This document shows, one piece after another, positions 1 through 64,000 of a DNA stretch of 64,000 nucleotides. The notes below the pieces were generated by a model. The model ran no database searches. It saw only the letters and a list, made by a program, of their open reading frames with translations, and was not told where the DNA came from. How positions within the stretch are numbered: the stretch's first letter is position 1; each line of letters opens with the position of its first letter. The position numbers were made by a program, and so were the translations under genes. The stretch covers positions 208,701 to 272,700 of the forward strand of contig CAUYUJ010015829.1 in the NCBI GenBank assembly GCA_963575745.1. The letters run 5' to 3'. Source of the stretch: Prorocentrum cordatum. Lineage: Eukaryota > Sar > Dinophyceae > Prorocentrales > Prorocentraceae.

Positions 1-254
1 CAGAGAAGGATAATGGGAGCACTGGTGGACGCCAGCTGGTCAAGACAAACAGCAGAACTCATCGCGGCGTTCACGGAGATCTGTACTTCAGCTATCGGAA
101 CACACGCGGCAAACACACGGCAGGATGGTCGCGCTGATCGATGGGGGCGTGGCGGAGGTGCGGGCGCCTGTGCATAATCCAGACTAACACATGGAGAATC
201 GTGGGTTGCGGTTAAAAGACTTCAGCGAGAATGGGCAGTTGCGGAAAATAGCGG

Positions 255-518
255 TTGGACGGGTCAAGGCGGAGGGCGCGGCCAAGGACGACAGGGATTC
301 AGAGCAGCCTTTTGTGCATCAGCGCTCCTGCCCCTGCAGGCGAGGCGGCGGTGGAGGCGGCCCTTGCACCGTGGCTTACTCACGCCGGCTTCGGCGACGC
401 CGATTGCGTATTCCTCGAAGACGGACCGCGCCGATGCCCCCAAGTTCAAGTCTTCGGACACGGATCAACAACGCCAAACGCAAGAAAGGCGCTCTCAAGA
501 CCCGAGCACATTGTCTGA
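255..518 (+). pseudogene. LINE A ORF1-like remnant
   Basis: An 88-codon frame contains a readable stretch around GFGDADCVFLEDG and ARKALSRPEHIV. It lies upstream of the endonuclease and RT pieces, where ORF1 or the N-terminus of the polyprotein would be. LINE C has a comparable segment at 41129-41312. The assignment rests on position and on weak resemblance to that segment; no catalytic residues are available for confirmation. It could be chance coding in GC-rich DNA. Confidence 0.25.
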
Positions 519-1593
519 CAATGGCGGCGGTTTAGCATGGCAGCGGTGGCCGACGGGAACGCGCAACCAACCTGCGTCGCGCTCGACAGGGGCCCGAGAC
601 AGCGCCGCCTAGGTATTCCACCCGAGATGCTCTATTCCAACGCCAGGCGCTCTTTCCGTGGCGGCAGGCAGCGGATGGACACATGCACAGGGCAGATTGC
701 GCACGCGCCTCTCGCCTGGGTCGAAGTTGGACGACAGCCAGACGACGCTCCCATCCCAAGCGGAACCGCGTGGCAGCGGGCGGGCTGTCCGGGGGCAGGG
801 ATATGCAACGAACCACTGCGTTTTCCGACGCGATCTCCCAGCCTGCGTCTTGAGTGGCGCATTGAACGCGCCGTTCGCGCCGCGGCAGATTTCGCGCGCT
901 CCGCGAGCTGGCGACGAGAAACTGCCAGTGGCAAAGAGGGGCGAGGCGAACCTCCTACCGCCGATCCGCTGTGCCCCCCAGCGCGCGCGAACTCGCCCGC
1001 GCCGCGACCCGTCGAGGTGGGGCGCCGAGATGAAGTGCCTGACCAAGATGCCGAGACAGAGGATCTCGCCGCGGGCAATTCAAGATGCAGATGGAGCCGA
1101 ACAGGAGCTGCGACACGCATTGCGCAGGGCGCTTCTCGCCGACGCGCGCGGCATGTTCGGCTCGACCCTTGCGCGCGGAGCTGGTGGAGAGGCGGTCCTC
1201 GTCTCGGAGCTGGACCATCGCGTTGGGGTGCGCGCCGACAGCCTCGCGCCTAGGGGCGCGCCCCGCGTCGCGCTCACCCCCCCGCGCGGCGACTCCGCGA
1301 ACTGCGAGGCTGTCGGCTGACAGGGTGAACGAGATCGGCGCCCGCGTGGCGACAGACCGCCAGCGCTGTCAGCGCGCTTCTGAGGGTACTTCGACAGTGA
1401 TCCTGAGGGATGTAATCTTCTCGGACATCCCCTGCCTCTTTCTGCGCTGTCGCAGGTGGGCCGCAACGTCTCGTTCGCGGACTCTCGCAACTTCGCCCGT
1501 GCGGGCCAGGCGGTGAGGCGCTGGGCGGCGGTGCTCGCGCCGTTCCTAGAGGCGCGCGACGGCGCCGCAACGCGCTGCGCTGCTTCTGGGCAA

Positions 1594-1890
1594 GCGCAGC
1601 CCGGTGCCGCGCGGATCGACCGCATGGCTAGCGCATCAAAGGCGCCGGTGCTCGCGCGCGATGCCCGACCCCAGCGAGCTCTTCGACGCGGGCATCCTGG
1701 ACCGCGCGCCCGCCCGCGTCTGGGTTGCCGTCGGGTGCCCGACCCCCGGCGGGTGCGCGGGGCCCCCGAGTTCATCTTCAGGCGCCCGTTCTGCAAGGAG
1801 TGCATCAAGAACCGCGCCGGGGCGGTCTCCAACTGGGGCATCCCGCCGTCGCGCCGCCGTCAATCCTCGGTGCGAACGGAGTTGATGCGG
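1594..1890 (+). pseudogene. LINE A endonuclease C-terminus and linker remnant
   Basis: Across two frames the plus strand gives RIDRMASASKAPVL (about 1612), then LFDAGILDRAPARVWVAVG, then PEFIFRRPFCKECI (about 1767-1808). APE-type endonucleases of LINEs end in an RxDR-like strand followed by a SDHxPV motif; here the motif reads DRAPARV, with Arg in place of the catalytic His. The PEFIFRRPFCKE segment matches the start of the linker that leads into RT in related elements. The piece is broken by frame changes and cannot be active. Confidence 0.35.
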
Positions 1891-2412
1891 GGGGAATGGT
1901 GCAATGCCCAGTGGAAGTTCTTGTTCATGTGCGCCGCCGCGGCCTGCGTTCACTTGCGACAGACGGCCGACAGCGGCCGCCATTGGTTTGGGGCAACATT
2001 TGTTTCTGGGCATTGCACCCGTGTTTTCCGCGCCCATTTCGGGCCCCCAAATGTCCGGGCGCGCAGGACTTGCCCGCGGGGCGGCCGGTGCTGCGGCGGG
2101 CGCGCCACGGAGGAGAAGGCGACGAGATCCGCGCATTTGGCCCGCGCGAGGCCTGGCGAGCGGGATCTCGGCGGGCCGCGCCGCGAGCGCCGACGAAACG
2201 GAAGCTCTTCCACTGGGCGATTTCGCGGGGGGGCGAGGACAATGAATGTGTCCGGGGGGGCACCCCGCTGAATCTCGAGGGGCGCCAGGGGATATCTTCG
2301 CGGCGAAGCCCGTCCGCGCGGACCTGCGTCGGCCCTCTTGGGCCAGGGCGCCGACGGGCGCGCGCGCGAATGCGCGGCGCCCGCCAGAAAGATGTCGTGA
2401 GACGTCGCGCGG

Positions 2413-3182
2413 ATGGCCGACCGCTCGGCGCCTGGCCTAGACGGTCTACCGTGCTGCGTCTGGCGTTGCGCGGAGGGCATCGACGCGCTGATGGTGCGCG
2501 GCGCGAACTCGTCTGTGGCTTCCCCGCGCCGCCCGACAGCGCCTCGATCATGGCGCCCTCTCAGACGGGCGAGGGCCCGGCGGACAGAATGCTGGTCGCG
2601 CGGGCTGCGAGCGACCGTCGACTGCTGCGGCGCGAGGATGCAAGGGCTCGTGCTGCAATATAGCCCTGCGCGACACCGCGGATGAGAAATCTCGGGGGTC
2701 ACAGCGCGGCTCTTTGCAGGTGGGCAGCTGGCTGCGCGCGTCGCGAGGGTGGGCGTGGGCGGCGAGGGCGAGGGGCTGGCCCGCGCAGGCAGACTCCGAG
2801 CGGTGCGTTCGCGACGTTCGTTGCGTGCGAATCCGCGGCGGCGCTTCCGTCGATGGGCGAATCCTGGTTCTGGGCGGCGGTGCGTGCTGGCGGGCTAGCA
2901 GGCGGCCTCCTCTTTGTGGCGCAGGCTCTGGCTTGCGTTCAAAGAGGCGGCTGGCGTCGCCCAGGGGTGCCCGCTCAGTGGTTCGATCCAGCGCGTCGCC
3001 CCCCATCGAGCAGGCGTTCAAGCTATGCCCGCGCCCCTGCCTCGCAGCGTGAGCGGGCGACGTCGGCGCCGCGATGCTGTCCATTGCCCTCCTCGACCAT
3101 GCGCTGGCGACCTTGCGGGCTGCGGGGCAGCTCGGGGGGCTGGTGCTCAATGTCGGAAAGAGCGTGTTCTACCGCTGCTGGC
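2413..3182 (+). pseudogene. LINE A reverse transcriptase core, inactive
   Basis: The RT fingers start with SAPGLDGLPCCVWRC (2413 on). A motif A-like segment reads CESAAALPSMGESW near 2825-2870, with Glu where Asp is expected. Motif B reads GVAQGCPLSGS near 2950. Motif C reads A-G-D-V-G-A-A: codons GCG GGC GAC at 3053-3061, so the first catalytic Asp of the usual ADD is Gly. A TGA at 3050-3052 directly precedes it. The thumb-like segment GLVLNVGKSVF follows. All three frames are used in turn, so it is a pseudogene. It ends where the GGAAAACCGGG repeat begins at 3183. Confidence 0.65.
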
Positions 3183-3345
3183 GGAAAACCGGGGGGGGGG
3201 GTCACTACCGGTTCGAACCCCCCCCCCCCCCCCCCCCCCCCTCCGGAAAACCGGGGGGGTCACTACCGGTTCGAACCCCTCCCCCCCCCCCCCAGTTCAT
3301 CATGAAAAGGGGGGGGGTCACTACCGGTTCGAACCCCCCCCCCCC
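3183..3345 (+). repeat. Left copies of the GGAAAACC-(G)n-TCACTACCGGTTCGAACC motif
   Basis: Three near-identical copies begin at about 3183, 3245 and 3304, separated by long C runs. Each reads GGAAAACC, a G run, then TCACTACCGGTTCGAACC (3202-3219 in the first). Reverse complements of the same motif lie at 4394-4482, on the other side of a 1-kb minisatellite, so the pair forms an inverted repeat. GGTTCGAACC is itself a palindrome. Long C and G runs make base counts here unreliable. Confidence 0.85.
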
Positions 3346-3370
3346 CATCGAAAACCGAGTGGGGGTGCGG

Positions 3371-4380
3371 ACAGTGGTGGCGACGGTGTTGGTGGGGACA
3401 GTGGCGAGGGGACAGCGGGACAGTGGTGGGGGCAGTGGGACAGTGGGACAGTGGTGGGGACGGCAGTGGTGGGGACAGTGGTGGGGACAATGGTGGGAAC
3501 AGGGGGGACAGTGGACAGTGGTGGTGACGGTGGTGGTGGGGACAGTGGTGGTGAGGACAGTGGGCATGAGGTGGAAACAGTGGGATAGTGGAAGGTACAA
3601 TGGTGGTGGGGACAGTGGTGAAGGCGGTGGCGAGGACGGCGGTGGGAAAATGGGACAGAGGTACAGTGGGGACAGTGGTGGGGACAGTGGGGACAGTGGT
3701 GGGAACAGTGGGACAGCTCAGTGGGACAGCGGAGGAGTCAGTGGGACAGTGGGGACAGTGGGGATAGGCAGTGGTTGGGTTCGTGGAGACAGTGGGGAGA
3801 GTGGAACCGTGGTGGGAACAGTGGTGGGAACAGTGGGGAGTGGGACAGTAGTGGGGACGGTAGTGGTGGGGACAGTGGTGGGGACAATGGTGGGAACAGG
3901 GGGGGACAGTGGGCAGTGGCGGTGACGGTGGTGGTGGGGGCAGTGGTGTGGGGACAATGGGAATGAGGTGGAAACAGTGGGATAGTGGAGGGTACAATGG
4001 TGGTGGGGACAGTGGTGAAGGCGGTGGCGAGGACGGCGGTGGGACAATGGGACAGAGGTACAGTGGGGACAGTGGTGGGGACAGTGGGGACAGTGGTGGG
4101 AACAGTGGGACAGCTCAGTGGGACAGCGGAGGAGTCAGTGGGACAGTGGGGACAGTAGTCGGGCAGTGGTTGGGGCCGTGGAGACAGTGGGGAGAGTGGA
4201 ACCGTGGTGGGAACAGTTCTGGGGACAGCGGGGACAGTGCGACAGTGGTGGGGCCACTGGTGGGGACAGTAGGGGCGGTGGTGGAACCAGCGGGGACAGC
4301 GGTGGTGAGGACAGTGGTGCTGGGAACACCAGTGGGGGATGTGATGCGGACGGTGGTGGGGACCGGGAGTCGTTTGCTGG
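3371..4380 (+). repeat. GGGACAGTGGTG minisatellite with a 397-bp higher-order repeat
   Basis: The whole stretch is built of variants of GGGACAGTGG and GTGGTGGGGACAGTGG. A longer unit is repeated once at a distance of 397 bases: the segment running through TGGGACAGAGG at 3651 recurs at 4048, with only a few differences over more than 150 bases. Open frames on both strands (Gly/Ser/Asp-rich or His/Pro/Cys-rich) are products of the repeat and are not proposed as genes. Confidence 0.9.
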
Positions 4381-4393
4381 CGGTGAGTAGGGG

Positions 4394-4482
4394 GGGTGGG
4401 TCCAACCGGTAGTGACCCCCCCCGGTTTTCCGGATCCGGGAGGGGGGGGGGGGCGAACCGGTAGTGACCCCCCCCGGTTTTT
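4394..4482 (-). repeat. Right, inverted copies of the AAAACCGGG...TCACTACCGG motif
   Basis: Two copies read CCAACCGGTAGTGAC, a C run, then GGTTTTCC (4402-4432) and CGAACCGGTAGTGAC, a C run, then GGTTTTT (4454-4482). They are reverse complements of the motif at 3183-3345 and close the inverted repeat around the minisatellite. The arrangement resembles the ends of a foldback element, but no target-site duplication was found. Confidence 0.8.
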
Positions 4483-4640
4483 CGAGGGGGAGGGGGGGGG
4501 GGGGGGGGGGGTGGGGGGGGGGGGGGGGGGGGGGGAGGGGTTAGGGGAGGGGGGGGTTTTGCCGGAGGGGGGGGGGGGGTTCCAGCACGGGGGGGGGATT
4601 TTCGGAGGGGGGGGGTGGGGGGGGGGGGGGGGGGAGCCCG
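4483..4640 (+). repeat. Poly-G tract
   Basis: About 160 bases are nearly pure G, with occasional T, A and C. The plus strand could form G-quadruplexes. It sits between the right inverted motif and the resumption of LINE A coding sequence. Exact lengths should not be trusted in such a run. Confidence 0.9.
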
Positions 4641-4644
4641 GGTT

Positions 4645-5120
4645 CCGGATGAAAAGGTTGGCAATTTTCCACAGTAAAGCGGCGGTGGATCACGCTCTCT
4701 CCAATGTCGAGAAGTGCATGCTCGCGCCGCTGCGGGGCGATCTCGTTGGGAAGATGGCCCGGGAGCTCAAGGGCGCTCGAGAACCTCAGCGAGCCCCAGA
4801 CATACTTCTGCGGAGCTGCTCAAATATTGAGGCATCATAATGGTTGGGCCAGGGGCCGTCGGCCAATCCAGGGCGCTGCCGGTGGCGCAGTTGTGGCGCG
4901 GGTGGCGGTGGAGTAGTTCGTGGTGCTCGCAGCGAAGGTATTCCGCGAGCTGCTTCGCTGGGCCATCCGCGAGATCCAGCGCCGCCCCGCGAATTGTGGA
5001 GCCAGGGCCATCTACTTCGGGGTCGCCGACGGGGCCCAGATCCAGATCCCGTTTCTGGAGGTGCCGAGCCCCGCCTCCGCTATGCGCGTGGCCATTGGCG
5101 CAGTGAGAGACAAGGGTGGG
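4645..5120 (+). pseudogene. LINE A RT thumb and downstream remnant
   Basis: After the repeat insertion the plus strand reads AVDHALSNVEKCMLAPLRG (about 4680-4740). This corresponds to the same RT palm-thumb position as GLVLNVGKSVF at 3140-3170, so the two sides of the insertion overlap in content rather than abut. A second piece, MVGPGAVGQSRALPVAQLW (4840 on), resembles the conserved YLGxxxGPG thumb segment of related elements. A third frame from 4920 (ELLRWAIREIQRRP) may continue it. Frames are broken throughout. Confidence 0.4.
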
Positions 5121-7401
5121 TAGCTTACTCACCGGAGGGGGGTGGCGGTGGAGCCCGGCGGGGTCGCGGCGCTGCCCGTCGACGTCGAGGGCGGCTCGCC
5201 CGAGCTCTGGGGGGCAAGTGCGTTGGCGTTGAACTTCGCGGAAGCGGCCGCCGTCTTCCTTTCCGAGACCGTCGCCTTCAGCATGGCCTCTAGCACTCTG
5301 GGCGCGCTGGTGGCCGCGCGCCGCGATTTTGCGTGGGGCGTTGCAGCGGGGCGCCTTGCCAGGCGGATTCGCTCGCGGCGCTTTCTTTCTCGCCGCCTCC
5401 GACCTCTCCTCTTCGTGGGCGAGCTGGGGCGCGCCGTCCGCGACCGCCTGTCCCCGTGAGCCCCGAACCAGTGCTCGGCGGGATTGGTTTGGTAGCTGCG
5501 CGGCGCGGACTTCGAGGGTGCCGCGCAAGTTTCGCGCGCGCAGCTCAGGCGCGACTGCCGGGGAGCTGGTCGGAGGTGGCCACCTCGCGCAGACTTTCGC
5601 GTCAGACGCGCCCGTGCCTCTTCGGGTGCCCGGGCCAGGTGGGCTCGCAGGCGCGCTGGTTATTCGTAGGCGCTCGCGTCTGCCGCGGGAGTCGACCTGC
5701 TCCTCGAGGCGCCTCTGTCAGAGCGCCTCAGGATGGCGCTGGCGATGCTCGGCGACGCAGCGACGCGCCGCGTAGTCTAGCTCTTGCGCGCGCACCTGCC
5801 GGCGAGATTCGCTTAGGCGCGGACGCAGCGAAGGAGGCGGGCAGGCTGTCAGAACAGCACCGCGCCCCGCGCGACACCAGCTGGAGCTAGTTCTGCTTCG
5901 AGTCAAACAATTTCGCGCGCGAGGGGCCCAGCCTGCCCCCTGCGAGACCCATTGCCATGGCGAGCTGTCCTGAGGGCGCGCGCGACCCTGCCCCGCTCCC
6001 CCCCCTCCGTCCCAGGTGCCGTTCTGAGATCGAGGGCCCGTGGGGCGGTCGCCGGGCAATCGCGCTCCTTTCGTTCCGAGTGGCCCCAGCCGCGAGCCTG
6101 ACTCGGGCGGCGGTGTTTTCTTTCAGATGGCGACGGCAGACGGCGGCCCAGAAGGAGGGGGTCAACCTGGTCATCCCTTGCGGACGCGGGCGCCCTCCTC
6201 GAATGTCCCGGTGGTTCAGACGTCGGCCGCGTGGGCGACGGGTCTGATGTCTCGCGCGGGATGCCGGTCGTGGCTGGCTCCGTGGTCGACGCCTGCCCGC
6301 GAAGAGGCGGATGCGCTGAACTTTGGCCTGCGTTGATGCAGCGCGTGCAACGCGACTGGGTGCGCGCCGAGATGCGCGACGCTGCCATCTGTGAGCGCGC
6401 GTCAATTTCCTTCGCAAGCTCTTCGAGACCACGGGCGCCTGGCCCGTGTGCATGGAGCGTTGCGGCCGACTCCACGCTGAGGCTTTCGACGAATCTTCGG
6501 TGTTGCTGGGCGGGGGGGGGGGGGGGCGCCCGTCTACTGACGTGCCCGACCGGCCAGTTTTTTGTTTCGGCCATCTCAATCGCGCGGGGAAGCCGGTTCA
6601 AGCGCGACGGCAGCGACAGATGGTCGACGCGTGTCTCTATGGGGGCACGCGCCATCGCGAGTGGTGCCTTTATTTGGGGCGCCCAATCCATCGCGGCCCG
6701 GTCGCGGCCAGCGCCCGCGCGCCCGCGGCGCTTTGAATCGGGTGTTTCATCGAGCAGCTCAAGTGCGTGATTTGTCGGGGTGGTCGCAGGCAGCGGTGGT
6801 GGTGACTGGGCCGTCGCGGCCGCGTTCTCCAGCTGCGTGGGCGTCGTGCATTTCTCCAACCTCGCGTGTGGAGTTGACCTCTGTGGGGTTGAAGTGGGCG
6901 GCGCGGTTGCTGGATATGTTCGCTAGGGAGCGTTCGTCGGGATCCTGCGTGCAGGCGCCCAGTTCCTCGACGTAGGTGGGGCCGCGAACGTCCCTTCCCG
7001 CGTCCGCCGAGCGGGGGCGATCCAGTGCGTCGAGCTGGAGTCCCAGTGGTGCCCGCAACAGGGCTTCGAACGGCCTCCGGGTGGAGCTGAGTTGCTTCGC
7101 GCGCGGCTGGGCCCTGGCCGACCGTTCAGAGGGCGAGGCGCGCGTGGGCTCAAGTGGCGCGCTCCTGTTCTTCATTGGCGGTGTTCGTGACTTCGTTCGG
7201 TCCCTGTCGGCGAGCAGTTCTAGCTCGAGTCCGCCGACGGCTGCAAGCCTGGGAGCGCGTGCCTCCGAGTCCCACGTTGGGCGCCGTGGCGCCAGGATGT
7301 CTTGCCCGTTGCGGCGAGATCAAGAATGCCAGCAACGGCGCGCGGGAACGGTCGCGGCATTGCGTTTGTTGCCCACCCGCCCCCCTGTCGCGGGCCGTCC
7401 A
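5121..7401. other. GC-rich stretch without a recognised gene
   Basis: Open frames occur on both strands, as expected at this GC content, but none shows a domain I recognise. The longest is a 318-codon minus-strand frame at 5903-6859 with a lysine-poor, Ala/Arg/Ser-rich translation. The stretch follows LINE A on the same strand and may hold further decayed element sequence. A run of 15 G lies near 6510-6525. Confidence 0.5.
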
Positions 7402-7426
7402 TTTTTTTTTTTTTTTTTTTTTTTTT
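7402..7426 (-). repeat. Poly(T)25, i.e. poly(A) on the minus strand
   Basis: An uninterrupted run of 25 T follows CCGTCCA. Read on the minus strand it could be the poly(A) tail of a retroposed RNA lying in 7427-8400, but no coding sequence in that orientation supports this. A simple slippage tract is equally possible. Confidence 0.7.
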
Positions 7427-8382
7427 GTGACCCCCCTTTTGCCCCCGCGGGGTTTAAGGTGAGTCCCGTAGTGCTTTCAGTATCTGCACGTCACGTCTGC
7501 TCGCCGCGACGGGTAGTTCGTTTTTGATGTTCTTCGGCGCTGGTATCAAACTGCCAGACGTGTTCAGATTGCTCCTTTTGTCTTTGGACGCCACCCGCTT
7601 CTTTAATGTACTGCTTACAATCCTCCCAGCCTGTCAGCTCCCCGACGTATTTCTGGTATGTCCTTCAAGTGCCCGAAATGTTGATTCTGTTTTGGTGTGG
7701 AACACGTATGGCGTTTGCGAAGTATTCTGCTGTTTCGATTGCTCAGTGTGCGTTTCGTCTGACCCTTCGCGATATGCCTTTGCCGAATCATCATGTTCTG
7801 GTCGTGCCGCTAGTTGCGCCTGCAGCCGCTAATCTAGCCCATGCCCGTGCCACAGTATCCCCGCAGGTCTCTTGTCTGGGCGATCTCAACATGGGTGATT
7901 TGTTGATAGCGGCAAGATTTATGAATCTAAGCAAGGGCTGTCATGGACACACAAGCCTTGAAACCCTCCCTCTTCCCTCGTTCTCTTTGGCCCCAGTGCC
8001 GTTTTTAGGTTTCCCTCGCACTTCTCGTGCCTGGGGGGCGCCCCGCGAACCCTCAAACCTCCTCCTCTTCCCGCGCCTTCCTCCTCTCCCGTCTTCCTCT
8101 CCCCTGCCCTCTCTCCCTCCCTTCGCCCCCCCTCGCCTCTGCCCCCCCTCCCCTCCCTGGCTCCTCCCTCCCCGCCCTGGCTCTCCTCGGAGGCCTCCGC
8201 GGCGGCCCAGTGGGGCCCTGTGAGGCCTTCGGCGGGAGGCCCGCCGCCGGAGGCCCCCCCCCCCCCCTGTGGAGGCCCCGCGGGGGCGCCCAGGGAAAAG
8301 GACGGCCCGAGGATGCCCTCGGGCTTCACATCCTCCGGCCTCGCTCCTCGCGAGGGGAGTCAGGAGGGAAAGAAGCTCGGGT
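7427..8382. other. AT-richer segment then CCTC-rich segment, no recognised gene
   Basis: Bases 7440-7950 are clearly richer in A/T than the surroundings and carry only short frames. Bases 8040-8270 are dominated by CCTC and CTCCC runs. The frames that cross it encode Pro/Leu/Ser on plus and Glu/Gly/Arg on minus and follow from the composition. No RNA gene or domain is visible. Confidence 0.5.
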
Positions 8383-8575
8383 GTCCCAAGACCGTGTGGT
8401 GACAGACCCGGCGGCGACCTCGAAATCCGCAAAGGCCTCACCGCATGGTCCGTCACCGCACGGTTTTGGGACCCTGGAGGTCCCAACCGCCCGAGACATC
8501 CTCGGAGAACGACCCAAGTCCCAAAACCGTGCGGTGACCCCGAACCCCTACTGACTCACCACACGGTGTGGTCAC
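8383..8575. repeat. Inverted repeats built on CACCGCACGGTTTTGGGAC
   Basis: Bases 8453-8472 and 8518-8537 are a perfect 20-bp inverted repeat with a 45-base spacer. A related variant, TCCCAAGACCGTGTGGTGACA, lies at about 8383-8403, and CACCACACGGTGTGGTCACC at about 8557-8576. The cluster could form alternative hairpins. No gene is next to it, and I do not assign a function. Confidence 0.85.
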
Positions 8576-8576
8576 C

Positions 8577-8924
8577 ACCCCGTTTGGGGGCCCCCGAGAA
8601 GCACACTGACACAATTCATCGTCGAGCCCCCAGAAAATATGGGAACATATGGGACGTGGGGGGGGGGAAAAACAAAAACCAAGAAAATATGGGAAATATG
8701 GGGCCTCCTGTTATTTGTGCGTGTATTTATTTGTGTGTCCCTGGGCCCCTTCAGGGAGGTGGGGCGGAGAGCTGACGTGGGAAGGAGTTCGTGACTTCGG
8801 GGCCCAGAAGGAGCGTCGACTCATCAGCCGACTGCCGGCCAGAGCCATCGGTCGAAGGCCTCGCTCAGACCTGCCAGGAGGCGCCCGCCTCTAAGGCGTC
8901 ATAGGAAGGAGGGGCTGCTCACGC
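8577..8924. other. No feature seen
   Basis: Apart from two AAATATGGGAA-like words at 8635-8700, I see no repeat structure, RNA gene or coding signal in this stretch. Confidence 0.4.
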
Positions 8925-9240
8925 CGCCCAGGCGACCGAACTGGGATTCTCCGAAAAACGAGCCCCAAAAACGATGGACCAGGCGGGGGGATGGGGGCGC
9001 GGCGCATTCAGGGGAGAGAGCGGCGCCCAGGCGACCGAATTGGGATTCTCCGAAGAAGAAACCCCACAAACGATGGACCATGCGGGGGGATGGGGGCGCG
9101 GCGCATGCAATGGGGGAGAACTCAGCCACGCGCAGAAAGGGGGTGGGGGGAGGGGGGAGGGCTTCTTAGCGCGGCGCATGCAATGGGGGAGAACTCAGCC
9201 ACGCGCAGAAAGGGGGTGGGGGAGGGGGGAGGGCTTCTTA
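8925..9240 (+). repeat. Two overlapping tandem duplications, about 100 bp and 74 bp
   Basis: GCCCAGGCGACCGAA(C/T)TGGG recurs at about 8928 and 9028, with downstream sequence duplicated (ACGATGGACCA, GGGGGATGGGGGCGCGGCGCAT). From about 9095 a second unit beginning GCGCGGCGCATGCAATGGGG repeats once more at about 9169. The change of unit length suggests stepwise unequal exchange or slippage. Confidence 0.9.
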
Positions 9241-9570
9241 GAAGCACCCCTGCTTCTTATCTCGGGCCGTATCTATAGATGCAACGCCAGCGCCTTCTGA
9301 GAAGCAGCCTCCTCGTAGGAAGCCCCCCCCCTCCCTCCGCCCCCTTGTGCGCACATAGTGCTGGTGCACACGCTCGTGCCCCGTGTCGCCCAGCCAGGTC
9401 AAGAGTCGAGGATGCGAGGGCAAACGCTCATCGCGCTTCTGCCTTCTAGCACGTAGAGAGGATCCTGGTGGAAGGGACAGAGAGAAAGAGATACCAGAGG
9501 CACCCGAGATGGGGGAGGGAACGAGGGAGGGAAGGACGATGGGGAGCGTCACTTGGGGGGAAGAGGGACA

Positions 9571-9572
<2 letters not shown>
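9241..9572. other. No gene; purine-rich lead-in to a GA microsatellite
   Basis: GCTTCTTAGAAGC-like and GCCTTCTGAGAAGC words (9232-9305) form small palindromes. The latter word recurs at 62798. The remainder is increasingly GA-rich towards 9573. No coding domain was found. Confidence 0.4.

Positions 9573-9615
<43 letters not shown>
9573..9615 (+). repeat. (GA)n microsatellite
   Basis: Near-perfect GA dinucleotide tract with one AAA interruption near its end. Confidence 0.95.
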
Positions 9616-9739
9616 GGAAAGACAAGGGCAGAAGGGGGAACGACAGAGCGACAGGGAGAGAAAGAGAGGTACACACACGTATACAGGTACACATGTAATT
9701 CTATGTTAGCCAGCGTGGACCCCACACATTGTGTTTTTA

Positions 9740-10255
9740 GCGGCCAATGTTGTGCAATCTATGTGGTGCGATCTAGGTTGTGCAATCAGTGTGGTGCAAT
9801 CTATGCGGTGCGTTCCAGGATGTATAATCGGTGTTGTGCATTCAAGATGGTGCAATCGATGTGGTGCATGGCGTGTTGTGCAGCCTGCGTAGTGCCACTC
9901 ATGCGGTGCAATTAATGTGGGAGATTTGATGCGTTTCAATACCTGTTGTGCAAGATATGTGGTTCAGTCTAAGTGGTGCAGCCTATGCAATGCAACTTCG
10001 ATGGTGTAACATATGTTGTGCAATCTACCTGGTGCAACGTATGTGGTGCAGTGTATGTTGTGCACCCGATGTGGTGCACAACATGGTTTGCCATCCATGT
10101 GGTGCAACCTATGCGGCTCAATAGCTGTTGTGCGATATCTGTGATGTAATCGAAATGGTGCGCTCTATGTGGTACAACCTATGTTGTGCTCGCTATGCGG
10201 TGCACTCCATGTTGTGCAATGTACGTGCAATCTATGTGGTGCAATTAATTTCTGT
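9740..10255 (+). repeat. Degenerate TGTGGTGCAATCTATG minisatellite
   Basis: Words such as GTGGTGCAATCTATG, GTTGTGCAATC and GTGGTGCAACCTATG follow one another with a period near 12 and 24 bases for about 500 bases. Shorter stretches of the same words lie at 11790-11885 and 13225-13265, each time just before the unique part of the 1.4-kb satellite unit. The array therefore appears to be one end of that unit. Confidence 0.9.
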
Positions 10256-10363
10256 TCGCAGTGAGTTGTCCACTCCACTGCTCGCGCAAACATCCTACCC
10301 ACCCACCTGCAACTTGGTTTGCAAATTCTCTTAAGACCGTGACGGTGGGTACCAAATGGCACG

Positions 10364-11090
10364 TGGCAACGACAGCGACGCCGACGACGACAGCGACAAC
10401 GACGACGACGACGCCGCCGACAACGACTACGACGACACCGACGACGTCTCCAACGACTTCGACGACGCCGACAATTACGACGACGACGACACCGACGACG
10501 ACGACGACGCCGACGCGACGACGACGAGATGACAACGACGACGACGATGACGACGCCGACGACGACAACGACGACACCGACGACGACGATGACGTCAACG
10601 ACGACGACGACGACGACGACGACGTCGACGACGACGAAGACGACGACGTCGACGCCGACGACGACGAAGACGACGACGACGTCGCCAGCGAAGACGACGA
10701 CGAGGGAGGAGGGAGGACGACGACGGCGACAACGACGACAACGACGACAACGACGAGGGAGGATGGAGGACGGCGACGACGCGAACGACGAAGAAGGAGG
10801 AAGGACGGCGACGCCGACGATGACAACGACGAGGGAGGAGGGAAGACGACGACAACGACGACGACGACGACGGCGACGAAATAGGAGGGACGACGACGAG
10901 ACACCGACGACGGATGACGACGACGACGAGGGAGGAGGAAGAAGGATGACCACGGCGACAACGACGACGGAAACGACCACGACGCCAAAGAGGACGACGA
11001 CGAATACGAGGAAAGACAGAAGACGACGTAGGCGACGACGACGACGCGGGAGGAGGGAGGACGGCGACGACGAGGACGACGACGACGCAA
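10364..11090 (+). repeat. (GAC)n/(ACG)n trinucleotide block of satellite unit 1
   Basis: GAC/ACG triplets with GGAGGGAGGA interruptions run for about 720 bases. They occupy the place where the other two satellite units carry only short GATGATG or GACGATGAC blocks, so unit 1 has expanded here. Thr-, Asp- or Val/Ser-rich frames through it are artefacts of the repeat. Confidence 0.95.
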
Positions 11091-14000
11091 GAGCGCGCGC
11101 GCACGCTTTTGTTGAAAATCCGTGTCGCGAAACCTTGTGTTTTGTAGGTTGCTTGGACACACGATTTTGAAATCCTTCCGAAGCCGATGGGTTTTGAAGG
11201 ATTTCGGCATCTGCGCGCGACGACGCGCGCGTCTGCACTTCGTCGCGTTTTTTGCAGAGGATTCTCTCGACGGCACACGCGCAAGGGCGTACGACAGATT
11301 TCGACATGCGCGCGGGCGAAGCCCATTTGGTAGCATTTTGTGAACATCTTGAAAAACCGATGGTTTTCTTAAGATTTCGCAAGAGCTCGCGCGTAAGCTT
11401 TTTTAGCAAATCAGTGTTGCGAAACCCTGTGTTTTTGTATGTTTTTTTGGGACACTCGATTGCGAAATCCTTCCGACACCAAAGGTTTTTGGAGGATTTC
11501 GGCCTGCGCGCGCGACGACGCGCGCGTGTGCACTTCGTTCCTTTTTTGTAAGGGATTCGTGAAAAAAGTGTCATGTTAGAACAGAAGGTGTCCCCGCGTA
11601 TCGTTTTTTTACAAGGGAACCTCAGGGGGGCCGATACCGGCCCCCCTGGGATAGTGCAAATTCATGTTTAGGATGGACATGTGGTTATAATCAGTTATGA
11701 CTTACGTGCCCGAAAGGGGGCGGATAACGCCGGGGGGGGTAGAGTCTATTTGCTTTTTAGAAAGGAGAATATAGGTCGTGCTTTCTATTTGGTGCATCAC
11801 GCGATGAGCAACCCATGCGGTGCAACCGCTGCGGTGCAAGCTATGTTTCGCAAGCTATGTGGTGGATTCTATGTTGTGCATTTTGCAAACGAGTTGACGC
11901 ATTCCATGCTCTTGCAAGCATCCCGCCCACCCACCCGCAACTCGGATTGAAAACCCATGAGGCGGTGGTTGCGATGACTGCTCGGCGTTGGCTGGCGCAT
12001 CGCCGCGGCCGCGCCAGCCCGCGCATGCACGCGCGCGCAGCGGCCAGCCATTTGGCGCCGACGCGGCCGCGGTGGCGCTGCCTCTTGGGCACATCCCAGC
12101 GGGCACTTCAGTGCGAGTCGGCGGGGCGGGGCGGGCGCGGTATCATGGCAACGTCGACAACGGTAGACATGATGATGATCGTAGCAATGCTGATGATGAT
12201 GGTGATGATGATGATGACAACGACGACCGCACGGCCAGTGACGGCGCCGATGATGATCACGACGAAGACGATGACGGCGTGCTCGCGTCGGCGATGCAGG
12301 CTTTGGAAGGAGTTCGACATGCGCGCGGGCGACGCGCGAGAGTGGCCCGCATGGTGTTGTTGGACACGGATCGTGCCCCCCCCTCGCGCGCGCGCAAGGG
12401 CGTTCGAATGATTGCGGCATGCGTCGCGAGAGGCCCGTTTTGCAGAATTCAATGGACATGCTGGGAACTCATGGTTTTCTGCAAGGGCCGCCAGAGCGCG
12501 AACGCACACTTTTTTTGGAAATGGATGTTTCAAATCATTTTTTGGTTAAAAAACACAGACAACTGGATTGTTTCGGACATTCGGTTTTCACATCTTTGCG
12601 ACATTTTTTAGGTTTTTGAAGGATTTCGGCACGCGCGCGACAACGCGCGCGCGCGTGTACTTCGTTTTTTTTTGGTCGAAAAAGGGTTCTCGCGACAGCA
12701 CGCGCGAGAAGGCGTTTGAACGATTTCGACATGCGCGCGCGAGACCCGTTTCGTATAATTTGTTGAACATGTTGAGCCATTCATGGTTTTCTCAAGAATC
12801 CGGCAGAGCGTGCGGGCAAGTTTTTTGTTTGAGAATTTGTGTTGCGAAACCACTGTGTGTATACATGTCTATGTATATGTGTGTATATATGTATGTCTAT
12901 ATATATACACACACACCGGACACTCGATTCTGAAATCTTTATGGCGCCCAAGGTTTTTGACAGATTTCGGCATGCGCGCGCGACGGCGCGCGCGTGTGCA
13001 CTTCCTTTTTTTGCCCAAGGGGTTCTTGAAATCTGTTGCTTTTGATGAGCGAGTGCGCGCGCACAGTTTTTTGCACAGGATGACGGGGGGTGTCGATACC
13101 GATCGGGCTGGGATGATACGGGCTCAGATATAGGATGGACGATGGGACAGAATAGTAAAACATTGCGATACGAACAGGGGGGCGGGCAATCAGGGGGGGC
13201 GGTGTCGAGTCGAGTCAGAAAGGAGAATATCTGCGGTGCAATCTTCGTGGTGCAATCTATGTGTCTCGATCGCCCTGCCGAATTTGAAATTGTCAACTCC
13301 ACTGCTCGCGCAATCACCCCACGCACCCGCCGGCAACTTGGATTGCAAACCCATGAGGCGGTGATTGCGATGACTGCTCGGCGTTGGCTGGCGCATCGCC
13401 GCGGCCGCGCTAGCGCGCATTTTCGTGCGCAGAGTGGCCAGCTAGTTTGGCGCGGCCGACGCGGCCGCGGTGGCGCTGACCTCTGGGCACGTCCCAGCGG
13501 GCACTTCAGTGCGAGTCGGTGACTTGGGCGGGCGCGGTATCATGGCAACGTCGTCAATTGTAGGCATGACGATGATAGTAACAATGCTGGTGGCGATGGT
13601 GACAACGGCGGGGGCACGGCCAGCGACGGCGCCGATGATGATCACGCCGACGACGATGACGGCGTGCTCGCGTCGGCGATGCAGGCTTGGGAAGGAGTTC
13701 GACATGCGCGCGCGGCCGACGCGCAAGGGTGGCCCGCATGGTCTTATGTGGACTCGGATCGTGCCCCCCCTCGCGCGCGCGCAAGGGCGCTCGAATGATT
13801 TCGACATGCGTCGCGAGAAGCCCGTTGGGCAGACTGCAATGCAAATGCTCAAATCTTCTGGTGTTCCTTAGGATTCGCAAAACCTCGAGATGAGATTTTT
13901 GGATTTGAAGTCTGATGTTGTGCATTTGCAGTTTCAAAGCACACGGATGTTTTCGGGGCGTTCGATTTCGAATGTTTTGCGAAACCCATGGCCTTTGAAG

Positions 14001-14171
14001 GATTTCGGCATGCTCGCGCGACCGTTCGCACGTGTGTGCACTTCGCCCCATCTGTTGCACAGGGGTTCGTGCGACAATACGCGCGCAAAAGGGCGTCCTT
14101 ACGTTGACGACATGCGCGCGAGAAGCTCGTTTGGGAATACGTGCCGAACATTTTTGCGAACAAGTTTTCTT

Positions 14172-14301
14172 TCCCTCTCTCTCTCTATATATATATATAT
14201 CGCACGTACACACACATATATATATATATATATATACATACACATAACGGTCCGCAACAACGTTCGCGCACGTTTTTTTTGTATTGACAGTTTTTGTTCT
14301 T

Positions 14302-14337
<36 letters not shown>
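14172..14337 (+). repeat. CT, TA, CA and GT dinucleotide tracts in satellite unit 3
   Basis: CTCTCTC, then TATATATA, ACACAC and another TATATA block occupy 14172-14248. A pure GT run lies at 14303-14337. A smaller TATG/TATATA-ACACAC tract lies at the matching place in unit 2 (12860-12915), so the tract is inherited within the unit. Confidence 0.9.
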
Positions 14338-14338
<1 letters not shown>

Positions 14339-14704
14339 AACGCCTGGCTGGGAGACCGTGCTGTTTATAGTTTCGGGGCATTCGTTTTTGAAGTCTTTAC
14401 GAACCCCAAGTTGGTGAAGGGGTTCGGAATGCGTGCGCGACGACGTGCGCGTATGCACATTGTCCCATTTGTTGCGCGGGGTTCTTGGACACTGAGGAGT
14501 TTTGATAAACGATTGCGCGCGAATAGTTTAGGTTGCAGAGGATGAGGGAGACGATGTTGGTCTGGCTGGCGCGGCTGGCGTGGCATGAACTCATTTTTTA
14601 GGATGGGCGATGGGGCAGGGTCATACGCACATTGCAATACGAAAAGGGGACCGTTAAGTCTGGGGAGGGTGGTCTATCCTATTAGTCTTTTAGTGTGCAA
14701 CCTA

Positions 14705-14855
14705 GGGCGGCGACGAAGCGGCGATGGGGCGGCGACGGCGGCCACGTAGCCGCCAGACGGAAAACACGGCCCAGACGGTGGGCGGCGGGCGGCGACGGAG
14801 CCGCGACGGCGGCCACATAGCCGCCAGACCGAAGAGACGGCCCAGTTCCTTAGAA
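14705..14855 (+). repeat. Tandem duplication of about 76 bp (GGCGACGGCGGCCAC)
   Basis: CGACGGCGGCCACGTAGCCG near 14732 recurs as CGACGGCGGCCACATAGCCG near 14808, followed in both by CCAGAC, GAA and GACGGCCCAG or CACGGCCCAG. It marks the right edge of the satellite region. Confidence 0.85.
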
Positions 14856-14934
14856 CAGAAATAGAAACTTCCAATTGGAGGCACTGTTTGGTTATGATAT
14901 CTGCACATCTCTCTCATATGCCAGAAACTGGGCC

Positions 14935-15925
14935 CCAGGGCCCTCCCTGCCGCAGCACACCAGGGGCACCTGATATACAGTACCCCCCCCTCCGTCCCTT
15001 GGGGCCGGGGCCTCCCCGGGGCCTCCCCAGCCCCCCGGGCCCCCCCGAAGCTTCCCGTTACGTTCCAAATCGGCCCCAGACGGGGCCAACGTGGCTTCGG
15101 ACGGCCTTATGCCCCCGAGACGGCCCAAGACGGTTCCAAGAGGACCTTCAAAGGGCCCGAATAGGCAAACATCGCTTCTTTCCTCTACTTTCCTTTAACA
15201 CAGCGCAAATTTCTAGCATACTCGCCGTCTTCCCCTCCTCTTCCGATGGTCGGGCTCGACCCAGCACCAGCAATAGTCGCCGTCTTCATGTGCGCAGCAT
15301 CCAAGATGGCCCCAGAGGCCCCCAGGAAAACTCCAAAACTACCCAAGAGGTCCCCCCAGAGGGCCCCAAGACGGCCCAAGAGGGCCCCAAGACGGCCCAA
15401 GAGGCACCCAGGACCGCCCAAGAGGCACCCAACAGGGCCGCAAACTGGGCCCTTTGGGGGCAATTTGAACCCACATTCGGAGGCCTCCGCCCCACGAGGA
15501 CCCCCAAAGGCCGCCACGAGGCCCCCAAGAACCCTCTCAAGCGGACCCCAAAAGGCCCCCAAGCGCCCCAAGAGAGGCCCCAAGAGGCGTCAAAACTGCC
15601 TCCTCGAGACTGCCCAGGGGCTTCCCCAGAGACCCGAACAGGCGTTCAAGAGATCTCACGCAAACAATTCAGGCACGGTGGCAGGAGGGGCAGAAAGCCT
15701 TCAGGAGGGGCACGCGAGGACGAGGCGCACGGTGGCCCCTCCTCTCTGTCCTCGCATTTCGAGGCCTCGAGCCCGAGAGGTCTGAGAGGACCCAGGGGAC
15801 CGCCCGCAGGCCCCCAAGAGCCCCCCAAGAGGACCCGACATGCCCCCCCAAACGACCCGCAAGAGAGGCCCCAAGAGGCCCCCAAACGGCCCGCAGTTGG
15901 CCCCAAAGCTGCTTCCGAGAAAACT
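14935..15925 (+). repeat. Degenerate GGCCCCAAGAGG array
   Basis: Variants of GGCCCCAAGAGG, GGCCCAAGACGG and GCCCCCAAG recur with irregular spacing of about 10-15 bases through most of this kilobase. The reverse complement (CTCTTGGGGCC) makes arrays at 28130-28720, 29405-29790 and 30346-30480. A plus-strand frame at 14888-15961 stays open as a Pro/Lys/Arg-rich translation (PRRPKRAPRRPK) and mirrors the repeat; I do not regard it as a gene. Confidence 0.8.
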
Positions 15926-15946
15926 GCCCAGAGGCTGCCCATGATA

Positions 15947-16104
15947 GGGGGGCACATGTGAACCCTACCCCATACCCTCCACGTCCACGATTTCTGACGG
16001 GGGAGGGTGGGGTTCACTTCGCTCGGGAGCTCCCGAACGAAGTGGACCCCACCCTCCCCCCCGGAAATCGTGGGGGGTAGGGGTAGGGTTCGCATGTGGC
16101 CCCC
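15947..16104. mobile_element. Palindromic miniature inverted-repeat element, copy 1
   Basis: 158 bases form an almost complete palindrome. The left end reads GGGGGGCACATGTGAACCC, the right end in reverse complement GGGGGCCACATGCGAACCC, and the arms of about 79 bases meet at GGGAGCTCCC. The element is flanked by TA on both sides (15945-15946 and 16105-16106), as expected of a TA target-site duplication. A 157-base copy with the same ends, the same centre and TA flanks lies at 58794-58950. There is no coding capacity; movement would need a transposase from elsewhere. TA duplications are typical of Tc1/mariner-like and some other families, but the ends alone do not identify the family. Confidence 0.85.
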
Positions 16105-16106
16105 TA

Positions 16107-16542
16107 CGTAAGACCTCTGCAGGCATCCGAGGTGCATCCGATCAGCACCCCAGGCACGGCGGCAGGATGGGCCGCAGGCCACTGGGAGGTGCACGCCTGG
16201 GCGGGGCTCCCCGTGGCCCCTCCTCGCCGTCCTCCGCCTTGCTCGGCTCCGGCAGAGCCTCCTTCTGCTCCCTGCCCCCCTTTGCCCCCTCTGCCCCCCT
16301 TCTTCGTCGCCGTCGCTTCTGGACTCTTCTCCCCTTTCTCGACCTCCAAGCCGCCCCCCCTCGTCCTCCTCGTCGTCCTCACGGGAGACCTCCGTGCTCA
16401 GGGACGGGTTGTTTACTACGTGTTCCCATAGAGCCTTCGACCTAAGGTCCTATCCACAACCGTCGCCCAAGCCTCGACATCTCAATGCGAGCTGTAATTC
16501 CAGAGACCCTGAGCTGCGCGGTGATTCTAGTATATAGATATA
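16107..16542. other. No gene seen
   Basis: GC-rich, with a pyrimidine-rich middle (16250-16380). Frames on both strands are short and without a recognisable domain. Confidence 0.4.
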
Positions 16543-16543
16543 C

Positions 16544-16593
<50 letters not shown>

Positions 16594-16800
16594 AGAGAGA
16601 GAGAGAGAGAGAAAAAATGAAGAGAGAGAGAGATATAGAGAGACAGAGAGGGAGAGAGAGAGGGAGAAACAATGAGAAAGAGAGAGAGAGAGAGACCAAC
16701 AAAAAAAAAGAGAAAGAGAAAGAGAAAGAGAACGAGAAAGAGAAAGAGAAAGAGAAACAGAAAGAGGAGGAGAAAGAGAGAGAGTGAGAGAGAGCGCGCA
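16543..16800 (+). repeat. (GA)n/(GAAA)n purine tract
   Basis: About 250 bases of GA dinucleotides with GAAAGA and AAAAAA interruptions. Arg/Glu/Lys-rich frames through it are artefacts. Confidence 0.95.
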
Positions 16801-17455
16801 ACAGTTCAGGCGAAAGGGGTCCGTCCGGGCGCGCGGGGTACTAGCGACCGCTGCGCTCACCTCTTGTGGCGGGAGGGGCCGCTTGAATGACAGGGGTGGG
16901 GAGCAACCTCCCTCCCAGCACGGTCGAAAAGTGACCCCGACTATAGATGCGAGCGGGTTGTGGCGATCAGGGCGTGGCTGCCTCCAGTCTGCAAGCCCGA
17001 GAAGACCGGGGCACCGGCTGTAAGCGCGCGTTGGCCGGCGCACCAAGGGAGCCCTGGGGAACGAAGGCGCCGCACTGGGGCGTCCCCCTCGGCGGCCCAC
17101 TGACAGGTCCACAGAACATGTTGGCAGGTGTTGTTCTCGCAGGGCACGAACGACAGACAGGTGTTGTTCTAGCATAAGGTCGGGCCTGTCGGAGATTTTC
17201 GACGAAAAATGAAGCATATGCAAAACATGCTCCCAAAGGGCGCAAACAAATATTCAGAAAATAGTCCCCAGGCTACTTTTGAATATTCCTCCTGTAGAGG
17301 GACGGGCCCGACTGAAATGTGGCACTGGTGCGCCAGCGGTGGGCAGCAGGTCGCGCCGGCAGATTGTGCTGGAGAGTGGCCCCAGGGAAAGCAGGCGTGC
17401 GGAAGGCCTGGTGGAATTCCTTCCAGGCGGACTGTGCTCTTTGGAACTGTCGAGA
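16801..17455. other. No gene; contains a 15-bp imperfect hairpin
   Basis: AATATTCAGAAAATAG at about 17251-17266 pairs with CTACTTTTGAATATT at about 17273-17287, with a short loop. The block between two GA tracts otherwise shows no domain, and its frames are short. Confidence 0.45.
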
Positions 17456-17490
<35 letters not shown>

Positions 17491-17494
17491 GAGG

Positions 17495-17536
<42 letters not shown>

Positions 17537-17561
17537 GAGAGAGAGAGAGACAGATAACAAA

Positions 17562-17593
<32 letters not shown>

Positions 17594-17680
17594 AAGAGAA
17601 AGAGAAAGAGAGAGGATGAGAGAAAGAAAGAGAGAAAGAGTTTACAGGCAGAGAGAGAGAGAGAGAATTGAGAGAGAAAG
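17456..17680 (+). repeat. (GA)n purine tract
   Basis: GA dinucleotides with AAAG and GGGA interruptions, similar in make-up to the tract at 16543-16800. Confidence 0.95.
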
Positions 17681-17689
17681 GCACCCCGC

Positions 17690-18476
17690 CTGAAGCCATC
17701 TTATGAGCTGCTGCTGCTTGGCAGTGTGCTCGCCTTCGCGGTGAGTGCCTCCGAGCCGCCAGTGGCATGCTGGGGGGTGCACCTAATCAGTCTCGCTAGG
17801 CCCTTGCCCGTCTCGCCGGCTCTAGTCCATTCTTAGGCTCCACTCGAGCCTCACAGCCCCGAGAATCCTCGATTCTTGATGCAGTGGTCGTTGCTTTGAT
17901 GCAACTTCTATTAGTGCGGCTCCTTACATCCCGTTCGCTAAGAGTTTACTTTTGGCTTGCGCAACCTCCGCCCACACCATGACTCTGGCGTTCGCTGGTG
18001 GGCCAGTACCACCAGCCCTTTCTGAAACGAGGCCTGGCAGGAGGAGGAGGAGGACCAGAGGAGACCCAAGGTTAGCGATGCTGCATTACACCTTCCCGTC
18101 CCAATCCCCCCCCTCGTGTATTCCGTACGAACCTTGCTTTTCCATTTGTAGAAGTGCCTTTTTGTTGAAAGACCAGCACCCTAGAGGCCTGTCATTCAGG
18201 CGATCTCCCAGTTTTGCAAAGGAACCGCCTTGCATCCTTCTAGCGAGTAGTGAGGGCTGCGCAAAGGTATGACCATACAGTTCAGCGAGGTGTCCAGCGA
18301 TCTCCTCGTTATGGAAGTCGCCCCCGGCTGTGTCAATCTTGCACGCGTTTTCACTGGGCCATGGGCATGGGCGTGGAGGGCGTCTCAAGCGCGAGCTCCA
18401 TTTTGAAAAGTAGCCGACCCCCACCCGTTCAGCTGAATTATTCATTTATTTGTAAAGATGATTACAACAACATATA

Positions 18477-18477
<1 letters not shown>
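17690..18477. other. Low-repeat stretch, no assigned gene
   Basis: Composition is less biased than in the neighbourhood. A 119-codon minus-strand frame (18086-18445) has an ordinary amino-acid mix (for example CKIDTAGGDFHNEEIAGHL), but shows no domain, no partner exon and no trans-splice context. The segment GCGAGCTCCATTTTGAAAA at about 18388 belongs to the repeat family at 19400-19620. Confidence 0.35.
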
Positions 18478-18507
<30 letters not shown>

Positions 18508-18535
18508 CACGTATGCTCATACGCACACGCACACG

Positions 18536-18567
<32 letters not shown>

Positions 18568-18570
18568 GAC
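18478..18570 (+). repeat. (AT)n and (CA)n dinucleotide tracts
   Basis: ATATATAT runs on both sides of a CACACGCACACGCATAC segment. Smaller TA tracts occur at 19077-19096. Confidence 0.95.
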
Positions 18571-18629
18571 ACCTATACGACCACCCTGCGGGTGATAAAG
18601 AGGGTGGGGGGGGCAGCAATGGGAAAAAG

Positions 18630-18914
18630 TGACACCAGCGGGACGCCGGCGGGACACCGCGCGCCACTGGCCGCCAGAGGAGAATCATTTGGTCTGGCCG
18701 CGGCCCAGCCACATGAGGATTTCGGGACACCAGCAGGACACCGGCAGGACACTGCGGGCCACTGGCCGCCGGAGGAGAAACATTTGGTCCGTCCGCGGCC
18801 CAGCCACAGGAGGATTTCGGGACACCAGCGGGACACCGGCGGGACACCGCGGGCCACCGGCCGCCGGAGGAGAAACATTTGGTCTGGCCGCGGCCCAGCC
18901 ACAGGAGGATTTTC
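18630..18914 (+). repeat. Three tandem copies of a 95-bp unit
   Basis: Units start near 18630, 18725 and 18820 with GACACCAGCGGGACACCGGC and contain CATTTGGTC and GCGGCCCAGCCACA. Copies 2 and 3 are closest. The period is not a multiple of three and the frame changes from copy to copy, so this is non-coding. Within each unit GGGACACCGGC is itself repeated. Confidence 0.9.
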
Positions 18915-19055
18915 TCTCGCCCGCCCACGCAGCTTCGCCTCGCCCGCACGCACGCACGCACGCACGCACGGCACGCACGACACGAACCCTAAACCGAAAT
19001 CGATTTCCCGGTAGGGGGGGTCTCCGTTTCACGTCTGACTCACCTCTCAACCTCC

Positions 19056-19057
19056 GA

Positions 19058-19092
<35 letters not shown>

Positions 19093-19096
19093 TATA
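19056..19096 (+). repeat. (CT)n-(AT)n tract
   Basis: TCTCTCTCTCTCTCTCTAT followed by an AT run. Confidence 0.95.
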
Positions 19097-19399
19097 TGTG
19101 TACGCATGTACATAGATACATCTGTGTAAGCATCTGCATGTGTACATGTATAGGTGTATGTATATGGATGTGTAATGGCAGAATTCTGGTTTTTGTATAT
19201 AGGCATGTGAACATGTACACGTGCATGCATATGGTTCAGACAGTTGGAGCAGTACCTGCATATGCAGGTCGGTTCACTGAGCTGGTCTCAATGTTAAGCC
19301 GGTAACAAGCGAACGCCCACATTTGCAAAGGGACCACCGTCCATCCGTGCAGTCGTATTTTTCGTTAAAGTCTTTGGTCGTCTTCGTTGCAGATTTCCA

Positions 19400-19620
19400 G
19401 AGCGAGAGGCCCATTTTGAAAAGAAGCCGCCCACCAACCTTGTAACTGCTGCGGTCTGTTCTCACGAGTGTGAGCGGCACTGGGGCGAGAACACCATTTT
19501 GAGACGGAGCCGCCCTCCATCGTTGAAGTTGTTTGTATACTTTTATGACTCAGGTGCGCGGCGCGGGGGCGAGAGCTTCATTTTGAAAACGACTCGCCCT
19601 CGATCCTTGGAGCTGCTGCA
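19400..19620 (+). repeat. Tandem repeat of about 83 bp with an ATTTTGAAAA core
   Basis: CCATTTTGAAAAGAAGCCGCCC (about 19412), CACCATTTTGAGACGGAGCC (about 19492) and TTCATTTTGAAAACGACTCG (about 19577) are spaced by about 83 bases, each preceded by a GCGAGAG-like word and followed by GTTGAAG/CCTTGGAG-like sequence. A detached fourth copy lies at about 18390. CCATTTTG also occurs in the spliced leader, but the rest does not match, so these are not leader copies. Confidence 0.75.
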
Positions 19621-20052
19621 CCTTGCAAGCTTCAGGATCATAAGCTGTGAGGCTCGCCCTGCCGTCACGTCCTGGGGTTGCGACAGGGAGGATCCACTGA
19701 CAACGAACAAGATGAAGGAGGGGGCGGGATGTTGCGTCGAGAACTGCAATGGCAGGATTCTGCCTCGCGTGCAGCTGCGCCGATCATCAGGAGACCTCCG
19801 CCTGCTTGCCTTGGCCCAGCATCTCTTCGGTACCTTCAGGCAAGCTGGTCTGGTTTCCCTATCCCCCCTGCGCGTGCGCGAGGCTTCGCTGGCAGGGCTT
19901 GCCTTGCCCTTGCTCGAGGAAGTGCCTGAAAGCTGGCCCACGATTCTTCAATCTTTTTCGACGCTATGTTTTTTTGGTGGCGTGGGCCCCCAGACCTCTC
20001 GACCCCTTCCCCGAGGCTGGCTTTGCACATTGAGTAGTCTCTGACGGCAGCA
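19621..20052. other. No assigned gene
   Basis: A plus frame 19499-20044 (181 codons) crosses this block but lacks any recognisable domain and begins inside the 83-bp repeat. Confidence 0.35.
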
Positions 20053-20747
20053 GGGCCCCTCCTCCTCCTCCTTCTCCTCCTCCTCCTTCTCCTCCTCTTC
20101 CTCCCCCCCCCCTCCTCCTCCTCCTCCTCCTCCTCCTCCTCCTCCTCCTCCTCCTCCTCCTCCTCCTGCTCCTGCTCCTGCTCCTCTCCTCCCCCCCCTC
20201 CTCCTCCTCCTCCTCCTCCCTCCTCCTCCTCGTCCTCGTCCTCGTCCTCCTTCTCCCTCCTCCTCCTCGTCCTCGTCCTCCTTCTTCTCCTCCCTCCTCC
20301 CCTCCTCCTCGATCTCCTCCTCCTTCTCCTCCTCTTCTCCTCCTCACTCTCCTCCTCCTCACTCTCCTCCTCCTTCCCCTCCTCCTCCTCCTCCTCCTTC
20401 TCCTCCTCCTCCTCCTCTCTTCCTCTCCTCCTTCCCCTCTTCTTCTTCTTCTTCTTATTCTTTCCTCCTCCTCCTCCTCCTCCTCCTCCTCCTCCTCCCT
20501 CTCCTCCTCCTCCTCCTCCTCCTCCCCTCCTCCTCCTCTCCCTTTTTTCTTCCTCCTCCTCTCCTCCTCCTCCTCCTCTTCTCCTCCTCCTCCTCCTCCT
20601 CCTCAATCTCCTCCTTCTCCTCCTCCCCCTCCTCATTCCCTCCGTCTTCATCCTCATCCTCCTCCTCCTGTTCCTCCCGCTCCTCCTCCTCCTCCTCTTC
20701 TTCTCCTCCTCCTCCTCCTCCTCCTCCTCGACGTGCGTCTGGGAGGC
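20053..20747 (+). repeat. (CTC)n/(TCC)n microsatellite, about 690 bp
   Basis: Almost pure pyrimidine, dominated by CCT triplets with CTT, CGT and CTG variants. The minus-strand Glu/Arg/Gly-rich frames of up to 307 codons follow from the repeat and are not genes. Confidence 0.97.
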
Positions 20748-21475
20748 CAGTTTGCACAAGCCTCGGTCCTCGAGCCTCGAAGCGGGGGCGGCGGGCTGGC
20801 CGCGCCGCGCTTCCCTCGCTGGAGCTTCAGCCAGCCCGTTCGCCCACGGCCCGAATGTGCCGTTTTGCGAGAGGGCTGGCTCGCTGCTTGGGGCTCGGCC
20901 CCGACGCCAGCTTTTTGTTTTTTGTCCCCGAGCGGGGGGAACGCGTAGCCAGGACTCAGAGGAGATACCGATACCGCTGTTTGTCCTTGAGATCTGGGCG
21001 TTGCAGTTTTTTCACGCCGGTCGTTTTCGCCCAGTTTCGGGCATCAGGACCACAACATATCGATCTGGCTCGAAAAATGCAGCAGAACGATGGTGTCTAG
21101 GGAGGGTTCAGGTCCTGATTTTCGACGATGGTGTATCTCTTGTCGCGACTTCGGATCTCAGGGGCCCTGGAGAGCCCTCGTCGCCACGGCTGGATTCTCC
21201 GGTCCAGGGAGAAGTGTCGGGCGGGGCTGGGACAGGGATAGATCGTTCCAGAGCGTTCTGGAACGCTCTCAGGGCGCCTGGAACGCTTTGGGAATGCCGC
21301 GGCGCCCGACACATCCTCCAGAACTGCCAGATTTCAGAGATTCCGGATTTACCTCTATCCTATTTTTTCCTTGTCCTGGCCTCGTCTTACAGCGGTATCG
21401 GTGCTTTGTCGTTTCCCCGAAGACGCGGTTACTTAGCCGCGGGACCGTTGCTGCGCGGTCCCACGTGGCCTGTGC
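20748..21475. other. No assigned gene; contains a 9-bp perfect hairpin
   Basis: AGAGCGTTC (21250-21258) and GAACGCTCT (21261-21269) pair around TG; GGAACGCTTTGGGAATGCC directly downstream is a degenerate repetition. Plus frames (for example 20752-21522) end just before LINE F and show no domain. Confidence 0.4.
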
Positions 21476-22080
21476 GTGCCTGGCACAGGCGAGGCCAGTC
21501 TATCCGCCCATGGTCGCTGTGATCGGGCTGCCGATGACGGTGTCGATGATGAGGACTATCGTTCATTATCACTATGGCGACCGTTCTCCGATATTCTTAC
21601 CACGAGCGTGACAGGCGAGGAGGGAAGTACACAGCATGCCCGTCAATCCATAGCAGACGTATTTGCGGAGGCCTACGACGACTTCAAAACGATAGCGTAT
21701 GCACCGACAACTCAGGGAGCCACAGTGGCAACCACGAATAACAAGACACACTTCCGCAGTTTACGCGTGGCGAGCTGGAGACGGCCTTACGAGATCTACT
21801 ATCCAACAGAGCTTTCGACTATCCTGGAATATCTGCAGAATGTTGAAATCAGGAGGGGATATGCTTCGATCCGTGCTTCTAGACATGTGCAACAATAGCA
21901 TCACGCCTGGTTCCCCGACACCGACCAGCTGGCGACACACAGTCATCAACGTTCTGCACAAAGGCGGGGACGCCCAGAAACCACACACTTGCCAACCAAC
22001 CGCAGGCACACCGATTCTGTACAACCTCTTCCCTCTTCTCGCGGCTTCTCCGCGATGTTTTCCTTGCGCCGCGACGCTTG
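21476..22080 (+). pseudogene. LINE F: fragment of pre-RT linker and RT fingers
   Basis: The first frame holds RQSIADVFAEAYDDFKTIAY, then PTELSTILEYLQNVEIRRG, the helix-rich segment that precedes RT in many LINEs. A frame change at GGGG (about 21855) continues as MLRSVLLDMCNNS, then TSWRHTVINVLHKGGDAQKP and TPILYNLFPLL. Those match the RT entry block that reads roughly W+xxxIxVLxKKGD...YRPIxxxPILYKLF in RTs. The YRPI residues are degenerate here (CQPTAG). No palm motifs follow; the fragment is cut off near 22080, shortly before a GGA tract. Family membership beyond LINE-type RT is open. Confidence 0.6.
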
Positions 22081-22180
22081 GACCTGTCGGGGAGGGAGGC
22101 GGGGATGAGGCTGTGGGGGATGGAGTTCCCTGCCGCGACCCGCTCGCGCGGTTGCCCACCTGCGGTGCCGCGGGGGGTCT

Positions 22181-22382
22181 TCAGGACGAAGAGGAGGAAG
22201 AGTAGGAGGAGGAGGAAGAGGAGGAGGACGAGGAGGAGGAGGAGGAGGAGGAGGAGGGCAAGGAGGAGGAGAAGGAGGAGCACGAGGAGGAGAGGAGGAG
22301 AGGAGGAGGAGGGGGAGGAGGAGGATGAGGAGGAGAGGAGGAGGAGGAGGAGGAGAGAAGAAGAAGAAGAAGAAGAAGAGCG
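22181..22382 (+). repeat. (GGA)n microsatellite
   Basis: GAGGAG triplets with GAAGAA near the right end. It borders the 3' side of LINE B (which is on the minus strand), while a second GGA tract borders its 5' side at 27310-27450. Confidence 0.97.
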
Positions 22383-22528
22383 GCCTCGGGGGGCGGAGTC
22401 TGGCGTGTGCCTCGTTCGCTGGCCCCCGCCGTCGCCCGCACGGAGCGGGCGCCTTCACTCAGCTCACGGCGTCGCGCACGCCGAGCTTGATACCGACCAT
22501 GGCGTAGATAGTCGGCCTCCATAGAAAT

Positions 22529-23398
22529 TCATAGTCCTGCGAGCCAGGCAGCCAGCTCATCCTCCATGACTCCCGCTGGTGCTTTGCCCTCCTTGGCCAC
22601 TGCTCCAATCTGAAGTAGTGCTCGGTGGATGGTGTCCTTGATGTTGGTCCACTGCATCTGCTCCTGCGTCGGATCCTCCTCGTTCTCCGCGTCCGTCCAA
22701 GGGCCCTGCTCGATGTACAGCGTGAGCTTCGCTTGGTTGGAGTCGAAGCACTTGCTGAGCTTGATGTGTTTGACTTTGCGTAGTACCGTCGCTGCGTTGA
22801 TCTTGTCCAGGAACTGGCCGTGCTCCGTGAGTAGCGCCCTCGATTTGTTTCCCACGTCCTCTGAACAGAGGGTCATAATCAGTGTCATGTAGAGATGCCC
22901 CTCTGGTGGCCCTAAAGCGTGTGCTTTGCCCTGTTCCCTGCACTTCTCCGCGTAGACTTTGCGGCTGGTCTTGAGGGCCTTGGCCACGTTGTTCTGAATG
23001 GGCAAGAGGTGCGTGCTGAACACCGCTGCCATTATCCAAGCCAGCTGCTGCGTGTTGGCGAAAACTTGCTTGATGAGTACTGTGAGGAGCTTCTTGAGCT
23101 TGGGGTCGACTTTGGCACGGTAAGCTTCTCCCCCTTTCTTGGAACGAACTGCTCGGGCCCCTTGAACTGCTGCTGTGGCTGGTCCTCCCCCCGTAACTGG
23201 ATCGTCCTCGGCCTCCATGGCCGCTGTGTCCTCGCCCGCGCCCTCCTTGTCCTTGTCCTTGCCGCCCCCGCCCTTGCCGCCCTTCTTGCCGTTGTTGAGC
23301 TTGCGGTCCTTTTGGCTGCGCTCTGAGCCCGCGAGGCTGCTGGTGTCCTGCGCGATCTGCCTTTTGTTGGGCACAAGCCAGGTCATCGGCATGTGCAA
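22529..23398 (-). pseudogene. LINE B C-terminal Lys/Gly-rich linker and helical domain
   Basis: The frame is closed by TAG two codons upstream of TTG 23398, so it either continues the zinc-finger frame after a one-base change or starts at ATG 23392. It runs KRQIAQDTSSLAGSERSQKD, a Gly/Lys/Asp-rich spacer, then an ordinary helical region (PKLKKLLTVLIKQVF, FSTHLLPIQNNVAKALKTS, KAHALGPPEGHLYMTLIM) and ends at 22529. I do not recognise the helical domain. The codon-like composition, hydrophobic pattern and lack of internal stops over 289 codons argue for a real coding segment. It could be a separate downstream ORF of the element. Confidence 0.6.
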
Positions 23399-24806
23399 GT
23401 GCTAGCTGAGCAGTGGTGGTCCCCACGTCCAGTGAGATGATATGTTCTTCGACAGGTAGGTGTAATGCGCGAAAATGATCCCGCAAGGCTGATAGATGCT
23501 GAAACGGCTGCAGTTCGGGACAGAGAGTGCATGTGTAATCGTCGACGTCGATCAAAGGATGATGTAGGCGCGTGTTGTCAGCGAGGCATCTCTTGTCCTT
23601 TAGTGAGCGCAGCAGATGATCTTCGGCTTGAGCACGGTCCAAGAAGGTCGTGCGGCACAGCGGGCACTGATTAGTGACTGTAGCTGCAGCGGCTGCGGAA
23701 CGTAACCCGTGCTGACCACCTTTGGTAGCTGTCTGATGCGAACAGAGACCCGCCCACGTTTGAAATACACGCCCGCAGATTTCACCTGTGTCCGTCAACA
23801 ACTCGCATTTGAATTGTCCAAGTTCGTCGCCATCCCGTACTTCAGCAGCGGCCTCAAAGCCGGGTGGCGGGATAGCGACGGCTGTAGCCTTGTCCCTGAA
23901 CTCGGAGGGGTCAATGCTGAGAAATGCTTCTGGTACCTCTGCGTCGTGATAAAGCTGGGTAATGCTGCCGTCCCAGATGTAGCTGACTTGCTCTGCGCTG
24001 TCGAGTACCAGGAGCGAGCTCGCATCGTGAAAGAATTGCCAAGCCCACTGGTTGGCGCTGTCTTTGAGAGTGCCGTCGTCGTTGGGCTCGCTTGCATCAG
24101 GATCGATGTCCTTCTCGAACTGCGGTGTGCCGAAGAGGGCAGTGATCCACTGGTCGTAGTCGGCGCGGTACTTGACAGAGGCCTGGGTCATGCGAGTGTG
24201 CCTTACACGCATCTCGACGAACATGGGAGAGATGCCGCAGAACTTGAACACTTCTATGTTGGTCATGCTCTTGTAGCGTCCGTCGTCCTGCTGCGTAGTA
24301 GCCTTGCCATGCATGAGCACCCTGAGATACTTGATGATTGTGGTGTCCAACCTGCGCAGCTCGGTGTCCTTGATGAGGTAGGACTCCATGCCACTGGCCG
24401 CGGCGCCCACTATGCGGTTGATGAAGATGATGCGCTTGAGACGCCATGGGGCACGCCTGTGCCAGAGTTTGCCCATGATAGCCCAGGCCTTCTTCATACT
24501 TTGAATGCGGCGGTCAATCTCTATCGTGTTACTTCCTCCATGATGGAAGTGACCTCCGAGGTACTTCGTGGTGCGTAGAACTCGACCTGGCATGTGGGCT
24601 GCGAGGCTGCGGTTTTCTTTCCGTGTGCGAAGGCATCCAGCAATTTCCTCCTTGTCTTTGTTCTGCGAGTAGCCGTACTGCGCGAGCTTGTCATCGAGGA
24701 TGGTGTTGCTGGAGTTGAGGATATCTGCTGCTGCTTTGGCTGTACCTCTGCTGGCAATGTGTATTTTTGAGTATGTCGTCAACGTAAAGGTAGGCCGAGA
24801 GGTCAA
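23396..24806 (-). pseudogene. LINE B RT thumb and three zinc fingers
   Basis: Directly after the frame change the protein continues as KIHIASRGTAKAAADILNSS, then the YLG-equivalent thumb segment TTKYLGGHFHHGG and a helical region with MKKAWAIMGKLWHRRAPWRLK. Residues near 335-480 hold three Cys/His fingers: CELLTDTGEICG...H...H, CPLCRTTFLDRAQAEDH and CTLCPELQPFQHLSALRDH...H. C-terminal fingers in LINEs bind element RNA or target DNA. The frame is open to 22557, but the meaningful sequence ends near 23395, where the coding frame changes; the Gln/Gly-rich tail after that is a shadow. Confidence 0.8.
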
Positions 24807-26107
24807 TCATGTTGTGCGTGATGGGGGAGATGGTAGCGAACGGCTTGGAGTCTGATAGGGTCGCGTCGAGCCACTGGCCGATTGGCTGCTCGTAGACAAA
24901 GTTGAATGAGGTGGGTCCTGTGCTGCAGCCAGGCATCACTCCTGAACCTACAGAGAAATCTCCAGACTTGTCGCATCCGTCTATCTGCACCGTAGCGCAG
25001 CGATACCGTTGGGCAGACAACCGCTGTTCTGCGTCGGCCAAGCACTGCGGGATAAGCTCGACCGCTTTGTCGATCATCGTGCTCGGGAAGGCGTTGGTGG
25101 CGTCCATCCTGCCAACGATGAAATCGATGTTGGGGCGCGGCAATCTGGTGGCCATGATGCGCGATGCAGCCATTGGAACTTCTCTGCGGCGGCGTGGCCA
25201 GCATCCGTGAGCATGAGGAGGAGGTGCCCACGGCAGTGACTGGCATTGTAGTTGACGGTACACGCAGCGACAGAATGGACAGACCATGTGCAGTATACGC
25301 AATCCTTGAACTGAGGGCTTGGCGTTCATCTTGTCTGGCGTGAAACTTTGGCTGTGATGGGCGTCCAATGGAGCTAAGCCGACCAGATAGACATGACCGA
25401 GTAGCCCTTCGAAACAGTTGTCTGTCCAGGGCGCCTCCATCAGCTCCTCGTTGAAACCGAGGCCTTGGGTCTGCGGCTTTCTCTTTGTAGTAGCTGTAGG
25501 CTGCAGGGTGATCTGGAACATTTCTGCTGGTAACGACCACTCGGGAACTGAGGCTCGTTTTTTGAAGTATTTCGGGCGCCTCTTGACTCCGAGGTATAGC
25601 TTGCCCAAGTTCTCCTTCGCCTCGGAATACTCGTACTTGAACTGCTGCTTGACATCGTCGCCCAGGTCCTCCATGGCGGACAGGAGCAGTTTTTTCTTTT
25701 CCTCGTAGTCAATCAGTTGAGCTTGAACACCTCCGCGAGCCCCTGTGAGTGCCACGTGCGAAGTCCACTCGGCGAGGCTCGGTCTCGAACGGGTTGCCCT
25801 GCTGTAGTTGCGGTTCCTCTTGCCGTAATTGGTCCCTGCCACGCGCCTGCTGAGTCTATGTGTATCTGCGTGCTGCCTTTTTTGCCATGCCTCAAAAAAC
25901 TGTGTCTCTAACGTTCTCTTGCGTTCTTGCGTTCTGCGTCGTGAAATTGCTTCTGCTTCTTGATAGCTCTCGTGGGTGTGTCCAGCTTCTCCTCGATGTC
26001 CAGGTCGATCGCTTCGCCAATGTACTGCTTGCGTAACTCCTCTCTCTCTCTCTCTTTTCCCCAAAAGTTCGAGCTTCTCTGCCATGAGCTGCTTGGTGGT
26101 ACCTGGC
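24775..26107 (-). pseudogene. LINE B linker and reverse transcriptase core (YVDD intact)
   Basis: The linker is read in three pieces: MAEKLELLGKRERE (26085 on), a second frame EELRKQYIGEAIDLDIEEKL through FHDAERKNARER, then TLETQFFEAWQKRQ onward. Switches occur in a GA tract and near 25915. The RT palm has motif A RMDATNAFPST with Asp at 25102-25104, motif B GVMPGCSTGPTSFNF and motif C YLYVDD with the codons for YVDD at 24775-24786. Both catalytic elements are intact, the only RT in this window for which that is so. A frame change at A5 (24764-24768) separates it from the thumb. Function: reverse transcription of the element RNA at the nicked target. Confidence 0.85.
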
Positions 26108-27145
26108 TTTTTTATGTTTCCTCTCGAAGAAGGGCTTGGCAGTGGCCTTGAGCGTGTCGATCAGGAACTGCCAGTGCGCGTCTGTGGTGCACTGCTCCTG
26201 GAGCTCACGAATGGTATCTGTGTTGTTCGCCGGCGCGGTTTTTGGGGCTGGGATGAACTCGCTGCGATAAGCTCCAGTCTGCAGAGACTCAGCCATTTTG
26301 TCGAAATCCCAGAGCGTGCGATGCATGTCTGTGAAATTGTTGGGCATGACGACCTCGGCGCTGGCGATGAGTGGCACGTGGTCCCTTGGCACGTTGTCCT
26401 TGATCTGCTGAACTGCTTTCGCTGCCTTCCACCAAATACCGCATGTCTGAAGATTCTGCAGTAGCCCTTGAGGAACAACGAGGTAGTCGGGTCTCGTGGC
26501 TTGTTCTTCTGCACCGTAGTAGGTAGGGCCAGCATTCCAGAAGGTATTGGCAAGGCATAGTCCGTGTACGTCCAGCATGTTATAGAAGGCTGCCGCTGCT
26601 TCACCTGGCCGTCCGTGCGGTTGCGAGTCTCCGTAAACTTCATTAACTTCAGCCGCAATGAGCCCGTCAGCTCCGTAATGATTATTGAGGTCGATACCGA
26701 TCAGCGGTGTGCTGCGCGTCGGTGTGTCCTGAAGCGTCCTGTGGATCCACTTGAGCGTCTCATTGACCGTTTTTACCCACTGGTTGTGGTTGGCCGCAAG
26801 CCCCGATCGAGGCGGGACGTAGGCCACGATGAAGGTGAGGTCGAGCTCGCCCCGCCTGATGCGTAGTGCGCCAGCGCGGCCTTGAATCTGCTTGGGCGGG
26901 CTCTTGATATCGACGACGGCTCTCGGACCGAACCTCTTGCTGCTCACCATGATCGCGACGCCAGCATGGCTGTTGGTGAGAGGTCCGCGGCCATAGCCCC
27001 ACGTGTAGACGGTGTGGTTGAGAGTCTTGAGCTGGTCGACCTCGGAGCTGGCATCATGTTGTCGCCACCGCGTAGCTGGGAGCATCATCGCGTCCACGGC
27101 GCTGAATGCGTGGCTGATCTCGAGGCAGCGATGCGGTGCTAGCAT
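25892..27145 (-). pseudogene. LINE B APE-type endonuclease
   Basis: The frame opens at ATG 27145 and the domain covers about residues 1-260 of 417. Visible motifs are YVPPRSG, LIGIDLNNHYG (the Asp/Asn pair of the GDxN motif), NTFWNAGPTYY, ATRPDYLVVP and RDHVPLIAS (Asp-His of the last motif). This fold nicks target DNA to prime reverse transcription. The first catalytic strand (N and E motifs) is not seen upstream of the ATG, so the domain is probably incomplete. After residue 360 the reading frame leaves the true frame at an A6 run (26108-26113): the neighbouring frame reads KPGTTKQLMAEKLELLGKRE. The last 60 residues of this frame are therefore spurious. Confidence 0.8.
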
Positions 27146-27309
27146 CGAGAGTGGTTATATACTCCCCAGCGGAGGAACGGCATAACGATCCAGATCTTCA
27201 TGAAGAATATGGAGGCCAGCCAGGCTGGCATGACATGGAAGGCGCCCTCGGCGGGCGGAGCTGCTCTGCGCGGGGAGCCTGCTTGGCCGCTGAAAAGGAG
27301 GCAGGCAGG

Positions 27310-27450
27310 AGGAGAGGAGGAGGAGGAGGAGGAGGAGGAGGAGGAGGAGGAGGAGGAGGAGGAGGAGGAGGAGGAGGAGGAGGAGGAGGAGGAGGAGGAG
27401 GAGGAGGAGGAAGACGAGAAGAGGACGAGGAGGAGGAGGAGGTCCTTTCC
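27310..27450 (+). repeat. (GGA)n microsatellite at the 5' side of LINE B
   Basis: A GAG/GGA run of about 140 bases. Together with the GGA tract at 22181-22382 it brackets LINE B with the same strand polarity. Confidence 0.97.
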
Positions 27451-28129
27451 AGCTCGTCGCCGAAGGCACAGGGTCCGCATAGCAAAACGTGCCGATCCAG
27501 CTGCCCCTCCTCGCCGCAGCAGCTGGATTCGCCTCGAGATCCTGGTCGGAGCGCGTCTTCGGAGAGGCTCGTGGAGCAGTGGTATCCGTATCCTCGTGCC
27601 CCTCCCACAACGGAGAGGCGGGGGATCGATTCTGACGTTCTTGGCCTCTGTCGGTTTGCCGGGGGTGGGGTGGGCGCTTGCAGCAGCTGGACACAGCACG
27701 AAGGGCCAAGTCCGTGTGGGCGGGGCCCCGAGAGGCTGACTTTTGAGCGCCGGCGGGCCGGCCCCTCACACCCCGCCATGGGGCAGATCAGGACGGCCGG
27801 CTTTCCTGGAGTTCGGGCCCGGGCCAGGAACCATTTTGAGGCGGGCCGTCTCTCTATGTTTGACGTTTCGCGTATCCCCACCAGCCCCTCCAGAAATGAT
27901 CAGCAGGGGAGTTGGTAAGTCAGGGACGGCTGGAAGCATGCAGTTGCGCGGCCGTCTCCAGAAAAGCAAGGATCACACATAGCTTCCCGCATTGAAGTTT
28001 AAGATGGAAATCTGTGCAAGATACGATGTGGTGCTCCCCGTGGTAAACGTCTCTAGCGGAGGTGGCTGTATCCACCCTGGGCCAGGAGGTAAGCGTCTCT
28101 GGCGCAGCGGACCCTGTCCTAGGATCGGA
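27451..28129. other. No assigned gene
   Basis: Frames on both strands, up to about 200 codons, run out of the adjoining GGA tract and carry no domain. The stretch has normal complexity and no internal repeat that I can see. Confidence 0.4.
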
Positions 28130-28720
28130 TTTTCGATTCTTGGACCCTCTTGGGCTCTCTTGGGGGTCTCTTGGAGCTCTCTTGAGGCTCTCTTGGGGCT
28201 CTTTGGGGGAGTCTTGGGGCCCTCTTGGGGCTCTTTTGGGGGGTCTGGGAGGCCTCTTGGGGCCGTCTTGGATCCCTTCGCTTAGGAAAAGGAGGGTCGT
28301 AGGCCCAAAAGGGGCGTCCTGGGGCCCTCTTGGACCGCTCTTGGGGCGCTCTTGGGCGCTCTTGGGCGCTCTTGGGGCCGTCTTGGCTCGGGCCTCTCTT
28401 GGGGCTATGTTGGGCCATCTTGGGGCCGTCTTGACGCCTCGAGAGCCCATCGGAAGCGAAAAAGCGAGAAGGCGAAACACGCTGATGTTCCTTCGGTTTT
28501 GAACCCATTTTGGCCTCTTGGGGGGGGTCCTTGGAGGGCTCGGAGGGCACTTGAAACCGTCTTGGGGCCGTCTTGAGGCCTCTTGGATGCGTGTTGGAGG
28601 CTATTTTGAGCTGTCTTGACGCCTCTTGGGCGATCTTGGAGGCCATCTTGGGCTAGCTAAAGCCCTCTTGAAGCTATCTTGGGCCATCTTGGACGCTCTA
28701 ACCCCTCGCGGGGGAGCCCG
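28130..28720 (-). repeat. Degenerate CTCTTGGGGCC array
   Basis: CTCTTGGGG, TCTTGGGGCCGTCTTGG and similar words recur every 10-15 bases. It is the reverse complement of the array at 14935-15925. Between 28435 and 28500 a short unique insert interrupts the pattern. Confidence 0.8.
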
Positions 28721-29404
28721 TCCAGACCCAGGGAGGGGGAGGGGAGGTAAACTTCCCGAGCAGGGAAAGGAAGGAGGTTGGAAAAGGAAGCGCTCTAGAC
28801 CACCTGCGCCAAGAGGGCTGGTGGGATTTGCTCGCGTGCCCTTCACCACGGATACGGTCGGGAACTTTTGGATCGCGTGTCGCTCCGCCGGTTCTGTCCC
28901 ACAACGCTTCGGCGCGCCATGCTGTTCATGTTCGGGTCCCCGAGCGTCCACGTCCCGCGCTTTTTCCAGCCTCCCGCTCCGCGGCGCAGAGCGACACGCT
29001 ATCCGCTCGAAAGGGCATAGCGTGTCGCGGGGGCCGAAGCCACAGTTTCAGACCGTGTGCGCCCCACGCCCTTGGCTCTTTGGCCTCTTCGTCTCTGAGC
29101 GCACCCCCCCCGCTCTGGGAGGACCTTTTTCGTACCAGCTCCCAGGTAAACCCTGACAGGATGAAGAAGGGGGCTCGGGTTGGCGGACCGCAACATGCGG
29201 GTCGGGCGGGCGGGGGATTCAAGTGGGGGGGTCGGGCGGGCAGACCCCGAGGGGCAGGTCGGGCGCGCGGGACATTGAAGCACGATTCCCGAGTAAGTTG
29301 TGAGAAAGGCTTAAGCGAGAGCGCGATTCGTAAGTCCATTGAGAGAACGTCCCGTGCGAGAGTGCAGGCAGTTCCCGAGTGGCGAGAGTGCGTCTCGTCA
29401 ATAC
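28721..29404. other. No assigned gene; contains a perfect 12-bp hairpin
   Basis: GCGACACGCTAT (28991-29002) and ATAGCGTGTCGC (29017-29028) are exact reverse complements around a 14-base loop. From 29180 to 29290 GGTCGGGCGGGC-like words repeat. No coding domain is visible on either strand. Confidence 0.5.
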
Positions 29405-29790
29405 ATTGAGGAAGTGGCTCTCTTGGGCCCGTCTTCGAGGCATCTTGGGCCCCTGTTGGGAGCTTCTTATGTCGTCTTTGTGCAATCTGGGATGTCTCTG
29501 TGGCCGTCTTGGATTGTCAGAAGCCCGAAAGACGACGAGAATAGATCAGTCATTCAACAACCTAGCCTCTCCGAGCTCTCCTGTAGGGTCTCTTGAAGCC
29601 CTTTTGGACCGCATTGGGGGCCTGCTGTGCCGTCTTGAGGCTATCTGAGGCCGCCTCGAAGCTACCTCTGGCCTTCTTGAGGGCACCTGGGCGCCATCTT
29701 GGGCCATCCGGGATCATCCTGACCGTCTGTGAGGCGTCTTTGTGACCGTCTTGGAGACCCTCTTGGGCCATGCTGGAGTCATCTTGGACG
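29405..29790 (-). repeat. Second degenerate CTCTTGGGCC array
   Basis: Words such as TCTTGGGCCCGTCTTCGAGG and CATCTTGGGCCATC recur with wider spacing than at 28130-28720. It appears to be an older or more diverged block of the same family, with a unique insert at about 29515-29585. Confidence 0.65.
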
Positions 29791-30205
29791 GAAAGGCCCC
29801 TTGGATGTTGTTTTCTGTGCGGTGCCAGCGGGAACTTCTTCAAGGGAGAAAAGCCATCCAGACTCGACAATTGGCGTTTACTGAACGGCCCTGGACGTTT
29901 ACTAAATAGCCCTGCCCTGTTTGATTCCTTCTTTGGGTGCATCTACTTACGGCTTCGCGTGTCGGGTTGATTCTTGTGGGGGTGGATTTTCTGCCCTCTA
30001 TTTTTGGAAGGGCCATGGGAAGCTATGACATCGGGCACGCCAAGGCATCCCCCCGTCAGGCTGCGGGGGCGGCGGATCGGCGACCCCTGCGGCGAGTCGC
30101 CGCCGCCCCCTGGCTTTGTGTAAATGTTTATTTGGCCAAACGTTGGGCCAACGTTCGGCCAAGCCTATTGGACTATGTGCTCCCCAGTCGTTGTGGAAGT
30201 TCTCT
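29791..30205. other. No gene; contains a 31-base near-palindrome
   Basis: Bases 30132-30162 (TTGGCCAAACGTTGGGCCAA, then CGTTCGGCCAA) match their own reverse complement except at two mirrored positions and the centre. The flanking sequence shows no coding domain. Confidence 0.5.
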
Positions 30206-30259
<54 letters not shown>

Positions 30260-30345
30260 GAGAGAGAGAGCGGAGGAGGAGATGGAGGAGGATGAGGGGG
30301 AGGAGGCGGAGGAGGAGGAGGAGGAGGAGGAGGAGACCGCGGAAG
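30206..30345 (+). repeat. (GA)n then (GGA)n tract
   Basis: A GA dinucleotide run passes into GGA triplets, ending at GAAGAAGAGG. Confidence 0.95.
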
Positions 30346-30480
30346 AAGAGGCCTCTTGGGGCCCTCTTGTGGCCTTCTATGGGCTTCCTGAGGGCTCCTG
30401 GGGGCCTCCTGGGGGTCTCTTGGGGGTCTCTTGGGGGCCTCTAAATGGGCCCTTGGCTTTCGGAGGCCGTCCTTGGGGCC
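30346..30480 (-). repeat. Short CTTGGGGCC/CTCCTGGGGGCC array
   Basis: CCTCTTGGGGCCCTCTTG, then TCCTGGGGGCCTCCTGGGGG and TCTCTTGGGGGTCTCTTGGG. It is a compact member of the same repeat family, joined directly to the GGA tract. Confidence 0.75.
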
Positions 30481-30639
30481 TCTCTGGGCCGTCCGGTTGG
30501 CAGTGCGAGTGCCTTCACATTAGCCCTCTTTCACTTTCGATCGGGCCAGACCGTGCAAGCCCCCAGGTTATTTAGCATCTTCGGAGGACCTTTCCTGTCT
30601 TGTAAGTTGCATTCTTTTCTTGTGCTCCGACGTGGGTTA

Positions 30640-30720
30640 GACGCGGATTCGACGAGGATTCGACACGGATTCGACACGGTCTCGACGCGCTCGCCACCGA
30701 TTCGACACGGATTCGACGTG
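30640..30720 (+). repeat. GGATTCGACAC tandem repeat
   Basis: GGATTCGAC occurs repeatedly at 11-base spacing (GCGGATTCGACGAGGATTCG, then ACACGGATTCGACACGG), with one diverged unit. Confidence 0.85.
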
Positions 30721-30902
30721 AATCGCGGCGCGACGGGACAGACAAGGCCCCCCGAAGGTGCAACGCAGCACAGGGCTGCAGGGGTGTGCTGGAGCACGGC
30801 CTTGCGCGCTCACCCGTGGAAGCCGGCGGCCCTGGCGGCCTGCACGTCGGCGTGCTCTTCCAGATCCTCGATCCATTTCTTCCCCCTCCCAGATCCTGCA
30901 GC

Positions 30903-30993
30903 TCCTCCCTCTCCTCCTCCTCCTCCTCCTCCTCCTCCTCCTCCTCCTCCTCCTCCTCCTCCTCCTCCTCCTCCTCCTCCTCCTCCTCCCCCT
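30903..30993 (+). repeat. (CTC)n microsatellite
   Basis: A nearly pure CTC/TCC run of about 90 bases, followed closely by a (CAG)n run at 31036-31073. Confidence 0.97.
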
Positions 30994-31032
30994 CCTGCAA
31001 TTGATCGACAAGAAGGAGTAGGGAGTGAGCAG

Positions 31033-31036
31033 CAGA

Positions 31037-31075
<39 letters not shown>

Positions 31076-31308
31076 GTGACAGAGTAGCGAGTATGGAGCT
31101 GAGTCGAGGAGCCTTTAGCGGTAGTCAGAGGTTAGCTGAATTAGTGGCTAGTGGTAGGATCCCCGACCCTTTTAGGAACACGAGTTTCGATACCTATTAT
31201 AATCAGGGCCTCCCAGCTATCCCCATAGTCGTGGCACCTAAGCGGGCTCTGAGGGGGGGTAGAGGCATAGGCCGCGGTCGAAGCACTCGGCATGCGTCTG
31301 TCCCCTAG
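31033..31308 (+). CDS. Unrecognised ORF end with poly-Gln and an RG-rich tail
   Basis: After the (CAG)n run, which encodes about 12 Gln, the frame reads SDRVASMELSRGAF, GSQRLAELVASGRIPDPF, RNTSFDTYYNQGLPAI and ends RALRGGRGIGRGRSTRHASVP at a TAG (31306-31308). An ATG lies at 31093. The amino-acid mix, with Asn, Tyr, Phe and Ile, stands out from the compositional ORFs around it, and an RGG-like tail is common in RNA-binding proteins. No domain is recognised. It could be the last exon of a host gene, an ORF1 piece of an unidentified element, or chance. Upstream the frame runs into a CTC tract and is not credible. Confidence 0.35.
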
Positions 31309-31507
31309 ACGGCCCCCCTCGCGCTTCTGCGCGGCGCCTCGGGGTTCGCCGTCGTTGGGGCAGTGCTGGTCCTGCCAGTGGGGTGGCCCCATTCTTTCAA
31401 GGGTAACCCGCTTCCCCATAAGACGGGTTGCGCAGAGTTCTTGGCCTGTTTCGGTGTGAGTCGAGCAACTCATTTGAACTCCCCGCGCGTTGCTCATTGC
31501 TCATTGC

Positions 31508-31668
31508 TCCCCCTCCTCCTCCTCCTCCTCCTCCTTCTCCTCTTCCTCCTCCTCCTCCTCCTCCTCCTCGTCCTCCTCCTCCTCCTCCTCCTCGTCCTTG
31601 ACCTCCTGCTCCTCCTCCTCCTCCTCCTCCTCCTCCTCCTCCTCCTCGTCCTTGACCTCCTGCTCCTT
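31508..31668 (+). repeat. (CTC)n microsatellite with an internal 60-base duplication
   Basis: CTC/TCC run in which CGTCCTTGACCTCCTGCTCC occurs twice, about 60 bases apart (near 31592 and 31648). Confidence 0.95.
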
Positions 31669-31902
31669 GGCCTGGCCTTGCGCTGCGACCCCGGCCGGCC
31701 TGGACGAAAGGTCCGCGCAGCGGCGCGAGCCCGCGGGGGCGCGCCGCCGTCCTGGCGAACCCCCGAGCGCTGCGAGGGGTGCGGCCCCCCCTCTCGGGTG
31801 CTGCCAGGGAGTGCCCCCGGCCCGAGGTGCCCCCAGGACTTCCAGGGAGGCCCCCGCGGCCTCCAGAGCACCCCTCTCGGGGCGCGGGAGGCTCGATGGG
31901 GG

Positions 31903-32035
31903 GAGGAGGAGGAGGAGGAGGAGGAGGAGGAGGAGGAGGAGGAGGAGGAGGAGGAGGAGGAGGAGGAGGAGGAGGAGGAGGAGGAGGAGAGGAGGAGGAG
32001 GAGAGAGGAGGAGGAGGAGGAGGAGGAGGAGCCCC
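31903..32035 (+). repeat. (GGA)n microsatellite
   Basis: A GGA run of about 130 bases, opposite in strand polarity to the CTC tract 240 bases upstream. Confidence 0.97.
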
Positions 32036-32291
32036 CAACATGGAGCGAGAAGCTGGGGGCACCTTGGGCCGGGGGCGCCCCTGCCAACCCCTGGCCCTCG
32101 CTGCCAGCAGAGTCCGATCGCCGGGCCTGCGACTCGTTGCATCTTGCTCGGAAGAGGGCGGCCGGTCGAGGCGGCGGCGGCGGCCCCCTGCCTGGCGTTT
32201 TTTTTTCCGTCCTTGGTGGGCCTCCTGGGGGCTTGGGGTCACCACCGCTGAAGAGAGGCTGAAGCATCAAGTTCCGAGGCGGGAATGTTTC

Positions 32292-32437
32292 CATATCCAC
32301 CGCCTGGAGGGTCAGTTTTCGGAGCCTCGGCAGGCGGTGGATATGTACATATTCGGGCTCCCCGGGGCCGAAATAAATCCATATTCACCGCCCGCTGGGG
32401 CACCAGGACGTCGGTTCCCAGGTGGTGGATATGGATA
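32292..32437. repeat. Foldback cluster of CATATCCACCGCC words
   Basis: CATATCCACCGCCTG (32292-32306) and CAGGCGGTGGATATG (32331-32345) are a perfect 15-bp inverted repeat. A second pair, ATCCATATTCACCGCC near 32389 and GGTGGTGGATATGGAT near 32421, is close to perfect. ATATGTACATAT (32341-32352) is a palindrome at the junction. The four words alternate in orientation and could fold into two stem-loops. Confidence 0.85.
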
Positions 32438-33516
32438 AATCCCCGCCTCGCACTGCAGCATCAAGCGGACTGGGGAACCAACCATGACATGAACGTGACA
32501 GCTCGGAGGCCCCCGCGGGGGTCCAGCGCCGATCCGAGCAATCCGCGCGGACCTCCGAGTTTTTTATGTTTACGTCATTGGTCGTTCCCCCAGGAAAGGT
32601 TCACTGACAGTCCAAAGGACATGAACGGCGGAGGACATGTGGTGTACCTGCGCTGGAAGGGGACCGACGATGGGTGGACCCCGGAAGAGGTCCGGGGGCC
32701 GATTTCGAGCGGACTTGGTTTGGACAGGCCAGCCGCCGTTGTCTCGGCCTGCCCCTCCTCCGCTTTGCTGGTCCGGATGCTCTGGGCGCTCGCTGGCGGC
32801 GAAGCACCCGGCCAGGGTCCACAGGCTGCGCACCGCGTTTCCTAGTCTGCTTGGACTCGGCTTGAGCCCCAAGGCCGCGTCCGCCCGCGCATTTTTCTCT
32901 TCAGTCACTGCCGGAGGAGCCTGCAGATACCCTGAACCACGCACGACGCCTGAAAATGGAGGCACCTGGCTGGGAAGCGCCGCCCGTGCCCTGCACCGCG
33001 GATCGGAAGCGGGGTCGTCGGCCTCACGCCTCGCGAGAGGGGGAGCGCTCCACCGCCACCAGGGCCTCCACGGGCCAAGCTTGTGGGCACACGTCCCGGT
33101 GGGATGCTGCATGTTCGTGCCGTGCCGACGCGGCAGCGACCCCGCCGCGGGCCTTCGAGGTTAAACGCCGCCAGTGACCCAAAATCGGCTCACATGGAAC
33201 GACCTGGCGAGCGAAACGGCGCCGATCGTTCAAGGTGGAGCGATCCACGCGGTGTCAGCCTGTCGTGTGTCGGCTCCCGGCCGGGCCCAGGAGGCCGTGC
33301 GTGTGCCTGCAGGGGTCTGGGCCAAGAGTGAGCCTGCGGGGGCTCAGGGGGTTCTGGGCTTCTCAGCTGCTTGGCATCGCTCGGACGTGCGCATTTTTCC
33401 TTCGGCGAGGACCATCGAGGAGCATTCTTGATCATTTGGCGAAAAAACCACGCACGAAATCAACAAAAAGCACAGGGAATGGACGTCCGAGCGATGGCGA
33501 GGATGGGTTCTTTTCG
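32438..33516. other. GC-rich stretch, no assigned gene
   Basis: Long frames exist on both strands, as expected from GC content, with no domain. The word CGAGCGGACTTGGT near 32707 recurs at about 48022 together with GGTCC and CCGAT neighbours, so part of it is a dispersed repeat. Confidence 0.4.
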
Positions 33517-33646
33517 CAGATGGGGTCTGAGGATCGCGCCGCATCGCCGATGCAGCGGCGCCGTGGCGCGATCTGGAGCCCGCTCTTCTCCGTCCAGCCG
33601 TCGCCGATGCATTCGCCGACGCATCGCCGCTGCGGCGCCCCATCTG
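33517..33646. mobile_element. CAGATGGGGTC inverted-repeat element, copy 1 (short)
   Basis: The block begins CAGATGGGGTCTGAGGATCG and ends GCGCCCCATCTG, giving 9-bp inverted ends (CAGATGGGG/CCCCATCTG). Its inside is rich in CGCCGATGCA/GCATCG words. The first 20 bases match those of the 186-bp block at 59939-60124 except for one base, and both carry CGATGTGGAGCCCG/CGATCTGGAGCCCG and TTCTCC inside. No target-site duplication is evident. Confidence 0.6.
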
Positions 33647-33654
33647 CTCTGGGA

Positions 33655-33835
33655 CGGAGGCCTCCTGGGGCTTCGTGGGGCCTCCCAGGGCCTCCTGGGG
33701 CCTCTCGGGGCTTCTTGGGACCTCCTGGGGCCTCCCGGGGCCTCCTCGAGCTCCTCGAAGCCCGCGGGCGCCTCCTGCGGCCTCCCGGCGCCTCCTGGGG
33801 CCTCCTGGGGCCTCGTGGCGGTGGGTGCCATCGCC
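33655..33835 (+). repeat. CCTCCTGGGGC array
   Basis: CCTCCTGGGGCTTCGTGGGG, then CCTCCCAGGGCCTCCTGGGG and similar words repeat at 10-15 base spacing. It resembles the CTCTTGGGGCC family with CCTGGGG in place of CTTGGGG. Confidence 0.75.
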
Positions 33836-34007
33836 AGTGGAGCCGGTCGCCCCCGCGCGCCAGCCTCGTCGCTGCCACCGCGGTCGCCAAGAGCGGCGGG
33901 CCCTCGGGGCCGCCGAAGACGAGGGCACCCACCGAAGTCGAGGGTCTTCGGCGGCGGGGCGAGGTGGCGGCCCCAGACTGCACGCTGGCGGTGGAGACAG
34001 CATCCCC

Positions 34008-34172
34008 CCTCTCCTCCTCCTCTTCCTCCTCCTCCTTCTCCTCCTCTTTTCTCCTCCTCCTCCATCCTCCTCGTCCTCCTCCTCTCCTCCTCCTCCTCCT
34101 CCTCCATCCTCCTCCTCCTCATCCTACTCCTCCTCCTCCTCGTCCTCCTCCTCGTCCTCCTCCTCCTCGTCC
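34008..34172 (+). repeat. (CTC)n/(CTCGTC)n microsatellite abutting the LINE D spliced leader
   Basis: A pyrimidine run made of CCT triplets with CGT and CAT variants. Its last triplet, CTC at about 34170, touches the first base of the spliced leader at 34173. A matching tract begins at 40617 just after the 3' end of LINE D. Confidence 0.97.
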
Positions 34173-34194
34173 TCCGTAGCCATTTTGGCTCAAG
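34173..34194 (+). other. Dinoflagellate spliced-leader sequence (relict, at the 5' end of LINE D)
   Basis: These 22 bases, starting TCCGTAGCCATTTTGGC and ending TCAAG, agree at every base with the published dinoflagellate spliced leader (DCCGTAGCC...). In this group the leader is trans-spliced onto mRNA 5' ends. Here it lies in the genome, followed by GCCAAAATGG rather than the GT that would begin the intron part of a spliced-leader RNA gene, so it is a relict from a reverse-transcribed, trans-spliced mRNA and not a leader-RNA gene. It marks the exact 5' end of LINE D. CCATTTTGGC (34180-34189) and GCCAAAATGG (34195-34204) form a perfect 10-bp stem with a TCAAG loop. Confidence 0.93.
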
Positions 34195-34382
34195 GCCAAA
34201 ATGGTGACCATTTCACTGCCGATCTGTGGTAGGCTCCCACAGCTTTCAGTGCTCTTCGTATTTGCAGCCACACCCACGGGCGAGCTGCCGCCCACCGCAG
34301 CTACACTCAGGGGCGAGCTGCCGCCCAGTCCATATCCCTCCCTCGCGTGGCTCGCGAGAGCTCCCTGGGAAGCAGTGGGACG

Positions 34383-35558
34383 ATGGCCGCCGCAGACCGC
34401 GGTGGCGGGACCGCCCCAGCTGACGGAGGAGCTGCCGCCAATGGCGGCACCAGGCCGCGACGTGCACGCCCTGAAGGTGGACGAGGCTCGCCAGCAAGGT
34501 TCGCTGGCCAGTTCACGGTCTGCAAGCAGTGTCGATACCGATGGACGTGGAAGGGGAAGTCCGAGTGCTTCTACTGTGGCAAGCAGCTGGCCCCATCACC
34601 TGCCGAACACCGCCAGCCCACAGGGGCGTGGGCAGGAGTCAGCAAGCCACCGCCGTGGAAGGAGCAGCCAGTGGCCGTCGCCCCGACCAGGGACGCCATC
34701 ATCGCCACGCTCAGCACGCTCCTCAGCGACACCAAGCACGCCGAACTCGTCGGCCACCTCAAGGACGCCCTCCAGCAGCCCGACAAGTCGCAGCCTGCCC
34801 GCACTGCAGAGCAGGTGCTCCAGTCGGCGCTGTCTGTCCTCACAGACAGGGAGAAGAAGTTCAAGCAGTCGGTCGACGACGTCGAGGTCGCCAAGCAGTG
34901 GTACGACGACGCCGTGGCCAAACAATAGCAAGCCGCCCTGGACGTCGTCCAGGCACAGAACGCATGCGCCAAGGCGCAAGCGGACCACAGCGCCAAGCTT
35001 GCTGGAGCTGCACGCGGAGCACCACCAGTGGGACGTCAGGAAGCCTTCAAGGTCGACAGCTCGATGTGGGACGACCTCTCCATCTACGACGAGGGCACCC
35101 GCGCCCAGATGGAACAGTGGAAGCAAGAGCTCGACCAGCGCTTGGCCGAGCTCAACAACGGTCGAGAGAAAGTACGTGACCTCCTACGCCAAGCCAAGGA
35201 GTCCACCACCAACCCAGCGAAGCGGAAGAAGCCGTGTGGGGAGGAACCAGCTGCTCAGCAACCTCATCCTGAACCTGCTCCCGCTTCACCAGAGGAACAG
35301 CAGCCAGCGGCCGCACCTGGAAGACAGGAACAACCTGGCACGCCAGGAGGCTCTGCCGCCCCACCTGCTGAGCCGCGCCAGCCTGGAGGGGCCGCCCCTG
35401 CCGCCGACGAGCCCTCCGCGGAGGGCCGCAAGGCCGCCGCCGAGCTCATCGCCACCACCACCAGGGCCAGGGAGCTGGCCCACGCAGCTAAGGGCTTGGG
35501 CAAGGGCCCCACCGTGGCGCCAGCGGCAGCGGCAGGAGCCCCACCGTCGCTGGGGTAG
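34383..35558 (+). pseudogene. LINE D ORF1: RanBP2-like zinc finger, coiled coil, Pro/Ala tail
   Basis: ATG 34383 is the first in this frame downstream of the spliced leader; the frame is closed at 34230. Residues about 38-58 hold VCKQCRYRWTWKGKSECFYC, a C-x2-C-x11-C-x2-C finger. A helical part follows (TLSTLLSDTKHAELVGHLKD, TDREKKFKQSVDDVEVAKQW, QMEQWKQELDQRLAELNNGR), then a Pro/Ala/Glu-rich tail to TAG 35556-35558. One in-frame TAG (34926-34928) sits between CAA and CAA in a Gln-rich helix and most likely replaced CAG. ORF1 proteins of LINEs bind element RNA and chaperone nucleic acids. The same finger-plus-coiled-coil plan recurs in LINE E ORF1. Confidence 0.8.
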
Positions 35559-35561
35559 CCG

Positions 35562-37581
35562 CAAGCGGCCGCAGCGGCCGAGGGGGCATGGGAACCGCGC
35601 CAGGGGGCTCCCCACGGCAGGTGCACCCGCCCCAGAGCCCGGGCGGGCGGCCCAGATCCTGTTCGGCAACATAACGGCGTGGGGGCCGCAGGCCGCCAAC
35701 TTTTGTCGCAACGCAGGCTTCACATACCACCTCATAGCCCTGGCGGAGACGCACGTCGACGCGAACGGTATCACGGAGCAGATTGGCAAGCTCGCCATGG
35801 ACGGCTGGAAGCTGTCGGCCACACCCGCGGTGGCCACCAACAAATCGGACAGGGGGACCCATGGCGGCGAGTGGATCCTCACGCGCAGGGACGTGGCGGC
35901 GACCACGTTCGAGGGCTACAGGGACTACTACGTCAAGCGCCACAAGAGGCAGCCGTTCGTGGGCTCCACGCCGGCAGCCCTCCACTCCAAGAGCGGCAAC
36001 ATAGTCGTCCTAGCGGCGTGCCTGCGCCCTGGCCTACGGGGCCAAGGCGCGAACAGGGACATCCTGGTCTCCATCTCCACCTTCGTGGACATGCTCATGG
36101 ACCCGTGGATCATCCTGGCCGACAGGAACTACGAGCCGCACTGGTGGGACAACAAGCCGTGGCTCACGCGATGGAACGGCACCATTCTCACCGACCCGAG
36201 CTGCGAGGCGACGTGCGACAAGGGCTCGGGCTCCGTGTGCGATTACGCGATCGTACGGGCGGACATCGCCACGCACGTCGGGATCGAGGCCATCTACGAC
36301 GTCCCCTGGAAGACCCACTGCGGCATCCAGATCACGGTGGGCACCGCCGCGCCGTGGCAGTACAAAGCCATAAAGGTTCCCACAGCCCTCCCCGCACGAG
36401 CCAGACCCAAGAAGGTCGCGGACCCGAGCAGCAAAAGGTCCAAGGCTCGTGCGGAGGCGTTGCGAACCAGGAGGGAAAGGCGACCAGAGCACTTGCGCGA
36501 CGAGTTCGACGCCCTCTACTTCAACCGCGAGACGGCCAAGGAGGACCCCACCCCCTTCGTCATCCCCCAGCTGTGCTGGGACGCAGCCGCCGACGAGGTC
36601 AGCAACTTCCCGAAGTTCGATGGCGCAAAGGTCGGCACCAAGGAGGGCAGAGGACACATCTTCCACAACCATGCGCCGAACCTCGCGGAGAACATCAACT
36701 CGAAGTACGCGCAGTGGGTCGCGACCCTGGAACTCGCCTTCCTGGAGACGCACGCGGTCCCCGTCGAGGACAGGGCCAAGTACCAGGGCAGGGCAGAGGG
36801 GTACAGGACCACCAAGCAGACGATGAAGGCGTCGCCTGGCAGAGCGTACCTCAACGACCCCGAGGCTACATGGTGGCAGCACCTCAGCACCCTCGTGGCG
36901 AGGTACACTGCGCTGGTCACCAACGGCAAGGACCCCGAAGCCCGCCAGCACATCCACAAGACAGTCATGAAGAAGCTGGACGACCTAGAGAACCCTGAGT
37001 TCTCCAAGGAGCTCTTCGGCAGGAAAACCGACCCGCAGGAGATCGAAGAGTGGAAGACCCAGCTCGTTACCCTCGAGTACTGCGACGTGGCTGACTTGCA
37101 CCGCGTCAGCGCCACCACCATGGAGTGGGCCCACAGAGCCATGGCGAGAGCTGCAGGCAGAGCGCGAAAACGCTATATCGACTGGGCGAAACAGGCGTGG
37201 AAGGACTCACCAGGCAAGCTGCGCCGCATGGTCACTGACCCCAAGGCGCCGCGCCTGGAGGGCAAGCAGCCCCAGAGAACGGTGGGCGACCAGTCCACGC
37301 TCATGAACCACTCTGCCGACACCTGGCGCTCCATCTGGGCGTCCGACAGCTACAACGCCAAGCAGATCATCAGCGCATATGAGAAGGCCATGCGGCTCGC
37401 GAAGGAGGACCCCCTCCCGCTAATCGAGCCGCAGCACATACAGGCCATCGTGGGCACCGCCAACCCGAAGAAGGCGAGAGGAGTCGACAACATCGGCCCC
37501 ATCGACATCCAGAGGCTCCCCGAGAAAGGGGTCCAGGAGCTCGCCGAGATCTACAACCAGGTGGATGCCAACGGACTGTGA
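35562..37581 (+). pseudogene. LINE D ORF2 part 1: APE-type endonuclease and RT entry
   Basis: The endonuclease starts at ILFGNITAWGPQA (about 35661). Motifs are IALAETHVD (Glu), IILADRNYEPHWW (Asp and Asn of the GDxN strand), VCDYAIVRAD and WKTHCGIQITV (His of the last strand; the usual Asp before it is Thr). A long linker follows, then the RT entry PKKARGVDNIGPIDIQRLPE and YNQVDANGL, where TGA (37579-37581) replaces what should be a Trp codon: the frame continues PQQLCATIGAMAPKP directly. The frame is 1126 codons long from ATG 34201, but the part before about 35600 is a shadow of ORF1. The true ORF2 start is not clear. Confidence 0.85.
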
Positions 37582-38868
37582 CCTCAGCAGCTCTGCGCCA
37601 CCATTGGGGCCATGGCCCCCAAGCCCGCAGGTGGAGAGGGAATCTTGGGCATGCTCCCCACAACCCCCAAGACCTGGGCCAAGGTCCGCTCCAGTGTCAC
37701 CGACGAGTGGTCCAAGGAGCGCGGGGAGTTCTGGGACACCGCCATCAAAAGGCTCCAGCGCCGTAAGGGCAGCGCTAGTCAGGGCGCTCCTTGACGAGAC
37801 GGCGGCGACCTTGGGCATTGCTTTCGCGACCTTGCTGATGGACGTAGAGAAGTTCTGCGACTCGGTCTGCTACGCGGCCCTCTTCGACGCCGCGATCGGG
37901 GTCAACTTCCCCCCGATTGTCGTGGCGATGGAGGTGCAGCTCTACCTTGCGCCCAGGTACTTGCGGATGCACGGCTGGGTCAGCGACATCATAGACGCCG
38001 AGAGGTCCATAGTCGCGGGCAGCTGCAATGGCGGCAAGCCCGCCAAGGTCTACCTGGGGCCGATCCCAGGTGGCCCACATCAACCACACGTACGCGGGCC
38101 TGTGGACGTTCGTGGGCGACACGGTCGCGAGGACAGAGGGCCAAACCAAGCAGGTCATCGGGGATCTCATCGGGGTTGGCGCCGACCTATTCGAAGGTAT
38201 GACGGGTGCGGGGCTCCGAGTCTCCCCCAAGACCACCGTCGTCGCCTCCAGCCAGGCGGTCGCCTACGCAGTGCACGACGGCCTCACGAAGAAGGGCCAC
38301 CACGTCAAGGTGGCCAACAGCGCGGTCGACCTTGGCATCGACGTGGGAGGCGCCAAGAGACGGGTTGTCGCTAAGGCAATCAAGAGGACCAGGACCGCGA
38401 GGAGGCGCACTCACCGCATCGTCGCCAAGGTCAGGAAGCACGCCTCCCTCGCCAAGATCGCGAAGGGCTTGTGGAACACGGGGTCCAGGCCACAGGGGAC
38501 CTACGGTCACCAGATCATGGGCCTCGCCCCAGCGGCCATCCTCGACCAGAGGCGCCAGGCCGTCCAGGCTACGGCGGGGAAGGTCCCTGGCCGCTGTCTC
38601 TACAGCCCTCGCCGTCGTCATGGGGAAGAAGGACCCCGCGATCGAGCTCAGGCGCCAGTCGATCGCCGAGTGGCTCAACGTCTGGATGCAGTACCCAGAA
38701 CACCGCAGTCGGGTCACGCAGGCGTGGAAGCGGATCTACGACAAGTCGATCAAGTACGGCAGCAAGAAGTGGAGGAAGGTCAAGGGGCCCATCTCCGCCA
38801 TCCAGGCCATCCTCCTGGACGCAGGCTGGACTTGCCCGATGCCAACGGAGTGGTCGCGACCTCCGTAG
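37582..38868 (+). pseudogene. LINE D ORF2 part 2: reverse transcriptase, motif C Asp replaced
   Basis: The fingers read PQQLCATIGAMAPKP to EFWDTAIK; an extra A in AAAA (37747-37750) shifts the frame to GSSAVRAALVRALLDE. Motif A is LLMDVEKFCDSV with Asp at 37841-37843. Near 38060 the frame shifts again to QVAHINHTYAGLWTFVGDT. There the codons GTG GGC GAC (38112-38120) give V-G-D where V-D-D is expected, so the first catalytic Asp of motif C is Gly. The thumb follows (GLRVSPKTTVVASSQAVAYA, ARRRTHRIVAKVRKHASLAK), with a third frame change at GGGGA near 38578 leading to RSLAAVSTALAVVMGKKD and a TAG at 38866-38868. Confidence 0.85.
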
Positions 38869-39838
38869 GCAGGCGAGACCCACGCCCAGGAGTGGCAGCT
38901 ACCCCGCAGTGGACAAGCCGACTGGGAGGACAAGCGCAGTGACGTGGACCCTGTGGAGTTCGTCCACGAGTTCTGCTTGTCCCTCGAGAGGAGCTTCTGG
39001 AGGGATGCTGCCAAACATCCACATGGAGAAGGACTGCAACGGGGGGGCCCAGACGTCCACATAGTTGCCAACGAGATGGAGAGGTTCACGAGGAAGGGCC
39101 AGTGCGACCAGGCGGCCCTCAACCTCTGCGTGGTCGCGGGGGCACAATGGCCCAGAAGCCGACTCACCGAGGCGGGGTACAACGCTACTCCAACCTGTCC
39201 GAGGTGCGGTGGGGCCGACGAGACGCTCATGCACAGGGTCTGGCTGTGCCCCTGCAACCGCGACCACGAGGACTACGCGGATTCTGACGCCCTCATGCCC
39301 TCTGCCCTGGCTGGAGCAGAGGCTGCCCCCCGCATACTGGCTCCGCGGCCTGCCTGCGTGCGATGACACGCACCCGCTCTTTGCCTCATTGGGAGGGGGC
39401 GGCGGGTGGAGCAGGGTTGGGCGGGATTGGGGGGACTGCGTCGGCAGCGACGGCACCCTCACCCTCTCCGGGGACGGCTCTGGAGGTCAGTGCAGTGATG
39501 ACCCACGACGCCGAAGAGTGGGGACCGCCTGTGCCGCTATGAAGTGCCTCTTCGGGGAGTGGGTCCCCTGGGGAGGCATCATTTCGGGCCTCGAGGGCCC
39601 CTTTCAGACTGTGCCTCGTGCTGAGCTGCTGGCTTTTGCGCTCGCCCTTGAACACTGGGAGGGTGACCTCTGCTTTATCACAGACCACCTCCCGTTATAT
39701 GACGGATGGCGGTCGAATCGACATTTGCGCCCCCGCGATGCCGCTAATCAGGATTTGTGACGCGTATTGCAAACGCAATTCGCGCGCGTGGCAGTGGGCA
39801 GCTCTCGGTGAGCTGGGTGCCCCCATGCCTCTGACCCA
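38869..39838 (+). pseudogene. LINE D ORF2 part 3: Cys-rich segment and RNase H
   Basis: Reading continues in the same frame past TAG 38866 (AGETHAQEWQLPRSGQADWE, VDPVEFVHEFCLSLERSFW). It reaches a Cys/His segment, CPRCGGADETLMHRVWLCPC (about 39198-39257). A frame change between 39250 and 39310 leads to YWLRGLPACDD and RNase H: GDGSGG (first Asp), PRAELLAFALALEHW (Glu), FITDHLPLYDG (second Asp). TGA at 39758-39760 follows NQDL, where related RNases H have Trp, and TGA at 39809-39811 precedes AGCPHASDPV, again at a Trp-like site. RNase H removes element RNA from the RNA-DNA hybrid; its place after RT is the usual one. Confidence 0.8.
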
Positions 39839-40564
39839 GTGCGATACTTTCACACTATCGGTAACGCGACGGCCGATGCATGGGCGGGGGTAGCGGCCCA
39901 ACAGTCCTACGAGGCAGCGCTCGTAGGACAGGGCCCCCCCACAGACCTGCACGATGCCCAGTGCGCCCTCATCCGCAGGAGGGCGCGCCGAGCCCTAGCT
40001 GACACGCTTGCAGTCGACCCCTGGGTGGCGAAGCGACCCTCGCAGGCCAAAGGCCCGCGTCTCACCAAGCTGCAGCTTGCCATGCAATCGAGCCAGCACG
40101 CCTTTGAGTTCAGAGCGGGGAGGTATCTCTGCTCTCGGTGCGGGCTCACCACTGACAAGTGTAAAGTGCGCCAGGCCTGTGCCACGCCGTGCACCCACCA
40201 GCCGCCCCTTCCGTCCGCCAGCGACCATATAGTGCCAGTACAGGGCACCATCGCCATTGCTGGCCGCGGGCTGCACGCCAGCCATAAGCTTCATTTCGTG
40301 CAGAAGTGCCGCCTGTACTCCTGCCGCGGGCGCGGCAAGACGGCCACTGAGGACCCGCGCCACCTCGCCGCACCCTGCGCAGGCATTACCAAGAAAGGGC
40401 GAGAGAACCTCGCCAAGATTGACAAGGGGGTATTTACTCGCGCCCACGCGGGGCGGGATGGCCTCACCAAATTTCTGCGCGCAGCTACCCACGGCATGGC
40501 CGTGGAAGAAATTTCAGTTGCCGCCGCGCCTGCCGCTGCATGCGCCCCTCATGGCCAGGGCTAG
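39839..40564 (+). pseudogene. LINE D ORF2 part 4: RNase H end and Cys/His tail
   Basis: The frame opens with YFHTIGNATADAWAGVAA, the last RNase H strand and helix with its final Asp, and is in the same frame as the preceding RNase H piece beyond the TGA at 39809. The remaining 200 residues carry YLCSRCGLTTDKCKVRQACA...C...H, then HKLHFVQKCRLYSCRGRGK and a basic region GITKKGRENLAKIDKGVF. The Cys/His pattern suggests metal-bound nucleic-acid contacts. It ends at TAG 40562-40564, about 50 bases before the CTC tract. Confidence 0.75.
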
Positions 40565-40616
40565 AATGCGTTTGGCATCGCCCGAACTTCGCACCTGGGT
40601 GCGCTCGGTCTGTTCC

Positions 40617-40734
40617 TTTGTTCCTCCTCCTCGTCCTCCTCCTCCTCGTCCTCCTGCTCCTCCTCCTCTTCCTCCTCCTCCTCCTCCTCCCCCTCCTCCT
40701 CCTCCTTCTCCTCCTCATTTCCCCCCCCCCCCCC

Positions 40735-40769
<35 letters not shown>

Positions 40770-40968
40770 GCTCCTCCTCCTCCTCCTCCTTTTCCACCCT
40801 CCTCCTCCATCCTCGTCCTCCTCCTCGTCCTCCTCCTCCGCCTCCTCCTCCTCCTCCATCCTCCTCCTCCTCCTCCTCCTCGTCCTCCTCCTCCTGCTCC
40901 TCGCCCTCCTCCTCCTCCTCGTCCTCCTCCTCCTCCTGCTCCTCCTCCTCCTCCTCCTCCTCCTCTTC

Positions 40969-41021
<53 letters not shown>

Positions 41022-41128
41022 CCTCCATCCTCCTCCTCCGCCTCCTCCTCCTCGTCCTCCTCCTCCTCGTCCTCCTCCTCCTCCTCGTCCTCCTCCTCGT
41101 CCTCCTCTTCCTCCTCCTCTTCCTCGCG
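40617..41128 (+). repeat. (CTC)n microsatellite between LINE D and LINE C
   Basis: Pyrimidine triplets with CGT, a long C run (about 40721-40744) and two pure CT runs (40745-40770 and 40975-41020). It touches the 3' end of LINE D and the truncated 5' end of LINE C, both on the plus strand. Confidence 0.97.
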
Positions 41129-41640
41129 CTGCACACCCTCTTCAACGACCAGGAGGTGTGGCTCGCGGCCGCCAACTCTCAGTCCGATCGCGTCGAATTT
41201 CATGGCGACGAGCCTGCTCGGCGCATCATCTTCCATGTCAAGGGCGACAAGGTGTGGCTGTGCCTTGCGCTCCCGCTCTCGCACGTGCCCTCCGCAACGC
41301 TGCAGACATGAGGACGCGCTTCATTTCCATCGACACGACGGGCATTGCCACCGACACATCAACCCCGACAAGTCCGCCAAGCAAATCCGCACCGAGGTCC
41401 AGACCAATAAGCTCCTCTACCTCGTCTCCCAGCGCTGCCCCAACCTCCAGTGGCGCGCCGTCCGTACCAATGGCGAGATCCACTCCAACGCCATGCCGAC
41501 CGTGCGCCCCGAGATCCGATGCCAAGCTGACCCGATTATCCTCCAGTGGAGTGAGAAGGCCTGCGACCATGGGCCGTTTCAACAGATCGACAAAGCCGCC
41601 ATCCTGGACGCTTTCCAGGCCTTCTTCGTGGACACCGTGA
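41129..41640 (+). pseudogene. LINE C ORF1-like N-terminal segment
   Basis: From 41129 one frame reads LHTLFNDQEVWLAAANSQSD and IIFHVKGDKVWLCLALPL to TGA at 41310. A second frame continues as NPDKSAKQIRTEVQTNKLLY, PNLQWRAVRTNGEIHSN and DKAAILDAFQAFF. The even mix of residues and the matching position in LINE A support a real segment upstream of the endonuclease. Its function is unknown; RNA binding would be the usual role. Confidence 0.5.
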
Positions 41641-41689
41641 CGGCTACGTGGCGTTCCTGGCCACCCATGGGCCACGTGGCGCATCAGCG

Positions 41690-42485
41690 AAACGTCCGAC
41701 CCAACCACGTTCGTCACGTGGAACGCCCGTGCACTCATATGCTACTCGCGCAAAAGACGGCGCAACAAGCAGGCCCACCTCGCCTCCTCAATGAAGCGCG
41801 TGCGTCATCATGATCCAGGAAGTGCACGGCTCCGAGGCTCTGCCCAGAGCATGGGTGGACACCCAGCCGCCCTCGTACGAGATCTTCGTCTCCGAGTCCA
41901 AGAACACCAGGGACGCGCCCCAGCAAGCAACGGGTGGAGTTGCTACCTCGTCCACTGGCATGCGCCGATGCAGTTCGAGTGACTTCAGCCTCACCAGCTA
42001 CCGCAATGTTCGTCCGAGTCGGTCGTGGACGGCCGAGTGCTGCTCGTCGCGATCACGCATGCCGTCTCTCGAAAGACCATTGCTATCATGAGGGTCCACA
42101 ACCACGACATCGACGCCGCAGGCAGAGCCAAGGTCAAACGTGTTTGGCATCAACGCCGTACATGGGCTGAGGCGAACTACCAGCACCGCGTGGTTCATCG
42201 CGATGGGCAACTCCAGCACGCCCAGCCGCCCGCCCAAAAGCTCCATGCAGCCGCAGCCGCAGCGCGCCCGCCTCGCGCTGGACAGCAGCGTCCGCCAGCT
42301 CTCTTCGACTCGACGCTGGATCTGGAGTTCGAGGCTGACCTGCCCACGCGCGTCAGCAAGGCGGACTGCACCGCTTCCGCCATAGACCGCAAACCATGCA
42401 GGAGCTCACCGCCAATGTCACTATCGCGCACGACGCAGCCATCCTATCGGATAGCCGCCTTAGCGACCATGCCGTCATCTCTTTT
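41690..42485 (+). pseudogene. LINE C APE-type endonuclease, fragmented
   Basis: Four frame pieces align with the fold in order. TTFVTWNARALICYS (about 41707) is the first strand with Asn. MIQEVHGSEALPRAW (41810) has the catalytic Glu. GRVLLVAITHAVSRKTIAIM (about 42031) is followed by VHNHDID. SRLSDHAVISF (about 42453-42485) is the last strand with the Asp-His pair. The GDxN strand between them is not clear. At least three frame changes make it non-functional. Confidence 0.65.
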
Positions 42486-43560
42486 CCCCCTCGGCATCGA
42501 GCCGAAGACACTGGTTCTCGAGCAGGCGATCTCGCCTGCCATCTTCCACGACCCCAGCGACTCCAAGTACCTTCAGCAGCTCGTCGACGCCGCGCAGTCC
42601 GAACGCGTCCCGATCGAGTCCCGCTGGACATCTTGCAAGAGACAAGCGGTGGAAGTTGCGCGCTTCTTTCGTGGCGACCAGGTGCGATACCCCGCGGGCG
42701 ACGCCAAACAGTTTGGTTGCCTGGGCGGCCGCGTGCTCACCGCTCGCTCGGTCTCGCGCGCCATTTGGCGCCGAGACGTGCATCGTGCGCGCCGGCTTCA
42801 AGTCGCTGCCGCGCTGGGGGCCCAGCGCCTCGTCATCTGCAACGGCTCCATCGCGCTCTCCAACGACGTGGAGTTTGCCGACGTCTCGGCCTCCCCGCGC
42901 CGCGACGACGAGGCCGGGCAGCGCTCTCTGGCGCGACGGGCGGCCCGGCGCCCCGCGGGGCAAGAAGGGGCCCCCTCGCCCGAGAAGCTGCGCGAGGTCC
43001 GCAGGCCCCCCCCCCCGGCGGAAGGCCCTGCTGGGCCCCCGTGGAAGCGCCGCCCCGCCCCCCGGGGCATCAAAGTCAGAAGGCCCCGCAGTCCCTCCCG
43101 AGATAGCCAGAGAGAGAGAGAGAGAGAGAGTCGATCAATGATGGGCGCCCTCCGCGAGTATTGGCGGCCCGTCTTCGCGGGGAGGCAGGTCGAGGTATCC
43201 AGGGCGCAACGGTGCATCGGGAGTCATTGGCCGCGCGGGGAGACCACCGACGTGGGCGCGCCCGACGGGTCGCAGATCCGTGCCGCCCCGCGGCGCGCGA
43301 CGCCGTCCTCCCTTGGCCCTGACTGCCTCCGCTGTGCCGCCCGGCTCGCCCGCGAGTCCTCCCGGGAGACGCTCGAGGGCCTCGCTTCCTTCCTGTGCGC
43401 TGGCCTCTCCATCCAGCGGGGCCTGAGTGGCCCTGTCTCCGACTTCGTTATCGCGCCGAAGGGTGGCGACCTCGCTGGCGAGCTCATTGCCGACCGAGCC
43501 CCTGGAGATGCGCGTCCGCTCCCCCCCAAGAGCGCCAACGTCGAATCCATCGCTGGTGCA
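42486..43560 (+). pseudogene. LINE C linker between endonuclease and RT
   Basis: One frame stays meaningful for about 300 codons: SPAIFHDPSDSKYLQQLVDA, SVSRAIWRRDVHRARRLQVA, QRLVICNGSIALSNDVEFAD and ALREYWRPVFAG. This is the helical connector found before RT in such elements. A GA microsatellite (43108-43130) lies inside it. No catalytic residues are expected here. Confidence 0.6.
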
Positions 43561-43561
43561 G

Positions 43562-44118
43562 CGAACCACTCCCCGAGGACCGCGCTTCGTGGTCGGCCGC
43601 AGCGTCGCCGAGCGCGTCGTGCGCCGCGACGCGGAAATGCGTCGTGCTTGCCTGGTCGACTCCGCGAATGACTCCAAGCCCGCGTTCATCAGCTCCGGCT
43701 TCGCGGCTGCGTTCCTTCTGCCGGGCCGGGCGTGGCCGTTCGCCGCGCGGGGGCGCTGCGGCACCGCGCGTGGCCTGCGCGACCTCTTCCGCGCCGTGTG
43801 CCTCGCCCCCGGCAGCTGCAGAAAAGTCGACAGCGCCCGCCACCTCGCCCCCGATCGCGGCGGGCGTCGCGCAGGGTTGCCCCGCCAGCGGCAGCGCGTG
43901 GGCCATCGCCACGGGCCCGCTCATCCGCCGCGCCCTCTCCTTCCCGCGGAGCGAGGGCGGCCACCAGGGAGTGCGACATCGGCTACGCAGGTGCCTGCGC
44001 CGACGACCCGGGTCTCGACGTTGCGGCCGTCGGCGCGCCGCGAACGGTCTCTTGGTATTTTGCTGCTGTCGAGGAGCTTGCGCGCCTCTCCCTCGCAAGC
44101 TCCGCGGCAAACTTTTGA
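43562..44118 (+). pseudogene. LINE C reverse transcriptase core, motif A Asp replaced
   Basis: RFVVGRSVAERVVRRDAEMR leads to motif A, FISSGFAAAFLLP (about 43683-43720), where Gly stands at the catalytic Asp of the usual FDFAAAFPS. After a frame change motif B is intact, GVAQGCPASGSAWAIATGPL (43863 on). After another, motif C is ACADDPGL with Asp codons GAC GAC at 44002-44007. The next segment, WYFAAVEELARLSLASSAAN, is the palm-thumb helix. Frame changes and the motif A residue rule out activity. Confidence 0.75.
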
Positions 44119-44480
44119 ATTTTGCGCGGGGCGGCAGCGGCGCTACGGTGCGCCTGTGCAGCGCGTCTACACTCTCTGCCCGTGGCTACGCGTCGCAGTT
44201 CTCTCCGCTGCGGAAGAGTCTCCTGCGCCGCGAGCTGTGCGTGTTCCGCGCGGCGCCAGGCCTGCCTCCTGGTACGGTCCGCAGGGTCGACCTGATTCTA
44301 TGGCGAGTCGGAGTCCGCCACCTGTGCCATGTTCAACGCAAGTCAATGCCACCGCATGTGCGAGTCGCTCTGCCCCCCTCACCGTCCAAGGAGACTGGGA
44401 GCCCTGCCTGTCCAGGCTCTGTGAGGAGGCATGAGAAGAGAGCATCGCCCCTAGCTTCTCGCGCTGGCTTGTTGGCCAAT

Positions 44481-45319
44481 TGTATCTGACTTTCTTTGCG
44501 GGGCCACGCGCGATCGTCCAATGCTATGACGACCTGTGCTGGTGAGCCGCCCCCAGCCCTCTTATCGTGCATTCCCCTGGTCGTCACGGACCAGGCCGTG
44601 CAGGGCGACGTCTGCGCGGCCCGAATGGCCGACGCACCGCGTCGTGCCAAGGCTCAGCGAGTCGCGGCTGTGGCGCTGCGCCGTGACGCGTTCAGCGCAA
44701 GTTCCCTCGGCACGCCCCGCAAACGCATCGAATCCTGGGAAATGCCCCCGCCGCTTCCACCTGAAGAACTAGCCGCCCGCTTGAGGGCCCGTACAGTGGA
44801 GCTCAAGCGAGCCCGCCCGAGCTGACGGTTGGCCATTGTCACATCACTAAGCGGAGCCGGACGATTACAGGTCGCATGCACGTCCTCGCGCTTCGTTCGT
44901 GCGTCTTCGAATGCAGCCAGCAGCCAGACTCATTTCCCCACTGCCTCTCCTGCTCCGTCCTTCGGAGCCTCCTCTGGTCCCTTGGCCCTCTTCAAATTCA
45001 AACCGCCATTGATTGCATATTGGGGCTCGGGCTCCGCCGCTGCGCTGCGTACCCGCCTGCCGCTCAGTCTGACCTTTCTTTGCGTCGGACGGTGCAGCGA
45101 GTCACGTTTGCAAAACATATCTATAGCACAATGAAGAATACAGCTGCCCCGATCGCTGGTTCGCGTCGGCGTGCAGCGCGGCACGGGCGCTGCTATGGCT
45201 TTCATTATCTTTCTCGTCGCCGCGTTTCTGTAGGCCCGAGGCGCCGAACCCATGCACCCGCGGCGAATCGAGCGCCCTCTTTGACGTTCTCGGCTCGCCC
45301 CAAAATTACTGGGACTCCT
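44481..45319. other. No assigned gene
   Basis: Short frames on both strands without a domain. Sequence to about 44480 may be diverged LINE C C-terminus (for example REELCVFRAAPG-like residues near 44240); beyond that nothing is recognised. Confidence 0.35.
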
Positions 45320-45357
45320 CGTCCTCCTCCTCCTCCTCCTCCTCCTCCTCCTCCTCT
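45320..45357 (+). repeat. Short (CTC)n tract
   Basis: Pure CTC/TCC run with the same strand polarity as the tract on the 5' side of LINE C. Confidence 0.95.
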
Positions 45358-46119
45358 TGTCTACAGCTATTCAACATCCATAAGAGTCTCCTCTCTCCCC
45401 TGATCCTGTCCGGAAGATGTCCCGCCCGCCTTCGCGTCCAGCCGATTTGTTGTTGTTTTACGATGTGTGTTTGCGCTCCGATTGCTTTCGCAGGCAAGCG
45501 AGCAACATGCTGAGTATGAAACGCACATGGGCACACCGCTACTATCACGTGTAATCGCAGTGCTTGATGAGTGCGACCCGCCACGCTGTGGGCCATAGCG
45601 CCAGAGGGGCCTCCCCACCCCCAGCTGCGCAGTCGTGCCTGTGAATTTCTTGGACCACGTTGCTCGTGGGCGCCTTCCCTTTCCCCGGGCGGGACGGGGA
45701 AGGGGGGGGAGGAAAAGGGCTGAAACATTGTGCTGGATTGCGCAGCGTCGGCATCCGGCTCTGGGCGATGTGACCCACGAGTGAAGCTGTCAGCGGAGGA
45801 GCGTGTTGCTAAACGGGCGGGTGTTGGCCCGCTGACGCACGGCTTCATCCGAGATTCTGCTGATGTATGAGTGGGGAGCGCGCAACAGCTTACGCAAACA
45901 CCAAGCCTGGAACGCATCAAAATGGTGTGCGTGTCCAGATTATTAACATACGAAGTGTGCAGGCAGTCTAACAGATCACCTGGTGACTTATCCAACCCCT
46001 TTTCAAACATATGGCGACGATACCCAGGACCGCTCAGTACAAATGAACATATTGAAGGACCCGCAGTGCACATGAGTACCCAGAAGTGAAATCAGGAGAG
46101 CGCGGCAGCGGGAGTACAG
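45358..46119. other. No assigned gene
   Basis: A 255-codon minus frame (45306-46073) crosses the block, starting at TTG-like codons and ending in the CTC tract. Its residues are ordinary but match no domain I know, and a frame of this length is not rare at this GC content. Confidence 0.35.
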
Positions 46120-47530
46120 GAGTAGCAGCTGCGTGTGCGTACACCTCCGCTCCGCCGTGCCTCCCGAGACCCGAGAGCTCGCAGAAGTGTCAGCAGTTGC
46201 GCACTCCCCAGATCCCAGGAAGCCGCGAGGTCTCGGCGAGGTGTGCGTGGCATCCCACGCCGCTGGGCTCCGAAGAGCCCACGGAAGTGGCGCGACAGTT
46301 TCGCATTTCGCAGCCTCCCGCGCAGCCCGCGCAGCCCGCGAGGTCCAAACGGCCTCCCTGTGGAGCCCCACCCCGCTGGACCCCCGAGGAGCCCACGAAA
46401 GCGGCGACGGTTTCTTACTTCGCAGCCCGCCACGGCGCCGCGAGGTCTCAACCGGGTCCCCGTAGAACTCCACGCCACGCGACCTCCCAGGAGCCCACGA
46501 ACGCGGGGCGACAGTTTTACACTTCGCAGCCCCCCAGGGAGCCGTGAGATCCAAATCGGGATCCTCGTACCACTCCATTCCGTTGGACCTCCCAGGAGCC
46601 CACGAAAGTGGCGCCACAGTTTCACATTTTCCCCTCAGGGAGCCGCGAGGTCTCAACTGGGTCCCCGTACAACTCCTCTCCGCTGGACTTCCCAGGAGCC
46701 CACGAGCCTGTCGCGACGGTTCCACACTTCGCAGCCCCCAGGGAGCCGCGAGGCCTCAGCTAGATCCCCGTAACACTCTATTCCGTTGGACCTCCCAGGA
46801 GCCCACGATAGTGGCGCCACAGCTTCACGTTTCCCCCCCAGGGAGCGGCGTGGTCTCAATTGGGCCCCCGTACAATTCCTCTCCGCTGGAATTCCCAGGA
46901 GCCCACGACAGTGCCGACGGCTTCGCATTTCGCAGCCCCCCAGGGAGCCGCGAGGTCTCAACTGGGTCCCCGTATAACTCCACTCCGCTGGACCTCCCAG
47001 GAGCCCACGACCGTGGCGACATGTACACACTCGCAGCCCCAAGGGAGCCGCGAGGTCTCAATTGACTCCCCGTACAACTCCACTCCGCTGGACCTCCCAG
47101 GAGCCCACGAACGCGGCGACAGTTTCACATTCGCAGGCCCCCCAGGGAGTTGCGAGGTCTCAACTGGGTCCCCGAACATCTCCACTCCGCTGGACCTACC
47201 ATGAGCTCACGACAGTGTCGCGACAGTTTCACACTTCGCAGCCTCCAGGGAGCCGCGAGGCCTCAACTGGGTGTGTCCCCGTACAACTCCACTCCGCTGG
47301 ACCTCCTAGGAGCCCACGCAAGTGGTGCGATAGTTTCACATTCGCACCCTTCCAGGGAGCCGCGAGGTCTCAACTGGGTCCCCGTACAACTCAACTCCGC
47401 TGGACCTCCCAGGAGCCCGCGAACGTGGCGACATATGCAGAAGTCTCCCAGGAAGCTGCGAGAACTCAACGGGATCGCCGTACGACTCCACTCCGCTGGT
47501 CCTCCACTCCGCTGGACCTCCTCGGAGGCA
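46120..47530 (+). repeat. Satellite array, about 14 units of 102 bp
   Basis: The word CTGGACCTCCCAGGAGCCCA or a close variant occurs near 46581, 46683, 46786, 46887, 46989, 47088, 47189, 47298 and 47400, and in more diverged form back to about 46150. The other half of the unit is GGGAGCCGCGAGGTCTCAAC, then GGGTCCCCGTACAACTCC. Units at the left edge are the most diverged. Since 102 is a multiple of three, long frames stay open on both strands; indels between units break them and there is no sign of coding. Confidence 0.92.
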
Positions 47531-47830
47531 GGTAGCAAGAGGCAGGAGGGGTGGAGGAGGAGGCAAGAGGGGGAGGAGGTAGAAGGACAGTGGGAGAGCG
47601 CAGCGCTCTATTCAAAACGAGAGCCCGATGCAGGCGGGTCGGCAATCATTCATTACGCACAGCTCACATGCTTGAATCTTCTTAAGTTGCGTAAAAGTCG
47701 TGTGGCTTCATACCCCAGCCAACGTGTCAAAAATTGCACCAGCAGCACCTAGGCGACGCGACTAGGCAACACAGCGCCATGGGAAGGGATGGGAGGGAGG
47801 GATAGGATGTCAGATGTGGCGCGACCGCAC
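47531..47830. other. No feature seen
   Basis: Purine-rich near 47530-47590, then ordinary sequence with no repeat or domain. Confidence 0.4.
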
Positions 47831-48040
47831 CTAGCTTCCCTTTCTCCTCTCTCCTCTCTCCTCTCTCCTCCTCCTACTCTGCCTCCTCGCTCCTCCAACT
47901 TCTGCTCCTCCCTGGTGTTTCTCTGTCATTTTCGGGCCTCCTGTTGGCGTGTTTTCGCCACGGCCGGATCCGCCTCGGAAGCCGGGTGAGGATGGCTCCC
48001 AAGAAGGGTCCAGGGACCGATGTCGAGCGGACTTGGTCCA

Positions 48041-48076
<36 letters not shown>

Positions 48077-48380
48077 CCTCTTTGCTTGCCTCCTCTTCTC
48101 TCCTTCTCCGCCTCCTCTCCTCCCGCGCTTTCCTTTTCTCCTTCTCTTCTGCTCTCTGCCTCCCCTCTCTCCCTCCCTCTCCTCCTGCTTTCTCGCCCTC
48201 CCTCCCTCGCTCCTCCATCCTTCCTCGGGGCTCCTCCATCCTTGCCTTCTCCCTCCTGCCCTCCTTCCCTTCTTCCCTTCTTTCCTCCTCTCCTTTCCTC
48301 GCCTTCCCCATCTTCGATCCTTCCTCCCTTCTCTCATTGCTTCCTTTCTCCCTCGCCCTCGCCCTCGCGATCGTAGTCAC
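47831..48380 (+). repeat. CT-rich low-complexity block with a (GAC)n insert
   Basis: CTCCT, TCCCT and CTTCC words dominate. A (GAC)n run at about 48035-48071 and a unique segment at 47925-48034 interrupt it. Confidence 0.85.
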
Positions 48381-48429
48381 AGTCGCAATCGGATTCGCAA
48401 CCGCAATCGCAAACTTTATAGGTTATCGT

Positions 48430-48524
48430 AATCGTCGTCGTCGCCATCTTCGCCGTCGTCGTCGTTCTCGTCGCCGTCTTCGCCGTGATCGCCGTCCTCG
48501 CCGCCGCCGCCGCCGCCGCCGCCG

Positions 48525-48616
<92 letters not shown>

Positions 48617-48621
48617 TTCGT

Positions 48622-48656
<35 letters not shown>

Positions 48657-48706
48657 CCGTCGTCGCCGCCGCCGCCGCCGCCGTCGCCGTCGCCGCCCGC
48701 CGGGGA
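48430..48706 (+). repeat. (GTC)n/(GCC)n trinucleotide tract
   Basis: GTC and GCC triplets alternate in blocks for about 270 bases. Arg, Val/Ala or Asp/Gly-rich frames through it are artefacts. Confidence 0.97.
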
Positions 48707-49198
48707 TCCCCCGAGGACCGGGAGCTGCGGGCGGCCGAGACCCACAGACAGCAGCAGCTGGCGAGGCAGGCGAAGCTGGCCTCGAGGAAGAAGAAACAGC
48801 ACGAGCGGCCTGTCGGCGCCACGGGTCCCGCCGGCCGGGCCCCCCTCCCCGCCGGAGGAGGCTTCTCCGCGCCTCCCTCCAGCTCCCTACCTCCCTCCCT
48901 CCCTCTCCCTCCCTTCGCCTCTTCCCTCCTCTCCTCCTCCTGTTCTGTTCCCAGCGCATGGGGCGGGTCGCCGCGCGGTTCGGGAAGAGCCCGACCGCAC
49001 CCCGATGCGGGTGCCACGGCACCCACGGCAGAGCGCGCCAGGCGGGCCAGCTGTACGGCCAGCAGCGGCGGCGGCAAGCGGCGGCCACTCGCGGGCAGTT
49101 CGCTCGGCGAGGGGATACGAGGAGGAAATCGAATCGATCGAGGTCGTGATCCAAGGAAAGAGAAGGGAGGAATGGCCCCCAGAGGCTAGGGGTGTGCC
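48707..49198. other. No assigned gene
   Basis: A short readable plus-strand piece (DRELRAAETHRQQQLARQAK) follows the trinucleotide tract, but it is isolated. A CT-rich segment lies at 48880-48950. Nothing else stands out before the hairpin cluster at the 3' end of LINE E. Confidence 0.35.
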
Positions 49199-49208
49199 GT
49201 GGCACTGA

Positions 49209-49399
49209 AGTCGGTAGCGTGGCCTGTCGCTACCGACTCCGCCTCGCATAGCTCTCGCGGTGCGGCATGCTACGCCCTCCGTTCGGAGGCAACCTTTAGT
49301 CCTGGGGGGGGTATGGGTCGAGGGGCCAAAATTCAGCCCAGTCGGGTCCAGGGACGTTTGGCTCCCTGGACCAACAGTGTCTCCCCCCCCAGGACCTAA
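49209..49399 (-). other. Stem-loop cluster at the 3' end of LINE E
   Basis: AGTCGGTAGCG (49209-49219) and CGCTACCGACT (49228-49238) form a perfect 11-bp stem with an 8-base loop. CCTCCG/CGGAGG (about 49277-49290) form a 6-bp stem. GGTCCAGGGA (49345-49354) and TCCCTGGACC (49363-49372) form a perfect 10-bp stem with an 8-base loop, lying inside a longer inverted pair made of TAGTCCTGGGGGGG (about 49298) and CCCCCCCCAGGACCTA (about 49383-49398). The last ORF of LINE E ends within this cluster. 3' stem-loops in LINE RNAs are known recognition sites for RT. Confidence 0.8.
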
Positions 49400-50624
49400 C
49401 TATACATTCGGCTATGCTTCTCTCCGGCCTGGCCTGGCATGCATCGCCTACTCCCGAGACGTTTGCCGTCAGGAGTGTGCGTCCTGGCCGTGCTCTAAAG
49501 CTACTCATCACTTCCCTGAGCTCCAGCATTTGGCAGGCCGCCAGATCCCGAAGCTCTTTTACCTCGGGCGTGTTCGTGATCTGCGTCATGATCTCCAGGA
49601 TCATGGGGATGCCCTGCAGCGCGGCATGGCCTGCCAGTAGTATCCCATTTCGTATCTGGTTGTTCTCCTCGATGATCGTCGTTCGTCTCCTCGAGGTAGT
49701 GGCCGTCCATGTTCCCCATGGGTTGTCGTCGTCCCTGCACTCCGCCGTTTTTGTGCCCGTCGGTGTTGCGATGATTACTGCTGCCACTATGCCTTTATCA
49801 ATGTTGTCTCTCCACTTGGCAACCATCTCCTCCTTCAGCTGGGTGCAGGCCATGCCTATCATGCTGCAGTCGTACTCCGTGTTTGCTGCTTGTCTGATCT
49901 CCTGCATCATGGCGTCCGCGCAGTCCCCCTTCCTTCTTTCCAGAGCAGCGTAGAGTAAGTACTGCTGGTTCTGGTTCGCCATGTCAGGGATCCCCGTAGT
50001 CCTCTCGATCCATTCCGCTCTCGGTTGAATTTGAGGCGCCACTATGTCATCGCTTTCTTGACTTGTTCCAGCTTCATCCTCTTGATATTTTTGGTCGCCG
50101 CTGTCCTCTGCCCTGTCCACTTTCGTACATGGTACCAATGCTCGCTCAGGTCTGTATCCACGTTGTTTCAATCTTTTTGTCTCCTCAATATCCCTGTCGT
50201 ACATTTCCCACGCCTCGTCGTACTGCATGGGCTGCTTGAATTTTTTGTACCATTTGAGGCATCCTCTGCATCTGTGTCTCAAGTGTATGATCAATCTTGG
50301 TCTTGTTTGGAAGTCTTTTCCGCATGACTGACATGTTGAGCTGGTGGCGTATCTCTGCGCTGAATCCATGGGCATGTGCTTCTTTCTGTGTCGTTTCCAC
50401 GCTCCAATATCCGCTGTTGTGAAACCACATTCATAACATATATACTGTGCATCATATTCCAGCTCTTTCCATGGTTTGACTGCCATCTGCTTCAGTAGTA
50501 TCTGCCAGTTTCGTTTCCATTTGTCGCTGTTCGCTTCGTCCGAGTCCATATCCATCTGCTTTTTCCATGCTTCTCTACATCTTCTGTCGTATTCTCTGCC
50601 TTCGTTTTTATCATTCGTATTCAT
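49296..50624 (-). CDS. LINE E zinc-finger ORF (C2H2 pair)
   Basis: ATG 50624 overlaps the stop of the RT frame in the sequence ATGA (50624-50621). Residues about 61-87 form a C2H2 finger, YICYECGFTTADIGAWKRH...H; residues about 95-120 form a second, TCQSCGKDFQTRPRLIIHL...H/C. An acidic/basic helical region follows. The last 60 residues run into the 3' stem-loops and may be untranslated. The overlap could mean stop-restart translation, or it may be a one-base change that split a single RT-finger protein. Function by analogy: binding of element RNA or target DNA. Confidence 0.75.
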   Translation of the reverse strand: MNTNDKNEGREYDRRCREAWKKQMDMDSDEANSDKWKRNWQILLKQMAVKPWKELEYDAQYICYECGFTTADIGAWKRHRKKHMPMDSAQRYATSSTCQSCGKDFQTRPRLIIHLRHRCRGCLKWYKKFKQPMQYDEAWEMYDRDIEETKRLKQRGYRPERALVPCTKVDRAEDSGDQKYQEDEAGTSQESDDIVAPQIQPRAEWIERTTGIPDMANQNQQYLLYAALERRKGDCADAMMQEIRQAANTEYDCSMIGMACTQLKEEMVAKWRDNIDKGIVAAVIIATPTGTKTAECRDDDNPWGTWTATTSRRRTTIIEENNQIRNGILLAGHAALQGIPMILEIMTQITNTPEVKELRDLAACQMLELREVMSSFRARPGRTLLTANVSGVGDACQARPERSIAECIVRSWGGRHCWSREPNVPGPDWAEFWPLDPYPPQD

Positions 50625-52828
50625 TCTTTGTTCCCTTTTCTTTGTTCCGTTTCCTTGTCAGTATGATCTGCCAGCCATTCTAGATCTTCTTCTATCAGGG
50701 ATGTCCAGGTTCTGGTTCTCGTAATAGTGTCCAGCTCGTCGAGCGCACGTCTTAGAATCGATGGGCCGCTTGTAATGATTGCCTTCAAGAATCGTAGCCG
50801 CCTGTATCTGAGTAGTATTGCCAGATTCCCAGTCTTTGCCTTGGCGTACAGCTCCTTGTCTGTTATCGGCTCCGTCGTGCGTGCTTCTTTCGGTCTGGTC
50901 TTTTGTCCCAGTGCTTGTCTAAGACCCTTTCCATATGCTGTCTCTGCGATTTTTTGGACCATCTTGGGCATCGGCGGCCATGTTTCGCTTTGCCATAATA
51001 ACTTGCTGTTCGCGTAGCTCTTCGTGTACTTTAGTTTGTCCTTCGCTGTGATCTTCGGGTTCGTACATATCATTTTCAGGTTCTTCATCTCCTGCTTGTG
51101 GCATATAGCACGCTTCTGTATCTCTGGCTGCCATGTGTTGTCCGCAGTTAGCTCCACTCCGAGATGTTTGTACGTTGCCACCACTGTCACTGACTCGTTT
51201 ATGCTCTCAATGTCGATCTTTACTCCTCCTTCTTTTTTGTATTTCCGCTTTGCCTCCGTCAAGTTTGGCCCTGCCAGGTGTAATATCGCCGCCGTTTTCC
51301 CAGGTTTGTAGTTAAGCTCGAAGCCGTATTTTGCCATTGTGATATGAATCGGAGGGAATACCGTCTGTATGTGTTCTTCTATCTTTTGATTGTCCGCGAC
51401 CACAGTAGGTATTGCCGTGTCACCGACGTAGCTGACGTCCGTGATCTCCGTGGCCGTGTCCCCTTCGTCTGTGTATATGCGTTCTACTTCGTGTCCAACT
51501 TTATGCAGTACCCCCATTTCCCTCATGTGCATGTCGATCTCGTCCAATGGCTTCCTATATATTACATTGAAGAAGAAGTCGGCGATTGAGTTGCCTGCCC
51601 TGGCCCCTCGCTTTGCCACCGCCGCCAAGTCCGTTGTCGGTGGATGGTACCATGTTACCCTCGCCGACTCTGATAGCATTGCCCATAGTGGTGCTGGTGC
51701 GTGTGGTCCTTGTACGGCTGGTGGTGCTGCTAGTGCTATTTCCAGCAGCGGTCGAAATTGCTGTCGTATCGTACTTCTCTGCAGTATTTCTTCTATGTCC
51801 TCCTCGGAATGATCCATTGCAACCCCCATTGAGCGAATGATCATACAGAAAGCATTCTTTAAATCCACGGATATCATCAGTGTTGACTTGCCTTTCTTTG
51901 CAATAAGTGATATCGCTGTCCTGATGAGGTGTCCAGCCATTGGCGCTCCCATTCCCTTTCTTCCTCCGACATGCGTGTCTCTAATTATGTGGTGTAGTAT
52001 CTTTCCCAGTGCCGACCTCAGCCACTTACGATAGTGTTTCCCCACCACATTGTTCAAACATATGTTTCTGACATGTTCCGACTTCCAATTAGAAGGTCCT
52101 GACTTTGGTATCCCGCATAGTGTAGCCTCCTTGAATGCAATGGGTTCTTGTAGATATAGCGCCGGTTTGAGGTATACTGGGTACCACCATCTTGCTGAAG
52201 ACTTCGCTGTAGCTCTTAGTACGTCGTCCAGTATGCTGTCTGGTCCAGCCGCCCGCCTTCTCTTAGCTGTCTTGTAGCTCCGCTGTATCTCATATCTGGT
52301 AGGGACGGTCTCGATGTCCTGCATGAAGGTCTCCGCGTAGTCGTTCTTCCTTTTGTTGTATAGTTCCTCCACCTCTGTTTTGCTCATGATGTCCGCGTCC
52401 TCGGCTTTCGCAAAGTGCCTCAGCATTGCCTCATTCGCTTCTTCTTGCGTTTGAGCTGGTTCTCCATTGACGTTTTCTCTGAATGGTAGTCGTCCTCCTC
52501 CCGCGAACCTCTTATTTTTCCTGCCACTCATCTTGAGAATCATGTCCACCTTGCTCCACTCCTTCTCGTGTTTGTTCTGCTGGATGTAGTCCACGATCTC
52601 GGCTGCAGTGTCGCTGATGAGCTTGGCCTTGTCCTCTCTGAGTGCCTTCCTGAGGTGTTTCTTGGTATCCTTGAGGAACTCTTTTGCTCTCCATGCCATC
52701 CTATCGAGTTCTATTATTCCCCCGTTGTACGTGTCGATGGCCAGCTGCAGGTTGTCCGTGTCCGCCCTCCAGTCTGTTCCTTCTGGTGCCAACTCATCAA
52801 TTTGTTCTGGGAGATGTCGTCGTAGCAT
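50621..52828 (-). pseudogene. LINE E reverse transcriptase, motif C reads YVGD
   Basis: The 735-codon frame is free of stops. A helical linker leads to KRRRAAGPDSILDDVLRATA and ATLCGIPKSGPSNWKSEHVR (fingers). Motif A is LMISVDLKNAFCMI with Asp at 51863-51865. Motif B-like AVAKRGARAGNSIADFFFNV follows. Motif C is SYVGDTAIP, with codons TAC GTC GGT GAC at 51419-51430: Gly (GGT, 51422-51424) at the first catalytic Asp. The thumb contains TYKHLGVELTADNTW, and the frame ends KGNKE-stop at 50621. Apart from the Gly, the domain looks complete. The frame start at 52828 follows a frame change from the endonuclease. Confidence 0.85.
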
Positions 52829-52829
52829 T

Positions 52830-54095
52830 GTGAAGGGTCCATTTTTCTTTTGTAAAGTATCTCTTCATTGCGAGTTGTACGTGTCGTCTCAATCTCACCA
52901 GTCCCATTGTTGTCCGCGATATGTATGGTTTGATTGCCGTTTTCTTATCTTCTGCAACGTACTTTTCTGATAACTGTCTGTATTGTTCCGTCGCAAACTC
53001 GCAGTGCTCGTTGACCCCCACCTCCCAGTATGGTATCATCGTAGCATCCAGTTCCATCTGAAACCCTCGAAGTAGTTCCTCTTGCTCCAGCTTCCTGATG
53101 TCTATCCTTTTTCTTCTGGCCTTCCCTTCTGATCGTTTGCCTTCTGCAGATGTCTCCAGTACCACTGGTATGTGATCTGGGTGTTTGGTGCCGTTGTCCC
53201 AGTCTGTCAGTGTAGCAGCGCTGGTTACCGAGTCGATGAGATGTCGCCCTAAAAGTACGTGGTCGATCTGCTTCAGGGTCGTCTTCCACTCGTTCGGCTT
53301 GTTCTTTTTGTCGGGCCTGTATCTGTATACGTACGTGTACCTGTCCTCCAAGTCGTAGTGCGTGGCGACCGCAGTGAGGTCGTTCTCGTTGGCGTATTTT
53401 AGTAATTCTGTGCCGTTCTCGTCCGTCTTCTCCGCTCCGAATTTGCCAACGATGTGCTCGTACCCGTCACTTTGCGTTATCTCCCCGTTGGCGTCCATTA
53501 ACACGATCGTGCACTTGAACTTGTCCTGCAGTCACCTGGTCTCCTTCCACCATTCTTGTCTTTCCTTCTTCTTGTGGTCATGGTGTGGTGTGTGGAATAC
53601 TCCTATTACCTCCTCTATCAGCGGGGCCTTGAGCCGTACGATGTATCTTCTTGAGTCTGCATGCAATTGACGAACATGTGAGATTTGCAAATATTTGACT
53701 CCTGATCTTGTGCATGCGTACGGCTCGGTCGTGTTGAATAATAGCCCACATCCCAGTTTTCCGCCGTCGTGTCCACCTGATAGTAGAATACATCCATCCA
53801 TTCTTGTTGTTCCAGGTGGTTGTCTGGTTTCTAGTATGCCCAATATATGTATTCCATGTTGTAGCATCTGTAGCCGTGTAAGCCCCCCTCTGAAGGGCTG
53901 CCTGCTTACGCGGTCGTGTACATCATTGTGTCCGTCTTCTCCCATCGTCATTGCATTGTATGTGCCGATCTTGACCTCGAACACCGTGTTCTTGTGTGCT
54001 CCATGCTCGGTCTTCTTCTCGTTGGTATATATATGCTCGGGTTCTTTCCCCATTGCCCACTCAGGTTCTGCTCGTGTCGTGTCCGTTCTTTGTTA
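52830..54095 (-). pseudogene. LINE E APE-type endonuclease
   Basis: The first part reads KIGTYNAMTM (Asn strand) and ILGILETRQPPG (Glu), then GCGLLFNTTEPYACTRSG. TGA at 53532-53534 follows WWKETR and is followed in the same frame by LQDKFKCTIVLMDANGE (Asp-Asn pair). The rest has DRYTYVYRYRPD, LKQIDHVLLGRHLID and PDHIPVVLE (Asp-His). All catalytic motifs are present; the only internal lesion is the TGA at a probable Trp site. At 52830 the frame changes into RT. The same frame runs upstream through TAA 54093-54095 into the RNase H tail, so RNase H and endonuclease were probably one protein. Confidence 0.85.
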
Positions 54096-55470
54096 TTCAT
54101 ACTCAAATTCCCATCCATTCTTTTCCATCGCCGTCTCGTTCGCCGCGTTGATGTTCGGGTACGCCCTCTTGTCTGAGTATTGTGTGTCCTTGAGTACTTT
54201 CCATTCGTCGTCTCTTTTGTAGGTAAGCATGTCAATACTGTCGTCCACATCCGCTGGTATATCTGGTCCCTCCATGGTTGTGTTTTTGCTATCGAGTCTG
54301 CCAATTCATTCCATGGATGTCCATCGTGGGCCTTCACGTAGTGGTTGGTAACTTTCATCCTTCTTCCCACTTCTTCCGCTGTCAGCACCGTCAGCCGCGA
54401 TAGCTCGTAGTCCGTGGCAATAGCCAGTGTACCGTCCGCTGCTGCCCGTGCCGCTTCACAATCCGTATGTATGTGTACCTCGTATTCTCTGTAGTTCGCG
54501 TATGCTGCCACGTATGCCCACAGTTGAGCCGTGAGCTCGCCTGTGTTGTGGTTTGCTGATCCTTCTTGTTTTGTCCGCGTGCTTCCTTTTGCCTTGCCCG
54601 TCAAATATCCCAAGAAGCTGAATCCATCCACTGTTTGCTTGGTGATGACGATGGACCACGACGTGTCCTCTGGCTTCGTGTCGTAGTAGCTCCCATCTGT
54701 GTGTATGTGGATGATCTTCGGCTGCTTCTCGTTCTTCGGGCACATCCGTATGGCCAACTCCGCAAAGTCGTGTAGCTTCATGCCGTTTGTGTCTGTCCTT
54801 ATTTCTATCGGTTGCCGCCGACGAGGGTATTTTGTGAGCATCTCCTCTGGCTGGATCTCGCACTGTACCATCCATACCTCTGGTGCAGGGTCGGGTCTTT
54901 CTTTTTGCTCTCTGTGCTGATGATCTCGGAGATGCTGCTCCCCCCGTTCGTCTTTTCTGTCTTCATGTGGGCCTGCTCGGTCCCTTCCTTCTCCTGAATA
55001 TAGCTTGCTTGTGTCCTCCTTGTCGCCATTCTTGTCCCCCACGCCATCGCCATCGAGCCCCTTCCTAGTACTTGATCTATCTACGTCGAGGTCCAGCTGC
55101 CTCTGTGTCCTGACTATTGCAGGCCGCCTCGGTATCCTCGTCTGGTCGGGTCTGCTGTCGCGTCCTTCGTGTAGGTTGCCCACCGTGGTCGCGTCGTCGT
55201 TGCCCATGCCATGAGGCCGAGTCGTTGTGACCTGGAGGTCGTCGAGTCTGGTGCAGTACCCATGGCTCCCAGCCTCGTTGCCTTCAACCTCTTTGAATGA
55301 ATTCTTGTCAAAAATGCCTGCCGCCTTTGAATTCGGTACCAGTATTCTTGCATCTCCTTGGTGAGCAACTCGCTGCCGTCGAAGTAGCTGGCGATGTCGA
55401 GCTCGGGCACACCGCCGCTCTTGTTCGCTGCCTTTCACGGTGCCAGTCTGAGCTTGCTCACCATTTTGCC
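54096..55470 (-). pseudogene. LINE E RNase H with N-terminal extension
   Basis: An ATG near 55464 opens MVSKLRLAP, a TGA (55435-55437), then KAANKSGG and LDIASYFDGSELLTKEMQEY. After a frame change near 55270 comes a hydrophilic stretch, then the RNase H: IIHIHTDGSYYD (Asp 54695-54697), NTGELTAQLWAYVAAYA (Glu 54536-54538), VHIHTDCEAARAA (Asp 54461-54463) and KAHDGHPWNELADSIAK (final Asp 54296-54298). All four acidic residues are present. A change at A5 (T5 on plus, 54283-54287) leads to a 60-codon tail, GPDIPADVDDSIDMLTYKRD to GWEFEYE, ending at TAA 54093. The domain precedes the endonuclease rather than following RT. Confidence 0.85.
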
Positions 55471-55472
55471 CC

Positions 55473-58080
55473 CTACTGGGGGCCTGCATCTGTCTGTGCT
55501 GCCCCCGACCCCCCCGTCCATGATTGAGGAGGTCGGGGGCGGGCCCTGAAAGCCCACCTCTTGGGCAAGTCCTCGCCGCCTTCTTCGTCGCCATTTGTCT
55601 TCTGCCTTGCAGGTCCCCTTGCCGCGCTCTCAGCGCTGTCTGCCTGTCTTGGCGGTGTGAGTGCGAAGAACTGCGTCCTTGCCCTTCTCCTTGACATCTT
55701 CTCCTCCTTCTGTCTCTCCTCCGCTTCTGTGTCCGCTGGCTCTGTGTCATCCTCTGCTTCGCTGCTTTCTGGGATCTGGATGCACTCTGCCACTTCCTCC
55801 TCCTTTGTTTCTTGGCATTGTGGGTTGAACGTGACCGTCTTGCTTATCTCCTCTTCCTTGGTTGTGTCGTCGTCCTTACTTCCGCCCTCCTCCTCCTTGG
55901 TCTTCTCCATTTCTTCTTCCCCTTTGTTCATGTCTGCCGCGTATATCTGAGACAGGGGAACGGCACCTATCGTGTATCTTGATTCATGTTCTGCCTGCTT
56001 CATCTCCTGGCTTTCCCTTTCTGCCTCCTCTTCTCTCCTCCTCAGTTCTTCCTCCTCTTCTTCCATTCTTTGCTCCTCTTCTTTTGCTTGTTGCTGTCGT
56101 CTCTCCTCCTCCTGTCTTTGTTTCCAGTACCACTCGTAGTCATCTTCTTCGCCTATCTCCTGGTACCAGTCTCGTGATCCTTGTGTCTGTGTCTGGGTCC
56201 ATTCATTTTGAGGCCTCCATCTTTGCTGTTCCCAGTCCCACCATGCATCTTCGTCATCTGATTATGGTCCGTGCATTGGCATAGCAGGATTAAGCATCTC
56301 ACCTGTCTGCTTTTCATATTCCTCTGCTGCTTCCTCGTTTTTCTGCTGCTCTTCTGCCATCTCCCGTTCTTCTGCTTGTCTTATCATTTCCTCGTTCTCG
56401 AGCTCTCGCTGCCTCTCCGTCTCTTCCCTGTGATCGGTCTCTGGATGTTTTAGTGGTCCGAAGTTGTTCGTCCTTCTCCACTCCTCTTTGTCTTCTTCCC
56501 ACTTCCTCATCTTCTCTCTCCTCTGTCGTTGCTGCTTTTCCGCCTCTTCTTGTTTTCTTGCCTCCTCTGCTTGTTGTGCGAGCTCTTGAACTTTGGCATC
56601 TCTCATAATCTGTTCCTGCGCCGCTATCTGTGCCTCTTGCCATTTTTGCTGCTTCCACCGTTCTTCCTGCAATTGCCTTTCTGCTTCTTCTGCTTTCTTT
56701 GTCAGCTCTGCTTCGCGTTGTGCCTTCTCTTCCATGGCAATGTTGGCAATCCTGGCATAGTCGGCTTGTATATTTTGCTGCCATCTTTGCGCCTGCGCAC
56801 GCATCTCTTCGGCCTCCTTTCTGTGCTGCTCCTGCATTGCTTGTATTTCCCTCCTGCGTGCTTCCTCTCCTTGTCTGAGCCTGTACTCCATCTCCTCCCT
56901 TTCGTGGCGTCTTTCTTCTTGCATCTTTCTCATTTGGGCACATGCCTGGATTGTCGTGTCTTGCATTTGCTTCTGCTTGCCATCCTGCCCGTTCTGCTGT
57001 TGTGCCAGTATTTGCCTCAACTCCGTGACGTTTTTGACATATTCCTGTTGCTTCTCATGTCCAGCTGCTTCTGCTGTCATGGCCCTTTTTGTCGCTTCAC
57101 CTACTTTCTCCACCATTTCCTTGTTCATCTCGACCAATTCTCTTATGTGCCTCTGCATCTCCTCCTTTTCTCTTCTGTCTTCCTCCATCTTGGTGGCTCT
57201 TATTATTTCTTCTCTTTTTTCCTCTCTCCTTCTTTGTATTTCCTCCTTGCTTGCTCTGCTCCTTTCTTCTTCTTCTTGTATCCTCCTCCGATCTTCCTCT
57301 CTCTGTCGTTCCTTCTTTTTATCCTTGTCTTGTTTCTCTTTTTCTCGCCTCCTTCTCCTCGGCTTCTTCCCTTCTCTTTCTTCTTTTTTCTTCCTCATCC
57401 GCTTTCCTCCTCTTCTCTTGTTCTTCTGCCATCTTTCCGTCGCTGTCGTTGCAGCTGTCCTCCGAGCTGGAAATGTCGGCCATTTCCAACTCGTCCTCGT
57501 TCGCAATGGCCTCCTGCTCCATGAGGTACTTGACCGCCATTCTCAGTTCCTTCTCTATTTTCTGCATGTCGTCTTCGAGTTGTCTATGCTGCTTCCTCAT
57601 GGCCGCCAGCTTCCCTTGGAGTCGGTCTCTGTTCGCTCGAAGTTCGTACAATTTCTTTTTGGCAGGCTGTGTCATCACCATCATGTGCTTCAACGCCGCC
57701 ATATCTTTTGTCTCCTCGATGACGTCCTGCTGGTCCTGGCGTTTCGCCACTATGATGCCCGCCAATATTCTCATCTCCTTCTCCGTCTTGTGCTTGAAGG
57801 CTCGCAGCATTTCGTGGTCCGTTGGAGGGTCCTCATATCTTCTGCTCTTTCTTGCTTCGCGGTCCGTGGATGGCGCTGTGGCCTTTATCACGTCCTGAAT
57901 GGCCCTGTCCTGGTTCTTCTTCTTCTTGTTCCATTTGGTGGCGTCTCCATCGATCTCCTTCCAGCTCCGTACTTTGCCTTTCCATGGCTGACCGCATTTG
58001 CACCACCATTGTGTATCTGAGTTCCATAATCCACACCTGGTATTCATGCACTTCCAGCCTTGCCACGGCGCTTTCGGCAT
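55473..58080 (-). pseudogene. LINE E ORF1: RanBP2-like zinc finger and long coiled coil
   Basis: ATG 58080 opens with WKCMNTRCGLWNSDTQWWCK, a W-x-C-x4-C-x3-N-x6-C-x-C pattern close to RanBP2-type fingers. About 200 residues of mixed helix follow (MRILAGIIVAKRQDQQDVIE, KKKLYELRANRDRLQGKLAA). Then comes a very long Glu/Lys/Arg/Gln coiled coil, with a frame change near 57340 (for example EEMRAQAQRWQQNIQADYAR). TAA at 56262-56264 follows MPMHGP and is followed in frame by SDDEDAWWDWEQQRWRPQNE, so it probably replaced CAA. The C-terminal 200 residues are acidic and end RPPQSWTGGSGAAQTDAGPQ. Role by analogy: RNA-binding, self-associating ORF1 protein. Confidence 0.8.
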
Positions 58081-58120
58081 TGTGTCCTGGTCCTCGTTGT
58101 GCTGCTGGTTGTGCTGGTGC

Positions 58121-58482
58121 TGCTGCGCCGAGTGGTGCTCCCAGAGCAGCTCCTTTGCAGCTGCCAGTCGAAGCAGTAGACGTGCTTGACCTCGTCTGTC
58201 CCGCTGGCGGCGATGCCACGCGGGCTCTGGTGCGGCTGTCCAGCCGCGCGGCGTGCTGCCGCCTCCGCCGCTGCCGCGGCCGCAGGCGCCGCTCCCCGCG
58301 GCGAGGGGACTGGGGGGCGACGGTGGCCCCCTCGCCGCGGTATGGCGCGCGGCGCGCTTCAGCCCCGCCCCGCGGGCTGGCCGATCGTCGCCTCCGCCAC
58401 CGCAAGAGCGATCGGGCGGCGCTGGCGCGACCGACCCCGATGGATCGATCGGGATCGGCGGGCCCGCCAGAGGCCAAATGGG
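58121..58482. other. 5' flank of LINE E, no gene seen
   Basis: Composition returns to GC-rich from about 58190. CTGCTGGTTGTGCTGGTGCTGC at 58103-58124 is a small repeat just upstream of ORF1. No spliced-leader sequence is present here. Confidence 0.4.
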
Positions 58483-58550
58483 CTTCTCTCCTCCTCCTCC
58501 TCCTCCTCCTCTCCTCCTCCTTCTCCTCCCTCGTCCTGCTCCTCATCCTC
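58483..58550 (+). repeat. (CTC)n tract
   Basis: CTC/TCC triplets with TCT variants, upstream of the 5' end of LINE E. Confidence 0.9.
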
Positions 58551-58793
58551 ATGCTCGTCCGGGCGGTTTGTGGAGTCGCTCTTGTCCCATGTCTGGGCCT
58601 CCTGGAGATCTGCCGTCGTCACGGCTGGGCTCCTCTCATCACTGGGGTTCCGGTCAGAGCACAGGTCGCCTATGAAGCCAGTGGTGCTCTGGAGGCAAGA
58701 AAGCCCTGAGGCTCTTCGCCGCCCTCGGGCTCCTGGGGCCTTTCTCCTGGCCCGAGACTGTCGATCCTCGGCTCGGGTGGAAAACCCGATCTA

Positions 58794-58950
58794 GGGGGCC
58801 ACATGCGAACCCTACCCCTACCCCCCACGATTTCGGAGGGGGAGGGTGGGGTTCCCTTCGCTCGGGGAGCTCCCGAATGGAGTGAACCCGAACCCCGCCC
58901 TCCCCCGCAGAAATCGTGGGGGGTAGGGGTAGGGGTCGCATGTGGCCCCC
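58794..58950. mobile_element. Palindromic miniature inverted-repeat element, copy 2
   Basis: 157 bases. The left end is GGGGGCCACATGCGAACCC, and the right end in reverse complement is GGGGGCCACATGCGACCCC. Arms continue with TACCCCTACCCCCCACGATT and meet at GGGGAGCTCCC. TA flanks both ends (58792-58793 and 58951-58952). It shares arms, length and centre with the copy at 15947-16104. Both copies are non-coding and would fold into one long hairpin as single strands. Confidence 0.87.
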
Positions 58951-58952
58951 TA

Positions 58953-59938
58953 CCATCCCGGAGAAAGCCCCGGGGCCCAGTACCCGTTTTCCTCAGGACT
59001 CCTCTCCTGGCCCGTCGCCGGATCCCCGCCCTTGCTCGTGCAGTGTAGCGCCAGGGGCCTCCGCGCTAGAGTTTTGAGAGGGGCCCTCGGGCTCCCGCGG
59101 CAGCAGCCAGCATCGCCACGTGTCCTCTCGCTCGGATGTGTCTGCCCCCCCCCCCCCCCTCTCCCTCGCCTCGCGGGTGCCCAGCTCCGTCCCCGAGGTG
59201 CCCAGCGCCCAGCCCGCAGCCTGCCCGCGGCCCCGCGCGTGGGTGGCGCCCGCGCTCTGGGCGAGGCCTCCTCCCAGGCGCTTCTCCGCCCGTGCCAGGG
59301 CCTTCCGCAAGCAGGCGCGCGAGGGGCACGGAGGGGTGGCACGCCTCCCTCCCAGGTCCTCGTGGCACCAACATCGCAGAGCGGATCTAGTGCGAAAAGC
59401 AGGGTGTCCTGGAGAAGTTCGTTCCCGATTTCGAGGCGACTTTCGCGCGGATTTTTTTTGGCCAGGAGTGAAGACGAAACAAGCATCCACGCGAAATTCA
59501 CTCCGTTTTTCACTCGCCGCTTCGGGGCCTTGCACTGACAGGAGTCCGCGCAAACAGCCGCTGCAGCACGTCTGCAAGGTCGGTGCAGCGACAGCTCCCC
59601 TTGGCCCCCTCGGAGCTCACCGAAGCGCTCGGTGCAACGTGCCACCCCGCCCGGGCAGCCTCTGCCGCTCCGCCCCAGCCGCCCCTGAGGCGGGCGAGGG
59701 ATCCCAGGGGCAGGCCTCTCGGGGCAGCGGGGGGCCTCTCCGCCCGCGCGCCGCCGAGGCGCGCGCGCGAGCGGCCTGGCGGGGCGGGCGGGGGCGGGCC
59801 GCGCGGACGCGGGCGCGCAAACTACCCGCGCGAGGCCGCCCGCCATGGTGTGCCGCGCGCTGGTGGCGTGTCGTGGGCCCCCTCGCGTGAGGTCGCTGTG
59901 CGCTCGTGGGCAGGGCCCCTCTGCCCCTCCAGGCCTCC
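58953..59938. other. GC-rich stretch, no assigned gene
   Basis: A 575-codon minus frame (58950-60677) and several plus frames are open through this block, with Arg/Ala/Gly/Pro-rich translations and no domain. A C run lies at 59143-59158. I treat the frames as products of composition. Confidence 0.45.
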
Positions 59939-60124
59939 CAGATGGGGTCGGAGGATCGCGCCACGTCGCCGATGCATCGGCCATGCGGCTCGATGTGGAG
60001 CCCGATGTTCTCCACGCCGACGTCGCCGATGCATCGCAGACGTCGCCGCTGTATCGCCGCTGTATCGCCGATGCACCGACGACGCGGCGCGAATCGCCGA
60101 CCCCATCCACTCCGACCCCATCTG
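59939..60124. mobile_element. CAGATGGGGTC inverted-repeat element, copy 2 (long)
   Basis: The left end CAGATGGGGTCGGAG and the right end CTCCGACCCCATCTG are a perfect 15-bp inverted repeat. The inside is filled with TCGCCGATGCATCG-like words (GCCGATGCATCGGC near 59968 is a full palindrome) and TATCGCCGCTGTATCGCCG. It shares its ends and several internal words with 33517-33646. A target-site duplication is not obvious. Confidence 0.65.
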
Positions 60125-61049
60125 GGGGGCCTCTGGTCTCGCCGCTCGCGTGCCGCCACGTCTTCCAGCGCCCAGAGCCAGCCCTCCCCAGCTCGCAGCT
60201 CCGATTTGTCGGGCGTGCTCGTTGGCTGTCGGCGACTTCCCAGCCTCGGGATGCTCCCCGGCAGCCGCGCCTCGCCGAGAGCGCTCCGGGGGGGGCCCGG
60301 ATCGTCCCGAATGGGCCGCCGCAGGCCCGAGGCCCGAGCTGCGCTGCGGACGCCGCCGGGGGGCTGTGGGCGGATCGCTTCGCCGTGCAGTGCCGTGCCT
60401 GCCCACCACGGCTTTTCAGAGTACCCGCCACGGTGGGCAAGCCGTGCTGCCTGGGCCCACCCGCTCCGCCAGGGTGTACAGAGTGGTCAGTGGCACTGTC
60501 CTGGGCACGGCGCGTCGGCGCCCGGTCAGCTCGGTCAGCGCCCGCTGGACACAAAAAAACTTGCCCACCACGGCGTGGGGCGTGGAAATTTGCTTGCCCC
60601 AGTGGAGAATGGCGCAGGAGACGCCCCTGCCTTGGTTTGCGAGGCGCTGTGCGCTGAAACCTCCTGTGGGCTGGCACGGGAAACCCTGCGTGCCGCGCGC
60701 GTCGCGCGGCGTTCTGGCGGCTTTCTGGCCTTTGGGAACTCCCGGGAGGTTTTGCAGACCACGCATTTATAGTCCAGGGTAGGGGCGTTTTTTGTTGTTG
60801 TTTGTTTTTTGTTCTTTCCCCACAAGTGGAAAAACTGTCCGAATCCGCCCTCGCCGCTCCAGGGTGCCGTGCGATCCAGACAGCTCAGAGCCAGGGGCCG
60901 CGGCCTTCGGGGCACAGGGGCCGCCCCTCCCCGCCCTGCCCTCTCCTCGTGTCCAGGGTGGTGGAGAGGGGCGCGGCGGCCAGCCGGGCTCCCTGCCCAC
61001 CCCCCCGTTCGGGAGCCTTGAAACGGGGGTCAATGAAAACGGGGGTCAG
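60125..61049. other. GC-rich stretch, no assigned gene
   Basis: Low repeat content. GTTTTTTGTTGTTGTTTGTTTTTTG at 60787-60812 is a small T/G tract. Open frames show no domain. Confidence 0.4.
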
Positions 61050-61200
61050 CCAGGGCGCCCGATCTTGCAGGATCCTGCAGGGCCAGGGTCGCCTGGACCC
61101 GGCTTTGGGTGCAGGGTCCTGCAGGGTCTTGCAGGATTCCTCGCATCAACCCGGGTTTGGGTGCAGGATCTCTTGCAGGATCTTGCAGGATTTTGCAAGG
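61050..61200 (+). repeat. TTGCAGGATCCTGCAGGG degenerate repeat
   Basis: CTTGCAGGATCCTGCAGGG, then GGGTCCTGCAGGGTCTTGCA and GGATCTCTTGCAGGATCTTG recur, with a larger unit of about 60-65 bases containing CCGGCTTTGGGTGCAGG/CCGGGTTTGGGTGCAGG. The core GCAGGATCCTGC is palindromic. Confidence 0.85.
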
Positions 61201-61329
61201 CCTGACTGACCCGAGTCTGCATTGACCCAGGTCAGGAGATCCCCCACACTCCCGCGCCCCCCCGCGGGGGGCGCGCGCGGACTGCCGAGACACGAAGTTG
61301 GGCGACAAGCAGGCGGCCGGTTGACATCG

Positions 61330-61645
61330 ACGGCGGCGGCGTCGGCGGCGCATGCGGCGGCGGATGCGGCGGCGGCGGCGCCGGCGACGGCGGGTACGAC
61401 GGTGACGGTGGCGGACGGGCGCGGACGTCGTGAGAGAAAAAGTACGCGGGCGGCCGAGAGGCGATGACAACGGCGGCGGGCGGGAACGTGGCGAAACAAG
61501 AAATCAGCAGGCGGCCAGACGACGACAACGCCACCGACGACGACAACGCCACCGACGACGACGACAGCGCCGACGACGACGACGACGTTGACGACGTTGA
61601 CGACGTTGACGACGTTGACGACAGTGGCGGCGGGCGGCGAAGACG
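61330..61645 (+). repeat. (GCG)n then (GAC)n trinucleotide tracts
   Basis: GCGGCG triplets at 61330-61400, then ACGACG/GACGTT triplets at 61515-61635, including GACGTTGAC repeated four times near 61590-61630. Confidence 0.93.
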
Positions 61646-62219
61646 ACGTCGGCGACACTGGTTGCGGGCGGCGACAATGGCGTCGGTGAAAGCGAGGCAG
61701 GCGGCCAGATGCCGACGACACCGGCGGCGTGCAGTAGCGGCGACGTCGGTGAAGCGAAGCAAGTGGCCGGACGACGGTGGCGACGACGGAGGCGACGGCG
61801 ACAGCGACGTCGCGAAAGGGACACGGGGAAACAGGCGGCCAGACACCACGTTCCCGTTGTGCTGTCGTGCCGTCGCGCCTCTCTGTAGTTGTGTGAGTGA
61901 ATCGTCTGGGATTCGACGCTCCGTAGCCAGTTTTGGCGGAGTGGAGGTCTGAAGCTCGCGGCGCTGACGTCGGTGCTAGGGCAAGTTCCTGCTGTGAACC
62001 TGGAGTCATGGCCCCCAGAACTGCTCGTGCGTTCTCCTCTTCCCTCTCCCTCCCGTACATTGTTCACAACGTGGCTCCCCTGAGATCTCCCCCCCCCCGG
62101 GACCAGCTTCTCGTCCCGAGTCGTGGTCTGCAGGTGTGGGGGCCCGGCAAGGGCCCCCAGAGCCAGACAGTGCCCTGAAATCCTCCCGCCGTAATTTCTG
62201 CCACGACGCTAGGGTCGGG
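61646..62219. other. No assigned gene
   Basis: GGCGGCGAC, GCGACGTCG and GTGAAGCGA words continue the triplet flavour to about 61820; beyond that the sequence is unique with no domain. Confidence 0.4.
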
Positions 62220-62362
62220 GCGAGGAGGAGGAGGAGGAGGAGGAGGAGGAGGAGGAGGAGGAGGAGGAGGAGGAGGAGGAGGAGGAGGCGGAGGAGGAGG
62301 AGGAGGAGGAGGAGGAGGAGGAGGAGGAGGAGGAGGAGGAGGAGGAGGAGGAGGAGGAGGAC
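62220..62362 (+). repeat. (GGA)n microsatellite
   Basis: A GGA run of about 140 bases with one GGC. Confidence 0.97.
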
Positions 62363-62454
62363 GCCTCGGCGCTCCGCCCCAGAGAGGCCAGGGCGGCGCG
62401 CACGGAGAGCTGGGGAAGGGGGGGGGGGTCCAGAGCGCCAGGTGGCTGCCTGGA

Positions 62455-62655
62455 TGCCCTCTCCGCGCCTCCGAGGCGCCTTCTTAGACGCGTCCAGGCC
62501 TTCACGAGGCCCCCGCCGGCCTTCACGAGGCCCCCGCCTTTCAGGGCCCTCGCAGAAAGCGGGGGGGGGGGCCAAAGCTGCCTGGAAGCCCTCCGCGCCT
62601 CTGAGGCGCCTTCCTAGACGCGTCCAGGCCTTCACGAGGCCCCCGCCTTCCAGGG
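62455..62655 (+). repeat. Tandem duplication of about 130 bp
   Basis: CTCCGCGCCTCYGAGGCGCC, then TAGACGCGTCCAGGCCTTCA and CGAGGCCCCCGCC occur at about 62459 and again at about 62589. The second half of the unit, GGCCTTCACGAGGCCCCCGCC, is present a third time inside the first copy. Confidence 0.9.
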
Positions 62656-63440
62656 CTCGAGCTAGATGGTGTCTTGGCGATTTCGTGGGCCGTCTTTGTG
62701 TTGGTTTCGGTTCGCAGCAGAGGCAGAGAGAAGACAGAACGAAGGACAACGACATCCAGACGAAAACGGAAAACATGGTTTAGCTCGAGCCCTGCACTGC
62801 CTTCTGAGAAGCCCCCCGCCTTCTCAGAAGAGCGTCCCCCTTGTCAGAAGAGCGTTCCCCCCCCCTTCTCAGAGGAACGCCCCCGTGTCGTCCGAGCTGA
62901 CATGTGTGCGCCGCCAAGAGGCCCTGACATCCCCCCAGGGCTCTCGACCCCTTCTTTTGGGGGTGGTGTTTCGCCCCAGATCCATTTTTGATGGCTCCGG
63001 GGCCCGATGACGGGCCCCGGGAGCCGAAGCCGAGGAAGAGCGGCCGCGGATGGAAAGAAATTGCGAGCCGGAGAGGTCCGAGCACCCCCACGCCCCGCCA
63101 TGCGCGGCGGCGCTCCGTGGTTCTTGGGCCACGGCTCGGCTCTCTCTGGCAACCGCTGGCGACGACCCGAGCACCCCCGAGCGTTCTCCGCGAGGCGCAG
63201 CTGCTGGAAGGCACCCCGAGGCAGGAACAACACCTGCAGGAGCGCGAGCGCCTCGCTCCTCGAGCCTCGGACTGTGGGCCTCGCTCCTCGACCCTCGATC
63301 GCCAGAGATCTCTGGACAAGCATCGCCTCCAGGCGGCCAGGCGCCAGAAGAGCCTGGAAGCGGATGGAGCCGGCTGATGCGCGGCGCGGCGTGGCGCGGC
63401 CCGCCCGTCCCGCGGGGCGGGGACGACCGCGCCGCCGCGG
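62656..63440. other. No assigned gene; contains a 13-bp hairpin
   Basis: GGCTCCGGGGCCC (62994-63006) pairs with GGGCCCCGGGAGCC (63013-63026), with one bulged base and a GATGAC loop. CTTCTCAGAAGAGCG words repeat at 62795-62880. Coding frames lack domains. Confidence 0.45.
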
Positions 63441-63569
63441 CGGCGCTGCGCGCCACGCCGCCGCCGTTGCCGCCGAGCGCCGTTGCCGCCGAGCGCCGCC
63501 GCCGCCACCGCCGTTGTCGTCGTCGTCGTCGTCGTCGTCCTCGTCGTCGTCGTCGTCGTCGTCGTCGTC

Positions 63570-63656
<87 letters not shown>

Positions 63657-63690
63657 CTCGTCCTCCTCGTCCTCGTCGTCGTCGGCGGCC
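63441..63690 (+). repeat. (GCC)n and (GTC)n trinucleotide tract
   Basis: GCCGCC triplets grade into a long GTC run with CTC interruptions. Poly-Thr, poly-Asp and poly-Arg frames are artefacts. Confidence 0.97.
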
Positions 63691-63769
63691 CTTCCTCCCA
63701 ATTCCTGTTCACCCCGCCCCCTCACCCTTCCTTCCCTCGTCGTTGTGATGCTGATGGTGGCCGTCGTCT

Positions 63770-64000
63770 TTCTCCTCCTCCTCCTCCTCCACCCGTTCCT
63801 CCTCCTCCTCCTCCTCCTCCTCCTCCTCCTCCCGTTCCTCCTCCTCCTCCTCCTCCTCCTCCTTTCACCGCCTCCTCCTTCCGCTTCCTCCGGCCCGAGG
63901 GCGCTGGTGCCCGCGCCAGCGGGGGGGCTTCTCGCCGAGGGGGCGCCCCCCCGGCGAGAGGCCCTCGGCGGCCCTCCTCGCCGGGGGCCCCCGCCGCTGC
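63770..64000 (+). repeat. (CTC)n tract and GC-rich palindromic end
   Basis: CTC triplets at 63770-63865 with CCCGTTC interruptions. The last 100 bases contain GCCCGAGGGCGC and GGCGCCCCCCCGGCG, with many short inverted GC words. The window ends inside this block. Confidence 0.85.

Follow-up and report, generated by a model that had tools for sequence, protein, structure and literature searches.

Relict spliced leaders of dinoflagellate retrogenes were reportedly described by Slamovits and Keeling in 2008. SLACS and CRE target spliced-leader genes, and Dong is a microsatellite-targeting non-LTR retrotransposon. In the portions of the literature drawn on here, the relict leaders of dinoflagellate retrogenes are explained by copying of the leader into the genome from trans-spliced RNA (PMC3229502; PMC6050394; PMC7245778), and tandem leaders that break off at an AG after nucleotide 7 are a published relict pattern (PMC3229502). 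As for the retrogene machinery, the parts of the sources used here favour Ty1/copia in one case (PMC6050394) and leave the matter open in another (PMC12014239), while the closest known report argues, in the sections drawn on, that LINEs mediated the retroposition of a viral gene bearing relict leaders (PMC10235124). Togen is a non-LTR retrotransposon that targets (TG)n, described in a paper whose sections used here also name SLACS, CRE and NeSL as LINEs (PMC4640811), and R2 carries a 5′ self-cleaving ribozyme (PMC3774820, in part). The Prorocentrum cordatum genome paper reports leaders in transcripts and, in the parts drawn on, does not mention leaders on LINEs (PMC10666404). A literature search that covered few subscription journals or preprints, with sources available in part, turned up no description of dinoflagellate LINEs that begin with a leader or are targeted to CTC. 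Dinoflagellates commonly carry leader-tagged retrogenes, and the machinery behind these is unsettled; a retroelement family that bears the leader itself and has fixed ends and a defined target offers a testable candidate.

We analyzed such an element, LINE D, of 6.4–6.5 kb, in a 64,000-nucleotide stretch of the P. cordatum genome (the window). Comparison of its copies makes it probable, at roughly 80%, that LINE D is a CTC-targeted LINE-like family, inserted in one orientation, whose mobile RNA is trans-spliced, with the leader becoming the first 22 bases of the copy.

Boundaries of LINE D

The bases at the 5′ end of LINE D read TCCGTAGCCATTTTGGCTCAAG, an exact match to the 22-nt dinoflagellate spliced leader DCCGTAGCCATTTTGGCTCAAG (Table 1). 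This is the sole match in the window at up to three mismatches, and 100 shuffles gave none. A CTC tandem array runs up to the leader, and the 5′ region of LINE D follows directly, so that the earlier note on this DNA, which had described exactly this arrangement of microsatellite, leader and element, is borne out. The first ten element bases, 34195–34204 (GCCAAAATGG), are the reverse complement of leader bases 34180–34189; the hairpin that these can form was absent from that note.

Table 1. Features of the window copy of LINE D and its flanks (positions in the window)
Feature	Position	Strand	Basis and remarks
CTC microsatellite, 5′ side of insertion target	34011..34172	.	Tandem array 34011–34175; similar tract 5′ of 60/63 LINE D copies
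5′ copy of probable 30-nt target-site duplication	34143..34172	+	Identical to 40622–40651; two CGT interruptions
Spliced leader, 5′ terminus of LINE D	34173..34194	+	Exact match; leader at equivalent place in other copies
Perfect 10-bp hairpin, leader with first 10 element bases	34180..34204	+	Inverted repeat; loop TCAAG contains the leader's last AG
First ATG, 6 nt past leader	34201..34203	+	Sequence; candidate start codon only
Possible H-type pseudoknot GCC-GAT-CTGTGG-TA-GGC-TC-CCACAG	34218..34242	+	Scan; weak
ORF1 start with zinc-ribbon-like CxxC...CxxC, TAG-terminated in window copy	34383..34928	+	Reading frames; Pfam sub-threshold, best E 0.054
Rest of ORF1 frame past that TAG	34929..35558	+	Reading frames
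Endonuclease-like region, limits approximate	35641..36400	+	Sub-threshold Exo_endo_phos in copy L071 and 2/6 relatives
Reverse-transcriptase-like region, frameshifted in window copy	37700..38699	+	Protein-search relatives; one of three with sub-threshold RVT_1
3′ terminus of LINE D, without poly(A)	40610..40621	+	CTGTTCCTTTGT in window, CTGTTCCTCTGT elsewhere; 15/17 other readable copies end alike
CTC microsatellite, 3′ side of insertion target	40622..41125	.	Tandem array
3′ copy of probable target-site duplication	40622..40651	+	Identical to 34143–34172

Other copies were sought in the P. cordatum assembly (4,128,499,153 bases in 21,875 contigs). A 528-base query running from the leader into the element gave 41 matches from the 40 scored of 324 candidates, and all 40 scored 5′ ends align from query base 1–12, which places the start of the element inside the leader. 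By the script rule, a tract stands 5′ of the leader in 27 of the first 30 copies (22 CTC and 5 other pyrimidine), and one precedes the leader in all of the next 10. Less biased sampling used a 29-mer of the element lying 3′ of the leader, at up to two mismatches, which occurs at 61 places in the genome (reversed control, 0): 38 from the first search, three reached through the list of 3′ ends and 20 new. The element begins at a complete, sometimes mutated, leader in 60 of the 61, with only part of one in L045, and this outcome of the genome search is the one the earlier note's proposal predicted. A pyrimidine, CTC-type tract lies directly 5′ of the leader in 59 of the 61 (exceptions L045 and L050), and what stands upstream in those 59 is the tract, neither a continuation of the element nor a host-gene relict. 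The places chosen solely by the 29-mer agree: the leader is present in 20 of 20 with 0–3 mismatches, and the tract satisfies the script rule in 19, the twentieth (L154) having a short one.

Together with L038 and L052 from the first search, 63 copies on different contigs were read, with a complete leader in 61 and a partial one in the other two; short upstream tracts are found in L154 and L127/L128. Since L041/L044 and L127/L128 have identical flanks and L163/L165 look alike, independent insertions are slightly fewer. Selection by the 3′ end instead (40 scored of 163 candidates) gave 28 copies that have a matching scored 5′ end 6,147–6,505 bases away. The remaining 12 comprise three that show the leader, three in gaps and six without a leader in the 141 bases fetched; these six may be truncated or shifted by indels, and two of their stretches are CTC tract.

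Thirteen of the 63 copies have a doubled leader, joined at the leader's own AG (the AG of CCGTAG), and these are spread over more than one LINE D subfamily; the leader is single in 48 of the 61 complete copies. A complete or truncated leader at the 5′ boundary and a tandem leader joined at this AG are the marks of leader-tagged retrocopies, and doubling at CCGTAG is, in published work, the sign that a retroposed leader has been trans-spliced anew, which argues for repeated trans-splicing. The tandem relicts that the earlier note wanted counted at element 5′ ends are therefore present, and its claim that LINE D RNA was trans-spliced before retrotransposition gains support from the leader boundary, the upstream tract and the doubled leaders.

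At the other end of the element, 22 3′ regions were fetched, of which 17 were readable, four were wholly or partly N and one (L121) gave no match. Fifteen of the 17 end at one base and two are shorter, by 4 and 23 nt; L118 and L119 have short repeats of the terminal bases. None of the 17 carries poly(A), and all run into a CTC-type tract. In all 18 copies with both ends readable, the window copy included, the adjacent 30 nt on either side hold 27–30 pyrimidines in one orientation, that is, one simple repeat on both sides in fixed orientation, as expected of microsatellite targeting. A tract 5′ of a trans-spliced leader cannot belong to the RNA, so the CTC there would be target sequence. Duplication of the flanks is clear in the window copy and gives a weak signal in the set, both for exact duplications of at least 12 nt (6/18 copies vs. 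46/306 swapped pairs) and for those of at least 15 nt with one mismatch (13/18 vs. 118/306). The earlier note had missed that CTC sequence forms the insertion target at either end of the element. The window also holds a minus-strand LINE-like element (22183–27442) between two CCT tracts, without a leader, whose 5′ boundary resembles a polypyrimidine tract followed by CAG.

Coding capacity of LINE D

The endonuclease-like and reverse-transcriptase-like regions both have P. cordatum relatives by protein search. No Pfam endonuclease match was obtained in the window copy; Exo_endo_phos matches below the cut-off were found in copy L071 (E 0.0067) and in relatives P0005 (0.021) and P0009 (0.028), the last also with Exo_endo_phos_2 (0.016, below cut-off), and the other four of the six relatives scanned had no endonuclease match. 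Similarly, the LINE D copies scanned have no Pfam reverse-transcriptase match, and the relatives gave matches below the cut-off to RVT_1 (P0002, E 0.0084) and zf-RVT (P0003, E 0.032). Picked out by eye, the order D, GS..GGK, FVDD, PKT in this region is presumably that of the reverse-transcriptase motifs. The window copy and three others read mid-element all contain frameshifts or stops, for which assembly error is possible. Structure models of the reverse-transcriptase-like frame (pLDDT 36.8) and the endonuclease-like frame (pLDDT 30.0) were unusable, and profile searches against solved structures returned no meaningful match. A different LINE-like frame from the window, used as a protein query, gave one protein at 24% identity, which is uninformative.

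Leaders elsewhere in the genome

The genome contains 24,192 leaders at up to one mismatch and 12,939 exact ones with the D base included; the reversed control gave 0 for each. Twelve pyrimidines directly precede 3,624 of the 12,939 exact leaders (28%), compared with a background of 3.3% before DCC trinucleotides in the flanks of 30 loci. We took the first 70 leaders in listing order (100 were listed of the 24,192), which is not a random draw. Judged by the 30 nt upstream, 26 follow CTC sequence and 13 GAG, 5 follow other pyrimidine or purine sequence, 3 another microsatellite and 23 none of these, against a window background by the same rule of about 1.4% each for CTC and GAG; among the 23, CTC runs that are shorter or imperfect occur in L102, L104 and L112.

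Clustering by downstream similarity placed 38 of 71 sequences (the 70 and LINE D) in 13 clusters, most of one flank type, with two that mix CTC and GAG (L003/L080/L085 and L086/L089) and some outside microsatellites. LINE D is not alone, as the 28% of exact leaders behind pyrimidines shows, and several unrelated downstream families share the leader boundary. An ATG directly follows the leader in 13 of the 70 loci, 12 of them in pyrimidine context. Within the 1–1.5 kb downstream that was examined for each leader, and from which most of the 70 are not identified as LINEs, a strict zinc-ribbon pattern occurs in 8 of 70 (reverse-strand control, 0/70), six of the eight in microsatellite context. 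The LINE D family accounts for part of the genome's many leaders beside CTC tracts.

Several of these loci differ from LINE D in arrangement. Leaders in the opposite (GAG) orientation are seen in L015, L076, L089, L090, L108 and L109, and L076 forms one family with L078, which is purine-rich; this hints at family-specific orientation, though two clusters mix CTC and GAG. Four copies of another leader family (L011, L073, L082 and L103; GCCATG..GACGACCGCGAGTC) all lie outside CTC tracts, with TA-rich, CA-rich or other sequence upstream and perhaps a different target. Near-identical leader-bearing units stand in tandem, 3–5 kb apart and outside microsatellites, on contig C39 (L098, L099 and L100), and in L102 an inverted tandem leader-like sequence is followed by a CTC tract and then by a leader in forward orientation, which may be two elements placed head to head within one tract. 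Two exact dinoflagellate leaders also occur on an AT-rich contig of 7.2 kb that IMG/VR lists as viral (L031:1936–2913); one is followed by a 254-aa frame of different composition, and from its sequence the contig looks like a case of leader-tagged dinoflagellate cDNA captured by a giant-virus-like genome.

Downstream of the leader, 13 of the 70 loci (L001, L005, L007, L009, L017, L027, L029, L074, L084, L104, L105, L110 and L112) share the arrangement GGA-L1-S2-L2-TCC-S2′ within 100 nt, starting 25–55 nt past the leader. Six covarying second stems are seen (CCGC/GCGG, CCCT/AGGG, CCTC/GAGG, CCCC/GGGG, GCTGC/GCAGC and CGCTC/GAGCG), and such paired changes are hard to explain except as a compact H-type pseudoknot. 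Shuffled sets gave a mean of 0.2 loci (largest 2 in 200 sets) and windows farther downstream gave 2 of 490, in a test that is not independent, the strict GGA...TCC form having been defined on the 70 loci tested, some of them one family. A general pseudoknot scan at score 20 found 38 of 71 sequences against a shuffle mean of 19.9 and maximum of 29, a modest excess. The corresponding structure in LINE D requires a T that the window copy alone of 61 possesses; the others mostly read CTGGGG, and their second stem is mismatched. Judging from the structured 5′ RNA of R2, as described in the sections drawn on, our guess is that the pseudoknot may be a binding site for the protein of the element. With an E limit of 1, at which a distant form could escape, Rfam searches of 14 loci, L032 included, gave no HDV-like ribozyme match at the 5′ end, and no Rfam family accounted for the 5′ region; one sub-threshold snoRNA match fell upstream of the element in L032.

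Proposed trans-splicing, its alternatives and known systems

In the proposed route, the LINE D transcript would be trans-spliced to the 22-nt host leader, making a mature host-style mRNA the mobile RNA, and reverse transcription would reach the cap end, so that the new copy would open with the 22 leader bases. We infer that insertion proceeds by target-primed reverse transcription at the GA-rich strand, with which the fixed 3′ ends inside the CTC tract are consistent. New copies would then be transcribed by read-through, and in the next round the CTC tract would serve as polypyrimidine tract and the leader's own AGs as acceptors. Copies with a single leader would need the other AG, in the last bases of the leader and inside the hairpin loop; that the hairpin steers acceptor choice is speculation.

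The leader may instead have been captured once or a few times and now be inherited, with read-through RNA bearing CUC repeats at both ends annealing to CTC tracts and the leader internal. We consider this unlikely, yet it has several observations in its favor, among them the CTC-type tracts that flank all 18 copies with both ends readable. Copies at different loci have leader variants in common: six carry C>T at position 16 (two of the six with identical flanks), three carry A>G at position 5, and at position 8 three carry C>A and two C>T. On their distribution, these variants look partly inherited and speak for either partial inheritance or variant SL RNAs; because several mutations are common to different copies, the leader may or may not be re-added in every round. 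Variability in the leader is also near that of the next 168 nt (mean pairwise difference 0.038 vs. 0.050) across 25 copies, the five of 30 that were truncated, doubled or duplicated having been excluded. The same 25 copies have 0 of 21 parsimony-informative sites in the leader vs. 21 of 168 downstream, which weighs weakly the other way, as shared leader variants emerged with more copies. Inheritance from few captures is also at odds with the unrelated downstream families that have one leader boundary, and with the doubling in more than one LINE D subfamily, which points to repeated trans-splicing.

Direct joining of leader and element might equally suggest a LINE of the SLACS/CRE/NeSL kind that targets spliced-leader RNA genes or leader relicts, the leader being the split target. 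This is very improbable: no remainder of the leader lies 3′ of the window copy, a CTC tract occupies the 17 other readable 3′ junctions as well as the 5′ flank, and the leader is complete to its cap-proximal base. On the missing 3′ remainder and the CTC at readable 3′ junctions, insertion into leader genes was rejected. Host-gene leader relicts are known in dinoflagellates from the sources cited above, and one such retrogene relict could by chance adjoin a LINE copy, but 61 of 63 copies, lying on different contigs, repeat this junction, which makes such an accident scarcely credible, and the number of copies led us to reject both a chance match and a host-gene relict.

If LINE D is indeed mobilized as a trans-spliced RNA, a broader picture can be drawn, which we offer tentatively and at somewhat below even odds. 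LINE D would belong to a promoterless LINE superfamily that has ceded its 5′ end to the host: insertion into CTC, in the pyrimidine orientation, would supply a polypyrimidine tract by the leader AGs, and read-through RNA would be trans-spliced, capped, translatable and transposable again. The same machinery may scatter leader-tagged host retrogenes.

Set beside the published systems, as the portions of the sources cited above describe them, LINE D resembles the dinoflagellate retrogene relicts in having a genomic leader that would come from trans-spliced RNA and a tandem leader cut after nucleotide 7 at an AG. In the retrogene relicts, however, the mobile unit is a host gene, recognized in transcripts or gene models, whereas LINE D is an autonomous-type family with fixed ends and a CTC target. 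Insertion into simple repeats is shared with Togen and Dong, from which LINE D differs in its CTC target, its dinoflagellate host and its 5′ spliced leader; the weak matches of its endonuclease-like region also point toward the APE type rather than the restriction-like type. SLACS, CRE and NeSL likewise link a LINE physically to a spliced leader, but they insert into leader genes, while in LINE D the leader would be added to the element. R2, like LINE D, is a target-specific LINE that defines its own 5′ end from a longer co-transcript; R2 excises itself by a ribozyme, and LINE D appears to use host trans-splicing, which would place host trans-splicing alongside promoters and ribozymes as a means by which target-specific LINEs set their 5′ ends.
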